A stretch of 64,000 nt of DNA from Propionimicrobium sp. PCR01-08-3. GTDB taxonomy: Bacteria > Actinomycetota > Actinomycetes > Propionibacteriales > Propionibacteriaceae. The stretch lies in contig NZ_CP127390.1 in the NCBI RefSeq assembly GCF_030286045.1, positions 1,939,482-2,003,481 on the forward strand, written 5' to 3'. The notes under the pieces are model-generated. The model was not told the DNA's origin. It was given only the letters and a program-made list of their open reading frames with translations, and did not search any database. Within the stretch, counting starts at the first letter, position 1, and each line of letters starts with the position of its first letter. This document shows, one piece after another, positions 1-64,000 of the stretch. The position numbers and the translations under genes are program-made.

Positions 1-918
1 CACATTGGCCAGCGGCAGCGCGGAGTCCCGGCGCTGCTCGACGAAGGCCCGATCGACCAGCAGGTCGTCCACGACGCCCATCATCGAGACCGACGGGATG
101 CCCAAAGTGAAACCGATCGCACGGGCGCCCTCGATCACCTCGGCCTGTTCGACCATCTTCTCGGTGACCGGCTCGGCCACGTTATAGACGCAGGAGTGCC
201 GCACATTGTGGTAGATGCGTGCCTTGTCGGCCCGGTAGCCGTCCATCGCCGCGTCGCCGCCCCCGGCCCACGGCCCATACCATTCGAGATGGTCGGCATG
301 CACGTTCAGCACCACGGCGGAGTGAAGCTCGAGGGAATGCGCCCAATGCAGCTGGAAGCTGGACAGTTCGACGGCGAAGACGTCATAGGGCACCTCGTCG
401 TTGATGGCCTCGATGACCGGACGACCGATGTTGCCGACCGCGGCAGATTTCAGGCCTGCCGCCCGCAGCATCGAATCGAGCATCTGGGTGGTGGTGGTCT
501 TGCCGTTGGTTCCGGTGACGCCCAGCCAGGGCACGATGCGATCCGGATGCATCAACCGCCAGGCCAGCTCGATATCTCCCCAGATCGGCACGTCTTGGGC
601 GGTGGCCTGGGCCAGCAATGGGTAGTCGGGACGCCAGCCCGGCGAGGTGATCACCAGGTCGGTCGCCTTGGGCATGGTTGCCGACGAACCGGGGCCGAGC
701 CGCACCACGGCGTCCAGGTGCTCGAGCAAGGTGGCCTTGTCACGATTCTCATCGGAGTCGAGGTCGTCGAGCACGATCACCCGGGCGCCCAATTCGAGCA
801 GCGCGTCGGCTGCCGCGAATCCGGACGTGCCCAATCCTGCGACCACCACGCTTGCCTCGCGCCACGGTGAGTAGCGGTCGGCGGCGGGCAGCCACGCGAG
901 TGGGTTCGTCGATGTCAT
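1..918 (-). CDS. murD: MurD, UDP-N-acetylmuramoyl-L-alanine--D-glutamate ligase (C-terminal part cut off)
   Basis: This cytoplasmic Mur ligase adds D-glutamate to UDP-MurNAc-L-Ala in peptidoglycan precursor synthesis. The reading frame is open to base 1, so 306 N-terminal residues of a protein usually near 450-500 are present. A dinucleotide-fold-like start ([11 protein letters not shown], residues 25-35) is followed by the ATP-binding loop [12 protein letters not shown] at 133-144 and the central-domain stretch [11 protein letters not shown]. The ATG at 918-916 has an AGGAGGA ribosome binding site seven bases upstream. It lies 70 bases after mraY on the same strand and is the last gene of the division cluster visible here; ftsW, murG, murC and ftsQ would be expected beyond the window edge. 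Identity is certain; only the C-terminal ligand-binding domain is missing because of the cut. Confidence 0.96.
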
Positions 919-988
919 TTTTCGTCCTCCTGGGGAAGTAGGAGCCGATCTATTCAGTTGGTTGCGGTCGACTGGCAGGCGTTGGCGC

Positions 989-2059
989 CTACTGGCCCAG
1001 TATCCACTGGGCGTAGAAGAGTGCGAGCCCTACCACGACCGACACGCCGCAAATGATCCAGAAACGGATCACCACGGTCACTTCGTCCCAGCCCAAGAGC
1101 TCGAAGTGGTGGTGCAGCGGAGCCATCTTGAAGACCCGTTTGCCGTGGGTGAGCTTGAAGTAGCTGACCTGGATGGCCACCGACAACGCCTCGATGACGA
1201 AGACGAGACCCAGGATGATCAGCAGGATCTCGGTGCGGGTCAGAATCGCCATGCCGCCGACCGCGCCGCCCAGCGCCAGCGAACCGGTGTCGCCCATGAA
1301 GATCTTGGCCGGCTTCGCGTTCCACCACAAGAATCCGAAGCAGGCTGCGGCCAGCGCCGCCGCCAGCACCTGCAGATCCCACGGGTCGCGCACCTGATAG
1401 CACATCGGGCCGGCGGTCGAACCGGGCCGGCACCACTGGTTGCGCTGCCAGATGTTGATCAATGCGTAGGCGCCGAAGACCATGGTGAGCGCGCCGGCCG
1501 CCAATCCGTCGAGGCCATCGGTGAGGTTCACGGCATTCGAGGAGGCGATCACCATGAAGGTGATCCAGACGATCGCCGCCACCAGCGGCAGCCTGAGCCA
1601 TTCGATATCGCGAGTGAACGAGATCGCTGTACTGGCCGGCGTGTTGCCGTAGGCGTCCGGACCGAACAATGCGGCCGTGCCGAAGGCAGCACCGATCAGG
1701 ATCTGCCCGATGATCTTGCCCCGGGAGGTCAGGCCGAGGGAACGTTTGTGGCTGATCTTCTTCCAGTCGTCGAGAAATCCGAGCAGCCCGCAGGCGATCA
1801 ACAACCCCAGCAGGAGCAGACCGGAATAGGTGGGAGGCTGCCGGGTGAGCAGGTGCGCCAGCAGATAGCCGAGCGTCACCGAAACGATGATGACCGCGCC
1901 GCCCATGGTCGGGGTGCCGCGCTTGGCCGTGTGGGTGGCGGGCCCATCGTCCCGCACGAACTGGCCGTAGCCTTTGCGCACCAGGAAACCGATGAAGGCC
2001 CGGGTGCCGATCAGCGTCCCGATCAGGGCTATGACCCCCGCCGCGATAGTCGGTTTCAT
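989..2059 (-). CDS. mraY: MraY, phospho-N-acetylmuramoyl-pentapeptide transferase
   Basis: MraY transfers phospho-MurNAc-pentapeptide from UDP to undecaprenyl phosphate, making lipid I at the inner face of the membrane. The 356-residue protein has about ten hydrophobic segments. The family motifs are all present: KRGTPTMGG (46-54), the catalytic aspartates in FLDDWKK (95-101), [15 protein letters not shown] (175-189), FMGDTGS (254-260) and [12 protein letters not shown] (313-324). The open frame extends far upstream inside murF, but the true start is the ATG at 2059-2057, whose first bases overlap the murF TGA stop as ATGA. Length and motif spacing match the family, and nothing is missing. 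Confidence 0.97.
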
Positions 2060-3513
2060 CGTATGTCCTCTCCACCGATCAACTGCTCGGCGACCTTCTC
2101 CAAACGCAGTCCCCGGCTCGCCTTCACCAAGACCACGTCCGAAGACTGCAGGTTCAGCGAGTCGGCGGCGTCCCGGGCCTCCGCGACCCGGGAGCTGCCC
2201 CCGGCGCTTCGGGCACCCTGTGCCAGATCTTCGGCGAAGGCGCCGACTGCGACGATCTCGGTGTATCCGAGGCGCGCGGCCAGTTCCCCGACCTCGAAAT
2301 GCAGCTTTCCGGAGACCTCGCCCAGCTCCAGCATGTCGCCGAGCACGGCCATGGTGCGGGCACCTGGATTGCGTTGGCGCCGCCGGACCCCGATGGCGGC
2401 GACCGTGCGGAGGGCGGCAGCCATCGATTCCGGATTGGCATTGTACGCATCGTTGATGACCGCTGCCCCATTGGCCAGCTCGTGCAGCTCCATCCGCCAT
2501 CTCGACCTTGCGCCGGCTTCGCTGAGCGCTGTTGCGACGGTTTCCAGATCGAGACCGAGAGCCAGGGCCGCGGTGGCGGAGGCGACCGCGTCGCTGACCT
2601 GATGCTCCCCGAGCACCCGGAGCCGCACCTTGGCAGACTCGCCGGCCTGCCGGGCGCCCGGACGAGAACAGTCGAGCGTGAACGAATAACGATCGAGATC
2701 GTCGGCGGTCAGATTCCGGGCGCGGACGACCAGTTCGGCATCGATCGGCCCGGCATCCGCGGCGAGACTGAACTTCGCGATGTGGGCGCGGGTGCGCGAG
2801 ACCATCGCGTCCACTCTCGGGTCGTCGGCATTCAAGATCGCCCAGCCGTCGGCATCGAGGGCCTCGACGATCTCCCCCTTCGCCTTGGCGATGTTGTCCT
2901 GGCTGCCGAACTCGCCGATATGTGCCGTGCCGATGTTGAGCACGACCGACGCAGTGGGGTGCACGATCGAGGTCAGGTAGGCGATATCGCCGATGGCGCG
3001 CGCGCCCATCTCGCTGACCAGGTAGCGGGTTGTCGGATCGACCTGGCAGACCGTCAGCGGGGTGCCGAGTTCGTTGTTGTGGGATCCTTCGGGGCTGACC
3101 GTTGGTCCGGCGGCGGCCAGGATCTGGGCCAGCAGATCCTTGGTGCTGGTTTTGCCGGCGCTGCCGGTGATCGCCACCGTCTGCAGACCATCGGCCCGGG
3201 CACGGGCATGCAGGCTGCGGGCCAAGGCGGTGAGCCCCTGCTGGGCGTCCGGGCAGATCAGTTGAGCGATCGGCGCGTCGACCCGATGGGTGACCATGGC
3301 CGCATGGGCGCCAAGTTCGGCGGCCGCCGCCACATAGTCATGGCCGTCGACCCGCTCGCCGGGCAGCGCCACGAACAGCGCACCATCGGTGGTCTCGCGG
3401 CTGTCGATCAGCACATCGGGCCCTATCGGGGTGCCGGGGTCGCCGACCGCCTGACATGGCTGACCGCCGGCCTCGACGAGTTCTGCGATCTGTTGCAGAC
3501 TGCGCGTCCTCAT
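2056..3513 (-). CDS. murF: MurF, UDP-N-acetylmuramoyl-tripeptide--D-alanyl-D-alanine ligase
   Basis: MurF completes the UDP-MurNAc-pentapeptide by adding D-Ala-D-Ala. The 485-residue protein shows the Mur ligase ATP loop AITGSAGKTSTKD (114-126), the substrate stretch SHNNELGTPLTV (144-155) and INDAYNANPESM in the central domain. Glycine-serine-alanine in the P-loop, in place of the TGTNGKT of the other Mur ligases, is usual for MurF. The start overlaps the murE stop by four bases (ATGA) and its stop overlaps the mraY start the same way, so translation of the three genes is probably coupled. Confidence 0.96.
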   Translation of the reverse strand: MRTRSLQQIAELVEAGGQPCQAVGDPGTPIGPDVLIDSRETTDGALFVALPGERVDGHDYVAAAAELGAHAAMVTHRVDAPIAQLICPDAQQGLTALARSLHARARADGLQTVAITGSAGKTSTKDLLAQILAAAGPTVSPEGSHNNELGTPLTVCQVDPTTRYLVSEMGARAIGDIAYLTSIVHPTASVVLNIGTAHIGEFGSQDNIAKAKGEIVEALDADGWAILNADDPRVDAMVSRTRAHIAKFSLAADAGPIDAELVVRARNLTADDLDRYSFTLDCSRPGARQAGESAKVRLRVLGEHQVSDAVASATAALALGLDLETVATALSEAGARSRWRMELHELANGAAVINDAYNANPESMAAALRTVAAIGVRRRQRNPGARTMAVLGDMLELGEVSGKLHFEVGELAARLGYTEIVAVGAFAEDLAQGARSAGGSSRVAEARDAADSLNLQSSDVVLVKASRGLRLEKVAEQLIGGEDIR

Positions 3514-5120
3514 GATGTGCCTCCCCGGGTGATCTCTGCCCAGCTATCGCGCGCGACCTGAGCGTCGTCGAAGTCGATCACCCGGTCGGCGAGTTGCTGG
3601 GTGCGCTCGTGGCCTTTGCCGAGAATGACCACCGCGTCACCCGGACGCGCCAGCCGGAGCGCCTGCCCGATCGCCGCCGACCGGGAGCCCCCGTCGTAGA
3701 CCTCGACTCCTGCCTCGTGTCCACCAGGTGTCGCCGCCGCGACGGCGTCCCTGGCCCCGGCGATCACCCTGGCGCGAATGGCGGCCGGGTCCTCGGAGCG
3801 AGGATTGTCGTCGGTCACCACCACGATGTCGGCGCCGTGTGCCCCGGCTGCACCCATCGGTCCGCGTTTGTCGGGATCGCGGTCTCCCCCCGCACCGAAT
3901 ACGGCGATCACCTGGCCCCGGTGCCCGGGATGGTTGAACGCCGACAGCGCGGATGCGATCGCCTGCGGCGTGTGGGCGAAGTCGACATAGACATGCGGCA
4001 CATCGTCGCCGGGCAGCGGGACGGGTTGCATGCGTCCGGGAATGACCGCGGTGGCGAGCCCCGGCAACGCCCGGGTCATGTCGAGACCGGCCTGGTCGAT
4101 CATCGCCAGCGCGCAGGCGGCGTTGCGAACGTTGTAGTCGCCCGGCAGGCAGATGGACGCCTCGAGCCGGCCCGCAGGATGGCTGAGCGTGAAACGCGAC
4201 CCTGGCCCCTCGGGGCACCAGGAGGCGATGCGGTAGTCGCACTCGTCACCCATTCCGACGCTGACCGCCGGCAGCCCGAGTTCGCTAGCCTGGGCGAGGA
4301 GTCTGCGTCCGGCCTCGTCGTCGCCATTGATGACGGCACGTCTGGCGTAGTCGGGAGTGAACAGCTGGGCCTTCGCCCGGTAGTAGGCCTCCATGGTGTG
4401 ATGAAAATCGAGGTGGTCGCGTCCGAGATTGGTGAACCCGGCGACATCGAATTGGATGCCCGCGACCCTGTTGAGGGCCAGCGCATGCGAGCTGACCTCC
4501 ATGGCCAGCACGTCTGCGTCGCGCTCACCCAAGGTCGCGATGATCGCCTGCAGATCGGGCGCCTCGGGAGTGGTGATGGTCGAGTGCTCGACCTCGACGG
4601 CCTGCCCCCCGACCGAGAATCCGAGGGTGCCGATGCTGCCGACCCGGTGCGACGCGGCGTTCAAGGCAGCCGCCAGCATCAGCACGGTCGTCGATTTTCC
4701 GTTGGTTCCGGTGACCCCGAAGCTGGTCATCGCTTGGGCCGGATGACCCCAGATACGGGCCGCCGCGATCGCCATCGCGTAGCGGGGATCCTCACTCACC
4801 ACGATCGGCAGCCCGCTTCCGGCGGCAAGTCCGGCGCCCTCGGCGTCGGTGAGCAACGCTGCCGCCCCCACGTCCCGTGCCATCTCGGCGAACTTCGCGC
4901 CATGGCTGCGGGTGCCGGGCAGCCCGACATAGAGATCGCGCGGGGCCACCCGGCGGGAGTCGAAACAGACCCCGGCGATCACCGGGTCGTCGCCCGCAGG
5001 CAACGCCGCTTGCAGGCCGGCCAGCAGCACGGAAAGCTGTTGGGGCACTCGGCGGGGCTCGGCCCGCAAATCGTCAGTAGTCACGTCAGTAGGTGAGAGG
5101 GTCGGTGTAGGCGGGCACAT
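3510..5120 (-). CDS. murE: MurE, UDP-MurNAc-L-Ala-D-Glu--diaminopimelate ligase
   Basis: MurE adds the third stem-peptide residue in the cytoplasm. The ATP loop [11 protein letters not shown] is at residues 135-145 and the amino-acid selection motif DNPR at 438-441. In characterised MurE enzymes DNPR goes with diaminopimelate rather than lysine, so a DAP-type wall is inferred; the motif does not separate meso- from LL-DAP. The start is uncertain. The ATG used here (5120) overlaps the end of ftsI by 35 bases and has no clear ribosome binding site. A GTG at 5084-5082 directly after the ftsI TGA would give a protein 12 residues shorter. The stop overlaps the murF start. Confidence 0.94.
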   Translation of the reverse strand: MCPPTPTLSPTDVTTDDLRAEPRRVPQQLSVLLAGLQAALPAGDDPVIAGVCFDSRRVAPRDLYVGLPGTRSHGAKFAEMARDVGAAALLTDAEGAGLAAGSGLPIVVSEDPRYAMAIAAARIWGHPAQAMTSFGVTGTNGKSTTVLMLAAALNAASHRVGSIGTLGFSVGGQAVEVEHSTITTPEAPDLQAIIATLGERDADVLAMEVSSHALALNRVAGIQFDVAGFTNLGRDHLDFHHTMEAYYRAKAQLFTPDYARRAVINGDDEAGRRLLAQASELGLPAVSVGMGDECDYRIASWCPEGPGSRFTLSHPAGRLEASICLPGDYNVRNAACALAMIDQAGLDMTRALPGLATAVIPGRMQPVPLPGDDVPHVYVDFAHTPQAIASALSAFNHPGHRGQVIAVFGAGGDRDPDKRGPMGAAGAHGADIVVVTDDNPRSEDPAAIRARVIAGARDAVAAATPGGHEAGVEVYDGGSRSAAIGQALRLARPGDAVVILGKGHERTQQLADRVIDFDDAQVARDSWAEITRGGTS

Positions 5121-7014
5121 CGGCGGTGGGTGCGATGCCGTACCTGGGCAACGCTTGCATCATCAATTGGCGCGCAGTCGGAAAAGCCACAGTAGCACCG
5201 TAGTAGCCATTGGCCGGTTCGTCGATGACGACGTAGACCAGGATCTGCGGATCTTCCGCCGGCGCCACCGCCGCATACGATCCGGTATATCCGCCGTTGT
5301 AGTTTCCGTATTCGTCGGCCTTCTGGGCGGTGCCCGACTTGCCGGCCATCTGGTAGCCGTCGATCGTCAAGGCGTCGGTGGTGCTCATCTCGGGCGAGGC
5401 GACGCTGGCCTCCATCATGTTGACGATTCCGGCAGACGCCTCTTCGCTGATCACCCGGTAGGGATCCTCGCGGTCGAAGTTGAGCTGTTCGCCCGAAGCG
5501 GTGGTGGCCGAGGCGATCACGGTCGGCTGGTGGTACACGCCGCCGTTGACCACCGACGAGATCGCGGACGCTTCCTGCAGCGCCGTCACCGACAGGCCCT
5601 GGCCGAAGGAGATCTGGTCACGGGTGTAGTCGGCCATGTCGGTGCCGGGCAAGATGCCCATATCGCCGCCGGTTTCGCCGGGCAGCTCGATGCCGGTCGA
5701 CTGTCCCAGCCCGAAGGACGCCAGATAGTTCGACAGGTCGGCCTTGTCCATCTGCCGGGCCAGTTCGACCGTGCCGATATTGGACGATTCGGCGAGCACG
5801 CCACGAGCGGTCAGATTGAGCGTGCCGTGATCCCAGGCGTCCTTGATGGGCGCGTCGCCGGAAAGGATCTCGCCCGGCACCTCGACGGGTGTGTCGGGGG
5901 TGATCAGGCCGGCATCGAGCAGCGCCGCCATGGTGAGCACCTTCTGCACCGAACCGGGCTCGTAGGCGTCTGACACGGCACGATTGCCGAGGTCGTCGGC
6001 ATCGGCGGCGGCCGGATTGTTGGAGTCGAAGGTCGGCGCGTTCGCCATGGCGAGGATCTCGCCGGTGTCGACGGCCTGGATGATGACGGTGCCGCTCTTG
6101 GCCTGGGAACTGGACACGGCGTTGGCCAAGGTGGTCTCGGCCATCCACTGCAGTTCGGAATCGATGGTCAGCGAATACGTGGCCCCGTTGACGGGCTCGA
6201 CCAGCGTGGAGTCGCCCAGCGGAATCGTGCCGTAACTCGACGACTGGTAGGTCTGTTTTCCGTCGGTGCCGCGAAGCTGATCGTTCTGGCCGTATTCCAG
6301 CCCTGCCGCGCCTTCGTCGTCATAGTTGACGAAGCCCAGAATGTTGGACGCCAAGGTGCCGTTCGGGTAGTAGCGCACCGGATCGGGTGACGAGTAGATG
6401 CCGTACCAGCCGTTCTCGGTGAGCTCGTTGGACATCTTTTGGTAGACGGCGGCCGAAACCTTGCGGGCGATCAACTCGTATTGGTTGGGGCTGCCGTCCT
6501 CGGCGCGGGTCGTGGTCAGTTTCTCGAGGTACTCGTCCTTGTCGCCGCCGAGGTATTTGACCAAGAGCTCGGCGATGGCCTCCGGAGCCTGCGCCGCGGT
6601 CTGCTTCTGCTCATCGGTCATGTGGTCGGGGTCGTACCCGTTGGTCGCGATCGAAGTGGGATCGGCGATCACCGAGAAGGCCGGCTGGGTTTCGGCCAGC
6701 ACCTGCCCGTTGCGGTCGCGGATCACTCCGCGGTCGGCCTTCAACACCTGGGACTGGCTCAGCTGTTCCGCGGCGGTTTGGGCGTTCGCCTCGGCGTCGA
6801 TGCCCTGCACCAGCAAGGCGCGTCCCGAGGCCACCGAGATCAGGATCGCGATGAAGACGAAGAAGACGGTGATCCGGCGGTCGGTGGAGGCGATCGGCAG
6901 ACCTTTGCGTCTGCGCCGCCTAACAGCGCCGGCCGAGGTATGCGGACGAGCAGACGCCCGGCCCGAAGAGGACGCTCGGCCCGAAGTCGGGCGGGAGTTA
7001 CGCTGATTGCTCAC
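5086..7014 (-). CDS. ftsI: FtsI/PBP3-type septal peptidoglycan transpeptidase (class B penicillin-binding protein)
   Basis: FtsI cross-links septal peptidoglycan at the outer face of the membrane. The 642-residue protein begins with a basic, Ser/Arg-rich cytoplasmic tail of about 46 residues and a single transmembrane helix (about 47-66). A dimerisation/pedestal region follows, then the transpeptidase domain with the active-site tetrad SVQK (S355, K358), SSN (410-412) and KSGTAQK (559-565). There is no C-terminal PASTA domain, unlike some actinobacterial relatives; PASTA domains in this window sit on the kinase at 29665. The start overlaps the upstream ftsL-like stop as ATGA. Confidence 0.95.
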   Translation of the reverse strand: MSNQRNSRPTSGRASSSGRASARPHTSAGAVRRRRRKGLPIASTDRRITVFFVFIAILISVASGRALLVQGIDAEANAQTAAEQLSQSQVLKADRGVIRDRNGQVLAETQPAFSVIADPTSIATNGYDPDHMTDEQKQTAAQAPEAIAELLVKYLGGDKDEYLEKLTTTRAEDGSPNQYELIARKVSAAVYQKMSNELTENGWYGIYSSPDPVRYYPNGTLASNILGFVNYDDEGAAGLEYGQNDQLRGTDGKQTYQSSSYGTIPLGDSTLVEPVNGATYSLTIDSELQWMAETTLANAVSSSQAKSGTVIIQAVDTGEILAMANAPTFDSNNPAAADADDLGNRAVSDAYEPGSVQKVLTMAALLDAGLITPDTPVEVPGEILSGDAPIKDAWDHGTLNLTARGVLAESSNIGTVELARQMDKADLSNYLASFGLGQSTGIELPGETGGDMGILPGTDMADYTRDQISFGQGLSVTALQEASAISSVVNGGVYHQPTVIASATTASGEQLNFDREDPYRVISEEASAGIVNMMEASVASPEMSTTDALTIDGYQMAGKSGTAQKADEYGNYNGGYTGSYAAVAPAEDPQILVYVVIDEPANGYYGATVAFPTARQLMMQALPRYGIAPTADVPAYTDPLTY

Positions 7015-7571
7015 GGCGTCTCCTCAGGTTCTGGCGAGGGCTGTTGCGTCGGCTGGTCGGCAGCTTGGCTTTCGCCGGTCGAGGACTCGGCCTCAGGGCT
7101 CGCGGAAGGCCCCGCCGATGAGGTCGCGGCCGGAGTCTCGGCGCTGGTGGCGGGGGGCACGATGCCGGGCAGTTCGTCGCCGGTCACCGGGGCGGGCACG
7201 CCTTCGATCTCGCCGGCGGGCATCTTGATGAAGGCCGGGTTCGGGTTGGGACGCATGCCCAGCGCCCAGGCCTCGTCCGCAAGATTCTGGGAAGACCGCA
7301 GTTTCTGGGCCTCGGCCACCAGCGCGGCCTCTTGATAGCTCAGGTCGGACTCCTGCGACTGCAAGGCCTGCAGTTCGACCGAATTGGTCTGGATGGTGGT
7401 GGACAAGACGAGCACACCGGCCAGTCCCCCGCCGAGCAGGATCGCGATGAAGAAGATGAACGGCAGCTGGGAAAGCTGGGTGGCTTGTTTCGGTACCGCG
7501 CGCAGGGTGGCCCTGCGTTCGGAGCCCGGTTTGGCTTCGGGGGCCGCATTCGATGTCTGCAGGGCACTCAT
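7011..7571 (-). CDS. ftsL: FtsL-like division membrane protein with acidic Ser/Pro tail
   Basis: Position between rsmH and ftsI and architecture identify this as the FtsL/DivIC-type bitopic division protein that would pair with FtsB and FtsQ; sequence identity in this family is too low to rely on motifs. It has a basic N-terminus, one transmembrane segment (about 37-59), a short coiled coil (about 60-95) and the conserved-looking stretch DEAWALGMRPNPNPAFI (99-115). From residue 125 to 186 the chain becomes a low-complexity Pro/Ser/Glu/Ala tail, much longer than in Escherichia coli FtsL and probably unstructured outside the membrane. Start and stop both overlap neighbouring genes by four bases. 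Confidence 0.85.
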   Translation of the reverse strand: MSALQTSNAAPEAKPGSERRATLRAVPKQATQLSQLPFIFFIAILLGGGLAGVLVLSTTIQTNSVELQALQSQESDLSYQEAALVAEAQKLRSSQNLADEAWALGMRPNPNPAFIKMPAGEIEGVPAPVTGDELPGIVPPATSAETPAATSSAGPSASPEAESSTGESQAADQPTQQPSPEPEETP

Positions 7572-8605
7572 CGGGACTCCTTACCGAAGGGGATCGAACC
7601 GGGACGGATGCGCTGAACCGCACGCAATCGGGCGGATGCAGCCCGCGGATTGCGGGTGATCTCGTCGTCCGTGGGCTTTTCGGCGCCCCGGACGAGCGCC
7701 TCGAAGCGGGCCAACAGCGGTTCGGGTACCACCGGCAACCGCTCGGGGGCGGCGTCGCTGGCCGCCTGCGCAAATGCCTGTTTGACCAGGCGGTCTTCGA
7801 GCGAGTGGTAGGCGAGCACGGCGATGCGTCCGCCGACGGCGAGCCTGTCGAGTGCGGCCGGCAACAGGCCTTGGAGCGCGTCCAGTTCGCCGTTGACTTC
7901 GATACGCAGTGCCTGGAAGGTGCGTTTGGCCGGGTGCCCTCCGCCGTAGCGGCGGGCCGCGGGCAAGGAGGCCTGGATCACCGCGACCAACCGGGCGGAG
8001 TTGCTGAACGGTTCGATGGCGCGCTCGGCGACGATTGCCTTCGCGATGCGGTCGGCGTTCGGTTCCTCGCCGTAGCGGCGCAGGATCTGGGTCAGTTCAC
8101 GCCGGCTCGCGGTGTTCACGATGTCGGCGGCGGTGCGCGGGTTCCGGTTGTCCATGCGCATGTCGAGCGGTGCGTCGGCCGCGTAGGCAAAGCCCCGTTC
8201 TCGCTCGTCGATCTGCAGGCTCGACAATCCGAGATCGGCCAGCAGCGAGTCGATCTCGGTGATGCCCAGGTCGTCCAAGACGTCGGGTAGTTCGTCGAAC
8301 CGCGCCCGGACCAACTGAAAACGCCCGGCGAACCGGCGCAACGTCTGCTCGGCGATCGTGAGAGCTTCTTCGTCCTGATCGATGCCGACCAACCGGGCGG
8401 TCGGGTTGGCCTGCAGGATGGCGGCGGCGTGGCCCGCCATGCCGAGCGTCGCGTCCACATGGACGGCACCCGGAGCCCGGAGGGCGGGGGCCAGCAGGCC
8501 GACGATGCGTTCTCGCATCACCGGCGTGTGTACCACCGCACCGCCTGGGCCCGTCGCGAGCGTTGCCGGGGCGGGAGCATCGCTTGTCCCGTCGGGTTCG
8601 CTCAT
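7568..8605 (-). CDS. rsmH: RsmH (MraW), 16S rRNA (cytosine-1402-N4)-methyltransferase
   Basis: RsmH uses S-adenosylmethionine to N4-methylate C1402 of 16S rRNA. The 345-residue protein carries HTPVM (26-30), the SAM-binding stretch DATLGMAGHA (51-60; the usual second glycine is replaced by Met-Ala), GIDQDEEAL (74-82) and an ALRIEVNGEL segment in the C-terminal half. The open frame reaches 8680, but the ATG at 8605 has AAGGAG nine bases upstream and starts at the conserved N-terminus. The upstream 177-base gap to mraZ holds a large structured element, annotated separately. The 3' end overlaps the ftsL-like start (ATGA). Confidence 0.95.
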   Translation of the reverse strand: MSEPDGTSDAPAPATLATGPGGAVVHTPVMRERIVGLLAPALRAPGAVHVDATLGMAGHAAAILQANPTARLVGIDQDEEALTIAEQTLRRFAGRFQLVRARFDELPDVLDDLGITEIDSLLADLGLSSLQIDERERGFAYAADAPLDMRMDNRNPRTAADIVNTASRRELTQILRRYGEEPNADRIAKAIVAERAIEPFSNSARLVAVIQASLPAARRYGGGHPAKRTFQALRIEVNGELDALQGLLPAALDRLAVGGRIAVLAYHSLEDRLVKQAFAQAASDAAPERLPVVPEPLLARFEALVRGAEKPTDDEITRNPRAASARLRAVQRIRPGSIPFGKESR

Positions 8606-8635
8606 CTGCTTCGCTCCTTCAGGCAGTAGTCGTCG

Positions 8636-8741
8636 GCTGTGCGGCCTGGTTTCAATCCGGACTCCGAAACCCAGAGCCACCTGGCATCGGGGAAGTGACG
8701 CCAGGAAGCTGTGAGCCCGGATTGAAGCCGGACGGCACAGC
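8636..8741 (-). ncRNA. mraW RNA motif candidate in the rsmH leader
   Basis: On the minus strand, between mraZ and rsmH, two 25-base arms (8717-8741 and 8636-8660) form an inverted repeat with 21 of 25 positions complementary. The enclosed 56 bases contain a second, perfect 9-bp hairpin (8680-8705) whose 8-base loop reads ACUUCCCC in the RNA. The structure ends 30 bases before the rsmH ATG. The mraW RNA motif is a published actinobacterial RNA located just upstream of mraW genes, and I recall a CUUCCCC-type conserved loop for it; location, phylum and loop agree. Its function is unknown, with cis-regulation of the downstream wall genes presumed. Confidence 0.75.
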
Positions 8742-8782
8742 GGTGTCGTTGCCTTTCTCCGCGCCGAAGCGAAGCGTCCCGA

Positions 8783-9211
8783 TCACAAGACCGGGAAGAT
8801 CTCTTCGTTCAACTCGGCGAAAGAGGCCTCCTGCGCAGTGGAGTACTCCTGCCATGCCTGCGGATTCCAGACCTCGACCCGGTCGATGGCCCCCACCACG
8901 ACGATGTCCTTGTCCAGACCTGCGTAGTCACGCAGCACGGCCGGCACCTGAATGCGGCCCTGTTTGTCCGGCACTTCATCGCTGGCTGAGGACGCCAACA
9001 TGCGCTGAAAATCGCGCACCTGGCGCACCGTCGCCGGGGCTGAAGCCATCTGTTGAGTTTTCGCGACGAAGGTTTCCATCGGATAGATCGCCAGGCAGCG
9101 ATCCTGTCCTCTGGTCACCACCAGCCCTTCGGCCAGCTCGTCCCGGAACTTCGCAGGTAGAACCACGCGGCCCTTCTCGTCGAGCTTGGGCGTGTAGGTA
9201 CCGAGAAACAT
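8783..9211 (-). CDS. mraZ: MraZ, division cluster transcriptional regulator
   Basis: MraZ is a ring-forming DNA-binding protein that controls its own division and cell wall cluster. The 142-residue protein contains two AbrB-like swapped-hairpin halves, recognisable by the paired motifs DEKGRVVLPAKFR (11-23) and DKQGRIQVPAVLR (82-94). The open frame continues for hundreds of codons upstream, but the ATG at 9211 begins exactly at the conserved MFLGTYTPKLD start, with a GGGGGTGG purine run as ribosome binding site. Upstream lies a periodic array of TGGRG boxes, the expected MraZ operator, so autoregulation is likely. Confidence 0.95.
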   Translation of the reverse strand: MFLGTYTPKLDEKGRVVLPAKFRDELAEGLVVTRGQDRCLAIYPMETFVAKTQQMASAPATVRQVRDFQRMLASSASDEVPDKQGRIQVPAVLRDYAGLDKDIVVVGAIDRVEVWNPQAWQEYSTAQEASFAELNEEIFPVL

Positions 9212-9226
9212 CGGCACCACCCCCAG

Positions 9227-9281
9227 CTCCACATCGGGACCTCGTCCTCCACTTCGCCCCACCTTACTCCATTTAGCTCCA
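9227..9281 (-). promoter_or_regulatory. MraZ box array upstream of mraZ
   Basis: Read on the minus strand, TGGAG or TGGGG pentamers occur at 9277-9281, 9267-9271, 9257-9261 and 9247-9251, each separated by exactly five bases, giving four boxes on a 10-bp period. A fifth TGGAG at 9227-9231 is in the same register, 20 bp further downstream. Known MraZ operators are runs of TGGG-type repeats with 10-bp spacing, so MraZ would bind one helix face here. The array lies between the mraZ start and its probable promoter. Confidence 0.85.
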
Positions 9282-9397
9282 CTTGCAGCCAACATCTCTC
9301 CCTGGAGTTGAGAGTTTCCCCACTTCTGGAGCACCAACCGGCGCGGGTACGATGATGGGCGGCCTGACTTCCATCTACCGAGGGGATCCCGGTTCGC

Positions 9398-10375
9398 ATG
9401 ACAGCTCAACGCGTCTTGACCCCACAACTCGACGTGCCGCAGGTACAGCAACTGGCTTCGTCCATGCGGCAAGCGATTTCGAGCATCATCGAGGGCAAGA
9501 CCGAACAGATCGATCTGGCAATCCTGGTGCTCTTCGCCGGTGGCCACCTGCTCATCGAAGATGTGCCGGGCGTCGGCAAGACGATGCTGGCCAAGGCTCT
9601 GGGACGCGCGATCGACTGCCGGGTGCGACGCATCCAATTCACTCCCGATCTGCTGCCCTCCGACATCACCGGCGTCTCGGTCTATAACCAGGAGACCCGC
9701 GAGTTCGAGTTCAAGCCCGGCGGCGTCTTCGCGAACATCGTGGTGGGCGACGAGATCAACCGCGCCTCGCCGAAGACGCAGTCGGCGCTGCTGGAGGCCA
9801 TGGAGGAACGCCAGGTCAGCGTCGACGGCCGGACCCATCGGCTTGCTCCCCCGTTCATGGTGGTGTCCACCCAGAACCCGATCGAGATGGAGGGCACCTA
9901 TCCTCTCCCCGAGGCCCAGCGCGACCGGTTCATGGCCCGCATCGAGATGGGCTACCCCACCCGCGGCGCCGAACTCGACATGCTGAATTCGCACGGCGGC
10001 GCCGACCCGCTGTCCGGCCTGCAACCGGTGACCGACGGGCCGAGCCTCACCCGGCTCGCCGAGGGTATCCGGCAGGTGCACGTCTCGCAGGCCGTCAAGG
10101 AGTACATCGTCGACATCGTCGACGCGACCCGCGAGAGCAGTGATCTGCGGCTGGGCGCCTCTCCTCGCGCCGGGCTGCAGTTGCTGCGTGCGGTGCGCGT
10201 CCGGGCCGCCATGGCCGGGCGTGACTATGTCATCCCCGACGACGTGCAGGCATTGCTGGCTCCGGTACTGGCGCATCGTGTGCTTTTGACGTCGGCGGCC
10301 CGGCTGGCCGGACGGTCCGGGGCCGACGCCGTGCTCGCAGCGGCCGCGACCGTGGCGTTGCCGCGGGGCAACTGA
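9398..10375 (+). CDS. MoxR-family AAA+ ATPase
   Basis: This is a cytoplasmic AAA+ ATPase of the MoxR group, thought to act as a chaperone for partner proteins encoded beside it. The 325-residue protein has Walker A DVPGVGKT (55-62), Walker B VVGDEINRA (115-123) and a sensor-like STQNPIEMEGTYPLPEAQ stretch, with a C-terminal lid domain. GAGGGGA lies about nine bases before the ATG. It heads a three-gene operon with a DUF58 protein and a transglutaminase membrane protein, the common MoxR/DUF58/TgpA arrangement. It is divergent from mraZ. Substrates are not known from sequence. Confidence 0.93.
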   Translation: MTAQRVLTPQLDVPQVQQLASSMRQAISSIIEGKTEQIDLAILVLFAGGHLLIEDVPGVGKTMLAKALGRAIDCRVRRIQFTPDLLPSDITGVSVYNQETREFEFKPGGVFANIVVGDEINRASPKTQSALLEAMEERQVSVDGRTHRLAPPFMVVSTQNPIEMEGTYPLPEAQRDRFMARIEMGYPTRGAELDMLNSHGGADPLSGLQPVTDGPSLTRLAEGIRQVHVSQAVKEYIVDIVDATRESSDLRLGASPRAGLQLLRAVRVRAAMAGRDYVIPDDVQALLAPVLAHRVLLTSAARLAGRSGADAVLAAAATVALPRGN

Positions 10376-10377
10376 CC

Positions 10378-11619
10378 GTGCGGGCCTGGCGCCGCCTCAC
10401 CATTCGGGGACGCATCGCACTGTGTTTCGGCGTGCTCGCCGTCGCTGCCGGCATTGTCTTCGGCCAGCGCGATCTGTTCTGGCTGGGTGGATTCTGCTTC
10501 CTCGTCACGGTCGGCGCATTGTTGATGGTCTCCTGGCCGGTCAAGGGTCTGCGTCACGAGCGCAGACTTGCCGTGGCCAGTGTGCCGGTGGACACCGAGT
10601 TCCAGGTGTCGCTGAAACTCACCAGCTCGGGGTTCAGTATTCCCCGGCTCCTGCATTTTGAAGATGTGGTGCCGCCGTCGATGGGGATTCGTCCACGTTT
10701 CGCTTTGTCGGCCGGAGTTCCGGCCGCTGGATACCGGGTCGGGTACCGGCTGAGAGGAGTGCAGCGCGGACGTTACCGGATCGGCCCGCTGCTGGTGCGC
10801 AGCCTCGACCCGTTCGGTCTGGCCAGAAACGACATGGCGTTCGTCTCCACCACCGAGATCGCCGTCACCCCCCGCGTCTTCGAACTGGCCGGGTTGGACG
10901 CGGGCAGCTCGGGCACCTCGGCGGAGGCGCGCAGCACCAGGGCCGGGCTGGTCGGCCAGGATGATGTGCTGGTGCGCGAATACCGGCGCGGCGACGATGT
11001 GCGCCGGGTGCATTGGCGTTCCACGGCCAGAGCCGGCGAGTTGATGGTCCGCCGGGAGGAGCAGTCGTGGCAATCGAGCGTCCGGCTGCTGGTCGACAAC
11101 AGGCGCGCTGCACATGCCGGCATCGGCCGGGACAGTTCGTTCGAGTGGGCGGTCTCGGCCGCCGCGTCGGTCGGATTGGCGATGCTTTCGTCCGGGTCGA
11201 TTCTTGAACTGGCGGACGCCGACGGTCTGACGATGGGCCCCGATTCCGACCGCAATGTCCGTTCTCAGCGGCTGATCTCCGAGCTGACCGACATCACCTT
11301 GACAAGCAGCGAATCCCTGGCGGCAGGACTGCTCGGCACCGGTGAGGCACGCTCGCCCGGTTCGGCCCTGCTGGCCGTGCTCGGCCGGCTCACTCAAGCG
11401 GACCTGGCGACGCTCATCGACGCCACTCCCCGTTCGGGTACGGCTCATGCGCTGCTGATCGACTCCCCCACCTTCGTTGGTGCCGCCGGGCGCGCGGCAC
11501 AGGCTCAGATCGCTCATGAATTGGCCAAGCGCGGCTGGTCGGTGGCTTTGGTACGCGCCCCGGAGTCGGTGCCCGATGCCTGGATCAGGCTGGCCGAAGC
11601 GAGCGGAGGGAGATCATGA
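10378..11619 (+). CDS. DUF58 domain membrane-anchored protein
   Basis: The protein starts at a GTG two bases after the moxR stop. Two hydrophobic segments (about 12-28 and 33-52) anchor it, followed by a roughly 350-residue soluble part with the DUF58 signature VREYRRGDDVRRVHWRSTA at about 199-217. DUF58 proteins have a von Willebrand A-like fold and are usual partners of MoxR ATPases; the domain here continues with a weakly conserved C-terminal region. Length is 413 residues. The TGA stop overlaps the next ATG (ATGA), so it is translationally coupled to the transglutaminase-like protein. Confidence 0.88.
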   Translation: MRAWRRLTIRGRIALCFGVLAVAAGIVFGQRDLFWLGGFCFLVTVGALLMVSWPVKGLRHERRLAVASVPVDTEFQVSLKLTSSGFSIPRLLHFEDVVPPSMGIRPRFALSAGVPAAGYRVGYRLRGVQRGRYRIGPLLVRSLDPFGLARNDMAFVSTTEIAVTPRVFELAGLDAGSSGTSAEARSTRAGLVGQDDVLVREYRRGDDVRRVHWRSTARAGELMVRREEQSWQSSVRLLVDNRRAAHAGIGRDSSFEWAVSAAASVGLAMLSSGSILELADADGLTMGPDSDRNVRSQRLISELTDITLTSSESLAAGLLGTGEARSPGSALLAVLGRLTQADLATLIDATPRSGTAHALLIDSPTFVGAAGRAAQAQIAHELAKRGWSVALVRAPESVPDAWIRLAEASGGRS

Positions 11620-13787
11620 TCGGCTCGGCCCGCAACTCGATCGCCGTCGTGCTCGCAGCCTTCCTCGGCGCCATTCCCCTCACTCAGCTGAGTTCGGACG
11701 CACGGTTGCTGCCCGCAGCGGCGATCGTGATCGTGCTGCTCGAGCTGGCCGCCTGGCTGACCAGACGACTCACCGCCCGGATCTGGCCGGGGACATTCGC
11801 CCAGGTGGTGGCCCAGCTCGCGATGATCTGGATCGGCTGTGCCGCCGCGGTAGGAGACGGGGCCCAGGACAATCCGTGGCAGGTCTTCGGGCTGGTGTGG
11901 AGCGGTGCCGGCGAGCACATCTATCAGCAGACCGTGCCGATGGACGCCAACGACCCGGTGCTGGTGGTGCTGCTCGCCGCCATTGGGCTGCTCACCATCG
12001 GAATCGATCTGGCGTTCATCGCAGCCGGCAGTGCCTTGCTGGCTGCCGTTCCGCTGCTCGGTGGCTATCTGGCCTCGATGATCGTTCTCGATCACGCGGC
12101 CGGCATCGTCTCGATCGTCGCGGTTTGCGTGGGCTGGCTGATCTTGTTGGCCTCCCGCACGATCGACCACGAAAAACGCTGGCCTCGCGGGCTGACGAGC
12201 AAAGACGCCGCCAAATTCAATCTGCGCGGCTTCACCGGCCTGGCCGCGACACTCGGCGCGATCTCGATCGGGGTTGCGGTGGTCGCCGGCATGGCGATCC
12301 CGCCCGACAACCCGACGTGGCGGCCCCGTGGTTCGTCAAGCGGTGGATCGTCGGTCGACCTGGTTGATCCGACCATCGAGCTCAACGAGAATCTGCATCG
12401 TCCCGACGAGCGTCCGCTGATCAGCTACACCACCTCGGCGCCAGGCGGAGTGCAGTTACGCAACACCGCCCTGACCGCGATGGACGCCAACGGCTGGCAC
12501 CTGCAGCAGATGGATCTCGAGCCGGGCAATCCCGATGTGCCCGAGGTCACCGGAACCACTCCGCAGCCGATCTCGACCTCGATCGCGATCGGCGACTATG
12601 AATCCGATTATCTGCCGGTGCCCTATTTCCCCCGCGGTTGGGACGCCGAGGGCTCGTGGAACTACGATCCCTCGACCCTCACCGTGCTCAATGTCGATTC
12701 CGGACGCAGCGGACAGGCCCTGACCGGTCTGCCCTATGCCGCCGAGTCGGTCATGGTGCAACCCAGCGACGACGAGATCGCTGCCGCGTCGGCCGGGGCC
12801 GATCAAGGCATCGTCGTCCCCGATGATGTGCCGGCCGACATAGTCGACCTCGCCCATCAGCTCACCGACGATTCCCCCACCGCCGGAGCCAAGGCCCTGG
12901 CCCTGGAGAGTTGGCTGGCCGATCCGGCACAGTTCAGCTACGACCTGAATGCCCCCGAAGGTACCGGCTACGACGTCTTGCTGAATTTCTTGTTCACCGA
13001 CCGGCGGGGTTATTGCATTCACTTCGCCTCATCGATGGCGGTGATGGCCGAGGTCATCGGCATTCCTGCCCGGGTCGCCGTCGGCTTCACCGCCGGCACC
13101 CAGCAGGACGACGGCTCGTGGTTGGTGACTTCGCACAATATGCATGCCTGGCCCGAGCTGTACTTCGAGGGACTCGGCTGGGTCAGCTTCGAACCCACGG
13201 TCTCGATCGGCAGCGGCGGGCAACCACCCGAGACCTCGCCCGAACCCACTCCACAGACTCCTTCCGAAGAGCCCACTGCGCCCGCCGAATCGCAGGAGCC
13301 CACGCAGTCTCCCGAACCGTCGGCGCCCGCGCCAGGGCCGGGGGAAAGTGGGCAGCCGATCGATCTGCGGATCCCGCTCGGTTTCCTCGCCGCCATCGTC
13401 ATCGTGGCCGCGCCGGCCACCGCCCGGGCTCTGCAGCGCCGCCGCAGGCTGGGGGCCCAGGCGGCGCCCGATCGTGTACGCGGTGCCTGGCGCGAGCTGC
13501 ACGCCACCGCCATCGATGTCGGGCTGACGTGGCCGAAGGCGACTCCGCGGCAGGCGGCTGCGTCCGGTTGGCCGGGGTTGAAGGCCGATGGACGCCGAGC
13601 CTTGCGCCACGTCGCCTTGCTGGTGGAGCGTCAACGTTTCGCTGCGGTGCCGCCCGCCGAGGCCGACGTCGCGGCCGACGTGGCGTTGATCACCACACAG
13701 TGGTATGCGCACGTTTCCAAGGGCAAGCGCCTGATGGCCCGGGTGCTGCCTCGCTCATTGTTCATGGGACGCCGCGAGCCCGATTAG
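11616..13787 (+). CDS. Transglutaminase-like membrane protein (TgpA/DUF3488 type)
   Basis: The 723-residue protein begins with six or so closely packed transmembrane helices (to about residue 235), then a large extracytoplasmic region holding a transglutaminase-like papain-fold domain. Catalytic candidates are C467 in RRGYCIHFASSMAV, H510 in SHNMHAWPEL and the acidic residue in GWVSFEPT about 15 residues later. A Pro/Glu/Thr/Ser-rich linker follows, then one more transmembrane helix near 585-605 and a cytoplasmic tail. The family is TgpA-like; its substrate is probably a surface protein or peptidoglycan, but this is not shown here. It is the third gene of the MoxR operon. Confidence 0.9.
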   Translation: MIGSARNSIAVVLAAFLGAIPLTQLSSDARLLPAAAIVIVLLELAAWLTRRLTARIWPGTFAQVVAQLAMIWIGCAAAVGDGAQDNPWQVFGLVWSGAGEHIYQQTVPMDANDPVLVVLLAAIGLLTIGIDLAFIAAGSALLAAVPLLGGYLASMIVLDHAAGIVSIVAVCVGWLILLASRTIDHEKRWPRGLTSKDAAKFNLRGFTGLAATLGAISIGVAVVAGMAIPPDNPTWRPRGSSSGGSSVDLVDPTIELNENLHRPDERPLISYTTSAPGGVQLRNTALTAMDANGWHLQQMDLEPGNPDVPEVTGTTPQPISTSIAIGDYESDYLPVPYFPRGWDAEGSWNYDPSTLTVLNVDSGRSGQALTGLPYAAESVMVQPSDDEIAAASAGADQGIVVPDDVPADIVDLAHQLTDDSPTAGAKALALESWLADPAQFSYDLNAPEGTGYDVLLNFLFTDRRGYCIHFASSMAVMAEVIGIPARVAVGFTAGTQQDDGSWLVTSHNMHAWPELYFEGLGWVSFEPTVSIGSGGQPPETSPEPTPQTPSEEPTAPAESQEPTQSPEPSAPAPGPGESGQPIDLRIPLGFLAAIVIVAAPATARALQRRRRLGAQAAPDRVRGAWRELHATAIDVGLTWPKATPRQAAASGWPGLKADGRRALRHVALLVERQRFAAVPPAEADVAADVALITTQWYAHVSKGKRLMARVLPRSLFMGRREPD

Positions 13788-13797
13788 TCTCGGGTTC
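13776..13797 (+). terminator. Weak hairpin at the end of the MoxR operon
   Basis: An 8-bp stem (13776-13783 with 13790-13797, one G-U pair) and a 6-base loop overlap the TAG stop of the transglutaminase gene. There is only a short T content after it. It lies in the 23-base gap between convergent genes, so it may end transcription of the operon. Confidence 0.35.
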
Positions 13798-13810
13798 TGC
13801 TGTGACGCGG

Positions 13811-14950
13811 TCAGCCGAGCAGCCAGCCACCCAGTCTCAGCACGCGCATCGTGCTGGCAACCGCTCGCTCCAGATTCGCCGGCCCCTGCCGCAGTGCGTC
13901 GTCGAGTGTTCCCGGGCCGGTGGTGATCGGAATGACGGCGTCGAAGGTCTGACCGACCAGATCGTCGACTCCGCGTCCGAGTGTGCCGGCAAAGGCAATG
14001 ACCGGCACGTCATGGCGGGCTGCCACCTCGGCCACCCCCGCCGGGGTCTTGCCCGAGCGGGTCTGAAAATCCATGCCGCCTTCTCCGGTGAGCACCAGGT
14101 CGGCGTCTTCGACTGCCTCGTCAAGGTGGGCGGCTTCGGCCACGATCTCGGCGCCACGGCGCAACTCGGCACCGATCGCCAAGAACGCCGCCCCGAGCCC
14201 ACCGGCGGCACCCGCGCCGGGCACGTCTCGCACATCCGGAGTGCCGGCGGCTACCAGGGCATTCGCAACTTTTTCCAAGACGCCATCGAGATAGCCCACG
14301 TCATCGGGCGTCGCGCCTTTCTGTGGTCCGAAGACGGCGGCGGAACCATCCGGCCCCAAAAGTGGGTTCGTGACATCGCAGGCCAACTCGATCGTCACCT
14401 GGCCGAGCCTGGGATCGAGCCCGCTGAGGTCCACTCGATCGAGATCGGCGAGCGCGGTGGGGTCGGGCGTCAGTTCGCTGCCATCGGCGGCGAGCCATCG
14501 GGCGCCCAGTCCGGCCAGCATTCCCGCACCGCAGTCGGTGGTGGCACTGCCGCCCAGGCCGATGATGAAGGTGGTGGCGCCCGCGTCGAGCGCGTCCACG
14601 ATCACATCCGCGACGCCAGATGAGGTGCTACGAAGCACGTCTCGTTCGTCCGGTTTGATCTGGCCCAAGCCCACCGCCGTGGCGACCTCGATGATGGCCA
14701 ACCCACCAGGATCCAGTCCGTAGACCGCCTGTATCGGTCGCCCGAGCGCGTCCACTGTCGAAACCTGCCGGAACTCGCCGCCGAGTACGGCGACCAAGGC
14801 GTCGGTGGTGCCTTCGCCGCCGTCGGCCATCGGGACCTCGACGCACTGTGCATCGGGGAAAACAGAACGCACGCCGCGGCTCATTGCTGCCGCAGCGTGC
14901 GCTGCGCTCATCGACTCCTTGAACGAATCCGGAGCCAATACAACTTTCAT
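13811..14950 (-). CDS. Glycerate kinase (GlxK/GarK family)
   Basis: Glycerate kinase phosphorylates D-glycerate with ATP; family members make 2- or 3-phosphoglycerate. The 379-residue length is typical, and the N-terminus VVLAPDSFKESMSA (3-16) and the GLGGSATTDCGAGML stretch are family hallmarks, with MADGGEGTTDA near residue 42. The ATG at 14950 lies 42 bases after the DUF3040 gene on the same strand. No glyoxylate or glycerate pathway genes are adjacent, so the physiological source of glycerate is unknown. Confidence 0.92.
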   Translation of the reverse strand: MKVVLAPDSFKESMSAAHAAAAMSRGVRSVFPDAQCVEVPMADGGEGTTDALVAVLGGEFRQVSTVDALGRPIQAVYGLDPGGLAIIEVATAVGLGQIKPDERDVLRSTSSGVADVIVDALDAGATTFIIGLGGSATTDCGAGMLAGLGARWLAADGSELTPDPTALADLDRVDLSGLDPRLGQVTIELACDVTNPLLGPDGSAAVFGPQKGATPDDVGYLDGVLEKVANALVAAGTPDVRDVPGAGAAGGLGAAFLAIGAELRRGAEIVAEAAHLDEAVEDADLVLTGEGGMDFQTRSGKTPAGVAEVAARHDVPVIAFAGTLGRGVDDLVGQTFDAVIPITTGPGTLDDALRQGPANLERAVASTMRVLRLGGWLLG

Positions 14951-14992
14951 TCCGTTGCCTATCGTCTCCGCGTCATTGCGGACGCCTGGTGG

Positions 14993-15364
14993 TCAGAGCC
15001 CACCTTCTTGACGGCGACGCCAGCGATCCTCCATCTTGCCCATGAACGGTTCGGAACTCGATGGCGGCGTCGGCTTCGCCTTTTCTGCAGTACCGGTGGC
15101 CTTTCGCCATGCCCCCAGAGCCACCACGGTGGCCACCAGCATCGCGAGGAAGCCGAAGATACTGACGATCCAGTTGGTGCGCATGCCGACAACGAGCAAC
15201 ACCAAGCCAAGCACGAAAAGCACGCCCGCCAGGGTCGCCCTGCGTCCGTGTATCTGTCGAGGAGTGCTGGTCTTGCCGAGAGTCTGAGCTAACTTCGGGT
15301 CGTCCTCAGCCAAGGACGCTTCAAGTTGTTCAAGGAGCCGCTGCTCTTCTTCTGAAAGTGCCAT
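14993..15364 (-). CDS. DUF3040 small membrane protein
   Basis: A 123-residue protein beginning with MALSEEEQRLLEQLE, the hallmark of the actinobacterial DUF3040 family. Two adjacent transmembrane segments (about 42-60 and 64-84) are followed by a short charged tail. The open frame starts further upstream, but the ATG at 15364 is preceded by GGAGGGGAGGAA, a very strong ribosome binding site, and starts at the conserved Met. The family has no known function. A homologue occupies the equivalent place after the division cluster in mycobacteria (Rv2169c, from memory). Confidence 0.88.
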   Translation of the reverse strand: MALSEEEQRLLEQLEASLAEDDPKLAQTLGKTSTPRQIHGRRATLAGVLFVLGLVLLVVGMRTNWIVSIFGFLAMLVATVVALGAWRKATGTAEKAKPTPPSSSEPFMGKMEDRWRRRQEGGL

Positions 15365-15906
15365 TTCCTCCCCTCCTGCCTCGCCTCGGTGCGCACCCGG
15401 CGCGTTCACCGACTTCGTACCAACAAGTGTAGTTGCACCAAGGTGTTCTCACGAAAGCCGTACGGCAATCGTTGATCAAAATCATGACGATTCGGTAACG
15501 GCCATGAAGACCCAGGACGCGACAGTGCGCCGTGGAGCCTCGTCCAGGCGAAATCGGTTACCTGTATGGCGGCAGTGTTCGCTGAGAGGGCAATGCTCGC
15601 CTCACCCAACCCAAAGGTTCACACTCCCGTTCGAATAATGAACTGGAACACCCCGTCCCCGGCCACTTCACCTGGACCTCGCGCCTCGGCTACCAATACT
15701 TCGTCACGCCCGCAGGAACCACCCGTATTGCCGCACCTGACTCTGGTCTCTCCTGATTCAGCCGAGTTTCATCTCTGATCTTGTAGACAGAATGATCATC
15801 AAACGGCGGGTGATTCTTCTTGGCACGCCGCGTCACATTTTGAAGCAGCATCGGGACATCAAGTAGCGGAACAGTTGCTTCAACCGGTCAGCAAATATGG
15901 CGCCAA
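15365..15906. other. 542-base region without an intact gene
   Basis: Between the DUF3040 start and the YhgE/Pip stop there is no convincing complete gene. The two short open frames in it (minus 15406-15609 and plus 15566-15778) have no recognisable family or ribosome binding site. One in-frame segment (15640-15756, plus) looks like the end of a degraded protein and is listed separately. The 5' part must contain the DUF3040 promoter. The stretch reads less GC-rich than its surroundings and is probably decayed DNA. Confidence 0.6.
15640..15756 (+). pseudogene. Remnant resembling the C-terminus of a DUF222/HNH endonuclease-like protein
   Basis: In one frame, 38 codons ending at TGA (15754-15756) read ELEHPVPGHFTWTSRLGYQY and then FVTPAGTTRIAAP. 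The PGHFTWTSRLGYQY pattern resembles the tail that follows the HNH motif in actinobacterial DUF222 (13E12-repeat) proteins, typically PGHLTWTSPTGR-like. No start, no DUF222 domain and no HNH cysteines or histidines are found upstream, and a stop codon lies about 16 codons before. I read it as the last scrap of a deleted gene. The match is from pattern memory only. Confidence 0.4.
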
Positions 15907-18324
15907 CTAATCGGGGCTCGTTTGGGCGCTCACCAGATCGTCCATGGTCGTCGTGCGGTGTTTGATGATCGCGGCTGCGCTCGCCACCAGGCCGAGCAGT
16001 AGCCAGAGCAGCAACTGGAAGACCGCCACCGCGGTACCGCCCGACGACGTGATCAGCGAGCGCATGGCGTCCAGGGCCGGGCTCATCGGCGAGATCGCGC
16101 GCAAGGTGGCGAACAAACCAGGTATTGCGTCGGTCACCATGGGAGCCATCGCGATCACCACGAACGCCAGCGAGACGAATCGTCCGATTCTGCCGAACCA
16201 GGCCACCAGCGCGTGATTGACCGCCACGAAGGCGAGCCCAGCCACCAGGCTGATGCCGAGCAGCCCCGCCAGCTTGGCGAACGGCAACCCGAGCGCGGCC
16301 TGTCCGATCGCCGTCACCGCGACGGCTTGGACGCCCACCACGATCACCCCTGGCAGCAACGCCTCACCGACCAGGTAGGCCGATGGACGCGCCGAACTCA
16401 GCAGCCGCTTGCTCAGCACCTTCACCACCATGAAGGTGGCCATCGCCCCCGCCCACAGTGCGAGCACCAGCAACGCAGTCGCCCAGCCGGTGCCGAGTGT
16501 GGCGGTGCCGGTCAGGTTGCCGGTGGACACCGGAGAAGCCACGACGTCGGCGAGATTATCCCGGTCGGAATCGCTGTAGGAGGGAATCTGGTCCTTGCCC
16601 TGGGCGATGCCGTCCGCGAACTGGCTCATGCCGTCCGCATACTGTGACACGCCGTCCGAGAATTGTGAGCCACCGTCGGCAAGCTGGTTCACTCCATCGG
16701 TCAGCTGACCGGCACCGGACGACAGTTGCGTCATGCCGTCCGACAGCTGATTGGCGCCGTCGACCAGTTGCCCGGTACCGTCGTTCAGCTGATTGGCCCC
16801 GTCGGCGAGTTGATCGGCGCCGTCGCTCAACTGGTTGGCTCCCGAAGACAGCTGGTTCGCCGCATCGGTGGTCTGGTTCATGCCGTCGACCAGCGGCTGC
16901 ATGCCGCCGGCGAACTGGGTGACGCCATCTGCCAGCTGGGAGGTGCCGCCCTTCAAGGCCTCACCGCCATCTCGCAGTTGGGTGGCCATCTCGAGAACAT
17001 CGACGCCGCCCGAGGGCAGCTGGATCCCGGCCAGCTGATCGGGCAACTTCTCGAGATTGTCGATGATCGGTCCGAGATCTTCGTCCTGGCGGGCGTCGGC
17101 CATCGTCTGATCGGCTGTAGTGATGCCGGCCTGGACGGCGGCCCAATAGGCGTCGCAGTCCATTCCGTCGGCTGTTGTGGTGCCGAGTGGACAGTCCAGG
17201 AAGCCTTCCGAGCCGTTCTTTTCCTGTGCCAGTTGTTCGACTGTCCAGCCGCTCATCTGCTCAAGCTCGGCCATGTCGTCCTGAGCTTGACGCATATAGG
17301 CAACCGCCTGATCGAGGCCTTCCTGGTCGCCGGTGATCTGCTGGATGGTCTCGGCGAGTTCGGGATACTGGCTCAGCACATCGATCATCGGGTTGACCAC
17401 TTGGTTCACACCGTCGACGTACTGCCCCACGCCGTCCGCGGACTGCTGGGCGCCCTGGGCCAGCTGCTGGGCTCCGGCGGGCAACGGCTGCACCTGTTGG
17501 GACAAGGTGTTCATGCCGGCCGCGTACTGGCCGACGCCTGACGCGTATTGATCCACCCCGACCGCATACTGGCTGACGCCGCCGGCGAGCTGGCTGACCC
17601 CGCCCGCGTATTGGCTGACGCCGGCCGCGTACTGCTGGGTGCCGCTCGCCGCCTGATTCACACCGGTGGCGAACTCGCTCACCCCCGACGCCGTCTGATT
17701 CAGGCCGTTCGACAGTTCGGACGCGCCATCGGACAGCTGGTCTGCACCATGCGACAGCTGCGAGGCGGCGTCCGCCAAGGTGACGAACTGCTCCCCCATC
17801 TGATTGAAGCCGACATAGATCTGATCGAGGTAGGCCGAGGTCAGGCTCTCATTGAGCACCTGGGCAGCTTCCTGTGCGACGACCTTGCCCAAGGTGGCAT
17901 CCGCGATGCCCGCCACCGGTGAGGTTTGTACCTGGATGGTGGCCGAATAGGCGTCCTGCGCGTCGCCCGCGTACGACGTGGCGGCGGCCGAGAAGTCCTC
18001 GGGAATGACGACCATCGCCGCGTATTCGCCGGTCTTCAAACCGGCCTCGGCGCCGTCGAAGGTGGCCTGCTCCCACGCGAGATTCTGTTCACGGTCCGAG
18101 TCGACGAGGGCGGCGGTGAGCTGGCGTCCCATCGGCACCAACTGCCCTTGCAGCTCGACGGCGACGTCCTGATTCACGACGGCGGCGCGAACCTCGTCCA
18201 TCCGGTCGTCGCTGTTCCAGGTGGCCCACAGCAGTCCGCCCGCCAACAGCACCGGAACCAGGATCAGCCCCAGCCAGGTCGTCCAGCGCAGCTTCTTGCC
18301 ACTACCAGCATGATTGATCGTCAT
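15907..18324 (-). CDS. YhgE/Pip-type membrane protein with long heptad repeats
   Basis: An 805-residue envelope protein. It has an N-terminal transmembrane helix (about 14-33) and a YhgE/Pip-like extracytoplasmic domain (VVNQDVAVELQGQLVPMG onward). Two long repeat blocks follow (about 175-300 and 445-580), built from seven-residue units such as QLSDGAN, QLADGAN, QYAGGVS and QYAAGMN. Between them is a cysteine-containing insert (about 320-430). From about 605 to the end come six hydrophobic helices like an ABC-2-type permease. YhgE/Pip proteins include the lactococcal phage infection protein; their transport role is unsettled. The ATG overlaps the MMPL stop as ATGA, so both proteins are probably made together and may form one complex. 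Confidence 0.85.
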   Translation of the reverse strand: MTINHAGSGKKLRWTTWLGLILVPVLLAGGLLWATWNSDDRMDEVRAAVVNQDVAVELQGQLVPMGRQLTAALVDSDREQNLAWEQATFDGAEAGLKTGEYAAMVVIPEDFSAAATSYAGDAQDAYSATIQVQTSPVAGIADATLGKVVAQEAAQVLNESLTSAYLDQIYVGFNQMGEQFVTLADAASQLSHGADQLSDGASELSNGLNQTASGVSEFATGVNQAASGTQQYAAGVSQYAGGVSQLAGGVSQYAVGVDQYASGVGQYAAGMNTLSQQVQPLPAGAQQLAQGAQQSADGVGQYVDGVNQVVNPMIDVLSQYPELAETIQQITGDQEGLDQAVAYMRQAQDDMAELEQMSGWTVEQLAQEKNGSEGFLDCPLGTTTADGMDCDAYWAAVQAGITTADQTMADARQDEDLGPIIDNLEKLPDQLAGIQLPSGGVDVLEMATQLRDGGEALKGGTSQLADGVTQFAGGMQPLVDGMNQTTDAANQLSSGANQLSDGADQLADGANQLNDGTGQLVDGANQLSDGMTQLSSGAGQLTDGVNQLADGGSQFSDGVSQYADGMSQFADGIAQGKDQIPSYSDSDRDNLADVVASPVSTGNLTGTATLGTGWATALLVLALWAGAMATFMVVKVLSKRLLSSARPSAYLVGEALLPGVIVVGVQAVAVTAIGQAALGLPFAKLAGLLGISLVAGLAFVAVNHALVAWFGRIGRFVSLAFVVIAMAPMVTDAIPGLFATLRAISPMSPALDAMRSLITSSGGTAVAVFQLLLWLLLGLVASAAAIIKHRTTTMDDLVSAQTSPD

Positions 18325-21014
18325 CGGGATACGCCTCCAACAGTTGTGGCGAGTTCAGAATCGAGCCGGAGCACGCGCGCGCCTCCGGGCAGGTAGGTTT
18401 CAGGATCGGCACCGGCGGGAATGCCCAGCACCCAGCTGGTCGGCTGCTCGCCGGCCGGCGGCGGTGCGTCCATCGCCTGGTTCAGCAGTTCGATCGCCTC
18501 CGGGGACAGCTCGCTCAGCGACGGGACGAATACGATGCCGCCGGCGGCCCGGCGCAATTCGGCAGCCACATCGCGGGTCGGGGCCAAGAGCAGCGGGGTG
18601 CGCGTCCGGACGAGCGAGCCTTCCTCTGGCAACACGTGACCCAGCACCTTGGCTTCGCCGGCAGTGAACTTCACGCGTCCGGACAGCCCGTACATCAGCG
18701 CGAACCGGGCCGGACGGTCGCCTTCCACCAGCAGCACCTCACCCGGCGCAAGGGTGACGTCCAAGTCACGGAACAGCACCGTGCCGTCGCTGATCGCCGA
18801 CAGCTGCTCGGCATGGATCGCGGACGCATCGTCCGGCGCCGGCCAGGCCTCGAGTTTCGTCTGGTGCGCCAGCGCGTCGCCCTCGACATCGATCACCGGC
18901 AGCCTCTTGTCGAGCCAGGCCGGCAGCCACCACACCTTGGATCCACCCAGCTTCATCAGCGCGGGCCCGAGCGTCATCCGCACCAGGAAGGCATCAATGG
19001 CCACGCCCACCGCAAGGCTGAGCGCGATCGGTTTGATCGGGCCGATGCCGGTCGGCACGAAGAAGATGAAGACCGAGACCATGATCAGCGCCGCAGCGAT
19101 CACCACCTTCGACGAGCCGGCGAAGCCGTCGGCTATCCAGTTGGCGTTGCCGCGCGCATGCTCCTCGCGCATCCGGGAGGTGAGGAAGACCTCGTAATCC
19201 ATCGCGAGCCCGAACAGGATGCCCATCAAGATGATGGGCAGAAAACTGATGATCGGTCCTGGTTCGCTGAGGTTGATCAGCGACGCCCCGACGCCGTCAT
19301 TGAAGACCAGGGTGACGATGCCGAACGCCGCGAGCACCGACAGCAGGTAGCCGAGAGCCGCCTTGATCGGCACCAAGACCGAACGGAAGGCCATCATCAA
19401 CAGGATCAGCGACAGCCCGACGACGAAGATCCCGAAGGGCAGCAGGGCTGCGCCGAGTTTCTCCGAGACGTCGATCTGCACGGCAACCAATCCGGTGACC
19501 GAAGTGTCGACCCCGTATTCGTCGAGCCAGTGATCGTGCTGGGCACGCAACGCCTCGACCAGGTCGGCGGTGGCCGGATCGTCGGGTCCGGTGGTCGGGA
19601 TGACCTGAATCATGCCGGTATCGGCGTTCGGGTTCGGGACGGCGGCGGCGACCATCTCGACACCGTCGATGTCCTCGATCTCCGCGCGCATGTCGTCGAG
19701 CAGCCCCATCGGGTCGGTCGACTCCACGATGGAGCCGGTGATCACCAGCGGACCATTGAAACCGATCCCGAACTCCTGGCTGACCAGGTCGAATGCCACC
19801 CTGTCGGGGGCTCCCGCCGATGAGCGCCCGGAGTTGGGCAGGGCCAGTTCGATATTGCGCGCCGGCAACGCCAGCGCGCCCAGCCCGACCACGACGACCA
19901 GCACCGTGACCAGCGGCCATTTCGTGACGATCTTCACCCACATCCGGGACGCGCGTCCCGGTCTGCGGTTCTCCAGGCGTTTTGCCTTACGTTCGCTTGG
20001 ACGCAGACGATCGCCGAGCAGCCCGAGCAGGGCCGGCAGCAAGGTGAGCGCCAGGCACACCTCGATGCCGACGCCGACCGCGGTGAACATGCCCATCACC
20101 GACAAGAACGGCACCCCCGCGAAGTTCAGGCCGACCAGCGCGATGATCACCGTCAATCCGGCGAAGACCACGGCAGAACCGCTGGTCGCGACCGCTCTGG
20201 CTGCCGACTCCTGGGTATCCATGCCGTGGAAGAGCTGATCGCGGTGCCGGGAGATGATGAACAGCGAATAGTCGATGCCGACCGCCAGGCAGAGCATCAC
20301 CACGAGGATCAGTGCGGTCGAGCTCACGGTGATGATGCCGGCCCCGACCATCACCAGGCAGACGGCGATGCCGACACCGGTGAGCGCCGAGATGATGGGC
20401 ATGAAGGCGGCCACCAGCCCGAGCACGACGGTCAGCACGATCAGCGCGACGACGACACCGAGACCTTCGACGACGGAGATCTCCGGCATCTCCACGGCGA
20501 AGACGTCACCGCCGACCGCGGCGCTCGAGCCCGGCAACAGCTCGGTGATCTTCTGCCCCGCCTCGGTGAGCTCCGCGCGCTGTTCGTCAGTGAAGGTCGA
20601 CTGGCTGCCCTCGACCTGGACGCGCACCAGAGCGTGCGACCCGTCGTTGGAGATCAGGCCTTTGACGTAGTCGCTGTACGGCAGCTGGGCGCCTTTGACG
20701 AAGTCGAGGTCACTCTCCAGGAAGTCGATGTATTCCTGCATGGCTTCGCGGGCCTGCTCATCGTCGATCCGGGTGCCCTCCGGCGCGCCGACCACGATCG
20801 TGGCGGATGCGTCCGCGGCTTCGGGAAAGGTGACGGAGAGTTCTTCGAGAGCGCGCTGCGAGTTCGAGCCCGGAATGGTGAAATTGTCGTCGTAGTCGCC
20901 GCCGACGGTCAGCGCCAGCACTCCGACGAGCGCAAGTATGGCCAGCCAGATACCCAGCACTCGCCGGCTATGCCGAAAACATGCCCGGCCGATGCGGTAC
21001 AACAATGCTGACAC
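18321..21014 (-). CDS. MMPL/RND-family transporter with C-terminal degenerate ABC-ATPase-like domain
   Basis: A lipid or drug exporter of the MMPL family. The GTG at 21014 (VSALLYRIG) has GGGAG seven bases upstream; the longer open frame is rejected because it would run through the operators. Of 897 residues, 1-690 show the MMPL layout: one helix, a large outer loop, five helices, then the same again, with GIDYSLFIISRHRDQ and AMDYEVFLTSRMREEHARG as the two loop signatures. Residues about 711-897 align in my reading with an ABC ATPase but every catalytic motif is altered: GEVLLVEGDRPARFALMYGL stands at Walker A and VFVPSLSELSPEAIELL at Walker B/D-loop, and there is no LSGGQ. It is coupled to the YhgE/Pip gene and divergent from tetR. 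Confidence 0.9.
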   Translation of the reverse strand: MSALLYRIGRACFRHSRRVLGIWLAILALVGVLALTVGGDYDDNFTIPGSNSQRALEELSVTFPEAADASATIVVGAPEGTRIDDEQAREAMQEYIDFLESDLDFVKGAQLPYSDYVKGLISNDGSHALVRVQVEGSQSTFTDEQRAELTEAGQKITELLPGSSAAVGGDVFAVEMPEISVVEGLGVVVALIVLTVVLGLVAAFMPIISALTGVGIAVCLVMVGAGIITVSSTALILVVMLCLAVGIDYSLFIISRHRDQLFHGMDTQESAARAVATSGSAVVFAGLTVIIALVGLNFAGVPFLSVMGMFTAVGVGIEVCLALTLLPALLGLLGDRLRPSERKAKRLENRRPGRASRMWVKIVTKWPLVTVLVVVVGLGALALPARNIELALPNSGRSSAGAPDRVAFDLVSQEFGIGFNGPLVITGSIVESTDPMGLLDDMRAEIEDIDGVEMVAAAVPNPNADTGMIQVIPTTGPDDPATADLVEALRAQHDHWLDEYGVDTSVTGLVAVQIDVSEKLGAALLPFGIFVVGLSLILLMMAFRSVLVPIKAALGYLLSVLAAFGIVTLVFNDGVGASLINLSEPGPIISFLPIILMGILFGLAMDYEVFLTSRMREEHARGNANWIADGFAGSSKVVIAAALIMVSVFIFFVPTGIGPIKPIALSLAVGVAIDAFLVRMTLGPALMKLGGSKVWWLPAWLDKRLPVIDVEGDALAHQTKLEAWPAPDDASAIHAEQLSAISDGTVLFRDLDVTLAPGEVLLVEGDRPARFALMYGLSGRVKFTAGEAKVLGHVLPEEGSLVRTRTPLLLAPTRDVAAELRRAAGGIVFVPSLSELSPEAIELLNQAMDAPPPAGEQPTSWVLGIPAGADPETYLPGGARVLRLDSELATTVGGVSR

Positions 21015-21042
21015 GAAGGCTCTCCCGTCGACCAAACCGTCC

Positions 21043-21058
21043 GATACGGTAACGTATC
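21043..21058. promoter_or_regulatory. TetR operator 1 (inverted repeat)
   Basis: The inverted repeat GATAC-N6-GTATC lies in the 94-base gap between the divergent MMPL and tetR starts. It is identical in its arms to a second copy whose centre is 34 bp away (about three helical turns). Position and symmetry suggest an operator for the adjacent TetR protein, placed closer to the MMPL start. Confidence 0.7.
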
Positions 21059-21076
21059 CGATACAAGGATGCATCC

Positions 21077-21092
21077 GATACGGCACTGTATC
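21077..21092. promoter_or_regulatory. TetR operator 2 (inverted repeat)
   Basis: This is the second GATAC-N6-GTATC copy, ending 16 bases before the tetR start, where it would overlap the tetR transcription start region. A GTATCCGATAC junction after operator 1 adds an extra half site. Binding here would give autorepression of tetR together with repression of the export operon. Confidence 0.7.
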
Positions 21093-21108
21093 CAACTTTG
21101 GAGGAATG

Positions 21109-21786
21109 ATGACCGCAACGGTGAGCAGCAAACGCGCCCAGACCCAGGACAGGTTGATGGACGCCGCCACCGCTCTGTTCGCCGAGAAGGGTGTGCTCGC
21201 CGCCTCTGTGGAAGAAATCTGTGAACGTGCCGGGTTCACTCGCGGCGCCTTCTACTCCAATTTCGAATCCAAGGACGAGCTGATGCTGGCCGTGTTCAAG
21301 CGCCAGTCGGACGCGATCCTGAAAGCGGCGACCGACGCCATCGCCTCGGTTCCACCAACCCGCATCGAGCCCCGGACCGTCGACGAGGTCATCAGACAGG
21401 CCCTGCAGATTTTCCAGGCCGCACATTCCACCGACGATCAGTGGCTGCTTGCCTGCTCCGAGATCCGGCTGCATGCGTTACGCAATCCCGACGTGCGCGT
21501 CGCGATCAACCAGATCGACGACGACCTCGACGCGCTGATGGCCCAGGCCATCCAGTCCGTCATCGACCAGCACGGTCTCGTCCTGAAGATCGCCCCCGAC
21601 CAGCTGATATCGCTGTTGGGCGCCTACCAGCAAGAGCTGGCATTCGATGCGCTGCGCGAGGGCAAACCGTCGTCGGCCGCCGACTCCGCCGAACCGCTGG
21701 CCACACTGGTGCGCGCCCTCATTGAGATCCCCCTGAGCATCGAGGCCGCCCACCGGTTGGCAACGCCGGCTGCGCGAAGGCGATGA
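21109..21786 (+). CDS. TetR-family transcriptional repressor
   Basis: A 225-residue DNA-binding regulator. The N-terminal helix-turn-helix is clear: ALFAEKGVLAASVEEICERA, then GFTRGAFYSNFESKDEL at 42-58. The C-terminal ligand domain is unassigned. Two ATG codons are adjacent; the second (21109) is preferred because GGAGG at 21100-21104 would sit only one base from the first. The gene is divergent from the MMPL-YhgE operon, with two identical inverted repeats between, so it most likely represses that operon until a membrane-active or lipid ligand binds. The inducer cannot be told. Confidence 0.9.
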   Translation: MTATVSSKRAQTQDRLMDAATALFAEKGVLAASVEEICERAGFTRGAFYSNFESKDELMLAVFKRQSDAILKAATDAIASVPPTRIEPRTVDEVIRQALQIFQAAHSTDDQWLLACSEIRLHALRNPDVRVAINQIDDDLDALMAQAIQSVIDQHGLVLKIAPDQLISLLGAYQQELAFDALREGKPSSAADSAEPLATLVRALIEIPLSIEAAHRLATPAARRR

Positions 21787-21793
21787 CTTTCGC

Positions 21794-21815
21794 GCGACCG
21801 TCGCATATCGGTCGC
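21794..21815 (+). terminator. Hairpin after tetR
   Basis: A perfect 7-bp GC-rich stem (GCGACCG with CGGTCGC) and an 8-base loop start eight bases after the tetR stop, followed by TATTCC. It probably ends the tetR transcript before the phosphate transporter gene. Confidence 0.45.
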
Positions 21816-21959
21816 TATTCCAAGTGCCAAATTACTAGGTAACGAAGATAATTCCGCGCGGTAGACGGTCGCTGATCCGACACGCCGGAGCGCATTTTTT
21901 GTTGCCGGGAAACGCCCCTCAACTACCCTCTGAGCACGGGAAAGAGGCAAACTATAGAC

Positions 21960-23327
21960 GTGCCTCCAGAGCTCATCATTTTATCGTTGGTGGTTATCAC
22001 CGCCCTCGTTTTTGATTTCACCAACGGGTTTCATGACACCGCAAATGCCATGGCCACCTCGATCGCAACCGGCGCATTCAAGCCGAAGGCGGCCGTCACA
22101 CTGTCGGCGATCCTCAACCTGGTCGGGGCGTTCTTGTCCGTCGAGGTCGCGCTGACCGTCACGAATTCCGTCGTCAACATTCAGGACGCCTCCGGCGCCC
22201 CTCGCCCCGAGCTGCTGCAAGAAGGCGGCCAGGCATTGCTGTTGATCGTGCTGGCCGGTCTGGTCGGGGCCATCGTCTGGAACCTGGTGACCTGGCTGTT
22301 CGGGCTGCCGTCCAGCTCGTCGCATGCGCTCTTCGGTGGCCTGATCGGCGCCACGATGGCGGGGCTGGGCACCGGCGGCGTCAATTGGATCGGCGATGGC
22401 ACCAAGCCCGACGGGGTGATCGGCAAGGTCGTGCTTCCCGCGCTGATGTCGCCGTTCATCGCCATCATCATCGCCACCGTCGGCACCTGGCTGGTGCACC
22501 GCATCACCAAACACGTCTTGGCGAAGTACCGCAATACCGGATTCCGCTGGGGGCAGATCGGATCGGCATCGCTGGTGGCGCTGGCACACGGCACCAACGA
22601 CGCACAGAAGACCATGGGGGTCATCACTCTCGCGCTGATCGCGTCCGGGCAGTGGACCGACCTGCAGGCGGTGCCGCTGTGGGTGAAGGTCGCCTGCGCG
22701 ATGGCGATCACCTTGGGCACCTACACCGGCGGATGGCGAATCATCCGGACGATGGGCAAGGGCCTGACCGAGCTCACTCCTCCGCAGGGCATGGCCGCCG
22801 AGTTCTCCACCGCCTCGGTGATCCTGGTCTCCAGCCACATGGGTTTCGCACTGTCGACCACCCACGTCGCGACCGGATCGATCCTCGGCGCCGGCGTCGG
22901 AAAGAAGGGCGCAAAGGTCAATTGGCGGGTCGCCGGCAAGATGGTGGCGGCCTGGTGCATCACCTTGCCATGCTCCGGCGTGATGGGCGCCGTCATGTGG
23001 TTCATCGGGCATTCGATCGGCGGCGTGTTCGGCGCCCTGGTGATCACCGCGATCCTGGTCGTCTGCGCCGGTGCCATGTACCGGCACTCGCTGAACACCA
23101 AGATCGACCACAACAATGTCAACGCCGAATGGGCCGGCGGCGAGAACGGGGCCTCGATTCACCCCGCGCCTGCGTCCACGGACGCGGTGGAGCAGCCCGT
23201 GACCGCGGAATCCCTGAACCCAATCGAGGAGTCCATGAAGGCGCTCCCCCAAGCAGATGGGGGTGAGTTCGCAGATCAACCAGCGAACGATCCCAAAAGT
23301 GACCTAGAACTGGTGAAGGTGAACTGA
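21960..23327 (+). CDS. PiT-family inorganic phosphate transporter
   Basis: A low-affinity phosphate (probably metal-phosphate) symporter in the cytoplasmic membrane. The 455-residue protein has the two duplicated PiT signatures: GFHDTANAMATSIATG from residue 23 and VALAHGTNDAQKTMGVITLA in the second half. About ten transmembrane helices and a charged C-terminal tail of roughly 75 residues follow. The start is a GTG with AAAGAGG about 14 bases upstream, so the ribosome site is weak. A two-helix protein follows after two bases, the usual arrangement in actinobacteria. Confidence 0.94.
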   Translation: MPPELIILSLVVITALVFDFTNGFHDTANAMATSIATGAFKPKAAVTLSAILNLVGAFLSVEVALTVTNSVVNIQDASGAPRPELLQEGGQALLLIVLAGLVGAIVWNLVTWLFGLPSSSSHALFGGLIGATMAGLGTGGVNWIGDGTKPDGVIGKVVLPALMSPFIAIIIATVGTWLVHRITKHVLAKYRNTGFRWGQIGSASLVALAHGTNDAQKTMGVITLALIASGQWTDLQAVPLWVKVACAMAITLGTYTGGWRIIRTMGKGLTELTPPQGMAAEFSTASVILVSSHMGFALSTTHVATGSILGAGVGKKGAKVNWRVAGKMVAAWCITLPCSGVMGAVMWFIGHSIGGVFGALVITAILVVCAGAMYRHSLNTKIDHNNVNAEWAGGENGASIHPAPASTDAVEQPVTAESLNPIEESMKALPQADGGEFADQPANDPKSDLELVKVN

Positions 23328-23329
23328 GC

Positions 23330-23620
23330 ATGCGGGTTCTTGAGCAACTGTTCGAGGCCGGCGGCGAGGTGCTGGTCTACGCACTGGTCCTCGGTGCCGG
23401 GCTTCCGACCATCTTCGCGATCGGTATCTGGGCGTTGTCTTTCGGCGCCAAGGGCGTCGATGACGTCGCAGAACACCATCCCCATCCGATCGCCAAGGTA
23501 TTCGCCGGCGTCTGCTTCGCTGTGGTCATCCTGGCGATCGCGGCAGGCATCACCATCATCGTCGGTCACGGTTTCGGCATGACCCTGCAGTTCGGTTGGC
23601 CACTGCTGGTCGCCAAGTAG
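23330..23620 (+). CDS. Small two-helix membrane protein paired with the phosphate transporter
   Basis: A 96-residue protein with hydrophobic segments at about 14-36 and 57-80 and a His-rich loop (DDVAEHHPHPIAK) between. It starts two bases after the PiT stop and is certainly co-transcribed. Similar small proteins follow PiT genes in other actinobacteria, but no function is established; a transporter accessory role is inferred from position. Confidence 0.75.
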   Translation: MRVLEQLFEAGGEVLVYALVLGAGLPTIFAIGIWALSFGAKGVDDVAEHHPHPIAKVFAGVCFAVVILAIAAGITIIVGHGFGMTLQFGWPLLVAK

Positions 23621-23629
23621 GTAGGCCGC

Positions 23630-24550
23630 TCAGGCCACGCCCCACAGTTGATGTTTGGCCTCGAAGGCCTGCAGCAGGACGCGGTTGACGGGCGTGGGGA
23701 TGCCGTACTTTTCGCCGAGCGCCACCACGGTGCCCGCGAACTGGTCGACCTCGGTCCGGCGATTGGCCAAGGCATCCTGAGCCATCGACGTGAAGCCGGC
23801 GGGTCCGAGCGTGCCGAGAATGCCCACCAGCTGATCGATGTCGGCCTGCCCCAAATTCACCCCGGCGGCCCCCGCCACGTCGATCACTTCTTGTTGTGCC
23901 GAGATCATCAGATCACGCGCGGCACCTTCATGCTGGAACAATCCGTAGGGCGCCTCCAGTAGCGCCGAGGTCTGATTGACGCCCACATTCAGCAGGAACT
24001 TCCACCACAGCATCCGCTTGGCGTCCGGGCTGACGAGGTGCGGAATCCCGAAGTCGGTCAGCATCGCGTCCAACCGCTGCACGCCCTCGCTCGGCTCGCC
24101 GGGTTCGGCGTCGCCGAACTCGATGCGTCCGATGGTCGTGAAGCGCACCTCCAGCCCGTCGCGGACGGCATCAATGCCGACGCTCACCGCCGGCGGCACG
24201 CAGACCTCGGGATACGCCTGGGAGATCTCCTCTTCGCTGGTGATCCCGTTCAGCAGACTGCAGATCACGGTCCCGGGTCCGACATGGCCCGCCAGCTGGC
24301 CGATCGCCTCGTCCAGGTCGTGATGCTTCACCGCGACGATGATCAGGTCGGCGGGCGTCACCTGTTGGCCGGGCTCGGTGATCTCGAAGTCGTAGCAGGT
24401 GTCATTCACATGCACACCGTTCGTCCGCAACCTGGCAGCACGATCGCCCTCGGCGATGACGCGGATTGCTGTCCCCGGCGATGCGTCGGCGATGCAGGCG
24501 GCATGCGCCGCGCCGATGGCTCCCAGCCCGATGATGCTGACAGTGGTCAC
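23630..24550 (-). CDS. panE: 2-dehydropantoate 2-reductase family protein (PanE/ApbA)
   Basis: Members reduce ketopantoate to pantoate with NADPH in pantothenate and CoA synthesis. The 306-residue protein has the N-terminal nucleotide-binding glycine motif IGLGAIGAAHA (6-16), the AVKHHDLDEA stretch with the family lysine, and the C-terminal helical domain with KFLLNVGVNQTSAL. No other pantothenate genes are near, and paralogues in this family can act on other 2-oxo acids, so the pathway assignment is less sure than the family. It ends 10 bases from the convergent PiT partner gene. Confidence 0.85.
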   Translation of the reverse strand: MTTVSIIGLGAIGAAHAACIADASPGTAIRVIAEGDRAARLRTNGVHVNDTCYDFEITEPGQQVTPADLIIVAVKHHDLDEAIGQLAGHVGPGTVICSLLNGITSEEEISQAYPEVCVPPAVSVGIDAVRDGLEVRFTTIGRIEFGDAEPGEPSEGVQRLDAMLTDFGIPHLVSPDAKRMLWWKFLLNVGVNQTSALLEAPYGLFQHEGAARDLMISAQQEVIDVAGAAGVNLGQADIDQLVGILGTLGPAGFTSMAQDALANRRTEVDQFAGTVVALGEKYGIPTPVNRVLLQAFEAKHQLWGVA

Positions 24551-24613
24551 GTTTCATCCTCCCACACGCGGAGTAAGCTGGTCATTCCGGGCTTTTTCTG
24601 AGGATGGACCCAC

Positions 24614-26854
24614 TTGAGCGAAGAACAATCCCCGAGCACGAACGAGATCCTTGCCCACGAGTTGGCTATCGAGCAGGCTCACGTCGACAAGGTCTACCGT
24701 TACCTTGCTTCCGCGACCGAAGCGGCACGCCAAGTACAGGCCGAGAGCCGCGCCAAATACCAGACCGACCGCGCCGACTGGATGCGTGAAGAAGACAGCA
24801 CCGCGCTGTTCGAACGCGATGCCTTCGCCTATCAGGCGGCCAAGCGGCTCGCGATTCTGGACGCCGAGCACGAGGGGCTGGTCTTCGGCCGGCTCGACTT
24901 CACCGACGAGAACGAAGACAAACGCTATATCGGACGCCTCGGCGTGCGCGACGAGGACTACGAGCCGTTGGTGATCGACTGGCGCGCCCCGGCCGCGGAG
25001 GCCTTCTACCGGGCCACCGCCGCCGACCCGATGGGCGTCTCCCGCCGCCGCACCCTGCGCTGCCGCGACGACCTGGTCGTCAGCATCGAAGACGACCTGC
25101 TCGATGAGGAGAACTCCTCCAACCTTCCGGTGATCGGCGAAGGCGCGCTGATGGCCGCGTTGAAGCGGGCCCGCGGGCCCCGAATGCGCGACATCGTCGC
25201 CACCATCCAGGCCGAGCAGGACATGGCGATCCGCGCCCCCTACCAAGGTGTGACGGTGATCTCCGGCGGGCCCGGCACCGGCAAAACCGTGGTTGCCCTG
25301 CACCGGGCCGCCTTCCTGCTCTACACCCACCGCAAACGCATGGAGGCCGGCGGTGTGCTGGTGGTGGGCCCCACCGACCTGTTCATGAGCTATATCGAAC
25401 GTGTGCTGCCGGGCCTCGGAGAGGACTCGGTGACCCTGAAGTCGGTCGGCGAGCTGGCCAGCGACGTCCTGGGCTTCGGGACCGGGCGCGTCGACGACGC
25501 CGAGGCCGCCATGATCAAGGGCAGCCTGCGGATGCTCCCGGTGCTCAGGAGGGCCGTCTTCGAGCCGATGACCTCCGGAAACATCCGCCTGAGAGTCAGC
25601 GTCAAGGGCGAGATCCTCACCTTGGAGGCGGGCGAACTGAACACCATCCGCCGCGCCGTGCTCAACTCCCACAAGGCCAATCGTGCGCGTCCGGCCGCCG
25701 AGAAGGCGCTCACCGACGCACTGTGGGCGAAGCTGCCGACCGACATCGCGGCCCTGCTCGATCTCTCCCGGGAGGTCTTCGACGACATCGTCACCTCGCA
25801 GGCCAGCTACGCCATGTTCCTCAATGCCTGGTGGCCGATCCTGACCCCCGAGGCGGTGTTGGCCAGGCTCGCCGACCCGGCACTGCTGCGGAAGTTCGCT
25901 CATGAGGTCTTGGACGCGGACGAGCGGCACGTTCTGGCGGACAGCCTGGACCACGCCAGGGACTTCATTCCGGGGACAGGTATGCATCCCGACTGGTCGG
26001 TGGCCGACATCGCGCTGCTCGACGAGCTGGCGGCGATGATCGGCCCGGCGCCGGTGGAAAACGAGGTCGATCCGGCGCTCTATCTCGAGGACGGCACCGA
26101 GATCGCCGAGCTGGTGACGCTGGCCGATCAGCTCACCGACACCCGCGAGACCGACCCCGACGATGACGGGGTGGTCACCCACGCGCACGTGCTGGTCGAC
26201 GAGGCCCAAGACATCACGCCCATGCAGTGGCGGATGCTGCGCCGCCGCGGCCCGCAGGCCAGTTGGACGCTGGTCGGCGACCCCGCGCAAAGCTCCTACC
26301 CGAACGACGACGAGACCGAGCGCGCGATGCGCGATCTGATCGGACGCGGGTCCTCGCGCACCTTCCGGCTGTCGACCAACTACCGCTCGCCGGCCGAGAT
26401 CATGGATCTCGCGGGCAAGGTGATCACCTCGTTCTATCCGGACGCGGACGTGCCGACCTCGGTTCGCCAGACCGGTGTCGATCCCCGGCTGCTTTCGGTG
26501 CCGGCCGACCGGCTCCCCGAGTCACTGGGCCGCGTGGTGACCGAGCTGGGCCGTCAGGTGGAGGGCTCGATCGCGATCATCTGCGCGGCCGGACGATTCG
26601 GTTCGGTTCGTGACACCGTGGCGTCCATGCCCTTGGACGACGCCGTGCGGGCCAGGCTCACGGTCGTCACCGCGCTGCAGGCCAAGGGCCTGGAGTTCGA
26701 CGCGGCCATCGTGGTGGCGCCCGACGAGATCGTGGATCAAACCCCGGGTGGGATGCGGGTGCTCTATGTCGCACTCACCCGCCCGACCCAGCGCCTGGTC
26801 ACCATCGATCTGGGCGATGGACGTCCCGGAGCTTGGCGAGAATCTCTCGAGTAG
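24614..26854 (+). CDS. HelD/HelR-like RNA polymerase-associated helicase
   Basis: A 746-residue UvrD-like superfamily 1 ATPase. An N-terminal coiled coil (EILAHELAIEQAHVDKVYRY region) precedes Walker A SGGPGTGKTVVALHRA at about 217-232, the Walker B stretch HVLVDEAQDITPMQW near 525, and the late helicase motifs TALQAKGLEFDAAIVV and LYVALTRPTQRLV. The N-terminal coil with the TDRADWMREEDSTALFERDAF region fits HelD proteins, which pry stalled RNA polymerase off DNA; the related HelR of actinobacteria protects it from rifamycins. The start is TTG with GAGGA upstream. The last 56 bases overlap the convergent metF. Confidence 0.88.
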   Translation: MSEEQSPSTNEILAHELAIEQAHVDKVYRYLASATEAARQVQAESRAKYQTDRADWMREEDSTALFERDAFAYQAAKRLAILDAEHEGLVFGRLDFTDENEDKRYIGRLGVRDEDYEPLVIDWRAPAAEAFYRATAADPMGVSRRRTLRCRDDLVVSIEDDLLDEENSSNLPVIGEGALMAALKRARGPRMRDIVATIQAEQDMAIRAPYQGVTVISGGPGTGKTVVALHRAAFLLYTHRKRMEAGGVLVVGPTDLFMSYIERVLPGLGEDSVTLKSVGELASDVLGFGTGRVDDAEAAMIKGSLRMLPVLRRAVFEPMTSGNIRLRVSVKGEILTLEAGELNTIRRAVLNSHKANRARPAAEKALTDALWAKLPTDIAALLDLSREVFDDIVTSQASYAMFLNAWWPILTPEAVLARLADPALLRKFAHEVLDADERHVLADSLDHARDFIPGTGMHPDWSVADIALLDELAAMIGPAPVENEVDPALYLEDGTEIAELVTLADQLTDTRETDPDDDGVVTHAHVLVDEAQDITPMQWRMLRRRGPQASWTLVGDPAQSSYPNDDETERAMRDLIGRGSSRTFRLSTNYRSPAEIMDLAGKVITSFYPDADVPTSVRQTGVDPRLLSVPADRLPESLGRVVTELGRQVEGSIAIICAAGRFGSVRDTVASMPLDDAVRARLTVVTALQAKGLEFDAAIVVAPDEIVDQTPGGMRVLYVALTRPTQRLVTIDLGDGRPGAWRESLE

Positions 26855-27698
26855 CCCGCGAGCGGTTCTGGGTGTAGAAGTGCAGGCCCGGTGCCTTGCC
26901 CGCCAGCAGCCGATCACACAGTTCGGCGGCGATCTGGGCGCCGGTCTCGCGCACCTGAGCGGGATCGTCCGCGACACCCAACAACCGCTCGGCGACCTTC
27001 GCCGGAATGTCGGCGCCCGATAGCTCGGCGAACCGGCCGAGTTGCTTGACGCTGGTGACCGGCATGATGCCGGGCACGATCGGCAGCGTGCAGCCCGCGC
27101 TGCGGGCTCTGCCGACCAGTTCGAAATAGTGACCGAGGTCGAAGAACAGCTGGGTGACCGCAAACGAGGCACCGGCCCGCTGCTTGCCCAGCAGAATCTG
27201 CGCGTCCAGCTCCGGTGTCGAGGTCGAGTGGCCGTCGGGGAAGGCACCCACGCCGATGGTGAAGTCTCCGCGGGAAGCGATCAGCTCGACCAATTCGGTG
27301 GCATTGCGCAGGCCGCCGGGATGCGGCTCCCAGGGCACCCGGGCACCGCCCGGCATGTCGCCGCGAATGGCCAGGATATTGGTCACACCGGCCTCGCCGT
27401 AGGCATCGATGGCCTGGCTCAGCTCGCCGACGGTCTGCCCGGTGCAGGTGATATGCCCCACTACTCGAAAATCAGTGCTGGCAAGGATGGACATTGTGGC
27501 ATCCAGGGTGCGCTGACGGCTGGATCCGTTCGCGCCATAGGTGACCGACACCCAGTCCGGGCGAAGCTCCTCCAGATCGGCGATGGTGCGGGTGAGCATC
27601 TGCTGGCCGGCCTCGTCCTTCGGAGGAAAGAACTCAAAACTGAAGGTCGGTTCGGTGGCCCTGGCCAGCAGTTCACCGATGGATTCGCGAGAAGACAT
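26799..27698 (-). CDS. metF: MetF, methylenetetrahydrofolate reductase
   Basis: MetF reduces 5,10-methylene-THF to 5-methyl-THF, the methyl donor for methionine synthesis, with bound FAD. The 299-residue TIM-barrel protein shows FSFEFFPPKDEAG (19-31; catalytic Glu), DWVSVTYGANGSSRQRT, ILAIRGDMP and SFAVTQLFFD. The open frame reaches 28157, but the ATG at 27698 starts at the conserved N-terminus. No strong ribosome binding site is seen. No SAM or cobalamin riboswitch is visible in the 90 bases shared with the divergent polyprenyl synthase gene. Confidence 0.94.
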   Translation of the reverse strand: MSSRESIGELLARATEPTFSFEFFPPKDEAGQQMLTRTIADLEELRPDWVSVTYGANGSSRQRTLDATMSILASTDFRVVGHITCTGQTVGELSQAIDAYGEAGVTNILAIRGDMPGGARVPWEPHPGGLRNATELVELIASRGDFTIGVGAFPDGHSTSTPELDAQILLGKQRAGASFAVTQLFFDLGHYFELVGRARSAGCTLPIVPGIMPVTSVKQLGRFAELSGADIPAKVAERLLGVADDPAQVRETGAQIAAELCDRLLAGKAPGLHFYTQNRSRATREILAKLRDVHRPDRW

Positions 27699-27788
27699 GG
27701 CTGCGATTGTAGTGGCGGCGCACCGGCGGCCCATCCGCTGTCTATTTCCTCGCCGTCGGCCCCGGTTACGCGCCGATAGTGTTGGGGC

Positions 27789-28880
27789 ATGCGTCCTGAC
27801 CCAGCAAACCCTGCCTCGCAAGACTTCCGCGACCAGGTTGCCGAGCAACTCGATGCCTTTCTGGAGGCCAAGCGCACGCAGCTGGTCGGTGTCTCCCCCG
27901 CTCTTGCCGAGCTCACCCGGGTCGCCGCCGATTTCGTCTCGGGAGGCAAGAGACTTCGTCCGGCATTCGCCTATTGGGGATACGTCGCAGCTTGTGGAAG
28001 CGAAGAGGTTCCGCAGGAGATCTGGCCCGCCGTCAGCGCTTTCGAGTTGCTGCACGCGGGCATTCTGATGCACGACGACGTGCTGGACGAAGCCGATACC
28101 CGGCGCGGGAATCCGACCGTGCACCGTCAGTTCGAGGCCTGGCATCGTGCCAGTCAAGGTGCCGGGGACCCGGCCCAGTTCGGGCGGGCAATGGCGGTGG
28201 TCCTGGGCGATGAGCTGATCGTCTGGTCTGACGAGCTGGTCTCAGATTCCGGTCTGGAAACCGCCGCCTGGCACCGCGCCGGCAGGTACTGGCATCTGGT
28301 GCGCACCGAGGTGAACACCGGCCAGGTGCTGGATCTGTGGGCGCAATACCGGGTCGGCTCAGACGCCGGCAACGACCCCGAACGCGTCGCCGCCAAGGTA
28401 CTCGAGGAGAAGACCTCGCGCTATACGGTGCAGCGTCCTGTTCAATTCGGCGCGGCCGCCGCCGGTGCCTGCGAGGCCACGCTCGAGGCGCTCGGGCATT
28501 TCGGATTGGCGCTGGGCCGGGCGTTCCAGCTGCGCGACGACCTGCTCGGGGTCTTCGCCGCAACCGATCAGACCGGCAAACCCGAGGCCGGCGATCTGGT
28601 GGAGGGCAAGCGGACGATGCTGTTGGCCAAGGCTTTGGAGCTGCTCGACGCTCCCCGGCGCGCGCAACTCGAGGGTCTGGTCGGCAAACCGATGACCACC
28701 GACCAGATCATGACCGCACGCGATCTGGTCACCTCATCGGGGGCCGCAGGTTTCATCGAGCAGCTGATCGGGGATGACTATGCGTCCGCGTTGCACGCCC
28801 TGTCGCAAGCCGAGTTGTCCGATCCCGGCCGCATCGCCCTGACCGAGCTGGCCCGGCAATGCGTGGAGCGCCAGTTCTGA
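27789..28880 (+). CDS. Polyprenyl diphosphate synthase (IdsA-like)
   Basis: A trans-isoprenyl diphosphate synthase that condenses allylic diphosphates with IPP. The 363-residue all-helical protein has the first aspartate-rich motif HDDVLDEADTRRG (about 95-107), the second RDDLLGVF (near 250), and the upstream GGKRLRP substrate lysine-arginine motif. The second motif is DDxxG rather than the usual DDxxD, which occurs in this family in actinobacteria. Chain length (C15 or C20) cannot be read safely. It matches the idsA2 position in the mycobacterial order and would feed carotenoid, menaquinone or polyprenol synthesis. Confidence 0.9.
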   Translation: MRPDPANPASQDFRDQVAEQLDAFLEAKRTQLVGVSPALAELTRVAADFVSGGKRLRPAFAYWGYVAACGSEEVPQEIWPAVSAFELLHAGILMHDDVLDEADTRRGNPTVHRQFEAWHRASQGAGDPAQFGRAMAVVLGDELIVWSDELVSDSGLETAAWHRAGRYWHLVRTEVNTGQVLDLWAQYRVGSDAGNDPERVAAKVLEEKTSRYTVQRPVQFGAAAAGACEATLEALGHFGLALGRAFQLRDDLLGVFAATDQTGKPEAGDLVEGKRTMLLAKALELLDAPRRAQLEGLVGKPMTTDQIMTARDLVTSSGAAGFIEQLIGDDYASALHALSQAELSDPGRIALTELARQCVERQF

Positions 28881-28889
28881 AGGGTCGCG

Positions 28890-29522
28890 TTATTTCGCTT
28901 GGAAGGCAGTGAAGCTGACCCGCTCCATCTCGTCGCGCCACGGGCCGGCGAGCAACTCGCGATAGCCGGCCACGTCGGTTCCCGTGAAGGCCAACCTGCG
29001 GGCTCCCGCCCCTACCGCGCGCCGGGCGCCGTCCAGGTCAGCCACCTGCGCGAACCAGGGCTTCGATGTGGGATCGGACGCTGGTGCCTGCGCTGCCGTC
29101 CGGGCCACGAGATCGATCGGCACGATGACGGCATCCACGTCCGGATCATCCAGCGCGCTCTGGCCGGTGATCCGATCATCGGCGCGCACCACCGACAGGC
29201 CATGGGAGTGGCCCCGCACGGCGCCCGCTCCGGCACCGGTGACCACCAGATCTGCGGAGGCCGACACCGCAGCCCTGGTATCGGCCTGCAACCCGAGAAT
29301 CGTCTGACCGCTCTGCCGGCCGAGTGCCTTCAGCGCCGACCGGTATCCGGTGACCAGGTCTTCGGGCAGCGCGCCGGGCTGGGTTATCACGATGACGTCG
29401 GGATGCTCGCGACACAGCCGCTGCACCAGTTCTGCAAGAGTTTTCGGGTTGGTCTGCAGGCCCACCCAGGTCAGTGTCCGCGACAACCTCAGCCGCGTCT
29501 TCAGGCCCATCAGCGCATTCAT
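28890..29522 (-). CDS. Conserved hypothetical protein, possible TIM-barrel (thiamine phosphate synthase-like)
   Basis: I do not recognise this 210-residue protein firmly. Alternating strands and helices (DVIVITQPG, QTILGLQAD, ASADLVVTGAG, WFAQVADLDGARRAVGAGARRLAFTG) look like a small beta/alpha barrel of the thiamine phosphate synthase/TenI kind, but clear catalytic motifs are not seen. The ATG at 29522 is chosen because it begins the conserved-looking part; the longer frame adds a low-quality lead. It is convergent with the polyprenyl synthase and divergent from the kinase gene. Function is left open. Confidence 0.6.
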   Translation of the reverse strand: MNALMGLKTRLRLSRTLTWVGLQTNPKTLAELVQRLCREHPDVIVITQPGALPEDLVTGYRSALKALGRQSGQTILGLQADTRAAVSASADLVVTGAGAGAVRGHSHGLSVVRADDRITGQSALDDPDVDAVIVPIDLVARTAAQAPASDPTSKPWFAQVADLDGARRAVGAGARRLAFTGTDVAGYRELLAGPWRDEMERVSFTAFQAK

Positions 29523-29664
29523 GCCCCTACAGTAACGACGTCCGGGTGGTGATCGGGGATTCCCGCGACACGACCCGCCAACGCCTGGCGTTACCGGGAG
29601 CCAATACCCGCGCCGCATACACTGAATAGCGTTCATCAACTTCCCCGAGGACTATGGAGCAGCC

Positions 29665-31902
29665 GTGACCCAGCGCCCTACCGACAGGCTTGTTGGTGAT
29701 GTGCTGGACGGCCGATATGAGGTGTTGCAACGGCTCGCCAGAGGTGGCATGGCCACCGTCTACCGGGCCTGGGATCGCAGGCTGGAGCGCATCGTCGCCA
29801 TCAAGGTGATGCACGACGGGCTGGGCGACGACGCCGACTTCGTTGCCAAATTCGACCGGGAGGCCCGGGCCGCAGCCCGGCTCTGTGACGAGAATGTGGT
29901 GTCGATCTTCGACCAGGGTTTCGACCACGGCCGTCCCTATATCGTGATGGAGTTCGTCGAGGGATCGACCCTGCGCTCCATCATCACCAGGGATGCACCG
30001 ATGTCTCCGCTGCGCGTGATGCAACTCATCGAACCGGTCGCCGCCGCCCTGGCCGTCGCCCACGAGGCCGGACTCGTGCACCGCGACGTCAAGCCGGAGA
30101 ATGTGCTGATCTCGCACCGCGGCGAGATCAAGGTCGCCGATTTCGGCTTGGCACGCACCATCAGCTCGCAGACCTCGACCACCACCCAGGGTCTGCTGAT
30201 CGGCACGGTCAGCTATCTGCCGCCAGAACTGCTCACCACCGGACGCGCCCAATCGTGGTCGGATGTCTATTCGACCGGCATCGTGATCTTCGAGATGCTC
30301 ACCGGCACCAAGCCCTACACCGGGGACGCGCCGATCACGGTGGCCTACAAGCACGTCAACGAGAACGTTCCGAACCCGTCGGAGGTGCTGGCCGCCAAGA
30401 ATCCGGGACAGGCCCGCCGCGAACCGATCCCCGACTATGTGGACGCCCTGGTCGCCGCCTGCACCAGGCGTAACCCGGCGGCCAGGCCCGCGAATGGACG
30501 CGAACTGCTGCGCCGGGTGCGCAGGGTGCGCAGAGCCCTGGAACGCGGCGTGAAATCCGACGATGCCTTGTGTGCGCTGGTCTATCCGGCCGCCGCGCTG
30601 CCGTGGTCGCACGCTCCCACAACCGCTCTCGATCCCGATCAGATGGCCACCTCCGTGCTGGCCGATCACTCGGCCCGGCTACCGGTCGCCGCCCAGGCCG
30701 CCCCGGTCGTCACCGCACCGAAAGCCGCCCTGCAGACCCGGACCGATCGTCGGGTCGGCTATGGCGGGAGCCAGCCTGCCGGCGCCACCCCCACGGCCGA
30801 ATCCGCGGTGATACCCAGACGGTCCGAGCCGGTGCCCGCTGCACCACGCACCACTCACCAACGAATCGATCCGCCCACCCGCGTGGGCGGAGCTGAGGCT
30901 GCGCAAGCCATCCGTCCACGGCAATTCGAGGAAGCTCCCCGGCCGGCCAGCGAACGCTACCCGAGATTGTCGCGTTCGGCCACCTACCGGCGCCGCCGCG
31001 CCTTCGTGGCGACCATCGTCATCGTCTTGTTGGCGTTGATCATCGGCATGACGAGCTGGTGGTTCGCGTCCGGACGCTATGTGGCCGCGCCCTCGGTGGT
31101 CAACATGACCCAGGCGGAGGCCGAGAGTGCCGCGTCCGGAGTGGGTCTGACGATCAGTTTCACCGAGGAGTATTCCGAAACCGTGCCCACCGACCTGGTG
31201 ATCAGCTCCAACCCGGGGGCCGGCGACGACATCGTCCGCGGATCGCAGATGAGCGCCGTCGTTTCGCTGGGGCCCGAACGCTTCGCCGTGCCATCACTGG
31301 CCGGACTCACCTTGGACGATGCGCAGCAAGCGCTCGCCGACGCCAATCTGGCCACCGGAACCCTGACCGAGCAGTGGAGCGAAACGGTCACCGCAGGCCT
31401 GGTGATCGACGCCGGTTACGCGGCAGGTGAGCTGGTGAAACGCGACACGGCCGTCGATCTGACCATCTCGCAAGGCAGGGAGCCCCTCGCCATCCCGAAT
31501 GTGGTGGGCAAAACGAAGGACGAAGCCGTTCAGTCATTGACCGATGTCGGTTTCCAGGTCGAGTGGGGAACCGAAGAGGTCAGCAAGGATGTGCCCAAAG
31601 ACTCGGTGGTAAGCCAGTCCCCCGCCGACGGCACCGGCTACCGCGGAGACACCGTCACACTCGTGCTGAGCAAGGGCGCCAACCTCACCAAGGTGCCCAC
31701 CCCGAAATCCAAGGAGAAGCCGCAGGCGTATTTCGACCGGCTCACCGACGCGAAGTTCTCGCCGGAGTTTGTCTATAGTGGTGCCAACCTCGGCCCGAAC
31801 GTCGGCAAGATCACCAAGGTCACCGACGAGGACGGTAACGAGCTCTCCTCCGATTCCGAGTTGCCCGAAGGCGCAAAGATCAAGGTGTACGTTTCGCTGT
31901 GA
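29665..31902 (+). CDS. PASTA-domain Ser/Thr protein kinase (PknB/PknL type)
   Basis: A 745-residue membrane kinase that senses cell wall fragments or lipid II outside and phosphorylates cytoplasmic division and wall proteins. The kinase domain (about 17-285) has the glycine loop LARGGMATVY (24-33), K47 in VAIKVMHD, HRDVKPENVL near 139 and DFGLARTIS near 158. A juxtamembrane linker of about 150 residues leads to one transmembrane helix (about 445-468). Outside are three PASTA repeats beginning APSVVNMTQ, VPSLAGLTLDDA and IPNVVGKTKDEA, plus a divergent fourth unit. The start is GTG. Its placement near idsA and DAHP synthase matches mycobacterial pknL. Confidence 0.95.
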   Translation: MTQRPTDRLVGDVLDGRYEVLQRLARGGMATVYRAWDRRLERIVAIKVMHDGLGDDADFVAKFDREARAAARLCDENVVSIFDQGFDHGRPYIVMEFVEGSTLRSIITRDAPMSPLRVMQLIEPVAAALAVAHEAGLVHRDVKPENVLISHRGEIKVADFGLARTISSQTSTTTQGLLIGTVSYLPPELLTTGRAQSWSDVYSTGIVIFEMLTGTKPYTGDAPITVAYKHVNENVPNPSEVLAAKNPGQARREPIPDYVDALVAACTRRNPAARPANGRELLRRVRRVRRALERGVKSDDALCALVYPAAALPWSHAPTTALDPDQMATSVLADHSARLPVAAQAAPVVTAPKAALQTRTDRRVGYGGSQPAGATPTAESAVIPRRSEPVPAAPRTTHQRIDPPTRVGGAEAAQAIRPRQFEEAPRPASERYPRLSRSATYRRRRAFVATIVIVLLALIIGMTSWWFASGRYVAAPSVVNMTQAEAESAASGVGLTISFTEEYSETVPTDLVISSNPGAGDDIVRGSQMSAVVSLGPERFAVPSLAGLTLDDAQQALADANLATGTLTEQWSETVTAGLVIDAGYAAGELVKRDTAVDLTISQGREPLAIPNVVGKTKDEAVQSLTDVGFQVEWGTEEVSKDVPKDSVVSQSPADGTGYRGDTVTLVLSKGANLTKVPTPKSKEKPQAYFDRLTDAKFSPEFVYSGANLGPNVGKITKVTDEDGNELSSDSELPEGAKIKVYVSL

Positions 31903-32840
31903 TGAATGTCCTCCGCGGTGCCCGGACGGGTGCCGATGCCATCGCTCCGCTGTGCCTGCTCATCATGGCGATGCTGTGGGGTTCCACCTTCTTCGTGCTG
32001 CACGACATCTTGACCAGGATCGATGCGGCCGACCTGCTGGCCGTGCGCTTCACCATCGCTGCGGTGTTCTTCGGTCTGGTGATGCACCGCAAGCTGATCT
32101 TCACCCGCGTCACGATCCGGCAGGGCGCCATGCTGGGCCTGCTTTACGGCGGGGCCCAATTGGTGCAGACCTATGGTCTGGCGCACACCAGTGCGTCCAT
32201 CTCGGGGTTCTTGACCGGCACCTACGTGATCATGACCCCGATGCTGGAGGCGCTCTTGCTGAAAGCGCGGGTGCGTCAACGGGTTTGGGTGTCGGTGGCG
32301 CTCGCCACGCTCGGCCTGGCCGCGCTGACGATCGTGCCCGGAGCCGGTGCGACGCGTTTCGGTGTCGGTGAGGCCCTGACCATCATCAGTGCTCTGCTCT
32401 ATGCGCTGCACATCATCTATACCGGACGCGTGGCCACCGAGGACAAGGCGATCACGCTGGCCACCCTGCAGACCGCGGGGGTTGCGGTGTTGTGTTTCAT
32501 CGCCGCGATTCCGGGCGGCATCGCGCTGCCTCAGGGTTCGGCCGATTGGGGTGCCGTGGCCTATCTGGCGATCATCTGCGGCGGGCTGACCGCGCTGATG
32601 CAGGTCTGGGCACAGACCAGGGTGTCGCCGGCCCGGGCCGCGGTCATCATGAGCACCGAACCGATCTGGGCCGCGATCTTCGCCATTCTTGTCGGCCAAG
32701 AACTGTTCAGCGTGCGCACCCTGGTCGGCGGCACAGCCATGTTCATCGCGATGGTGCTGTCGTCGATGCCGGATAAGACCGTTGTGCCCTCAATCGCCGA
32801 CGCCGAACCGGCTACCGTGAGTGAGACTCTGGCCTCCTAG
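31902..32840 (+). CDS. EamA/DMT-family transporter
   Basis: A 312-residue drug/metabolite-type transporter with about ten transmembrane helices in two EamA repeats; LIMAMLWGSTFFVLHD in helix 1 and the second-half pattern AAVIMSTEPIWAAIFAILV are typical. The ATG at 31902 overlaps the kinase TGA (TGATG); a GTG one codon earlier is possible. Coupling to a cell wall-sensing kinase is unusual and suggests the transporter acts in the same process, but the substrate is unknown. Its stop overlaps the stop of the convergent MBL-fold gene by four bases. Confidence 0.88.
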   Translation: MNVLRGARTGADAIAPLCLLIMAMLWGSTFFVLHDILTRIDAADLLAVRFTIAAVFFGLVMHRKLIFTRVTIRQGAMLGLLYGGAQLVQTYGLAHTSASISGFLTGTYVIMTPMLEALLLKARVRQRVWVSVALATLGLAALTIVPGAGATRFGVGEALTIISALLYALHIIYTGRVATEDKAITLATLQTAGVAVLCFIAAIPGGIALPQGSADWGAVAYLAIICGGLTALMQVWAQTRVSPARAAVIMSTEPIWAAIFAILVGQELFSVRTLVGGTAMFIAMVLSSMPDKTVVPSIADAEPATVSETLAS

Positions 32841-33478
32841 ACCTGCCACGGCCTGGTGTCGCGGACGTCGATCAGCTTGGTGTCGCTCAACGCCTGGACG
32901 TGTTTTGCGACCAGATTCCAGCCACGCTCGTTGAGCAGGCCGTCGTGGATCAGGAAGCCTTGAGGGGCGGCCGTCGCCCGGGCGAATTCGATGGTCTCCT
33001 TGGTGGCCGCCCACGGCCCGAAGGCCGGGATCAATGCAATATCGATGCCCTCGGCTGTCGCATCCAGACTGTCTCCGGGGTGCAGGACGCTCGCCTCTCC
33101 CTCGGCGCGGAAAACGAATCCGACATTGCCGATCCGCGGATAGTCGCGGTGGATCACCGCGTGCTGGCCGCCGATGGTCTCGACGTGCAGCCCGCCGAGA
33201 TCGATTCGTTCGTCGGGGCCCAGGCGCAGCGTCCTGGTCGGTAGCTCGACGATCTCGGGAACGGTCTGCTCGACGGCGACCACCGCGTCGGGGTTCGCGT
33301 CCAGCAGCTTGGGCAGCCAGACGGGATCGGCGTGGTCGGCATGCTGATGAGTGACCAGGACGGCGTCCAGATCGATCACGTCATGCCACGAAGTGGAGAA
33401 GTCTCCCGGATCGACCAGCACCCGCTGGCCGGAGGTTTCGATGAGTACGCAGGAATGTCCGAAATGGGTGATCTGCAT
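32837..33478 (-). CDS. Metallo-beta-lactamase-fold hydrolase (UlaG/UPF0173-like)
   Basis: A 213-residue zinc-dependent hydrolase. The N-terminus MQITHFGHSCVLIE is typical for the UlaG-like branch, and metal ligands are seen in THQHADHAD (43-51, HxHxDH), the HPGDSLD stretch and the late His in FLIHDG. The substrate is unknown; the branch includes lactonases and phosphodiesterases. The ATG at 33478 is chosen over upstream codons because it starts the conserved strand. The gene is divergent from the AbrB-like gene. Confidence 0.85.
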   Translation of the reverse strand: MQITHFGHSCVLIETSGQRVLVDPGDFSTSWHDVIDLDAVLVTHQHADHADPVWLPKLLDANPDAVVAVEQTVPEIVELPTRTLRLGPDERIDLGGLHVETIGGQHAVIHRDYPRIGNVGFVFRAEGEASVLHPGDSLDATAEGIDIALIPAFGPWAATKETIEFARATAAPQGFLIHDGLLNERGWNLVAKHVQALSDTKLIDVRDTRPWQV

Positions 33479-33538
33479 GTCTCCCACTATGGCACGCCAA
33501 CTGCTTGATGTCAGCGACCGATGCATCACAAATAGGGG

Positions 33539-33568
33539 TTCACTTCGGCATTAACTGCCTGCTAGCCT
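33539..33568 (+). promoter_or_regulatory. Possible promoter giving a leaderless abrB-type transcript
   Basis: A -10-like TAGCCT (33563-33568) and a -35-like TTCACT (33539-33544), spaced 18 bases, end seven bases before the ATG at 33576. No ribosome binding site precedes that ATG, so the mRNA may begin at the start codon, as is common in actinobacteria. Confidence 0.35.
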
Positions 33569-33575
33569 CAAGACT

Positions 33576-33809
33576 ATGAGAGCAACCATCGACAAATCTG
33601 GACGGGTGGTAATTCCAGTTGCACTCCGCCGTCAGATCGGGTTGCGACACGGCGAGGTGGAAATCACGCTGGACGGTTCGGCGCTGCGTATCGAGCCGAT
33701 TCGTCGCGGTCGGCTGATAAAAGACAACGGGCTGTTCGTGGTAGCTGACGACGGACCCGCCCTTACACCTGATGAGATCAGAGAGCTTCGTCTTACCGAT
33801 CAACGCTGA
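33576..33809 (+). CDS. AbrB/MazE-type antitoxin-like DNA-binding protein, no toxin alongside
   Basis: A 77-residue protein with the swapped-hairpin fold signature MRATIDKSGRVVIPVALRRQ at its start, followed by a short acidic tail (ALTPDEIRELRLTDQR) like the toxin-binding end of VapB antitoxins. Downstream, where a PIN-domain VapC gene would be expected, only about 40 non-coding bases remain before the threonine aldolase gene on the other strand. It is therefore either a solitary regulator or an orphan antitoxin left after toxin loss. Confidence 0.8.
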   Translation: MRATIDKSGRVVIPVALRRQIGLRHGEVEITLDGSALRIEPIRRGRLIKDNGLFVVADDGPALTPDEIRELRLTDQR

Positions 33810-33849
33810 GCTGGCACTCGAGATCGCACTCGTCCGCTGAATCGAGTGG

Positions 33850-34884
33850 TCAAGACGCGAGAAGCTCCCCCACGATCCGGCCCGCCTCCCGGCAACCGGC
33901 TTCGTCCACGTCGAGATGGGTGACCGCACGCAACTTGTGGACGCCCACCGTGGAGCAGCGCACGCCTCGCTCGGCCGCTTTGGCGGCGACCTCGGACGAC
34001 AGGCGCTCGCCGGTGTCGACCACGACGATGTTGCTGGCAAGATGGCGCGGGTCGATGGCTTCGGGAGCCCGGGCCATCACCTGTTCGGCGAAGACCTGGG
34101 CGTTATGGTGATCATCGGCCAGCCGGTCGATGTTGTGGTCGAGCGCATACAGCGCGGCCGCGGCGAGGATGCCGGCCTGGCGCATGCCGCCACCCAGCCG
34201 TTTGCGTTGTTCGCGGGCGCGGTCGATGCGCTCGGCACTGGAGACCAGCACGGAACCGACGGGTGCGCCCATGCCCTTCGAATAGCAGACGCTGATAGTG
34301 TCGAACAACGACCCGTATTCGGCCATCGGGACCCGGGTGGCCACATGGGCGTTCCACAACCGGGCACCATCCAGGTGCATCGCCACGCCGTTCGCCTGGC
34401 AGAGTTCGCGGATCTCGCGCAGGGTTTCGACTGGATGGATCGTGCCGCCACCGAAATTGTGGGTGTTCTCGATCTCGATGGCCGCGGTCTCCACCAGGTG
34501 TGGCCCGCAGCCGACCTCCATCAGCTCGGCGATATCACTGGTTTGCGCGATACCGGGCACACCCGAGCTGGACGCCCAGGTGCGCATGGTGATGCCGTGA
34601 AGTGCGGCATGCGCACCCATCTCCGCCCGGACGATATGAGCCCGCTGATCGCAAAGAATCTCGCCCCCGGCCGGCACCAGCGTCCAGACGCCGAGCATAT
34701 TGGCCATCGATCCGCTCGGGCAGAACAGGCCGGCCTCGTGCCCGAGCAGCGCGGCGGTGCGGGTTTCCAGTTCGTTGATCGTCGGATCCTCGCCGTAGAC
34801 ATCGTCGCCGACCGGTGCGGCGGCCATCGCCTCCCGCATCGCGGCGCTCGGTTTGGTGATGGTGTCCGACCTCAGGTCAATCAT
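33850..34884 (-). CDS. ltaE: Low-specificity L-threonine aldolase
   Basis: A PLP enzyme that cleaves L-threonine and allo-threonine to glycine and acetaldehyde. The 344-residue protein shows MIDLRSDTITKPS at the start, GDDVYGEDPT (substrate region), LHDGARL-like MHLDGARLWN, and the PLP lysine in VCYSKGMGAPVGS near residue 200. The ATG lies six bases after the DAHP synthase stop, so the two form an operon. Glycine made here could feed the glycine cleavage T-protein encoded further along, but that link is only inferred. Confidence 0.93.
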   Translation of the reverse strand: MIDLRSDTITKPSAAMREAMAAAPVGDDVYGEDPTINELETRTAALLGHEAGLFCPSGSMANMLGVWTLVPAGGEILCDQRAHIVRAEMGAHAALHGITMRTWASSSGVPGIAQTSDIAELMEVGCGPHLVETAAIEIENTHNFGGGTIHPVETLREIRELCQANGVAMHLDGARLWNAHVATRVPMAEYGSLFDTISVCYSKGMGAPVGSVLVSSAERIDRAREQRKRLGGGMRQAGILAAAALYALDHNIDRLADDHHNAQVFAEQVMARAPEAIDPRHLASNIVVVDTGERLSSEVAAKAAERGVRCSTVGVHKLRAVTHLDVDEAGCREAGRIVGELLAS

Positions 34885-34890
34885 CGGGTA

Positions 34891-36276
34891 TCAGTCATTC
34901 CAATTGGGTATTTGCAGCGGTTCGCGGCGCAGCACCCGGCTTTGGTTGAGCCGCTCGGCGATCATGAAGGCCAGCTCCAAGCTCTGGCTACGGTTCAGCC
35001 TAGGGTCACAGGCCGTCTCGTAACGCGAATTCAGGTCTTCTTCGGCCAGATGGAATGCTCCGCCCAGGCATTCGGTGACATCGTCGCCGGTCAGCTCGAC
35101 GTGCACGCCGCCCGGCCAGGTGCCGAGTTGGTCGTGCACATCGAAGAAGCCGTTGAGTTCTTCGACGACCGCGGCGTAGCTGCGGGTCTTATAGCCGTTG
35201 GCGGTCTCGAAGGTGTTGCCGTGCATCGGGTCGCATACCCAGGCCACCTTGCGTCCGGTGGCCTCGACGGCCTCGATCAGGCCAGGCAGCTTCTCGCGCA
35301 CATTGTCGGCGCCCATTCGGGTGATGAAGGTGATGCGTCCCGGCACCCGGTTCGGGTCGAGCCGGTCCGCCAGAGCGATGGCGTCTTCGCCCTTGCTGGT
35401 CGGGCCCAGCTTGATGCCCAGCGGATTGGTCACCCGGCTCAGCAGCTCGACCTGGGCGCCGTCAGGCTGGCGGGTGCGCTCGCCGATCCACACCATGTGG
35501 CCCGAGGTGTCGTAGGGCAGTTCGCTGCGCGAATCGATGCGGGTCATCGCGTATTCGTAGTCGAGCAGCAACGCCTCGTGGGACGCGTAGAAGTCGACCA
35601 CCGACAGGGTCTGGTCGTCCACCCCGCAGGCCATCATGAATCCGAGCGCCCGTTCGATCTCACCGGCCATCTGCTCGTAGCGGTGCTCGATGCGCGAATC
35701 CTGCACGAAGCTGGCATTCCACAGGTGCAGCTGGCGGATGTCGGCGAAACCGCCGGTGACGAACGCCCGCACCAGGTTCAAGGTGGCGGCCGAAGCGTTG
35801 TACATGCGCATCAGCCGGTCGGGGTCATGGCGGCGCGACTCGGGAGTGAAGTCGAAGCCATTCACCGCGTCGCCCCGGTAAGCAGGCAAGGTGACCCCGC
35901 TGCGGGTCTCGGTGTCTTTCGAACGCGGCTTGGCGTACTGGCCGGCGATGCGTCCGACCTTGACGACCGGAACCTGCGCCGCATAGGTGAGCACCACACT
36001 CATCGAAAGCAGGACGCGCAGCTTCGCCTTGATGTTGTCGGCGCGCACACCGTCGAAGGTTTCGGCGCAGTCACCGCCCTGCAGAATGAACGCCTTGCGG
36101 TCGGCCACCCGGGCGATCTTCTCGCGCAGCTCATCGCACTCACCGGCAAAGACCAGGGGCGGCAGCTTGCGCAGATCGTTCACCACCGACTTCAGCCGAT
36201 CCGGATCAGCATAGGTGGGCTGCTGCACCTGCGGCATGGCATGCAGTTCGGCTAAAGACGGGATCAGCTCAGACAC
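34891..36276 (-). CDS. aroG: Class II 3-deoxy-D-arabino-heptulosonate 7-phosphate (DAHP) synthase
   Basis: This enzyme condenses phosphoenolpyruvate and erythrose 4-phosphate in the first step of the shikimate pathway. The 461-residue length and the motifs FILQGGDCAETFDG, RIAGQYAKPRSKDTE, WVCDPMHGNTFE and CLGGAFHLAEEDLNSRYETA are those of plant/actinobacterial class II enzymes. The start is GTG (36276). The order next to a PASTA kinase matches mycobacterial aroG (Rv2178c). Feedback control by aromatic amino acids is expected for the family but cannot be judged here. Confidence 0.96.
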   Translation of the reverse strand: MSELIPSLAELHAMPQVQQPTYADPDRLKSVVNDLRKLPPLVFAGECDELREKIARVADRKAFILQGGDCAETFDGVRADNIKAKLRVLLSMSVVLTYAAQVPVVKVGRIAGQYAKPRSKDTETRSGVTLPAYRGDAVNGFDFTPESRRHDPDRLMRMYNASAATLNLVRAFVTGGFADIRQLHLWNASFVQDSRIEHRYEQMAGEIERALGFMMACGVDDQTLSVVDFYASHEALLLDYEYAMTRIDSRSELPYDTSGHMVWIGERTRQPDGAQVELLSRVTNPLGIKLGPTSKGEDAIALADRLDPNRVPGRITFITRMGADNVREKLPGLIEAVEATGRKVAWVCDPMHGNTFETANGYKTRSYAAVVEELNGFFDVHDQLGTWPGGVHVELTGDDVTECLGGAFHLAEEDLNSRYETACDPRLNRSQSLELAFMIAERLNQSRVLRREPLQIPNWND

Positions 36277-36336
36277 GCAGCCAAGAATAATCTGTTCCGC
36301 CCAGAAGAGTTGACGCTGCCCGAACCAGGGATGAGA

Positions 36337-37002
36337 TCAGGTGTCCAGCCCCTGCTGGATGGCGTACCGGGTGAGTTCGACGCGGTTGTGCAACTGGAGT
36401 TTGCGCAGCACATTCTGCACGTGGTTTTGCACCGTGCGATGGCTGACGAACAGCTGCTCGGAGATGTCGCGGTAGCTCAACCCCTTGGCCACCAGCCGGA
36501 GCACCTCGAATTCGCGTGGGGTGAGTGCCGGAGAATCATCGTCCGCGCCGGGGTTGTTGGCCATCCGCCGGTATTCGCCCAGCACCAGCCCGGCCAGGGT
36601 GGCGGTGAAGACCGCCTCACCTTCGGCGGTCTTGGTCACGGCATCCAGCAGCTCTTGCTTGGTGGCCGACTTCAGCACATATCCGCTGGCGCCGGCCTTC
36701 ACCGCCCGGAGAACATCGTCGCGCTCACCCGAGGCCGACATCACCAGCACCTTGACGTCGGGGAATTCACCGGTCAGCATCTGGGTGCAGGTGGCCCCGT
36801 CGGGACTGGGGATATTGAGATCCATCACCACCACATCGGGCAGCGTCGCCCTGGCACGATCCATCACTTGAGCGCCCTCATGGGCGACCGCAACCACGTC
36901 GCACCCCAGTTCGGTGAGATCCTCACCCAACGCGTCAATCCAAAAAGGGTGATCGTCCACCAGCATCACGCGGACCTTGGAGCAGCTGGTATCTGCTGCC
37001 AT
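36337..37002 (-). CDS. NarL/FixJ-type response regulator
   Basis: A 221-residue two-component regulator. The receiver domain has the acidic pair at D16-D17, the phosphoacceptor D61 in VVMDLNIPSPDG and K111 in GYVLKSA. The LuxR-type helix-turn-helix occupies about 155-215 (LTPREFEVLRLVAKGLSYRD, then VSHRTVQNHVQNVLRKLQL). The cognate kinase gene lies 89 bases upstream on the same strand. The pair resembles the actinobacterial MacRS type; targets are unknown. Confidence 0.93.
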   Translation of the reverse strand: MAADTSCSKVRVMLVDDHPFWIDALGEDLTELGCDVVAVAHEGAQVMDRARATLPDVVVMDLNIPSPDGATCTQMLTGEFPDVKVLVMSASGERDDVLRAVKAGASGYVLKSATKQELLDAVTKTAEGEAVFTATLAGLVLGEYRRMANNPGADDDSPALTPREFEVLRLVAKGLSYRDISEQLFVSHRTVQNHVQNVLRKLQLHNRVELTRYAIQQGLDT

Positions 37003-37091
37003 CAGTTACCTCCTGTGCTCGACCGGATTGTTCATTATTGCCCACCTCGGGGCCATCCCTGAGTGGGCCCGGAGGCGCCGGCCGGCGCCGT

Positions 37092-38267
37092 TCACTCACG
37101 CTCCAGAGGAACACGGAACTCCCATTCGACCCCGGCCCCCGGCGAGGTGGTCAGATCCGATGAGCCGCCCAGGTCGATCACACGCCCGACGATGGATTCC
37201 TTGACACCCATCCTTCCGCCGGCCGCCGCGTGCTCCAGCTGCTCATCGGTGACACCGACACCATTGTCGCGCACCGAGATGATCAGGTCGTTGCCCTCTT
37301 GTTCCAGCAGCATCCAGGCGTGCGCGCCGTCACCGGCATGCTTGCTGACATTTGCCAGCACCTCGGTGATCACCCGGTCGAGTTCTTTTGCGCGGGCCGA
37401 GGCCATGTTCAGTTCTCCGGCCATCACCGAGACGGTCACGGTGTCGCTTTGATGCCTCTCCAGCATGATCGTGACGTCGGTCTTGTCGGTGTCGAGAAAA
37501 CCACCACCCAGAATGTCGACCCGGCGATCCTGGAGCGTTGCGCGCAACTGGTCTTCTTGTTTGAGTGCGAGCGTGGCGAGCGTCTTGCCCCGGGGCCCCA
37601 GTTCGTTTCCTTCTCTGGCGACCATCGCCAGCACCTGCAGCACCCCGTCATGGACGATGCGGTTCAGGCGCTCGCGCTCTTCCAGCGCGGCCAGGGTGGC
37701 CAGATTGCGGTCGCGGTCGGTCATCGTGGTGCTGAGTTCATTGACGAGCAAACCGATGAAATAAGGAATGGCGGTCATCAAAAGCACATCGCCCCAGGCC
37801 CTAGGTGCGATCGAGGGCGCTTGCAAGAACTGCACCGCACCGACGACGACGCCCGCCGCCAGGCCCACCCACTGCCCGCGCCACATCGCCAGCACGGCCG
37901 GCGCCGCCAGCATCCAATAGCATCCGACGCCGAGATAGCTTTCGCGTAACACGTTCAGGCCGAGCACATAGTCCGAACTCGCCACCACCAGCAGCGTGAT
38001 CACCATGTCGAGGCCCATCAGCCAGCGGTTGCGCCACTTCTTCTTCAGGTTCAGCAGACTGATGACGATCGTCCAACCAGTCACTATCACGCAGATCTCG
38101 ATCAGCATCCCCGGATGGGGAACCTTCGACAATCGCAATCCGTTGACGACGAGCATGTGCACGACCAACCCGATTCTGGCCCAGCCGGCCGCCCGGTAGA
38201 CGGTGCGCCGCAGCTCGGCCGCACCCGGAATGAGAGGCTCGCGAGGCGGGGCGGCTTGATCACTCAT
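37092..38267 (-). CDS. NarL-type sensor histidine kinase (MacS-like)
   Basis: A 391-residue membrane kinase with about five or six transmembrane helices before residue 190. A short coil leads to the H-box ERERLNRIVHDGVLQVLAMV (phosphorylated His near 206). The HATPase domain follows, with DRVITEVLANVSKHA and SVRDNGVGVTDEQ. The MacS-like order, membrane-embedded sensor then HDG-type H-box, suggests it senses the membrane itself. The ATG at 38267 overlaps the end of the acyltransferase gene by eight bases, so kinase, regulator and the two acyltransferases may share a transcript. Confidence 0.92.
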   Translation of the reverse strand: MSDQAAPPREPLIPGAAELRRTVYRAAGWARIGLVVHMLVVNGLRLSKVPHPGMLIEICVIVTGWTIVISLLNLKKKWRNRWLMGLDMVITLLVVASSDYVLGLNVLRESYLGVGCYWMLAAPAVLAMWRGQWVGLAAGVVVGAVQFLQAPSIAPRAWGDVLLMTAIPYFIGLLVNELSTTMTDRDRNLATLAALEERERLNRIVHDGVLQVLAMVAREGNELGPRGKTLATLALKQEDQLRATLQDRRVDILGGGFLDTDKTDVTIMLERHQSDTVTVSVMAGELNMASARAKELDRVITEVLANVSKHAGDGAHAWMLLEQEGNDLIISVRDNGVGVTDEQLEHAAAGGRMGVKESIVGRVIDLGGSSDLTTSPGAGVEWEFRVPLERE

Positions 38268-39153
38268 CTGGCCGGCCGGCCTGGTCGTCGTCGGTCTTCG
38301 GCAGGTGCTGGCCGGCGAGATGCCGACGTTGCGCTCTGGCGTGTTCGGTGGCCAATGCCGCTTTTTCGGCCTGCGACCGTGCCGCCTCGACGGCTTCGTC
38401 CATGATCGCCGCGTCCTGCTCGTCCAGCAGCCTGGCCAGCTCCGCTTCGGCTGCCCTGCGCTGCTCCAGGGCAGCCCGGCGTTCGGCTCGTCCCTCACGC
38501 CAGGACGCAAACGCTGCCGGACGGGTCACCTTGGCCACCGCACCGGTCGTCGCCGCGTAGTTGTCGACATAGCGGCGCCCCGCAAGCTGGCAGATCCTGG
38601 TGATCACCAGGTCGGTCAATGCGCGCAGCACGAAACCATCCAGCGCGTCGCTGGGAATGTGTGCCTGGGTGAACCGAGTCGTGTCGACGGCCTCCCCGAT
38701 ACGTAGCCGGTAACGCAGTTCGGGCAGTGTGCCCTGGGCGGCGAAAGGCACCAGAGCCGCGGGGACGACAGGCAGATCCTCCTCCAGTGCGAAGGCCGCG
38801 AACTGGGCGTGTCCCTTGTGTACGCAGCCGTCGGCGCTGTTGTCGCCCTCGGGAAAGACCACCAGAATCGCGCCCGCGGCGGCCGCTGCCTGCGGGCTGT
38901 CGTCCGCATCGGGATCGGCCTGCCAGTTGACTTTATGGCGGGAACGTATCGGCAGACCGCCGGCGATCACCCGGGAATCGCGATTCAGCGAAGCCGGGAC
39001 CATCCAATGATCGAAAGGGCTCACCCTGTTGACCGCCAGGATGCACGCGCCATCGGGAATCCGCTCGAGGTGGTCGGCTTCGACTCGCCACGGATGCCTC
39101 AGCTGTTTCGTCAATGCTCCCGGAACAAGTGATCTACGTGATCTACCGGCCAT
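38260..39153 (-). CDS. PlsC-like acyltransferase paralogue lacking the catalytic histidine
   Basis: The 297-residue protein has the overall layout of the lysophosphatidic acid acyltransferase family. However, the catalytic HX4D motif reads NRVSPFD at 42-48, with Arg in place of His, and the second motif reads FPEGDNS (100-106) instead of FPEGTRS. Conserved KGHAQFAAF and late PVVPAALVPF blocks remain. The C-terminal third is an Arg/Ala/Glu-rich coiled coil (about 220-285). It starts seven bases after the active paralogue at 39160, so it may be a regulatory or structural partner rather than an enzyme. Confidence 0.85.
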   Translation of the reverse strand: MAGRSRRSLVPGALTKQLRHPWRVEADHLERIPDGACILAVNRVSPFDHWMVPASLNRDSRVIAGGLPIRSRHKVNWQADPDADDSPQAAAAAGAILVVFPEGDNSADGCVHKGHAQFAAFALEEDLPVVPAALVPFAAQGTLPELRYRLRIGEAVDTTRFTQAHIPSDALDGFVLRALTDLVITRICQLAGRRYVDNYAATTGAVAKVTRPAAFASWREGRAERRAALEQRRAAEAELARLLDEQDAAIMDEAVEAARSQAEKAALATEHARAQRRHLAGQHLPKTDDDQAGRPDE

Positions 39154-39159
39154 TGCCGA

Positions 39160-39966
39160 TCACTCCCCCACGCCGATCTCATCCGGAGTATCCGGATCTG
39201 CTTTCGCCGGCCTGAGCTCGGCGGTGACTGCAGGCCGGGTCTGCTTCTGGTTGGGGTGGTCGAGCAAGTAGCCGGCAAGGTCCGCATTCCTCAGATCGCC
39301 ACGCTTGACCCGCGAGGCGTAAACGTCGACGTATTGCTGCCCGGTCAGCTGCTGGATGGCTGCCATCACCTCATTGGTGACCCAGCGAAGCACATGTAGA
39401 TCATTGTCCTGGCCGGCGTACTCGCGGAAATCGATGGGCTTACCGACCATAATGCGGGCATTCTTCATCGTCGGGATGCCGATCTTCGACCGAACCAGCC
39501 GGGTATCGATCATCGCCACCGGGACGACCGGTTTGCCGCTGGTCAAGGCCATCCTCGCCACTCCGGTGTGGCCCTTGTAGAGCCGCCCATCGGGACTACG
39601 AGTGCCCTCCGGAAAGATCCCGACGACCCCGCCCGCCGCCAGCACATCCTCGACCGAGCCGAGCCCTGTGACGCTTGCGCGTCCACCGGAACGATCGATT
39701 GGAGCCTGCCCGACCGCGGTCAGGAACCAGGCCAGCACCTTGCCCTTGACGCCCTTGCCCATGAACAGTTCCTTCTTCGCGGGAAAGGTGACCGTCGGCT
39801 TGATCAGCGACGGCAGGCTGAAGGTGTCGCCCGCGTCCAGGTGATTGGCGGCCAGCAGGCAGCCGTTCTCAGGAATGTTCTCGGTGCCCTCGATCGTGAC
39901 CCGGAACCACCATCTGACCGCGGGGCGCACCAGCGTCATCTTGAAGAAGCTGTACCAGGCGGTCAC
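39160..39966 (-). CDS. 1-acylglycerol-3-phosphate acyltransferase (PlsC family)
   Basis: A 268-residue membrane-associated acyltransferase expected to acylate lysophosphatidic acid or a related glycerolipid. The catalytic HX4D is intact (NHLDAGD, H42 and D47), as are FPEGTRSPDGRLYKGHTG (from 118) and VVPVAMIDT. The start is GTG with AAGGAGG five bases upstream, an excellent ribosome site. It heads the set plsC, degenerate paralogue, histidine kinase, response regulator. Family position matches Rv2182c in the mycobacterial order, from memory. Confidence 0.92.
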   Translation of the reverse strand: MTAWYSFFKMTLVRPAVRWWFRVTIEGTENIPENGCLLAANHLDAGDTFSLPSLIKPTVTFPAKKELFMGKGVKGKVLAWFLTAVGQAPIDRSGGRASVTGLGSVEDVLAAGGVVGIFPEGTRSPDGRLYKGHTGVARMALTSGKPVVPVAMIDTRLVRSKIGIPTMKNARIMVGKPIDFREYAGQDNDLHVLRWVTNEVMAAIQQLTGQQYVDVYASRVKRGDLRNADLAGYLLDHPNQKQTRPAVTAELRPAKADPDTPDEIGVGE

Positions 39967-40148
39967 GGAATCCTCCTTGTAGGGATCTGCTGAGGACCCA
40001 CGCTCTGCCGGGCAGGATCCGTCATTAGATTAATGCCTCAGTCGGCTGATTTCCGCCTACTGCGCGTCCGGCGCGCGGCACGCTGGGGCGCTCCTCATCT
40101 TCGACCATCGGGCGTTCCCCGCCAAAGCCACGGCCGCTGCCTGGCTCA

Positions 40149-41348
40149 TCAGCCACAGTCGGCCACGGGCCCGATCAATTCGGGCTGCTCGCCCGCAGTG
40201 ATCCACAGGTAGTGGAGGGAATGGCCCGTGTCACGCTCAGCGAGGAGCATATTGATGGCCGCCGCGCTCCAGGCATAGGCGAGTTCGCTCTTGGACGGAT
40301 CCGCAAAATCGGCGTCTGCCGGCGGTGCGTCGGAAAGCGGGCAGTGATCGAGCAGGACCTGGTTGCTGGCTTGGGCTGCCGCGTCGGAGGTCTGCAACAT
40401 CAGATGCTCGGCCAGGCCTTCGCTGACCCACAGTTGGCCGTCGGCCGGATGCCCGAGCCAGCTCGTGGCAGCGTGCGTCAATTCGTGGACGAGCAGCAGA
40501 TTGCGCGACGTTTTGTCCGCATCCTGGGTGGTGTCGGGGTTGATCACCACCCGGGGCGGCGCGGCTGAGACAGTGTCTTCGTCACCGCCGCTGTTGGCCA
40601 CCCAGGTGATCGCCCCCGCGTCGGCGAAATCGAGCGCGGAGGCTCCCATCACCTTCTCGAACGCCTCGGTGCTGCCGGGCACCTCGACCACCTGGGTGGA
40701 TGCCTGCTGCACCAGATCGTCAGTGGGAGACGCCATCAAGAAGGCGGACGCTTCACCGGCCGGAATCTGCCATCCGGCGAGGTCTCCGCCGCCGACAAGT
40801 GCCACATATGCCGTGTGCTGGATGCTGATCGGTTCCACCAGCCAGATCGGTTCCGGTGACGTGCCGGATTGCCCGAGGCCGGCGATCAGGCAGCCGGACG
40901 AATCGCACTCCACATCTGCGGCGATCAGGTGGGTCGCCACGCCCTGCTCACCGGGAACCTTCCAGTGCACCCGCCAGGTGCCATCGGACCTCTCCTCCAC
41001 GAGGCTCAGGTCGATCAGGTCCAGATTCGTCCACAGCATGGCGACGAATTCCGGGTCGACATCCGCCGCGAAGGTTGCGGAGAATGCTTCCTCATCGTTT
41101 TCTTGGACGGTCTCCATCAGATGCTCTGCGACGTCCGCCCGCTCGGCGGTGCTCGCCGGGGTAGGAGCCTCCGGCGCAGACGGGGTGGAGACGGCGGGTG
41201 CCGAGCAGCCCACAAGCAATGCCGCCGCGAGCAGCCCCATTACCAGAGATTGCGCGGCTGCAACTCCTGCGCGTAGTTGACAACCCCGATGGGAACCGAG
41301 CCGATGCCGACGGGGTTCGCGCACCCGATAGACCGTTCGCCGAACCAC
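40149..41348 (-). CDS. Putative lipoprotein with HExxH zinc-peptidase-like motif
   Basis: A 399-residue protein of unknown function. A basic N-terminus and a hydrophobic stretch lead to the lipobox LLVGC (Cys at about 48), so it should be a membrane-anchored surface lipoprotein. A SAP/TP-rich linker follows, then a domain resembling a stress-type NTF2 fold, then HELTHAATSW near 288 with WVSEGLAEHL about 20 residues later: the HExxH plus downstream Glu arrangement of gluzincin metallopeptidases. The start is placed at the GTG at 41348 because AGGAG lies seven bases upstream. Peptidase activity is inferred from the motif only. Confidence 0.75.
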   Translation of the reverse strand: MVRRTVYRVREPRRHRLGSHRGCQLRAGVAAAQSLVMGLLAAALLVGCSAPAVSTPSAPEAPTPASTAERADVAEHLMETVQENDEEAFSATFAADVDPEFVAMLWTNLDLIDLSLVEERSDGTWRVHWKVPGEQGVATHLIAADVECDSSGCLIAGLGQSGTSPEPIWLVEPISIQHTAYVALVGGGDLAGWQIPAGEASAFLMASPTDDLVQQASTQVVEVPGSTEAFEKVMGASALDFADAGAITWVANSGGDEDTVSAAPPRVVINPDTTQDADKTSRNLLLVHELTHAATSWLGHPADGQLWVSEGLAEHLMLQTSDAAAQASNQVLLDHCPLSDAPPADADFADPSKSELAYAWSAAAINMLLAERDTGHSLHYLWITAGEQPELIGPVADCG

Positions 41349-41578
41349 CACCACACTCCTTTTTCTTACCGCCTGACCGTGCACCGCATCGGATCAGCCA
41401 TGGGCAACGCTAGCCGGGCGCGGTTCTTCGTCGTTGCAGCCACGGGAGAAGAACTTGTCACGATATGCCGCCCCGCGATCAAGCGCCCGTCCCGCGGTAG
41501 CGGCGATCGGCGAACCGATCCCGGCAGTGGCATCTGACGTACGAAAAATTGTCGGAGCCCACCGCTACCGTCAGCTGC

Positions 41579-43318
41579 ATGGCCATCGATCGACACCAGA
41601 ACCTGCTGCAGCCCAGCCTGGACGACATCGGTACCCCGCTGTCAGAGGCCACGTTCTGTGTCGTCGATCTGGAGACCACCGGGTCGGGGCCGGAGGCGAC
41701 GATCACCGAATTCGGTGCCGTCAAGGTGCGCGGCGGTCAGATTCTCGGCGAATTCGGCACTCTGGTCAACCCGGGCGTCCACATACCCGGATTCATCGCC
41801 GTGCTCACCGGCATCACCAACCAGATGGTCACCTCGCAGCCGACGCTCGGCGAGGTGCTGCCGAGCTGGCTGGAGTTCTCGCGTGGCACCGTGCTGGTGG
41901 CACACAACGCCCGCTTCGATATCGGTTTCCTCAAACGTGCCTGCGAACAATTCGGGTATCCGTGGCCCGGGAATATGGTCGTCGACACCGTCGCGCTGGC
42001 CCGTCAGGCGCTGCTGCGCGGCGAAGTGCCCAACGTCAAACTGCACACCCTGGCCGACCATTTTCATGCCGCCACCCAACCCAATCACCGCGCGCTGTCC
42101 GACGCACGCGCCACCGTCGATGTGCTGCACGGATTGCTGGAGCGGGTCGGCAACCTCGGAGTGCTGAGCCTCGAGGATCTCAAGGAATTCGAGCATCGCG
42201 TTTCACCGCAACGCCGGGCCAAACGCACCTGGGCCTCCGAGCTGCCCGAGCGGCCCGGCGTCTACACCTTCTATGCGCAGCGCCCGGGCCAGGATCGTCA
42301 GGTGCTGTATGTGGGCAAGGCGAGCAATATCCGCCGCCGGGTGCGCACCTATTTCACCTCGTCGGAGACCAGGCCGCGGATGGACGAGATGGTGCGCATC
42401 GCCACCGGGGTGGACGCCGTGGTCTGCGCGACCGAGTTGGAGGCCCAGGTGCGGGAGCTGCGTACCATCGCGGCTCATGCGCCTCGCTATAACCGTCGTT
42501 CGAAGCGGCAGGACAAGGTTGCCTGGGTGAAACTCACCTGCGAGCGCTATCCCCGCCTTTCTGTGGTGGCCAAACCGGCGGACGACCAAGCAACCTATTG
42601 GGGCCCGTTCAGTTCGAGATCCGCCGCGCAAACCGGATGCGAGGCCATCTATGACGCCTATCCGCTGCGCCAGTGCACCACGAAGATCGCCAAGAACGCC
42701 AGCGGCCCCGCCTGCGCGCTCGCCGAACTCGGCAAATGCCTGGCCCCATGCCTGGGGTCGGCAGCAGATGACTACGCGGAGTTGACCAAGCAGGTGCGCG
42801 AGGCGATGACCGGTGACCTGCGGCCCACCCTGGCGCTGATCGGACGCCGCATCGTCCGGCTTTCGGAGCAGCAACGCTACGAGCAGGCCGAGGTGTTGAC
42901 CACTCGCTTGCGCAGCTATGTCGCGGCATCACAGCGGCTGCACCGACTCCAGGCCATATCGCGGTGCTCTCAGATCGTGGCCGCGCAGTGGATAGCGTCT
43001 CCTGCGCCGAACCCCGGCTGGCAGATCCATGTCATCCGTTACGGCAAGCTGGCGGCTGCGGCATGCGCCGCACCGGGCAGTGATCCGATCGAGGTCGCGA
43101 ATCGAGCCGTCCAACTGGCCGAGGTCGTCTGGGCGACACCGCACGACATGCCATCGGCCTCCGTGGAGGAAGCCGAGCTCATCGCACGCTGGCTGGAGAC
43201 CCCGGGTGTGCGGCTGATCGACATCGACGGAGAGTGGTCGATGCCTGTTCACGGTGGGGTCGACCGCGCGGATCTGCCCGAGCTGACAGTGGGCGCCGGC
43301 GCCAGGGATAACCTTTAG
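41579..43318 (+). CDS. DEDD exonuclease fused to a GIY-YIG/UvrC-like domain
   Basis: A 579-residue two-part nuclease. Residues about 25-190 form a DnaQ-type 3'-5' exonuclease with FCVVDLETTG (D30, E32), VAHNARFDIGFL and NHRALSDARATVDVL. Residues about 220-300 form a GIY-YIG domain (RPGVYTFYA, QVLYVGKASNIRRRV). A region with Cys residues and a UVR-like helix pair (QQRYEQAEVLTTRLRSY, near 430) follows. The RNase H and HhH domains of real UvrC are absent. The type is typical of actinobacteria (Rv2191-like) and presumed to act in DNA repair. The ATG at 41579 is chosen; a TTG at 41549 is also possible. Confidence 0.88.
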   Translation: MAIDRHQNLLQPSLDDIGTPLSEATFCVVDLETTGSGPEATITEFGAVKVRGGQILGEFGTLVNPGVHIPGFIAVLTGITNQMVTSQPTLGEVLPSWLEFSRGTVLVAHNARFDIGFLKRACEQFGYPWPGNMVVDTVALARQALLRGEVPNVKLHTLADHFHAATQPNHRALSDARATVDVLHGLLERVGNLGVLSLEDLKEFEHRVSPQRRAKRTWASELPERPGVYTFYAQRPGQDRQVLYVGKASNIRRRVRTYFTSSETRPRMDEMVRIATGVDAVVCATELEAQVRELRTIAAHAPRYNRRSKRQDKVAWVKLTCERYPRLSVVAKPADDQATYWGPFSSRSAAQTGCEAIYDAYPLRQCTTKIAKNASGPACALAELGKCLAPCLGSAADDYAELTKQVREAMTGDLRPTLALIGRRIVRLSEQQRYEQAEVLTTRLRSYVAASQRLHRLQAISRCSQIVAAQWIASPAPNPGWQIHVIRYGKLAAAACAAPGSDPIEVANRAVQLAEVVWATPHDMPSASVEEAELIARWLETPGVRLIDIDGEWSMPVHGGVDRADLPELTVGAGARDNL

Positions 43319-43321
43319 TCC

Positions 43322-43603
43322 ATGATCACCGCAATCGTCTTCGTCCATGTTGAGAACGACCGCATCCCGGAGGTCGCCGAGCAGATCGCCGCCATCGACG
43401 GCATCAGCGAGGTCTATTCGGTTACCGGGCGGATCGACCTCATCGCCATCGTGCGCGTTCCCTCATTTGACGACGTCGCCCCGGTGGTCTCCGACTCCCT
43501 GGCGAAGGTGCCCGGCGTGCGCGAGACCGAAACCCATTTGGCGTTCCGTGCCTACAGCCAGCGCGACCTCGACGCCACGTTCTCGATCGGTGTCGGCGAC
43601 TGA
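43322..43603 (+). CDS. Stand-alone Lrp/AsnC ligand-binding (RAM) domain protein
   Basis: A 93-residue protein made only of the alpha/beta RAM domain of Lrp/AsnC regulators (MITAIVFVHVENDRIPEVAE, then GISEVYSVTGRIDLIAIVRV and VPGVRETETHLAFRAYS). No DNA-binding domain is present. Such proteins form dimers or rings that bind amino acids. It begins three bases after the exonuclease stop and is probably co-transcribed. Confidence 0.88.
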   Translation: MITAIVFVHVENDRIPEVAEQIAAIDGISEVYSVTGRIDLIAIVRVPSFDDVAPVVSDSLAKVPGVRETETHLAFRAYSQRDLDATFSIGVGD

Positions 43604-43702
43604 GCCCACCATTCAATCGGCCGGACGGGAAACCGGTGACCGCGACGAGCATGTTTCGGATCGTTGCCGGCCATCGACTGCGGCCACGCCGCCGGCAGAT
43701 AG

Positions 43703-43752
43703 CACGACGCACCTGATCTCGTCCGATTCGCTCGAAGATCAGGTGCGTCGTG
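43703..43752. terminator. Long perfect hairpin between convergent genes
   Basis: A perfect 16-bp inverted repeat (43703-43718 with 43737-43752) encloses an 18-base loop. It sits between the stop of the RAM protein (plus) and the stop of the cyclophilin (minus), so it likely terminates both. There is no clear T-run on either side. Confidence 0.65.
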
Positions 43753-43770
43753 GGTTGTGGTGCAGGGCCC

Positions 43771-44280
43771 TCAGGCCAGTTCGACCGAGGTGATCACGAC
43801 GTCGTCGAGCGGACGATCCGCGCGGTCGGTCGGGGTGGCGCCGATGGCGTCGACCACCTGTTGGCTGGCCGGGTCGGTCACTTCACCGAAGATCGAGTGG
43901 CGGCGGTTCAGGTGCGGGGTCGGTGCCACCGTGATGAAGAACTGGCTGCCGTTGGTCCCGGGACCCGCGTTGGCCATGGCCAGCAGGTAGGGGCGGTCGA
44001 AGACCAGATCGGGGTAGAACTCGTCGGCGAACTCGTAGCCGGGGCCGCCGCGCCCGGTGCCGGTGGGGTCGCCACCTTGGATCATGAAGCCGTCGATGAC
44101 TCGGTGGAAGATCGTGCCGTCGTAGTACGGCCCGGTCTTGGTCTGGCCGTCGCTCGGATCGCGGTACTCGCGGGTTCCGCCGGCCAGGCAGACAAAGTTG
44201 GCGACGGTCTTCGGGGCGTAGTCATCGAACAGTTCGACGACGATATCGCCCTTATTGGTGTGCAGGGTGGCTTGGCTCAT
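43771..44280 (-). CDS. Cyclophilin-type peptidyl-prolyl cis-trans isomerase
   Basis: A 169-residue cytoplasmic cyclophilin. It shows [18 protein letters not shown], the active-site [38 protein letters not shown] and HSIFGEVTD. The longer open frame is rejected in favour of the ATG at 44280, which has an AAAGGTGGG purine run upstream and starts the conserved strand. No signal peptide is seen. It acts as a general protein-folding helper and cannot be tied to a neighbour. Confidence 0.94.
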
Positions 44281-44527
44281 ACGAACCCACCTTTCGAAAT
44301 GCGTGTTGACGCGGATACGGCCTCCATCCTTGCAGATGACCGCGCGCCACCAAACTCGTCGTCCGATCCGATGGCACCAACGAATTCTGCCGAGTCCCAG
44401 TGATTTGCCGCGATGACCACGTAGCGTGGGTACGGAACCGTTCGCGTGGGCAGTTTCCACGTACTCCGGTTTGCAGCTCGACTACGAGCGGCTCGACTAC
44501 GAGCACAGCAACGGACAGGAGAAAGTT

Positions 44528-45478
44528 ATGAACTGCAAGACCAAGAAGGCCCGGAAGGCCGCGAAGAAAGCCGCCAACCAGGCTCTCAAGCAGGGCAAGG
44601 ACGTGTTCGAGGGGGCCACCGACGCTGTCACTCCGCTTGCCAAGCAGGCCAATGACCAGGTGTCCGACCTCGCGAAGCAGGCCGGTGGGCTCGGCAAGCA
44701 GGCCGTCGACTTCGGACGCCAGGCAGCCGACCGGGTCACTCCGGTGCTCGAAGACGCGTACGATCGCATCTCACCGAAGGTTGAAGAGGTCGTCGAGAAG
44801 CTCCAGCCGTCGGTCTCCCAGGCCTACGAAAGCGTTTCTGACAAGGTGCAGCACGATTGGTACCCGAGGCTTCAGGAGTTTTGGGAGGAAGCCAACGAGA
44901 ATCCTTCCGTCATCGAGGCCACCCGGCGCGGACGCTCCACTTTGGCCGCGTTGCGCGGCGACCTTCAGCTGCCCGACCCAGAACCCGAACCCCGCAAGCG
45001 CAGCGTGGTCGGCCGCATCTTCACGCTCATCGGAATCGCGACCGTGGTGGGCGCGATCATCATCGCGGTGCGCAGTGTCTTGGGCAGCAGCGACGACGGC
45101 TGGTCGCCGCAGCAGCCCACCCGCCCCGAGGCCGACGAGGACGATTCGTGGGGTGCCAGCCCGTTCGAGGCCACCACTCCTGCCGACGAACCCGAGGCAC
45201 AGGAGGTTGCGGAGGACGCCGCGAGTGACCTGGCTGAAGAACTTGCCGAAGATGAGATGATCTCGGAAGGCAGCCCGGACCCTGCGTCGGCTCACAGCTA
45301 CGGTGAGGGAGCCTACGTCGGAGCCACGCCCCCGGAGGGCTTCGCCATCAAGGGCAACGAGCGTTCGATGAAATACCACACCCCCGAGGCCGCCGGTTAC
45401 GAGCGCACCAACGCCGACGTGTGGTTCAACAGTGAGGAGGCGGCCGTGGCTGCCGGATTCACCAAGGCACTCCGGTAA
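44528..45478 (+). CDS. Membrane protein with C-terminal sunset domain
   Basis: A 316-residue protein. The N-terminal 100 residues are Lys/Ala/Gln-rich amphipathic helices (KQANDQVSDLAKQAGGLGKQ), like apolipoprotein or LEA-type helices. One transmembrane helix lies near 158-181, followed by an acidic linker. The last 55 residues (PPEGFAIKGNERSMKYHTPE, then YERTNADVWFNSEEAAVAAG) match the small sunset domain seen at the ends of several actinobacterial proteins. The ATG at 44528 has GGAG six bases upstream. The domain's function is not established; binding to an envelope component is a guess. Confidence 0.8.
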   Translation: MNCKTKKARKAAKKAANQALKQGKDVFEGATDAVTPLAKQANDQVSDLAKQAGGLGKQAVDFGRQAADRVTPVLEDAYDRISPKVEEVVEKLQPSVSQAYESVSDKVQHDWYPRLQEFWEEANENPSVIEATRRGRSTLAALRGDLQLPDPEPEPRKRSVVGRIFTLIGIATVVGAIIIAVRSVLGSSDDGWSPQQPTRPEADEDDSWGASPFEATTPADEPEAQEVAEDAASDLAEELAEDEMISEGSPDPASAHSYGEGAYVGATPPEGFAIKGNERSMKYHTPEAAGYERTNADVWFNSEEAAVAAGFTKALR

Positions 45479-45497
45479 TTTCCTGGGAGGACCTTGA

Positions 45498-45545
45498 GTG
45501 GGGTCGGCCGGTGCATTCAGCACCGGCCGGTCCCACTTTCATTTT
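45498..45545 (+). terminator. Rho-independent terminator after the sunset-domain gene
   Basis: A fully paired 17-bp stem (45498-45514 with 45520-45536, including two G-U pairs), a 5-base loop, and the tail TTTCATTTT. It lies 20 bases after the TAA stop. Confidence 0.8.
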
Positions 45546-45557
45546 GCCCGGACGCGG

Positions 45558-45610
45558 CGATGTTGTCCCTCGTCGCCGAGGTGTTGTCCGGGCCGATGAC
45601 GATGTTGTCC
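45558..45610. repeat. Three TGTTGTCC repeats on an exact 21-bp period
   Basis: TGTTGTCC occurs at 45561-45568, 45582-45589 and 45603-45610. The outer two copies share the extended form CGATGTTGTCC. The 21-bp period is two helical turns, as for tandem protein-binding sites. The array sits in the leader of the double-HTH gene. It could be its operator, or the end of a lost insertion sequence whose transposase bound repeated sites. Confidence 0.6.
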
Positions 45611-45707
45611 GTTTGAGCCGGGCGCTTGCCGGCCGACGGTTCGATGGACTGTAGTGGGGGTACCGACACCGGCCACGAAGACGTGGCCCCGCACCCTCAG
45701 GGAAGCC

Positions 45708-46292
45708 ATGACTGTTCCGCTCGTTTCATCACCGGCCATAAGCGTTCGGGTTCCTCTGCCGCGAGAGCGTCCGGGCCTGTCGCGTCCAGGCCTGCCGGAT
45801 CGTGCTGCCAGGCAGATTCCGGCCGGGCCTTTTCGCGCCTGGGTTTGCCAGTTGATGAGCGACACCGGGCTGCCCTGGCGGGTCATTTCCAGGGCGGCGC
45901 AGGTGCCCGCGTCCACGGTTCTCGGACTGCTGCAAGAACCTTCCCGGACCGCATCTTTGGCCATCCGGGCGGACGAGGCCGCGCGCCTGCTGCGGCTCGA
46001 CCGGCATCGCTTCGACTATCTTCGCCGCGTGGCCGCCGACCCCCATCAGATGCGTGTTTTGTTGTGGTCTTTGGCAGTGAAGGGTTGCACCATCGCGCAG
46101 CTGGCCGAGTTCAGTGGGATCGCCCGGTGCGATCTGCGTCATCTTCTCGCCGCCGAAGATGTCTATTGCACAAAACTTCAGCAGCTGCGCACCGAAGCAG
46201 CGTGTGAGGCGTGGGGAATCGATCCGGACCTGGTACTCGACCCGGATCGGGTCGAGCAGGGGCGCCGCGCGGAGCACCGTCATGCCGGGTGA
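45708..46292 (+). CDS. Putative double helix-turn-helix protein next to prepilin peptidase
   Basis: A 194-residue protein I cannot place in a named family. Two similar helix-turn-helix-like segments are visible: VCQLMSDTGLPWRVISRAAQ continuing VPASTVLGLL, and LLWSLAVKGCTIAQLAEFSG continuing IARCDLRHLL. The pattern of two such units ending with WGIDPDLVLD suggests a DNA-binding protein. The start is uncertain: ATG at 45708 has a weak GGGA, and GTG at 45654 is possible. Its end overlaps the prepilin peptidase start by 11 bases, so the two are coupled. Confidence 0.6.
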   Translation: MTVPLVSSPAISVRVPLPRERPGLSRPGLPDRAARQIPAGPFRAWVCQLMSDTGLPWRVISRAAQVPASTVLGLLQEPSRTASLAIRADEAARLLRLDRHRFDYLRRVAADPHQMRVLLWSLAVKGCTIAQLAEFSGIARCDLRHLLAAEDVYCTKLQQLRTEAACEAWGIDPDLVLDPDRVEQGRRAEHRHAG

Positions 46293-46965
46293 GTGGCTGG
46301 TTTGGGCGGTGGCCGCTGCACTGGTGTGCGGCCTGCAGCTGGTGGTGGTGGCCCATCATCCCGAGCCCGCCGATGACGAACCCGATGCCTGTACCAAACC
46401 GCGCTACGCCCAGCTGGCGAGATCCTCCGGCGCCGTCGGGCTGCTGGTGGCATCGGCATTGTTGTGCATTCCGATCCCGTCGTTGCCGCTGGCCTTGCGT
46501 CCGGCCTGGGTGGTGTGGGCGAGCGCCGGCCTGGTCTTGGTCTATGTCGACGCCCGGACGACCTGGCTACCCATTCGGGCCAGTCGCGTCACCTTCATCG
46601 CGTTGCTGGCGGGGTTCGGCCTCGGCATGGCGATCGATCCCGGCTGGTGGCCCGGCCTTATCATCAGGGCGCTGGTCGGCGCCGGGCTGGCCGGCGGACT
46701 GTTTTTTGTGCTGTGGTGGCGGAGCCGGGCGCTGGGTTTCGGTGATGTAAGGCTCGCCGCCATGACCGGCGCTCTGGCGGCAGCGGGATCGGTGCAGGGC
46801 TGGTTCGCGGCGCTGCTGGCCGGAGCGATCGCGTCCGCCTGCTGGGGGCTGGGCACCACCTGGTGGCGGCGCCGCCATCCCTCCGTGCTGGGCAGAACGT
46901 TTCCTTACGGTCCGGGGCTATGGCTCGGGCCCTGGCTCGCGTGGGCCTGGATCAGCCTTGGCTGA
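46282..46965 (+). CDS. Prepilin peptidase (A24 family)
   Basis: A 227-residue polytopic membrane aspartyl protease. The catalytic aspartates are D90 in YVDARTTWLP and D155 in the GxGD-type motif GFGDVRL (152-158). The N-terminal cytoplasmic methyltransferase domain of bifunctional PilD is missing, as in many actinobacterial short forms. GGAG seven bases upstream supports the ATG at 46282. No pilin or type II/IV secretion gene lies in this window, so its substrates must be encoded elsewhere. The last 14 bases overlap the convergent trpD. Confidence 0.85.
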   Translation: MPGEWLVWAVAAALVCGLQLVVVAHHPEPADDEPDACTKPRYAQLARSSGAVGLLVASALLCIPIPSLPLALRPAWVVWASAGLVLVYVDARTTWLPIRASRVTFIALLAGFGLGMAIDPGWWPGLIIRALVGAGLAGGLFFVLWWRSRALGFGDVRLAAMTGALAAAGSVQGWFAALLAGAIASACWGLGTTWWRRRHPSVLGRTFPYGPGLWLGPWLAWAWISLG

Positions 46966-48001
46966 CGGCGCGTTGAGTGGCCTCGACCCAGCGGTCCACA
47001 AGCGCCGATGCCTTGCCGGTATCGATCGCCTCAGCGGCCTGGTCGGCCTTGGCCAGAAGCTGGCCGGCCACCGGTACGCTCAGATCCGGTCCGTCGAAGG
47101 CCAGCAGCGCGGCGGCCGCGTTCACCAGGACGATGTCGCGAACCGGTCCCGTCTCCCCGGCGAAGACATCGCGGACGACCTGGGCGTTGTGTTCGGGATC
47201 TCCACCGACCAGATCAGCCGGCCGGGCCGGAGCAATGTTCAGCTCGCCGGGATCGAATTCGCTGCGCACGACCTGCCCCTCACGAATCAACCAGATATCG
47301 GACGAGGTGGTCGTCGTCAATTCGTCCAGACCGTCCTCGCCATGGAAGACCATGCCCCGGTTGCCGCGCGCTGCCAGCACACCGGCGACCAGGTCGGCCA
47401 GCTCCGAATTCGCGACGCCGATGGCTTGCGCTGCCGGGCGCGCCGGATTGGCGAGCGGACCGAGAAAGTTGAAGGTGGTCTGAATGCCGAGTTCCTTACG
47501 CACCGGCGCCGTGTGCCGAAGCGAGGCGTGATACAGCGGAGCGAAAAGGAAGACTATGCCGCAGGCGTCGAGGACCTCGCGCTGCCGGGCCGGCGGCACA
47601 TTCAAGGCCACCCCGAGAGCCTCCAAGCAGTCGGCGGTGCCGCTCATCGAACTCGCCGCCCGGTTTCCGTGCTTGATCACCTTGGCGCCTGCCGCGGCCG
47701 CGACGATGGCCGCCATCGTCGAGATGTTGACTGTGTTGGCGCGGTCGCCACCCGAACCGACCACGTCGACGGCGTCGGTGGGTAACTCGATCGGTGTGGC
47801 CTTGTCGAGCATGCCGGCAGCGAGAGCATCGATCTCGGCGACGGTCTCACCCTTCGCGCGCAGAACTGTCATGAACGCCGCCATCTGCGCCGTGCCGGTG
47901 TTTCCCGACAGAATCTCGTTCATCGCCCATCGGGTCGTCCCGGCATCCATATCCTCGCCATGGACAAGACCGGTCAGCACATCGGGCCACGAGAAAGTCA
48001 T
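46952..48001 (-). CDS. trpD: TrpD, anthranilate phosphoribosyltransferase
   Basis: TrpD transfers the phosphoribosyl group of PRPP to anthranilate in tryptophan synthesis. The 349-residue protein has VVGSGGDRANTVNIST (80-95; PRPP loop GSGGD), KHGNRAASS (110-118) and NFLGPLANPARP. The other trp genes are not in this window; solitary trpD beside the oxidase/repair genes is the mycobacterial arrangement too. It shares aromatic precursors with the DAHP synthase at 34891. Confidence 0.95.
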   Translation of the reverse strand: MTFSWPDVLTGLVHGEDMDAGTTRWAMNEILSGNTGTAQMAAFMTVLRAKGETVAEIDALAAGMLDKATPIELPTDAVDVVGSGGDRANTVNISTMAAIVAAAAGAKVIKHGNRAASSMSGTADCLEALGVALNVPPARQREVLDACGIVFLFAPLYHASLRHTAPVRKELGIQTTFNFLGPLANPARPAAQAIGVANSELADLVAGVLAARGNRGMVFHGEDGLDELTTTTSSDIWLIREGQVVRSEFDPGELNIAPARPADLVGGDPEHNAQVVRDVFAGETGPVRDIVLVNAAAALLAFDGPDLSVPVAGQLLAKADQAAEAIDTGKASALVDRWVEATQRAVSQG

Positions 48002-48068
48002 GCCTGTAGGTTAGTCCCGCTGCCCGCCCGGGCTCGCGCTCGTCCGCCGAACACGGGCCTATCTTGAA

Positions 48069-48551
48069 TCAGGCGCCGTGGCGGCTTGCCACACCCGGCT
48101 CCACCAGCGAGGACGACAGCGCATCGGTTCGTCCGCTGCGATGGTTGCGCACCACATCGGCGACATCGGTCGGCAGCCGGATCGGGTCAACCGGGTAGGG
48201 CGACACCCCCTCGGCGCGCGACCAGGTGGCCATCCATGCATCGGCCGCCCGCGCGATCAGCAGAAGCACCGGTGGGCAGTCCGGAATCTCGTCGCGCATC
48301 TGGTGTGAGACACCCATGCCGCCGGGCCTCGCCTCGGCGTCGAGCAGCGCGATATCGAACTTCTCGGCGTCCAGCCGCTTGAACATCGCTGCCGGGGTTG
48401 CGAACTCGGAGATCTCGACCTCGGGCAGATCAGCGGCGATCTTACGGCCGAGGGCAAGCCTCATCTGTTCGCGCACCAGCCGATCGTCCGAATAGATGAT
48501 CACCTTCAGCACGTCGTCGGACGTGGTGGGCGTTGAAGCACTGGCACCCAT
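48069..48551 (-). CDS. Atypical receiver-domain protein
   Basis: A 160-residue protein made of one response-regulator-like fold. The acidic pair (IYSDDRLVREQ) and a candidate phosphoacceptor Asp (IALLDAEARPGGMG) are present, but the conserved Thr/Ser is replaced in VLLLIARAAD and the conserved Lys-Pro by Asp-Pro in PVDPIRLP. No output domain follows. It probably works without normal phosphorylation, or only in protein interactions. It lies upstream of trpD on the same strand, 67 bases away. Confidence 0.7.
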   Translation of the reverse strand: MGASASTPTTSDDVLKVIIYSDDRLVREQMRLALGRKIAADLPEVEISEFATPAAMFKRLDAEKFDIALLDAEARPGGMGVSHQMRDEIPDCPPVLLLIARAADAWMATWSRAEGVSPYPVDPIRLPTDVADVVRNHRSGRTDALSSSLVEPGVASRHGA

Positions 48552-48816
48552 GGATCTTCCTCATCTCGCCGGCCGCCGCCCTGGCACAGGCCACGGCACT
48601 ATCTACCTTTACCCGGATCAGGGCCCACCCGAATCCATCGGATATGACCCACATCCGTCGAGCCCAAACCTGAATTCGTCAAATCCCGGTCATGGTGATG
48701 CTATCGCGTCGCGCCGACCAGATCATAGTTGCCTCACCGGGGCCGGCCATCGCCGTGGCCGGGCGAGCTGGTGAGACGGCGGCCAATCGTTTGGGAATGG
48801 CCTGAACAATGGGTAC

Positions 48817-50280
48817 GTGCGTTTTCTGAACAGCAGGCCTGCTTACGACCTCACTTACCACGATGTCTTCATGGCACCCAATCGCAGCTCGGTGACCTCC
48901 CGGCTCGACGTCGATCTCACCTCCGCCGACGGCCTCGATCTGCCGCTCCCCCTGGTGGTGGCAAACATGACTGCGATCTCGGGCCGCAGGATGGCCGAGA
49001 CGATCGCCCGCCGCGGCGGGCTCGCGGTTCTTCCGCAGGACATCCCGGTCGATGTGCTGGCCAGTTCGATCGCTCGTATCAAGGCCGCACCGACCGTCTT
49101 CGAGACACCGATCACCGTCACCGCTACGACCACCGTGGGCGAGGCGCTCAATCTGATGCCCAAGCGCGCTCACGGCGCCATCGTGGTCATCGACGCCGAC
49201 AAAGCGCCGCTCGGCCTGGTGACCCAGGCAGACACGGCCGGTGTCGACCGCTATGCCCAGGTGCATGAGGTGATGACCAATGGCTTCGCCCAGGTGCGCC
49301 CGGACGCCAGCCCGCAAGAGGTTTTCGACACACTGGAATCGACCCGCCAGCGTCTGGCGGTGGCGATGGACGACACCGGCCGCCTGGTGGGTGTGATGAG
49401 CCAGAAGGGCGCGTTGCGCTCGGCCATCTACCGTCCGGCCCTCGATCCGCAGGGGCGGTTGAAGGTCGCCGTGGCCATCGGCATCAGCGGCGATTCGGCC
49501 GGACGCGCCGAGGCCCTGCTCAAGGCCGGCGCCGACGTGCTGGTGCTCGACACCGCTCACGGCCATCAACAGCGCATGATCGACGCATTGGCGAATGTTG
49601 CCCCGGTTCGCGACGCGTTCGCTGCCGAGGCCGGACGCCGGGCACCGATGGTGGCCGGCAACGTGGTGACTCCCGAAGGCACCACCGACCTGCTGGAGGC
49701 CGGAGCCGACGTGGTGAAGGTGGGTGTCGGGCCGGGCGCCATGTGCACCACCCGCATGCAAACCGGGGTCGGACGCCCGCAGTTCAGCGCGGTGTTGGAG
49801 TGTGCGCAGGCCGCGGAGGTCCACGGCGGTGCCATCTGGGCCGATGGCGGAGTGCGTTACCCCCGTGATGTTGCGCTCGCTCTGGCGGCCGGGGCAGGCA
49901 ACGTGATGATCGGCAGCTGGTTTGCCGGCACCTATGAGTCGACCGGTGACATGATGCACGATCCCGACGGCCGCGCCTACAAGGAGAGCTTCGGCATGGC
50001 CAGCGCCCGGGCGGTGCGCAACCGCACCCGCAGCAAGTCGAACTTCGATCGGGCCAAGGCGTCCTTGTTCGAAGAGGGCATCAGCGGTTCGAAGATGTAC
50101 CTCGATCCGCTGCGTCCGGGTGTCGAGGACCTCGTCGACTGGATCACATCGGGCGTGCGCTCCTCATGCACCTATGCGGGCGCGCGTACTCTGCCGGAAT
50201 TTGCCGAACGCGCCGTGATCGGCGTCCAATCAGCCTCCGGCTATGACGAGGGACGCCCGCTGTCGACCAGCTGGTCATGA
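48817..50280 (+). CDS. guaB1: GuaB1-type IMP dehydrogenase/GMP reductase family protein
   Basis: A 487-residue (beta/alpha)8-barrel enzyme with an inserted CBS pair (about 95-205). Purine-nucleotide motifs include NMTAISGRRMAETIARRGG, the substrate loop GVGPGAMCTTRMQTGVGRP with the catalytic Cys near 310, and ADGGVRYPRDVALALAAGA. Actinobacteria carry this GuaB1 paralogue beside true GuaB; in Mycobacterium smegmatis it has been reported to be a GMP reductase, so salvage of guanine to IMP is the likely role. The start is GTG. A strong hairpin follows the stop. Confidence 0.9.
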   Translation: MRFLNSRPAYDLTYHDVFMAPNRSSVTSRLDVDLTSADGLDLPLPLVVANMTAISGRRMAETIARRGGLAVLPQDIPVDVLASSIARIKAAPTVFETPITVTATTTVGEALNLMPKRAHGAIVVIDADKAPLGLVTQADTAGVDRYAQVHEVMTNGFAQVRPDASPQEVFDTLESTRQRLAVAMDDTGRLVGVMSQKGALRSAIYRPALDPQGRLKVAVAIGISGDSAGRAEALLKAGADVLVLDTAHGHQQRMIDALANVAPVRDAFAAEAGRRAPMVAGNVVTPEGTTDLLEAGADVVKVGVGPGAMCTTRMQTGVGRPQFSAVLECAQAAEVHGGAIWADGGVRYPRDVALALAAGAGNVMIGSWFAGTYESTGDMMHDPDGRAYKESFGMASARAVRNRTRSKSNFDRAKASLFEEGISGSKMYLDPLRPGVEDLVDWITSGVRSSCTYAGARTLPEFAERAVIGVQSASGYDEGRPLSTSWS

Positions 50281-50338
50281 TCGAGCCGCGCGGCCGAGCT
50301 GCGCGCGCACGCGATGGCGCCCGAACCATGAAATGACA

Positions 50339-50376
50339 ACGACACGTCCCCGGACGCAATGCCGGGGACGTGTCGT
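50339..50376. terminator. Bidirectional hairpin between guaB1 and erpA
   Basis: A perfect 15-bp stem (50339-50353 with 50362-50376) and 8-base loop lie between the convergent stops at 50280 and 50407. The stem is very GC-rich. It should end both transcripts. Confidence 0.75.
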
Positions 50377-50406
50377 ATCAGCATCCGACGAACGTCGGCT
50401 GCAAGA

Positions 50407-50754
50407 TCAGTGGAAGGAGTCTCCACAAGCGCAGCTGCTGGTGGCGTTCGGGTTGTCGATGGTGAAGCCCTGCGCCTCGATGGTGTCGACGAAATCGATG
50501 GTGGCACCCGAAAGGTAGGGGGCGCTCATCCTGTCGACGACCAGATTGATGCCTTCGTAGGGATCAACCAGGTCGCCCTCGAGGGAACGGTCGTCGAACA
50601 TCAGCTGGTATCGCAGGCCGGAGCAGCCGCCGGGCTGGACTGCGATGCGCAGCGCCAGATCATCGCGGCCCTCGACGGCGAGCAACGACGCGGCCTTCGC
50701 CGCAGCTGTCTCGCTGAGAGTGACGCCAGTAGCGCTCACGGTGGTATCGGTCAT
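50407..50754 (-). CDS. erpA: Iron-sulfur cluster insertion protein, ErpA/IscA (HesB) family
   Basis: A-type carrier that delivers Fe-S clusters to apoproteins. The 115-residue protein has the three conserved cysteines: C44 in PGGCSGLRYQ and C108 and C110 in SSCACGDSFH at the C-terminus. It matches Rv2204c in the mycobacterial order. Possible clients in this window are not evident. A perfect 8-bp hairpin lies in its leader. Confidence 0.93.
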   Translation of the reverse strand: MTDTTVSATGVTLSETAAAKAASLLAVEGRDDLALRIAVQPGGCSGLRYQLMFDDRSLEGDLVDPYEGINLVVDRMSAPYLSGATIDFVDTIEAQGFTIDNPNATSSCACGDSFH

Positions 50755-50784
50755 CTCTCGTGCTCCTCAATTCACTGCCGGGTC

Positions 50785-50804
50785 CCCCAGGCGAACGCCT
50801 GGGG
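50785..50804 (-). other. Hairpin in the erpA leader
   Basis: A perfect 8-bp GC-rich stem with loop of four bases (50785-50792 with 50797-50804) lies 31 bases upstream of the erpA start. It could affect erpA translation or transcription, but no known regulatory RNA is recognised. Confidence 0.4.
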
Positions 50805-50877
50805 CCAAGTCAAGCGGATCCGGTGCATTCGCATCACCAGCAGATCCGGGTTCAGTCTACGTTCACTTTCAACATCG

Positions 50878-50899
50878 GGCCAGAACGTTCATTCTGGCC
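50878..50899 (-). terminator. Hairpin after pspAA
   Basis: A perfect 8-bp stem (50878-50885 with 50892-50899) and 6-base loop begin seven bases after the pspAA stop on the minus strand. No T-run follows in that direction, so it is a likely but not classic terminator of the pspA-pspAA operon. Confidence 0.5.
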
Positions 50900-50905
50900 T
50901 TTCGT

Positions 50906-51211
50906 TCAGCGCCTGCGGGCCTGACCCGGAATGAGCCCGTCCTCTGCGCGGCTTTCCTGCAGCCAGTCGGCGACCTCGCCGATCGGAGTCGAGGGGCTCG
51001 GGATGATCTGATCGGACAACACCACCGGCCCCGACGGCACCGGGGTTCCGGTTTGTTTGATGAGATCGGCCATCTCCTGCAACAACTCGGCCAGGTAGTC
51101 GGCATCGCGATCATGAACCGCGGTCATCACGAGATCGTCGATGACATTCAGCCGGGGCACGACTTGGGCCGGCACCTCCCACTGCCCAGACCCCAGAATC
51201 CGTACGATCAT
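50906..51211 (-). CDS. pspAA: PspAA, PspA-associated protein
   Basis: A 101-residue protein starting MIVRILGSGQWEVPAQVVPR, with LNVIDDLVMTAVHDRDADYL and a late SDQIIPSPSTPIGEVADWL segment. This is the small PspAA protein that accompanies PspA in actinobacteria and archaea. Its start overlaps the pspA stop as ATGA. It probably controls PspA assembly; the mechanism is not known. Confidence 0.82.
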   Translation of the reverse strand: MIVRILGSGQWEVPAQVVPRLNVIDDLVMTAVHDRDADYLAELLQEMADLIKQTGTPVPSGPVVLSDQIIPSPSTPIGEVADWLQESRAEDGLIPGQARRR

Positions 51212-51924
51212 TGCTTGTCCACCGGCGAATAGCTGTCGGATGGGCCTCCTGCCGGGTATCCGCCCGGCTGCTGATAGCTGCCCTCCCCGGGGGCCGCCGG
51301 AGCACGATCCGCGAACTCATCCTGGATGGCCTCGAACTCGGCGGCAGCGGCCTGGTTCAGCTCATCGTCCGAGATGGCCTGGCCGTCCGGCGTGGATTGC
51401 AGCAGCGCATCGGCGCGGCGGACGACGGCGTCGGTCTCACTCACGTCGATGCCGCGCAACGCTTCGGCCACTTTCTGGGAGGCCTCGCGCGCCGAATATT
51501 GTGCCCATTCGGTGTGTTGCTTCGCGCGGATCGAATCAACCTTCGCCTGCAATCTCGTCGCCGTCCAGATCAGGTTCTCTTCTTCGCGCTGCAGCTGGGC
51601 ATGCTTGGTATCCAGCCCGGCCAGCAGATGAATCAGCGTCTGTTTGCGCACCAGCGCTTCTCTTGCGAGCGGGGATTGCCCCTGGTCGACAAGACGATGC
51701 GCCGACAAGGTGAGCGAATCAATCTCGGCCGCCGTTTCGCGTTGCTGCTCGGCGAGCTGACGACGACTGGACGCCACGCTGGCCGCGCCCTTGCGCACCT
51801 GCTGGAGAAGCTCTGTTTGGCGCGCGTAGGCGTCGTCCAGCTCATTGCGGGTCTCGCTGGTGCGCTGCGGATCGTCATGTTGCGATCCGAGTGCGCGCGC
51901 TATGCGCTCAATAAAGCCTGGCAT
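51208..51924 (-). CDS. pspA: PspA/IM30-family membrane stress protein
   Basis: A 238-residue, almost wholly helical coiled-coil protein (residues about 25-180) that binds the inner face of the stressed membrane and keeps its integrity. The start MPGFIERIARALGS gives the short amphipathic helix used for membrane binding. After about 190 comes a Pro/Gly/Ser-rich tail. The longer open frame to 52158 is rejected because it lacks the family start. It is coupled to pspAA and stands divergent from the DUF3043 gene. Confidence 0.85.
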   Translation of the reverse strand: MPGFIERIARALGSQHDDPQRTSETRNELDDAYARQTELLQQVRKGAASVASSRRQLAEQQRETAAEIDSLTLSAHRLVDQGQSPLAREALVRKQTLIHLLAGLDTKHAQLQREEENLIWTATRLQAKVDSIRAKQHTEWAQYSAREASQKVAEALRGIDVSETDAVVRRADALLQSTPDGQAISDDELNQAAAAEFEAIQDEFADRAPAAPGEGSYQQPGGYPAGGPSDSYSPVDKQ

Positions 51925-52160
51925 GAGCCACAGAATCCTTCCAGTATTCAGATGGGCACAGTTTAGAGGCCATCCGCACCCACTATCACCCCGGCACGCT
52001 GCACGCCCGACGCCGGATTTTGCTCCGTGGGTCGCGGTTGACACCTGCCGGGCGCCCGCAGCAGGCCCGGCCTCGTCGCGGCAAAGGCAACCCGGCCGGT
52101 GGCATCTGGCCGGCCGCCAACTAGTATGTGGGCCAGCAACTACTTTTGAGAAGGACACCC

Positions 52161-52733
52161 GTGGGACTCTTCCGCCCTTACCAGCGCACTGATGCCGCCG
52201 ACACTTCCGACACGTCGGTTGCCGATGAGCAAGAGATCAAGCAGACCGGCCGTAAGACCGCACCGACTCCCACCCGGCGAGAAGCCGAACTGGCCCGCCG
52301 CGAACGCGTGCGTCCGACTTTGACCAAGAAGGAACGCAAGGTACGCGAGCGCGAACTCAAGCGGGAACGTGAAGACAGGGCATACGAACAGGCCGAGAAG
52401 CGGCCCGAGCGCGTACTGCTGCGCAACTTCATCGATGCGAGATGGACCTTCGGCGAATTCGTCTGGCCGATCTTGCTACTCAGCTTCGCGATCTTCATCG
52501 CCGGCTCGTTCTTCCCCCAGCTCGTCACCTGGGCCACCTATGCCATGTGGGCGGTCATCGTGCTGATCCTTCTCGAAGCCACCTTCTTGTGGCAGAAGTT
52601 CCGCAGGCTACTGGATCAGCGGCTGCCCGGTGCCTACCGCAAGGGCCTGGTGATGTACATGGTCTCGCGCACCATCACGCCGAGAAGATTCCGCCGTCCC
52701 GGCACTGCGATCGATCGAGGAGCTGAGTACTGA
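52161..52733 (+). CDS. DUF3043 membrane protein
   Basis: A 190-residue protein with a highly charged N-terminal half (RREAELARRERVRPTLTKKE region) and two transmembrane helices at about 108-126 and 131-149. The DUF3043 hallmark MGLFRPYQR at the start and RNFIDARWTFGEFVWPILL before the first helix are present. The start is GTG with AAGGA five bases upstream. Unknown function; conserved in actinobacteria near glycerate kinase and ErpA-like genes. Confidence 0.85.
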   Translation: MGLFRPYQRTDAADTSDTSVADEQEIKQTGRKTAPTPTRREAELARRERVRPTLTKKERKVRERELKREREDRAYEQAEKRPERVLLRNFIDARWTFGEFVWPILLLSFAIFIAGSFFPQLVTWATYAMWAVIVLILLEATFLWQKFRRLLDQRLPGAYRKGLVMYMVSRTITPRRFRRPGTAIDRGAEY

Positions 52734-52951
52734 TGAGCCTGCGATGGGATGCCGAGCTTGCGCCCGGCTCGAAGGCGACCGCCGACGATCTCGCCGGCGC
52801 GGGGATCGAGACCAGGTTCGACGATCAGCTGGACGCCGAACAGTGGCTTACCGACAATTTCGCCGAACTGGCCGACTTGGGTGTCGCCTCGGTGACGCTG
52901 TTCGATGAGGACGAAAAGGTCTACGGCCCGATGCGACTCGACGAGGCCTGA
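52733..52951 (+). CDS. Small conserved acidic hypothetical protein
   Basis: A 72-residue acidic protein with no signal or membrane segment (MSLRWDAELAPG, then FDDQLDAEQWLTDNFAEL and a DEDEKVYGPMRL end). The ATG overlaps the DUF3043 stop as TGATG, so they are coupled. I do not recognise a family; its regular coupling and clean ribosome context argue that it is real. Confidence 0.65.
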   Translation: MSLRWDAELAPGSKATADDLAGAGIETRFDDQLDAEQWLTDNFAELADLGVASVTLFDEDEKVYGPMRLDEA

Positions 52952-52961
52952 GGCAGCCCGG

Positions 52962-54059
52962 TCAGCGCAGCCGCGGCTTCACGAACGGCGGCTTCACCAA
53001 CTCGAATTCCTCCGCCCGGCGCCTGATCTGCACCCCGACCCGGCCGGGAGCGCCGAGTCCGGTGTCCACCAACGCCAGGCCCACGCCGGTGTGCAAGGTG
53101 GGCGAGAAGGTGCCCGACGTGACCACCCCCACCACCTCGCCGCTGTCGTCGTCCAGCACGTCCATTCCGGGACGCGGGATCCCGCGTCCGGTGGCCTTAA
53201 TCCCCCAGGACTTGCGAGCCGGCCCTTGCTCGCGAATGGCGAGCAAGGCGTCGCGTCCATCGAAAGCAGGTTTCGACCAACCGATCGCCCAGCTCAGCCC
53301 GGCGGTCACCGGATCGATATCCAGGGAGAGTTCGTGGCCGTGCAGAGCATAGCCCATCTCGGTGCGCAAGGTATCCCTGGCACCCAGGCCACAGGCCTGC
53401 ACGCCGAGCGAATCGCCGGCGTCGAGCAGTCTCGTCCACCAGCGTTCGGCCTGCGAACTCTCGACCACCAGCTCGCATCCGCGTTCCCCGGTGTAACCGG
53501 TACGGCAAATAGTGGCCTTCTCGCCGAACGGTTGAAACGCCATGTAGCTGAGCCTGGTGGGTAGTCCCAGCGATGAGAGAAGCTCGTCCGACCGAGGCCC
53601 CGACACCACGATCACCGCACGCTCGGTGTGCAGATCGTCGATGGACAGCCCGCCGGGGGCACCATCGGCCAATACCTGCGCGACCGTGCTGGCATTCGCC
53701 GCGTTAGGAATCAACAAGACGTCGTCGTCATCGTGCAGGTAGGCGATCAGATCATCGATCGCTCCCCCATCCTGATCGCACAGCAGGGTGTATTGTGCCT
53801 TACCCGGCCCGACCTTCCGCAGATCGTTGGCCAGTCGCGAGTTGAGGTAGTCGACCGCTCCCGGGCCGGTGACGTGCAGCTTTCCCAGGTGTGAGACGTC
53901 GAACAGTCCGACCTTTTCGCGCACTGCCGCATGCTCGGCCAGCACGCCGGCCCCGGCATATTCAACAGGCATCTCCCAGCCACCGAAGGGAGCCATCTTG
54001 GCTCCGGCCGCCACGTGCCATTCGTACAGCGGAGAGTGTTGCAAGGCTTGGGTAGGCAT
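52962..54059 (-). CDS. gcvT: GcvT, glycine cleavage system T protein (aminomethyltransferase)
   Basis: GcvT moves the methylamine-bound methylene group from H protein to tetrahydrofolate, releasing ammonia. The 365-residue protein shows MAPFGGWEMPVEYAG, GLFDVSHLGKLHVTGP, ICRTGYTGERGCELV, GLGARDTLRTEMGYALHG and the C-terminal barrel VVGVVTSGTFSPTLHTGVGLALVD. AGGAG five bases upstream fixes the ATG at 54059; the much longer open frame is an artefact through pepA. gcvP and gcvH are not in the window. No glycine riboswitch is seen in the 126 bases shared with pepA. Confidence 0.95.
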   Translation of the reverse strand: MPTQALQHSPLYEWHVAAGAKMAPFGGWEMPVEYAGAGVLAEHAAVREKVGLFDVSHLGKLHVTGPGAVDYLNSRLANDLRKVGPGKAQYTLLCDQDGGAIDDLIAYLHDDDDVLLIPNAANASTVAQVLADGAPGGLSIDDLHTERAVIVVSGPRSDELLSSLGLPTRLSYMAFQPFGEKATICRTGYTGERGCELVVESSQAERWWTRLLDAGDSLGVQACGLGARDTLRTEMGYALHGHELSLDIDPVTAGLSWAIGWSKPAFDGRDALLAIREQGPARKSWGIKATGRGIPRPGMDVLDDDSGEVVGVVTSGTFSPTLHTGVGLALVDTGLGAPGRVGVQIRRRAEEFELVKPPFVKPRLR

Positions 54060-54185
54060 GATTACTCCTGTCGACTGCTTGGCCGCCACGCTACTGCACC
54101 ACGATCGGGCTGGACGCAAAGGGGCGGTGCCGCGGTCGGGATAGCCTGTTGTCACAGTCTTGAGCGCACACGGAGGTTTATATCG

Positions 54186-55715
54186 ATGGCGACCCAGCCT
54201 TTGTTCGATTCGTCCCGCTTCGATCCGGAGCGTGTCGCACTTCCGGGCATCGAATCGGTGCGCGGCATCGGCAAGGCCGACGCCGCGGTGATCGGAGTCG
54301 TCGAATCGAACCGGCACCCCACCTTGATCGGCACGACTTCCGAGCTCGAGAGCAAGGCCGCCAAGGCGGGCGGCGGCCTGCTCGCGCTGTTGAGTGCCCG
54401 GGGCGCCACCGGGGAGGTCGGCGAGGTCACCGAGCTTCACCTTCCGGCGTTGCAGCTGGTCGCGGTGGGCATGGGCGACGATCTCGATCTGCGTCCCGAA
54501 GACTTGCGCCGGGCGGCTGGGCTGGGAGTTCGCCAGGTGATGCAGGCCGGTTCTGCCGAGCCGCGGCGCATCGTGATCAGTTTGGACGCCGGCGCCGACG
54601 GGCAGGTACAGGCGGTCGCCGAGGGCGCGCTGTTGGCTGCCAGCAGGTTCCGCAAGCTCAGCCGGGTTGCCGAATCCGCACCGGTCGAGACCATCGGCAT
54701 TCTCGGCTCGAACAGGTCGTCGGCTCGGGCTCTCGCCGCCGCACGCATCACCGCGCAGGCGGTGGCGGTGGCCCGCGACTGGACGAATCTGCCGCCCAAT
54801 CTGCTCGGCCCGAGTGATCTGGCCGAGCAGGCCCGCGGTTATCTGAAGGACTCCAAGGTCGAGTTGGAGATTCTCGACGAGAAAGCCCTCGACAAACAAG
54901 GATTCGGCGGCATCTTGGCGGTCGGCGGGGGCTCGGCCAGACCACCCAGGCTGCTCCGGCTCGACTACCGTCCGCGCGGGACCAAGCGGCACCTGGTGCT
55001 GGTCGGCAAGGGCATCACCTACGATTCGGGTGGTTTTAACCTCAAACCGGCCGACAGCCTGCTGACGATGAAGCACGACATGGCGGGCGCCGCCGATGTG
55101 ATCGCCGCCACCCGGGCGATCGCAGAGCTCGGGCTGGGCGTCCATGTGACGGCGTATGCTCCGCTGGCCGAGTCGATGATCTCCGGCAGCGCCTATCGTC
55201 CGGGCGATGTCATCACCACCTTCGACGGCACCACCGTCGAGAACACGAACTCGGACTGCGAGGGACGCATCGTGCTCGCCGACGCGCTGGCCCGCACCAA
55301 CCAGGACGATGCCGACATGGTGGTGGATATCGCAACGCTGACGGGCGCCTGCGTGGTGGCGCTGGGACCCCAGATCGCAGGCCTGATGACCAGCGACGAC
55401 GCCACCGCGGACCGGCTGCTGGACGCTGCGGAGGCCGCCGGCGAGGAGTTCTGGCAGTTGCCCATCACCGAACACGTGCGCAAGCTCTTGCCCTCGCCGG
55501 TCGCCGATCTGCGTTCGAAAGCCGACCGGAATGGGGGTGCGTTGTTCGCCGGGGCGTTCCTGCAGCACTTCGTGGCAGAGGGCACCAGCTGGGCGCACCT
55601 CGATATCGCGGGTCCGGCCTGGAATGCGAGCGACGCCCACGATTATGTGCCCGCTCACGCCACCGGGATGGGAGTACGGACACTGATCGAGCTCGCGAAG
55701 TCGATGGCTGGCTGA
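54186..55715 (+). CDS. pepA: Leucyl aminopeptidase (M17 family)
   Basis: A 509-residue cytosolic zinc/manganese aminopeptidase that removes N-terminal residues and recycles peptides. The metal and catalytic motifs are present: VLVGKGITYDSGGFNLKP (about 270-287), MKHDMAGAADV, and the signature usually written NTDAEGR, here NSDCEGR within TVENTNSDCEGRIVLADAL. The N-terminal domain (1-170) is the usual non-catalytic macro-like domain. GGAGG nine bases upstream supports the ATG. It is divergent from gcvT and follows the pepB order of mycobacteria. Confidence 0.94.
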   Translation: MATQPLFDSSRFDPERVALPGIESVRGIGKADAAVIGVVESNRHPTLIGTTSELESKAAKAGGGLLALLSARGATGEVGEVTELHLPALQLVAVGMGDDLDLRPEDLRRAAGLGVRQVMQAGSAEPRRIVISLDAGADGQVQAVAEGALLAASRFRKLSRVAESAPVETIGILGSNRSSARALAAARITAQAVAVARDWTNLPPNLLGPSDLAEQARGYLKDSKVELEILDEKALDKQGFGGILAVGGGSARPPRLLRLDYRPRGTKRHLVLVGKGITYDSGGFNLKPADSLLTMKHDMAGAADVIAATRAIAELGLGVHVTAYAPLAESMISGSAYRPGDVITTFDGTTVENTNSDCEGRIVLADALARTNQDDADMVVDIATLTGACVVALGPQIAGLMTSDDATADRLLDAAEAAGEEFWQLPITEHVRKLLPSPVADLRSKADRNGGALFAGAFLQHFVAEGTSWAHLDIAGPAWNASDAHDYVPAHATGMGVRTLIELAKSMAG

Positions 55716-56048
55716 CTATTGAGCGCGGTGCCGGGCGTCCCAATCGCGTTTGCGTTGCGGATAAGGAACCACACCGGCCTGATAGCCGGGAATGTCCTGC
55801 TTGCTGCAAAAATCGAAAGCCCATGAGGCCGACGGCACGCTACGCCTGGTCCACTCGCCGTCATAGGCGATCAGCAGCAGTGACGGCTTGTTGAACTGAG
55901 TCGGCAGTTCAACCCATCCCTCGACCCCGCGATGCCCGGCGATGAAGGCCGCCAACACCTCGCGAGTGGCCTCATCGACCGCGCGATCGTCCTTCGCGTT
56001 GGACGCACGGCGGCGCCCCCGGGAGAAGAACCGTCCGATCGCGTTCAC
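55716..56048 (-). CDS. Conserved hypothetical protein, cytoplasmic
   Basis: A 110-residue protein with an Arg-rich N-terminus (GRFFSRGRRRASNAKDD) and a compact C-terminal part (LLLIAYDGEWTRRSVPS, then FDFCSKQDIPGYQAGVVPYP). It resembles small actinobacterial proteins of unknown function. Its stop lies directly against the pepA stop with no gap, and it is divergent from dlaT. It may be soluble and nucleic-acid binding, given the basic end, but this is a guess. Confidence 0.65.
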   Translation of the reverse strand: MNAIGRFFSRGRRRASNAKDDRAVDEATREVLAAFIAGHRGVEGWVELPTQFNKPSLLLIAYDGEWTRRSVPSASWAFDFCSKQDIPGYQAGVVPYPQRKRDWDARHRAQ

Positions 56049-56185
56049 GCCTCCAATTATTACCTGCGCGCCTCAGCTGGGGGCGAACAAACCTGGCACC
56101 GAGCGTGCACGGAAACCGCGCGGAAGGGTCATTCGGGATAGGCTACTAATCGGTACCACCGGCATTTCGAAGGAGAGCCTTACCC

Positions 56186-57946
56186 ATGTCGACTGAAGTC
56201 ACCTTGCCCGCACTGGGAGAGAGCGTCACAGAAGGAACCGTGTCACGTTGGCTCAAGGAAGTTGGCGAGCACGTCGACGCCGACGAACCGTTGCTGGAAG
56301 TCAGCACAGACAAGGTTGACACCGAGATCCCCTCCCCCGCTTCGGGCACGCTGCTGGAGATCAAGTTCAACGAGGACGATGTCGCCCCGGTCGGTGCCGT
56401 GTTGGGCATCGTCGGCGAGCCGTCGGAGCAAGGCAGTGCTCCCGCCCCCGAGCAGGCCACACCGACCGCACCGGCGGGGACGGTCGAGCAGGCCGAGGAG
56501 GCACCCACTCCCACCGAGCCCGCACCTGCCGCGCCCGCAGAGCCTTCCGCTCCTGCACCTGCCGGGGGTTCATCGGACGCCACCGAGGTCCTGCTGCCGG
56601 CTCTCGGCGAGTCGGTCACCGAAGGAACCGTGTCGCGTTGGTTGAAGGAGGTCGGCGAAGAGGTCGACGCCGATGAGCCGCTGCTCGAGGTGAGCACCGA
56701 CAAGGTCGACACCGAGATTCCCTCTCCCGCCGCAGGCGTGCTGCTCGAGATCAAGGTGAAGGAGGATGAGGTCGCCGAGGTCGGTTCCGTGCTGGGCGTG
56801 GTCGGTTCGCCCGACGCAGCAGCTGCGGCGCCCGAGCCTGACAAGGGAGCACCGGCATCCGCTGCTCCCGCCGCCTCGGTTGCCCCGACTCCTGAGCCCG
56901 TCGGCGCAGCTCCGGCCGCTTCCGCGGCACCCGCCGCGCAGGCTCCTGCCGCTCCGGCACGAGCAGCCGAGCCCACGCCGGTCGCACCTCGTGCCACCGG
57001 CGAAGACGGCCCGTACGTCACACCGCTGGTCCGCAAGATGGCCGCCGACAACGGCGTCGATCTGAACTCGATCACCGGCACCGGTGTCGGCGGACGCATC
57101 CGCAAGCAGGACGTGCTGGATGCCGCCGAGGCAGCGAAGAAGGCCGCCGAGGCCCCTGCACCTGCAGCGGCCGCCGCTGCTCCTGCAGCCGCCCAGCCGT
57201 CCGCCAAGCCTGTTCCCGATGAGTCGGGCAAGCGCGGCACCACTGAGAAGATGAGCCGGATGCGTACGGTCATCGCGTCGCGGATGGTCGAGTCGTTGCA
57301 GACCGCTGCTCAGCTGACCGCCACCGTCGAGGTTGATCTGACCGCGATCAGCCAACTACGCAAGAAGGTGAAGGACGAGTTCCGCCGCAGGGAGGGCACC
57401 GGGCTCACCTACCTGGCGTTCATCTCGAAGGCCACTACAGAGGCCCTGAAGGCGTTCCCGAACATCAATGCCTCGATCGACGGCAAGAACGTGGTCTACC
57501 ACGACGCCGAGAATCTGGGCATTGCGGTCGACACCCCGCGCGGGCTGATCGTCCCGGTGATCAAGAACGCCGGCGATCTGAACGTGGGAGGCATCGCCAA
57601 GCAGATCGCCGATCTGGCCTCTCGCGGACGCGACAACCAGCTCGGCCCCGATGAGCTGTCGGGTGCCACCTTCACCATCACCAACTACGGTTCGGCAGGC
57701 ACCCTGTTCGATACCCCGGTGATCAACCAGCCGAATTCGGGCATTCTGGGTACCGGCGCGCTGGTGAAGCGTCCGGTTGTGGTGAGCGATCAGTTCGGCA
57801 ACGACACCATCGCGATTCGCGACATGATGTACATCTCGCTGACCTACGATCACCGTCTCATTGACGGTGCGGTGGCGGCCCGCTTCCTGTCGGCGGTCAA
57901 GGCCCGCCTGGAAGAAGGCGCCTTCGGCGGCGAGTTCGGGCTGTGA
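56186..57946 (+). CDS. dlaT: E2 acyltransferase of a 2-oxoacid dehydrogenase complex (DlaT/SucB type)
   Basis: E2 core of the pyruvate or 2-oxoglutarate dehydrogenase complex; in actinobacteria a DlaT-like E2 serves PDH. The 586-residue protein has two lipoyl domains (1-77 and 129-207) with lipoylated lysines K43 and K173 in the shared [11 protein letters not shown]. Ala/Pro-rich linkers follow, then the E3/E1-binding domain ([14 protein letters not shown], about 275-315) and the catalytic domain with [19 protein letters not shown]. The lipoyl domains are nearly identical in protein but differ in many synonymous bases. A strong terminator follows. Confidence 0.94.
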
Positions 57947-57980
57947 TCTGAAAACCGCACGTCAGTAACTGGCAGCATCA

Positions 57981-58028
57981 AAGGCGGACGCCACGGGCAG
58001 CGAGCCCGTGGCGTCCGCCTTTCTCGTT
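57981..58028 (+). terminator. Strong rho-independent terminator after dlaT
   Basis: A perfect 18-bp stem (57981-57998 with 58004-58021) and 5-base loop, followed by TCTCGTT. It begins 35 bases after the dlaT stop and separates it from the DUF4191 gene. Confidence 0.8.
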
Positions 58029-58221
58029 ACCCGGAGCTGACGACGATCTGCCCTGGACGCACTACCGCCGACGGCTGCGTTCGCAAGCTTGAGCTGACTG
58101 ACTCAACCTGGCTTGGCCGTCAGGTGGATCCAGGTTTATTGATGGCCGCGACCACCCGGTATCATGGACCAGCGGACGCCGTGCGTCCCCTCACTACTTG
58201 ATTCACGAACGACGGAGCATG

Positions 58222-58989
58222 ATGGCGAAGAGCGAGAAGGCCAAGGAGCTGGCTGCCAAGCAGAAAGCCGAGGCCAAGGCGCTGCGCGAGAAGAAGCGCA
58301 ATTCGGATAACCCGCGCGATTGGGGAACCTGGAAACAGATTCGCGAGTCCTTCAAGATCACCAAACAGGTCGACTCCAAGCTTCCGTGGTGGATGGCCGG
58401 TGCCTTCGCCCTGGTGACCGTGCTCGGGTTGGTCGTCGGCCTGGTCGTCGACCAGTGGATCTGGGGCCTGGTGATGGGTGCTCTGCTCGGCTTCTCGGCC
58501 GCGCTATATGTCCTCACCTGGCGCACCAAGAAGGCCACGTACGTGCGCTACAAGGGCACTCCCGGTGCGGGTGAAGTGCCGCTCGACATGCTCAACAAGA
58601 AGAAGTGGACCGTTCAGCCCGCCATCGCGGTCACCCGTCAGCAGGACTGCATCCACCGCGTGATCGGAGCTCCCGGCGTGGTGCTGCTCGGCGATGGCGA
58701 TGCCGGCCGGCTGAAGCATCTGCTCAATACCGAGGTCCGGCGGCATCAGCAGGTGCTCTACGGCATCGATGTGCACACCGTGATGATGGGCGATGGCGAG
58801 GGCCAGGTGCCCATGGAGAAGGTACAGAAGTACGTGGAGAAGCTGCCCGGTTCGCTCGACAAGGTCGAGATCGGCGAGGTGCTCAGCCGCATCAAGGCTC
58901 TGGACGCGATGAAGTCCCGCATCCCGGTGCCGAAGGGCCCGTTGCCCACCAACATGAAGGGCTCCCGCAAGGCCATGCGCGGCCGCTAG
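58222..58989 (+). CDS. DUF4191 membrane protein
   Basis: A 255-residue protein with a Lys/Ala/Glu-rich start (MAKSEKAKELAAKQKAEAKA), two adjacent transmembrane helices (about 58-78 and 82-102) and a soluble C-terminal domain (WTVQPAIAVTRQQDCIHRVI, then GAPGVVLLGDGDAGRLKHLL). This matches actinobacterial DUF4191 proteins, found next to the lipoylated E2 gene (Rv2219 in mycobacteria, from memory). Function unknown. The ATG at 58222 is preferred; GGAG lies four bases before it. Confidence 0.85.
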   Translation: MAKSEKAKELAAKQKAEAKALREKKRNSDNPRDWGTWKQIRESFKITKQVDSKLPWWMAGAFALVTVLGLVVGLVVDQWIWGLVMGALLGFSAALYVLTWRTKKATYVRYKGTPGAGEVPLDMLNKKKWTVQPAIAVTRQQDCIHRVIGAPGVVLLGDGDAGRLKHLLNTEVRRHQQVLYGIDVHTVMMGDGEGQVPMEKVQKYVEKLPGSLDKVEIGEVLSRIKALDAMKSRIPVPKGPLPTNMKGSRKAMRGR

Positions 58990-58992
58990 CCG

Positions 58993-60807
58993 ATGGCGCA
59001 TCTTCTCGGGGCCGAAGCCCTGCATCTTGAATACCCGACCAAGGTCGTCTTCGATTCGGTGACGCTTGGCCTCAACGAGGGCGACCGGATCGGCGTCGTC
59101 GGCCGCAACGGTGATGGCAAGTCATCTTTGCTGGGCATGCTTTCCGGACGAATTCAGCCGAACTCGGGTCAGGTCACCCGCCGCGGCGACCTTCGGATCG
59201 GGGTGCTCGACCAGGCCGACACCTTGGACGACGAGGTGAGCGTCGGGTTCACCATCGTCGGCGACCGGCCTGAATATGAATGGGCCGGTGACCCGAAGAT
59301 CCGTGACGTGCTGGCGGGTCTGGTGCCCGATCTCGATTGGGACGCTGCCGTCGGCACGTTGAGCGGCGGCCAGCGCCGCAGGGTTGCCCTGGCGTCCCTG
59401 CTGGCCGGCGAGTGGGATGTGCTGACCCTCGATGAGCCGACCAACCATCTCGACATGGAGGGCATCACCTGGCTGGCCCACCATCTGAAGAACCGCTGGG
59501 CGCTGAATGCCGGCGGACTCCTGGTGGTCACCCACGACCGCTGGTTCTTGGACGAGGTCGCCACCGCCACCTGGGAGGTGCACGACCAGATCGTCGAGCC
59601 CTTCGAGGGCGGCTACGCAGCGTACGTTCTGCAGCGGGTGGAGCGCGACCGGATTGCCGCCGCCACCGAGGCGAAGCGGCAGAATCTGATGCGCAAGGAG
59701 CTGGCCTGGCTGCGCCGCGGGGCGCCGGCTCGCACGTCGAAACCCCGGTTCCGTATCGAGGCAGCGAACGAACTCATCGCCAATGAACCTCCGCCTCGCG
59801 ACAAGCTCGAACTCGACCGGCTGGCGGTGGCCAGGCTGGGCAAGGATGTCGTTGACCTGCTGGACGCGTCCGCGGGATTCGATGGCCGCGAGGTCTTGCA
59901 CGATGTGACCTGGCAGATCGCTCCGGGCGAGCGCAGTGCGGTGCTCGGTGCCAACGGTGCGGGCAAGTCGACCCTGCTCGGCCTGATCTCCGGAGACATC
60001 AGGCCGACCTCCGGGCGTGTGAAACGCGGCAAGACCGTAAAGCTGGCGGTGCTCGATCAGCAGTTCCGTGAGCTGGACGAGATCGCAGATGACCTGGTGC
60101 GTGACGTGCTGGCCCGCCATCGGGCGAGCTACGTCGTGGGCGGCAAAGAGTTGACTCCCGCCCAGTTGCTGGAGCGGCTGGGATTCTCGTCCCAGCATCT
60201 GTCGGCCCGGGTCGGTGAGCTCTCGGGCGGTCAGAAACGTCGGCTGCAGTTTCTGCTGGTGCTGCTGAGCGAACCTAATGTGATGGTTCTCGATGAGCCT
60301 TCGAACGATGTCGACACCGACATGCTCGCGGCGATGGAGGATCTGCTCGATTCGTGGCCGGGCACCTTGATCGTGGTTTCGCACGACCGTTATCTCGTCG
60401 AGCGGGTCACCGATCAGCAGTATGCGATCATCGACGGCAGGCTTCGCCACCTACCCGGCGGCGTGGACGAATACCTGCGCCTCCAAGAGGAAGCCGCTCA
60501 GACATCGATCTCCGCGACACGACCGGCGGATCCGACGAGCCGCCGGCAGTCCTCCTCCCCTGCCCCATCAACCGGACCCCACAGATCGGGAGCCGAGGAG
60601 CACGCTGCCCGCAAGGAGCTGGCTGCGTCCGAACGAAGGCTCGAACGGCTGGCCGGGCAGAGCGCCACAATCCAAGAGAAGATGGCCACCCACGACCCGA
60701 GCGACTACGAGGGCCTGACCAAGCTGAACGAGAAGCTTCAGGCCGTGCAGCAAGAATCGTCCGAGGTCGAAGAACGCTGGCTTGAGCTGGCCGAACAACT
60801 CGGCTGA
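58993..60807 (+). CDS. ABC-F family ATPase (ribosome-associated)
   Basis: A 604-residue soluble twin-ATPase of the ABC-F family, which act on the ribosome as translation factors or antibiotic-protection proteins. The first domain has GRNGDGKSS (37-45), LSGGQRRRVALASLLAG and LTLDEPTNHLDMEG; the second has GANGAGKST (about 318-326), LSGGQKRRLQFLLV and MVLDEPSNDVDTD. The interdomain linker is short and Arg-rich (LAWLRRGAPARTSKPRFRIE), as in the Uup/EttA-like branch. After 500 comes a disordered stretch, then a C-terminal coiled coil (about 540-604). It starts four bases after the DUF4191 stop. Confidence 0.93.
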   Translation: MAHLLGAEALHLEYPTKVVFDSVTLGLNEGDRIGVVGRNGDGKSSLLGMLSGRIQPNSGQVTRRGDLRIGVLDQADTLDDEVSVGFTIVGDRPEYEWAGDPKIRDVLAGLVPDLDWDAAVGTLSGGQRRRVALASLLAGEWDVLTLDEPTNHLDMEGITWLAHHLKNRWALNAGGLLVVTHDRWFLDEVATATWEVHDQIVEPFEGGYAAYVLQRVERDRIAAATEAKRQNLMRKELAWLRRGAPARTSKPRFRIEAANELIANEPPPRDKLELDRLAVARLGKDVVDLLDASAGFDGREVLHDVTWQIAPGERSAVLGANGAGKSTLLGLISGDIRPTSGRVKRGKTVKLAVLDQQFRELDEIADDLVRDVLARHRASYVVGGKELTPAQLLERLGFSSQHLSARVGELSGGQKRRLQFLLVLLSEPNVMVLDEPSNDVDTDMLAAMEDLLDSWPGTLIVVSHDRYLVERVTDQQYAIIDGRLRHLPGGVDEYLRLQEEAAQTSISATRPADPTSRRQSSSPAPSTGPHRSGAEEHAARKELAASERRLERLAGQSATIQEKMATHDPSDYEGLTKLNEKLQAVQQESSEVEERWLELAEQLG

Positions 60808-60812
60808 GTGGA

Positions 60813-61592
60813 TCAGCGCCGGGTGACCCTCTCATAAAGCCCGTCCAGCGCTTGGCACAAAGCCGGTGCGCTGCCGTCGAAGAATTCTTGGCGCAGTTGT
60901 TCGTTGAGCCCGCCCGGAGTCTCGGCGTGTTTGACAAGATGCGCGAGGTCGACGTTCGGGTCCCGGAGTGCCGGTGCGAGGGCCGCGAACAGACCACGCA
61001 CGAAAGGCTCCGTTGCATCCTTCGTGGCACCGCGTCCGACCGCCCATTCGCAGACAATGTCGAGATAGCGATAGAACCCGCTGATAGTGCCGGTGAGCGC
61101 GGAATAGACGGCCAGATCGGGTTCGGCGGGCAGTTCGAGGGCCCCGCCCAGCAGGTCGAAGAGTGCCTTGGCACGTGGTTCGGGCGGCGCCATGACCGTG
61201 ACGGAGTCGCGCCGGGCCACCGCCGGCATCGGTACGGCTCGCACGATCGGAACGCTCGCGCCCACCACCGCAGCAACGTCCGCGATTGCGACGCCTGCCA
61301 GCAAGCTGATCACCAGCTGCTCGGGCCGGAACCGAACGCCGTCGAGCGCCTCATGCAGTTGGTGGGGAAGAATCGCCAACACGACGATGTCAGAGGACGC
61401 AACCACGTGGGCATTCGACTCAGCCACCGCGACGGTGCCGGGAAACTCCCGGGCCAGCCGCGCCGAGACGCCTGCGCTGCGCGGCGAGACCATGATGCGC
61501 TCGGGCCCACCGGCCGCACCGGCCAGCCCCGTCACCATGGCCGCCGAAATCTCCCCGGTGCCGATGAATCCGATTGTCTGGGTGTCCACCAT
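60813..61592 (-). CDS. proC: ProC-like pyrroline-5-carboxylate reductase
   Basis: A 259-residue NAD(P)H-dependent reductase for the last step of proline synthesis. The nucleotide-binding start IGFIGTGEISAAMVTGLAGA (from residue 7) and the conserved SLLAGVAIADVAAVVG and VRAVPMPAVARRDSVTVMAP blocks are clear. The family's C-terminal LKEQVTSPGGTT motif reads VKHAETPGGLNEQLRQEF here, so substrate may differ. The longer open frame is rejected since it would run through the repeat described next. It is convergent with the ABC-F gene. Confidence 0.8.
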   Translation of the reverse strand: MVDTQTIGFIGTGEISAAMVTGLAGAAGGPERIMVSPRSAGVSARLAREFPGTVAVAESNAHVVASSDIVVLAILPHQLHEALDGVRFRPEQLVISLLAGVAIADVAAVVGASVPIVRAVPMPAVARRDSVTVMAPPEPRAKALFDLLGGALELPAEPDLAVYSALTGTISGFYRYLDIVCEWAVGRGATKDATEPFVRGLFAALAPALRDPNVDLAHLVKHAETPGGLNEQLRQEFFDGSAPALCQALDGLYERVTRR

Positions 61593-61641
61593 GTGCCCCA
61601 CGCTACTCAACGTCGTCCCCGGCATCGCCGCGCGGCCTCGC

Positions 61642-61704
61642 ATATCTGGAGCCAATGAGCAGGCTGCCCGCAAGAAGGTAGCCGCATCCGAACGAAGGCT
61701 CGAA
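61642..61704 (+). pseudogene. Relic of an ABC-F 3' end, copy of 60583-60645
   Basis: Over 63 bases this segment matches the ABC-F coding region at 60583-60645 at 53 positions (84%), with no gaps. The ABC-F reading frame is kept: SGANEQAARKKVAASERRLE here against SGAEEHAARKELAASERRLE in the gene, then an immediate TGA. The two copies flank proC. It looks like the scar of a duplicated or replaced ABC-F end rather than a functional gene. Confidence 0.6.
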
Positions 61705-61793
61705 TGACCAGCGCAACGAGGTACCAAGATCCCACCTCTAAGACGGCAGTGACGAGTATCGATTTGGCCGATTAGCTCAGCCGTTCGTCAGGC

Positions 61794-62768
61794 TCAGCCG
61801 CGCGTGGTCTCCCGGAGTTCCAGCACACCTTGCAGGCCGATGCGAGCGGAAGATACAGCGTCGCCATCGTCCCCGATCAGAAGCCGGATAGCGATCACTG
61901 CAGCTTCTTCGGAACGGAGCCGGATCGTGGAGATGGACGGATGGGTTTCGATGGGAAGCGCATCGTCGCAGCCGAGCAGTTGTACGTGCGCGGGCACATC
62001 AATACCGTGATGGCGCAATCCGTCGAGAACCCCGTGTGCCAGGATGTCATCGAAAGCCACCACGGCATCCGCCCCGATCCGCACGATCTCGGGAGTGAGC
62101 GCTCGTGCATCACGGTAGATTCCCGCCTCGACCCTCAGATGGGTGATGGCGATGTCAAATTCCCGTGCAGCTTCAATGACCGTCGAGGAGCGTTCTGTTT
62201 CGGACCAAGATTTGCGGGGCCCGCCCACATACGCGATATGGCGCGCACCTCCGTCAGCCAAAACTGCCACGCCGTGCTTGAGACTCTCCGACGATTCGGT
62301 GAGCACACGAGCGGTGCCCGCGATGTCGCGGTTGATGAACACGACACGCGCTAGCTCGGTTATTTCGCGGGCTTTCCGCTCGGAAAGCCGTGAGGACGCA
62401 AGCAAGAATCCTGCGACCCGCGGCATCAGGCGCCGGACGAGACGCAGCTCGCGCTCCGGGTCCGAGTCGGACTCCACAACGAGAATGTCCAGGTCCTCGT
62501 TCTCGGCCGCCCGCTGCGCCGCACGGATGAGCGGGGCAAAGAACGGGTTGGTGATGTCTGGCACCACCAGGCCGAACATGCCGGATTTCCCGGTGCTGAG
62601 GGCGCGGGCATTCACGTTGGGCTCGTAGCCGAGTTCCGCGGCGATCGCCATGATGCGGCGCACAGTCTCGGGCCGCAGCATGCGCGGTTTGTTAAACGCA
62701 CGTGAGACCGTCGATGGCGCCACACCCGCCCGATGAGCTACTTCAATGATGGTGGCGCGCTGCTGCAT
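61794..62768 (-). CDS. LacI-family transcriptional regulator
   Basis: A 324-residue repressor. The N-terminal helix-turn-helix reads TIIEVAHRAGVAPSTVSRAF with the hinge helix at NVNARALSTGKSGMFG; the rest is the periplasmic-binding-protein-like ligand domain (GLVVPDITNPFFAPLIRAAQ, then VVAFDDILAHGVLDGLRHHG). GGAGG six bases before the ATG at 62768. It overlaps the end of the ceramidase-like gene by 26 bases, so they are one transcript; it probably regulates that hydrolase and a sugar-related or sphingolipid-like substrate uptake system beyond the window. Confidence 0.92.
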   Translation of the reverse strand: MQQRATIIEVAHRAGVAPSTVSRAFNKPRMLRPETVRRIMAIAAELGYEPNVNARALSTGKSGMFGLVVPDITNPFFAPLIRAAQRAAENEDLDILVVESDSDPERELRLVRRLMPRVAGFLLASSRLSERKAREITELARVVFINRDIAGTARVLTESSESLKHGVAVLADGGARHIAYVGGPRKSWSETERSSTVIEAAREFDIAITHLRVEAGIYRDARALTPEIVRIGADAVVAFDDILAHGVLDGLRHHGIDVPAHVQLLGCDDALPIETHPSISTIRLRSEEAAVIAIRLLIGDDGDAVSSARIGLQGVLELRETTRG

Positions 62769-64000
62769 CCAGCACCTCCACTGCCTGCTCCAGACGGTCG
62801 GCGGCACCCGCGGCAAACGGTGCCGGCATTGCGTAATACCGGTGTGCATCGCACACTTCATAACCCCCGTACTGACATTCGTCGGCGGGAGGGATATATC
62901 CGGGCACACCATCTGCATACCCAAGCACGAGTGTAGGGCCCGTGCCCTGCTCACAGATCCGGCAGGCCGTAGCCCAGAATGGCTCGCCGGGAAGTGCCAC
63001 GATGCTCACTTCGCCAATCGTCAGCAGGCTGATACGGGCCGGCCATTCAGGCTGGTAGCCAGGCTCCCAAGCGTCCGCCCAGGCGATCCATAGTTCCAGC
63101 AGCATCCGGAGCCCTGGATCGGACGCCTCGTCGAGTTGCCGGGCCCACTCTGCTCGTTGAGTTCGAACAGTCTCTTCGGTGAGCATCTGGAGCGGAAGCG
63201 CAACCGAACCGTGATCCACCTGCACGGCGCTTGTCGGCAGTTCCTGCATCGTGGCGCCCGCCACCGCACGTGCCAGCAAAGCACCAATACGCTTCGCCTC
63301 GGCGAACGTACGCATGCCTCCTCCGGTGGGAGTAAATGAGGCGGCAGCCGAATGGCCGGTGTTGACATCACCCGCGCACCCTGTGGCAAAGATGCACACG
63401 CTGCCCGGGAAGGTCTCCTCGACACCAGCGCGAAGAAACGCGGGATAGTCACCAGAGATCTGGCGGTTGAGGCCATCGAGCACCACGGGATGACACGGAT
63501 AAGTAATGAGATGAGCCAGATAGTGCGCAGCCTCATCCGCCGGTCCGATGGGCTTCTCGGGAGCGAATGCGAGGATCTGCACAGGTGGATCTATCACACG
63601 GTCCGGATGTCGCCGATTCTTGGCGACACCGCCGCCACTGGCCTCGCCGTAGAGCATCCGGCAGGGCACAGCGGACGCACGTGCTTCGCTGACCGCCGCG
63701 AGCGCGGCGGCCACAATCGCATCATGCACGCCCTCCGCATGTGTACCGAGCCGCTCGAAACTGACGCATGGCCCGGAGTGCGTGTGAGTAGCCGTCACAA
63801 TCACGTGGTTGCCTGCCACCGCCCGGATCTTCTCGCAGGTGCGCTCGTGGAGCGAGCAGACATCTACACTCACCAGCGCCACGCCGCCGTCGAAGGCCAG
63901 CGCCCGCACCGTCACGAGATCGTGTACCCCCGTGCTCGGGCCCAGCCGGGCAGCAAATCCCGCCATGGGTGTCCCTACAGGCACCATCACATCTTGGCAG
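62743..64000 (-). CDS. Neutral/alkaline ceramidase-like amidohydrolase, start outside the window
   Basis: The frame is open to the window end; a GTG at 63990 is available but the conserved family start (normally DITPPVGTPMAGY) here reads CQDVMVPVGTPMAGFAARL, so the real start lies beyond 64000. At least 415 residues match the ceramidase-like family: the metal-binding VTATHTHSGPCVSFERLG, ISGDYPAFLRAGVEETFPGS and VCIFATGCAGDVNTG. No signal peptide is seen in the part present. The LacI gene just after it suggests inducible use of an N-acyl or carbohydrate compound rather than true sphingolipid turnover. Confidence 0.8.
   Translation of the reverse strand, partial: CQDVMVPVGTPMAGFAARLGPSTGVHDLVTVRALAFDGGVALVSVDVCSLHERTCEKIRAVAGNHVIVTATHTHSGPCVSFERLGTHAEGVHDAIVAAALAAVSEARASAVPCRMLYGEASGGGVAKNRRHPDRVIDPPVQILAFAPEKPIGPADEAAHYLAHLITYPCHPVVLDGLNRQISGDYPAFLRAGVEETFPGSVCIFATGCAGDVNTGHSAAASFTPTGGGMRTFAEAKRIGALLARAVAGATMQELPTSAVQVDHGSVALPLQMLTEETVRTQRAEWARQLDEASDPGLRMLLELWIAWADAWEPGYQPEWPARISLLTIGEVSIVALPGEPFWATACRICEQGTGPTLVLGYADGVPGYIPPADECQYGGYEVCDAHRYYAMPAPFAAGAADRLEQAVEVLDAAARHHH

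Follow-up and report, generated by a model that had tools for sequence, protein, structure and literature searches.

Why should a pump of the MMPL (RND) type end in what looks like a broken ATPase, and why should the next gene encode a YhgE/Pip protein? RND exporters and ABC exporters are assigned to different energy classes, and an ABC-2-type exporter is built from a separate nucleotide-binding domain (NBD) and an ABC2_membrane permease. The locus that raises the question lies in the window, i.e., the whole stretch of 64,000 nucleotides analysed here, from the actinobacterium Propionimicrobium sp. PCR01-08-3. An earlier note, made from the letters alone, had described an MMPL transporter fused to a catalytically dead ABC-ATPase-like domain at 18321..21014. 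These coordinates are correct, and the open reading frame and its translation place the gene on the minus strand, which had not been given; the peptides quoted for the C-terminal domain are also present in the translation. The features that the question concerns are the following:

18321..21014, minus strand: MMPL (RND) transporter with a C-terminal pseudo-NBD, from its open reading frame and translation (897 aa, GTG start) and from Pfam MMPL

18903..21014, minus strand: its MMPL part, residues 1-704, with the proton-relay pairs D248-Y249 and D606-Y607 intact

18321..18833, minus strand: degenerate ABC NBD-like domain, approximately residues 728-897, with the beta-subdomain and core kept and the helical subdomain missing (profile search against the PDB, hhalign, motif tables, P-loop-like model)

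18672..18722, minus strand: residues 765-781, comprising the dead Walker A (GDRPARFA) and the following helix, which has the family-specific LSGR (alignments, motif tables)

15907..18324, minus strand: YhgE/Pip protein of 805 aa, with an ABC-2-like membrane part and a long part of xxxLxxG heptad repeats; ATGA overlap with the MMPL gene

The pump itself seems to be in order. The whole 897-aa protein matches Pfam PF03176 (MMPL) with an E-value of 1e-84 and 284.8 bits (cut-off 20.5), while it does not reach the cut-offs of the NCBIfam MmpL3 model (177.1 bits, cut-off 1400) or of TIGR00833 (193.1 bits, cut-off 874.7). In the MMPL alignment, both Asp-Tyr pairs are invariant in 58/58 fused and 23/23 tail-less rows. 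The proton relay of MmpL3 is given as Asp251/Tyr252/Asp640/Tyr641 in an excerpt of PMC11481577. Judged from its residues, the MMPL part makes up an entire RND pump, proton relay included, and it can be predicted to use the proton gradient.

The next gene, which had been read as a YhgE/Pip gene with ABC-2-like helices, coupled by ATGA, bears that description out: its product matches ABC2_membrane_3 of Pfam (E 1.6e-21) and the N-terminal domain model TIGR03061 (E 4.4e-33, 114.2 bits, above the cut-off of 96.15), and its heptad-repeat part contains 13 stretches of TIGR03057. The cut-off of the C-terminal domain model TIGR03062 (102.2) is not reached (79.2 bits, E 3e-22). Pip belongs to this family, and so does an EsaA orthologue of type VIIb secretion (excerpt of PMC4999554). 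Approximately 500 nt downstream of yhgE lies a gene for a DUF3040 protein (14993-15409, minus strand), probably outside the operon.

The descent of the C-terminal domain, of about 170 residues (~728 to 897), from an ABC NBD is well supported by profile comparisons. Taken alone, the C-terminal 193 residues match nothing notable in Pfam (best E 0.27) and match the NCBIfam ABC ATPase CcmA weakly (E 9e-4, 18.7 bits, cut-off 195). When a profile of 40 homologous domains was searched against the PDB, the best 60 of 172 matches (E <=10) were all NBDs of the ABC superfamily, the top one at E 7e-6, the matches running mainly over the Walker A half. Pfam ABC_tran (cut-off 25) is passed by two full-length fused relatives, L125 with 50.7 bits and L126 with 27.9 bits, a third, L087, reaching 20.8 bits; it also matches, at E <=0.1, 13 of 17 stand-alone NBDs encoded beside YhgE elsewhere, which are described below. 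Against these YhgE-linked NBDs, hhalign aligned the domain with a probability of 98 (E 2e-13, 79 columns), whereas a direct comparison of window-like domains with six canonical ABC proteins reached a probability of only 10. The link to ABC proteins runs through the YhgE-linked NBDs and mostly through the Walker A half; support for the other half is weaker (L171 at E 2e-4, L125 at E 3e-3 and L124 at E 6e-3). A fold prediction had been proposed as a check. The model of the domain, of modest confidence (pLDDT 60), has a P-loop-NTPase-like core; ABC chains stand low in the Foldseek list (CydDC at rank 17, CcmA at rank 34), and the best structural matches of a second model are AAA+ and RecA-type cores, not ABC chains.

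Catalytic motifs were tabulated from a single MAFFT alignment of 58 fused domains (that of the window and 57 others), 18 stand-alone YhgE-linked NBDs and 6 canonical proteins. In the window, GDRPARFA occupies the P-loop position and the lysine is gone, Walker B reads IVFVPSLSEL with the acid missing at the Asp position, and the helical subdomain, the LSGGQ stretch and the H-switch are all missing; the degenerate Walker A, the lost Walker B acids and the absent signature had been noticed before, and by its motifs the domain is taken to be catalytically dead. Across the table, a Walker A of the form G-x4-G-K-S/T occurs in 5/58 fused, 0/18 stand-alone and 6/6 canonical proteins, and the same order gives 0/58, 0/18 and 6/6 for LSGG, 2/58, 0/18 and 6/6 for the catalytic Glu, and 1/58, 0/18 and 6/6 for the switch His. 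The signature segment is missing in 48/58 fused domains, including that of the window. The P-loop lysine is retained in five fused relatives (L087, L124, L125, L126 and L127); the last four also keep the helical segment and have an LSRLE-like sequence at the signature position.

Conservation within the domain falls on non-catalytic residues, namely G779, R780, G786, G792, P796 and R803, four of which (G779, R780, G786 and R803) are invariant in 40/40 rows. The arginine of an LxGR motif, at the position of R780, is found in 56/58 fused and 18/18 stand-alone domains and in 0/6 canonical ones, all six of which have Leu, a pattern by which LxGR marks the NBD family; R803 is kept in 53/58 fused and 16/18 stand-alone domains. 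As far as motifs tell, the NBD of the window lineage is one that has lost every catalytic element and the helical subdomain and has retained a conserved core.

The same fusion was sought in other genomes, as had been suggested, and a match to the domain (E <=0.001) was obtained in 158/198 genomes of the same family, in 25/29 genera. In 40/40 fetched family loci, MMPL and the domain form one frame and yhgE lies on the same strand; 18 of 20 further loci from the class have both the tail and YhgE (in broken frames in L132), and the other two, L136 and L137, have neither. Hence YhgE, whose presence near homologues the earlier note had made a touchstone, follows the fusion directly and on the same strand in 58/58 inspected fused loci, with an estimated gap of -17 to +70 nt in 56 of them, the remaining L067 and L132 being frame-broken. 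Conversely, within the stretch fetched, 0/22 tail-less MMPL loci carry YhgE (L136, L137 and 20 more, with only ~0.7 kb after the MMPL gene covered in L140). The tailed, tail-less and YhgE loci were picked from listed matches, not at random, and the counts span related genomes that are not independent of each other, so that the Fisher value that accompanied the comparison of R780 and R803 is no true probability.

A frame of 1863 aa in L067, running through MMPL, domain and YhgE, was considered as a Rosetta-stone fusion and rejected: it results from a frameshift near the domain end, the usual stop lying in another frame. The frame breaks of L067, L132 and L088 lie in the pseudo-NBD or in YhgE, which in L088 is split over two frames; they may be real or assembly errors.

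The partnership extends to YhgE genes away from MMPL. Of such genes that exceed the TIGR03061 cut-off, 20 were chosen; 17/20 have a same-family stand-alone NBD directly upstream on the same strand, and no NBD match was found at the other three of these long YhgE loci (L165, L167 and L178). The stand-alone NBDs (L159-L164, L166, L168-L177) mostly have the Walker A lysine replaced by Arg or His (15/18) and have no LSGG; they make up an apparent family of pseudo-ABC ATPases in other actinobacteria. Among 20 mostly short or low-scoring YhgE loci, a same-family NBD neighbour occurs only in L198, L188 showing a weak NBD-profile match 3 kb away on the other strand, so that the NBD partnership seems to be tied to the long YhgE type. 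The only locus of this set with an MMPL fragment is L183, where a short YhgE stands beside a tail-less fragment with no NBD, indicating that YhgE and MMPL can adjoin without an NBD. Altogether, the constant presence of YhgE at fused loci, its absence from tail-less ones and the stand-alone NBDs beside it elsewhere make the domain look like the cognate NBD of YhgE, fused to MMPL and then stripped down.

These observations bear on two other explanations. The domain could be a regulatory or scaffold module of MMPL that never touches YhgE, the gene pair being merely co-regulated, and a TetR match in 35/40 family loci would suit such an arrangement; yet the same NBD family stands beside YhgE where no MMPL gene is near, and we regard this explanation as improbable. 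The regulator and its surroundings in the window are:

21106..21786, plus strand: divergent TetR-family regulator, the start at 21106 or 21109 being a choice (the longest frame starts at 20938)

21040..21093, no strand assigned: three 20-nt repeats with 17-nt spacing, located where the TetR and MMPL genes diverge; the first has a palindromic GATACGGTAACGTATC core

The three repeats are probably TetR operators. Further along, 24614-26854 (plus strand) encodes a UvrD-type helicase (Pfam AAA_19, UvrD-helicase), and 58993-60807 (plus strand), approximately 38 kb from the fusion gene, is a frame of 604 aa with canonical ABC ATPase motifs.

The latter gene is relevant to the second explanation, by which the domain would be one half of a nucleotide site completed in trans by an active NBD, as in degenerate-site ABC transporters. 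Arg does replace the Walker A lysine in ABCG5/G8, a working pair with one degenerate site (excerpt of PMC7756269), and Arg stands there in 12/18 stand-alone YhgE-linked NBDs. However, the fused genes of the 60 fetched loci are accompanied by no second NBD, apart from L081 and L138, where a canonical ABC gene lies on the opposite strand, and the signature segment that a partner site would need is the very one that most fused domains have lost. An active partner in trans thus appears very improbable.

The history of the fusion was traced with quick trees that have SH-aLRT support only. A single branch of the MMPL tree, which is unrooted, divides the fused from the tail-less rows (SH-aLRT 98), and in the YhgE tree a branch likewise sets apart the proteins of fused loci (SH-aLRT 99), so that one origin of the fusion suffices. 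Fused and stand-alone NBDs are set apart together from the canonical ones (SH-aLRT 96), whereas a single group of fused NBDs among the stand-alone ones receives little support (36). Left out before counts were made were L052 (from A1), which nearly duplicates L051, L132 (from the table and the tree of domains), the partial L063 (from the MMPL tree) and the NBD of L169 (from A5 and the domain tree). In a phylum sample of 197 genomes, among the matches listed (E <=1e-100) none but the window's own extends past residue 758; the fusion is therefore seen only within the same class. On the MMPL tree, 2 changes are enough to explain where the helical segment is present, and 2 also explain the P-loop lysine, the 46-row group that includes the window having the short domain throughout. 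Full-length NBDs with the P-loop lysine and short remnants thus provide a natural series of intermediates.

Such a series might also be read as decay, YhgE having needed no NBD after the fusion and the tail being on its way out, held only by frame continuity and by the overlap with yhgE. It would fit that relatives have lost the P-loop lysine, the signature and the helical subdomain, and so would the pace of change: within the genus, the domain core is 59-70% identical and MMPL 85%, and this faster evolution of the domain fits a partial relaxation. Nevertheless, in pairwise comparisons with four relatives, several of them with dS near saturation, dN/dS is 0.12-0.40 for the domain and 0.12-0.48 for its core alone, with 0.09-0.37 for the MMPL part, values that point to purifying selection on the domain. 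The four residues invariant in all rows speak in the same direction, and so do the mere two changes that account for the helical loss and the constancy of the short domain in the window's group. Moreover, no inspected locus pairs a long YhgE with a tail-less MMPL, L183 having a short YhgE and an MMPL fragment. A decaying relic is therefore unlikely in our view, and the spread of the domain over 158 of the 198 family genomes, together with its dN/dS, indicates that the fusion and its domain are not a chance event.

We rather incline to a two-gene hybrid exporter, proton-driven through MMPL, in which the pseudo-NBD would serve as a docking module for the ABC-2-like YhgE, encoded beside a TetR regulator. 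The earlier note had already proposed that the dead domain may hold both proteins together in one hybrid exporter; the NBD ancestry and the gene linkage of that proposal are well supported, and docking, energy coupling and substrate are what we infer. YhgE would be a permease of the ABC-2 type, have a long extracytoplasmic arm and formerly have used its own NBD, and this NBD would have been fused, most simply once, to an MMPL pump. As a part of MMPL, the pseudo-NBD would dock on the cytoplasmic face of YhgE and bring the two together; the proton-driven cycle of MMPL would supply energy or the substrate (a lipid, perhaps, or another amphiphile), and YhgE would pass the substrate onward or shape the exit path. 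Given a pump with a proton gradient to use, an ABC-2-like YhgE and no working ATPase beside them, the simplest reading is that the old motor of YhgE became a fixed coupling piece, the proton-driven movement of MMPL replacing ATP, which would no longer be used. This suggests an exporter in which the engine was exchanged and the former motor retained for coupling. A bolder and more tentative version, which we would hesitate to expect, would be that the cognate NBD, welded onto the RND pump and stripped of catalysis, forms a pseudo-ATPase hinge coupling proton-motive work to an ABC-type permease, long actinobacterial YhgEs at large going with a whole pseudo-NBD family (Walker A Lys mostly replaced by Arg/His, LxGR).

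In the open-licence literature, no description was found of NBDs fused to MMPL or of pseudo-NBDs that accompany YhgE. The nearest public hint for the pairing comes from Saccharopolyspora hirsuta, in which a YhgE/Pip gene and an MMPL gene, the latter with or without the tail, have neighbouring tags (04135/04140, from the apparent layout of a table) and are both raised by cholesterol (excerpt of PMC9782250). The fusion would be a new arrangement of known parts, and it is widespread in one class of actinobacteria. A conserved RND pump carrying the dead NBD of an adjoining ABC-2-like permease allows one energy class driving another to be tested directly, and YhgE/Pip, whose function is unsettled, gains a role that can be tested, that of an ABC-type permease in actinobacteria.

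Compared with known systems, the domain resembles the degenerate nucleotide sites of ABCG5/G8 and Pdr5 in that the Walker A lysine is replaced (by Arg and Cys, respectively), the Glu being lost and the signature altered in that of Pdr5 (excerpt of PMC7756269). Unlike these transporters, which have one canonical site each (same excerpt), the window operon encodes no canonical site. With MmpL3 and the MMPL-type RND exporters, the pump shares two MMPL halves and the Asp-Tyr relay, differing in its C-terminal pseudo-NBD and in the YhgE neighbour of all inspected fused loci. The YhgE of the window has the N-terminal domain, heptad repeats and C-terminal membrane part of the YhgE/Pip family (TIGR03061/TIGR03062), although it scores below the cut-off of the C-terminal model and adjoins a pseudo-NBD fused to MMPL. 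Finally, the match to ABC2_membrane_3 and the stand-alone NBDs upstream of other YhgE genes recall the ABC-2-type exporters; in contrast to these, the NBD of the window is dead by motif, shortened and fused to what is predicted to be a proton-driven pump.
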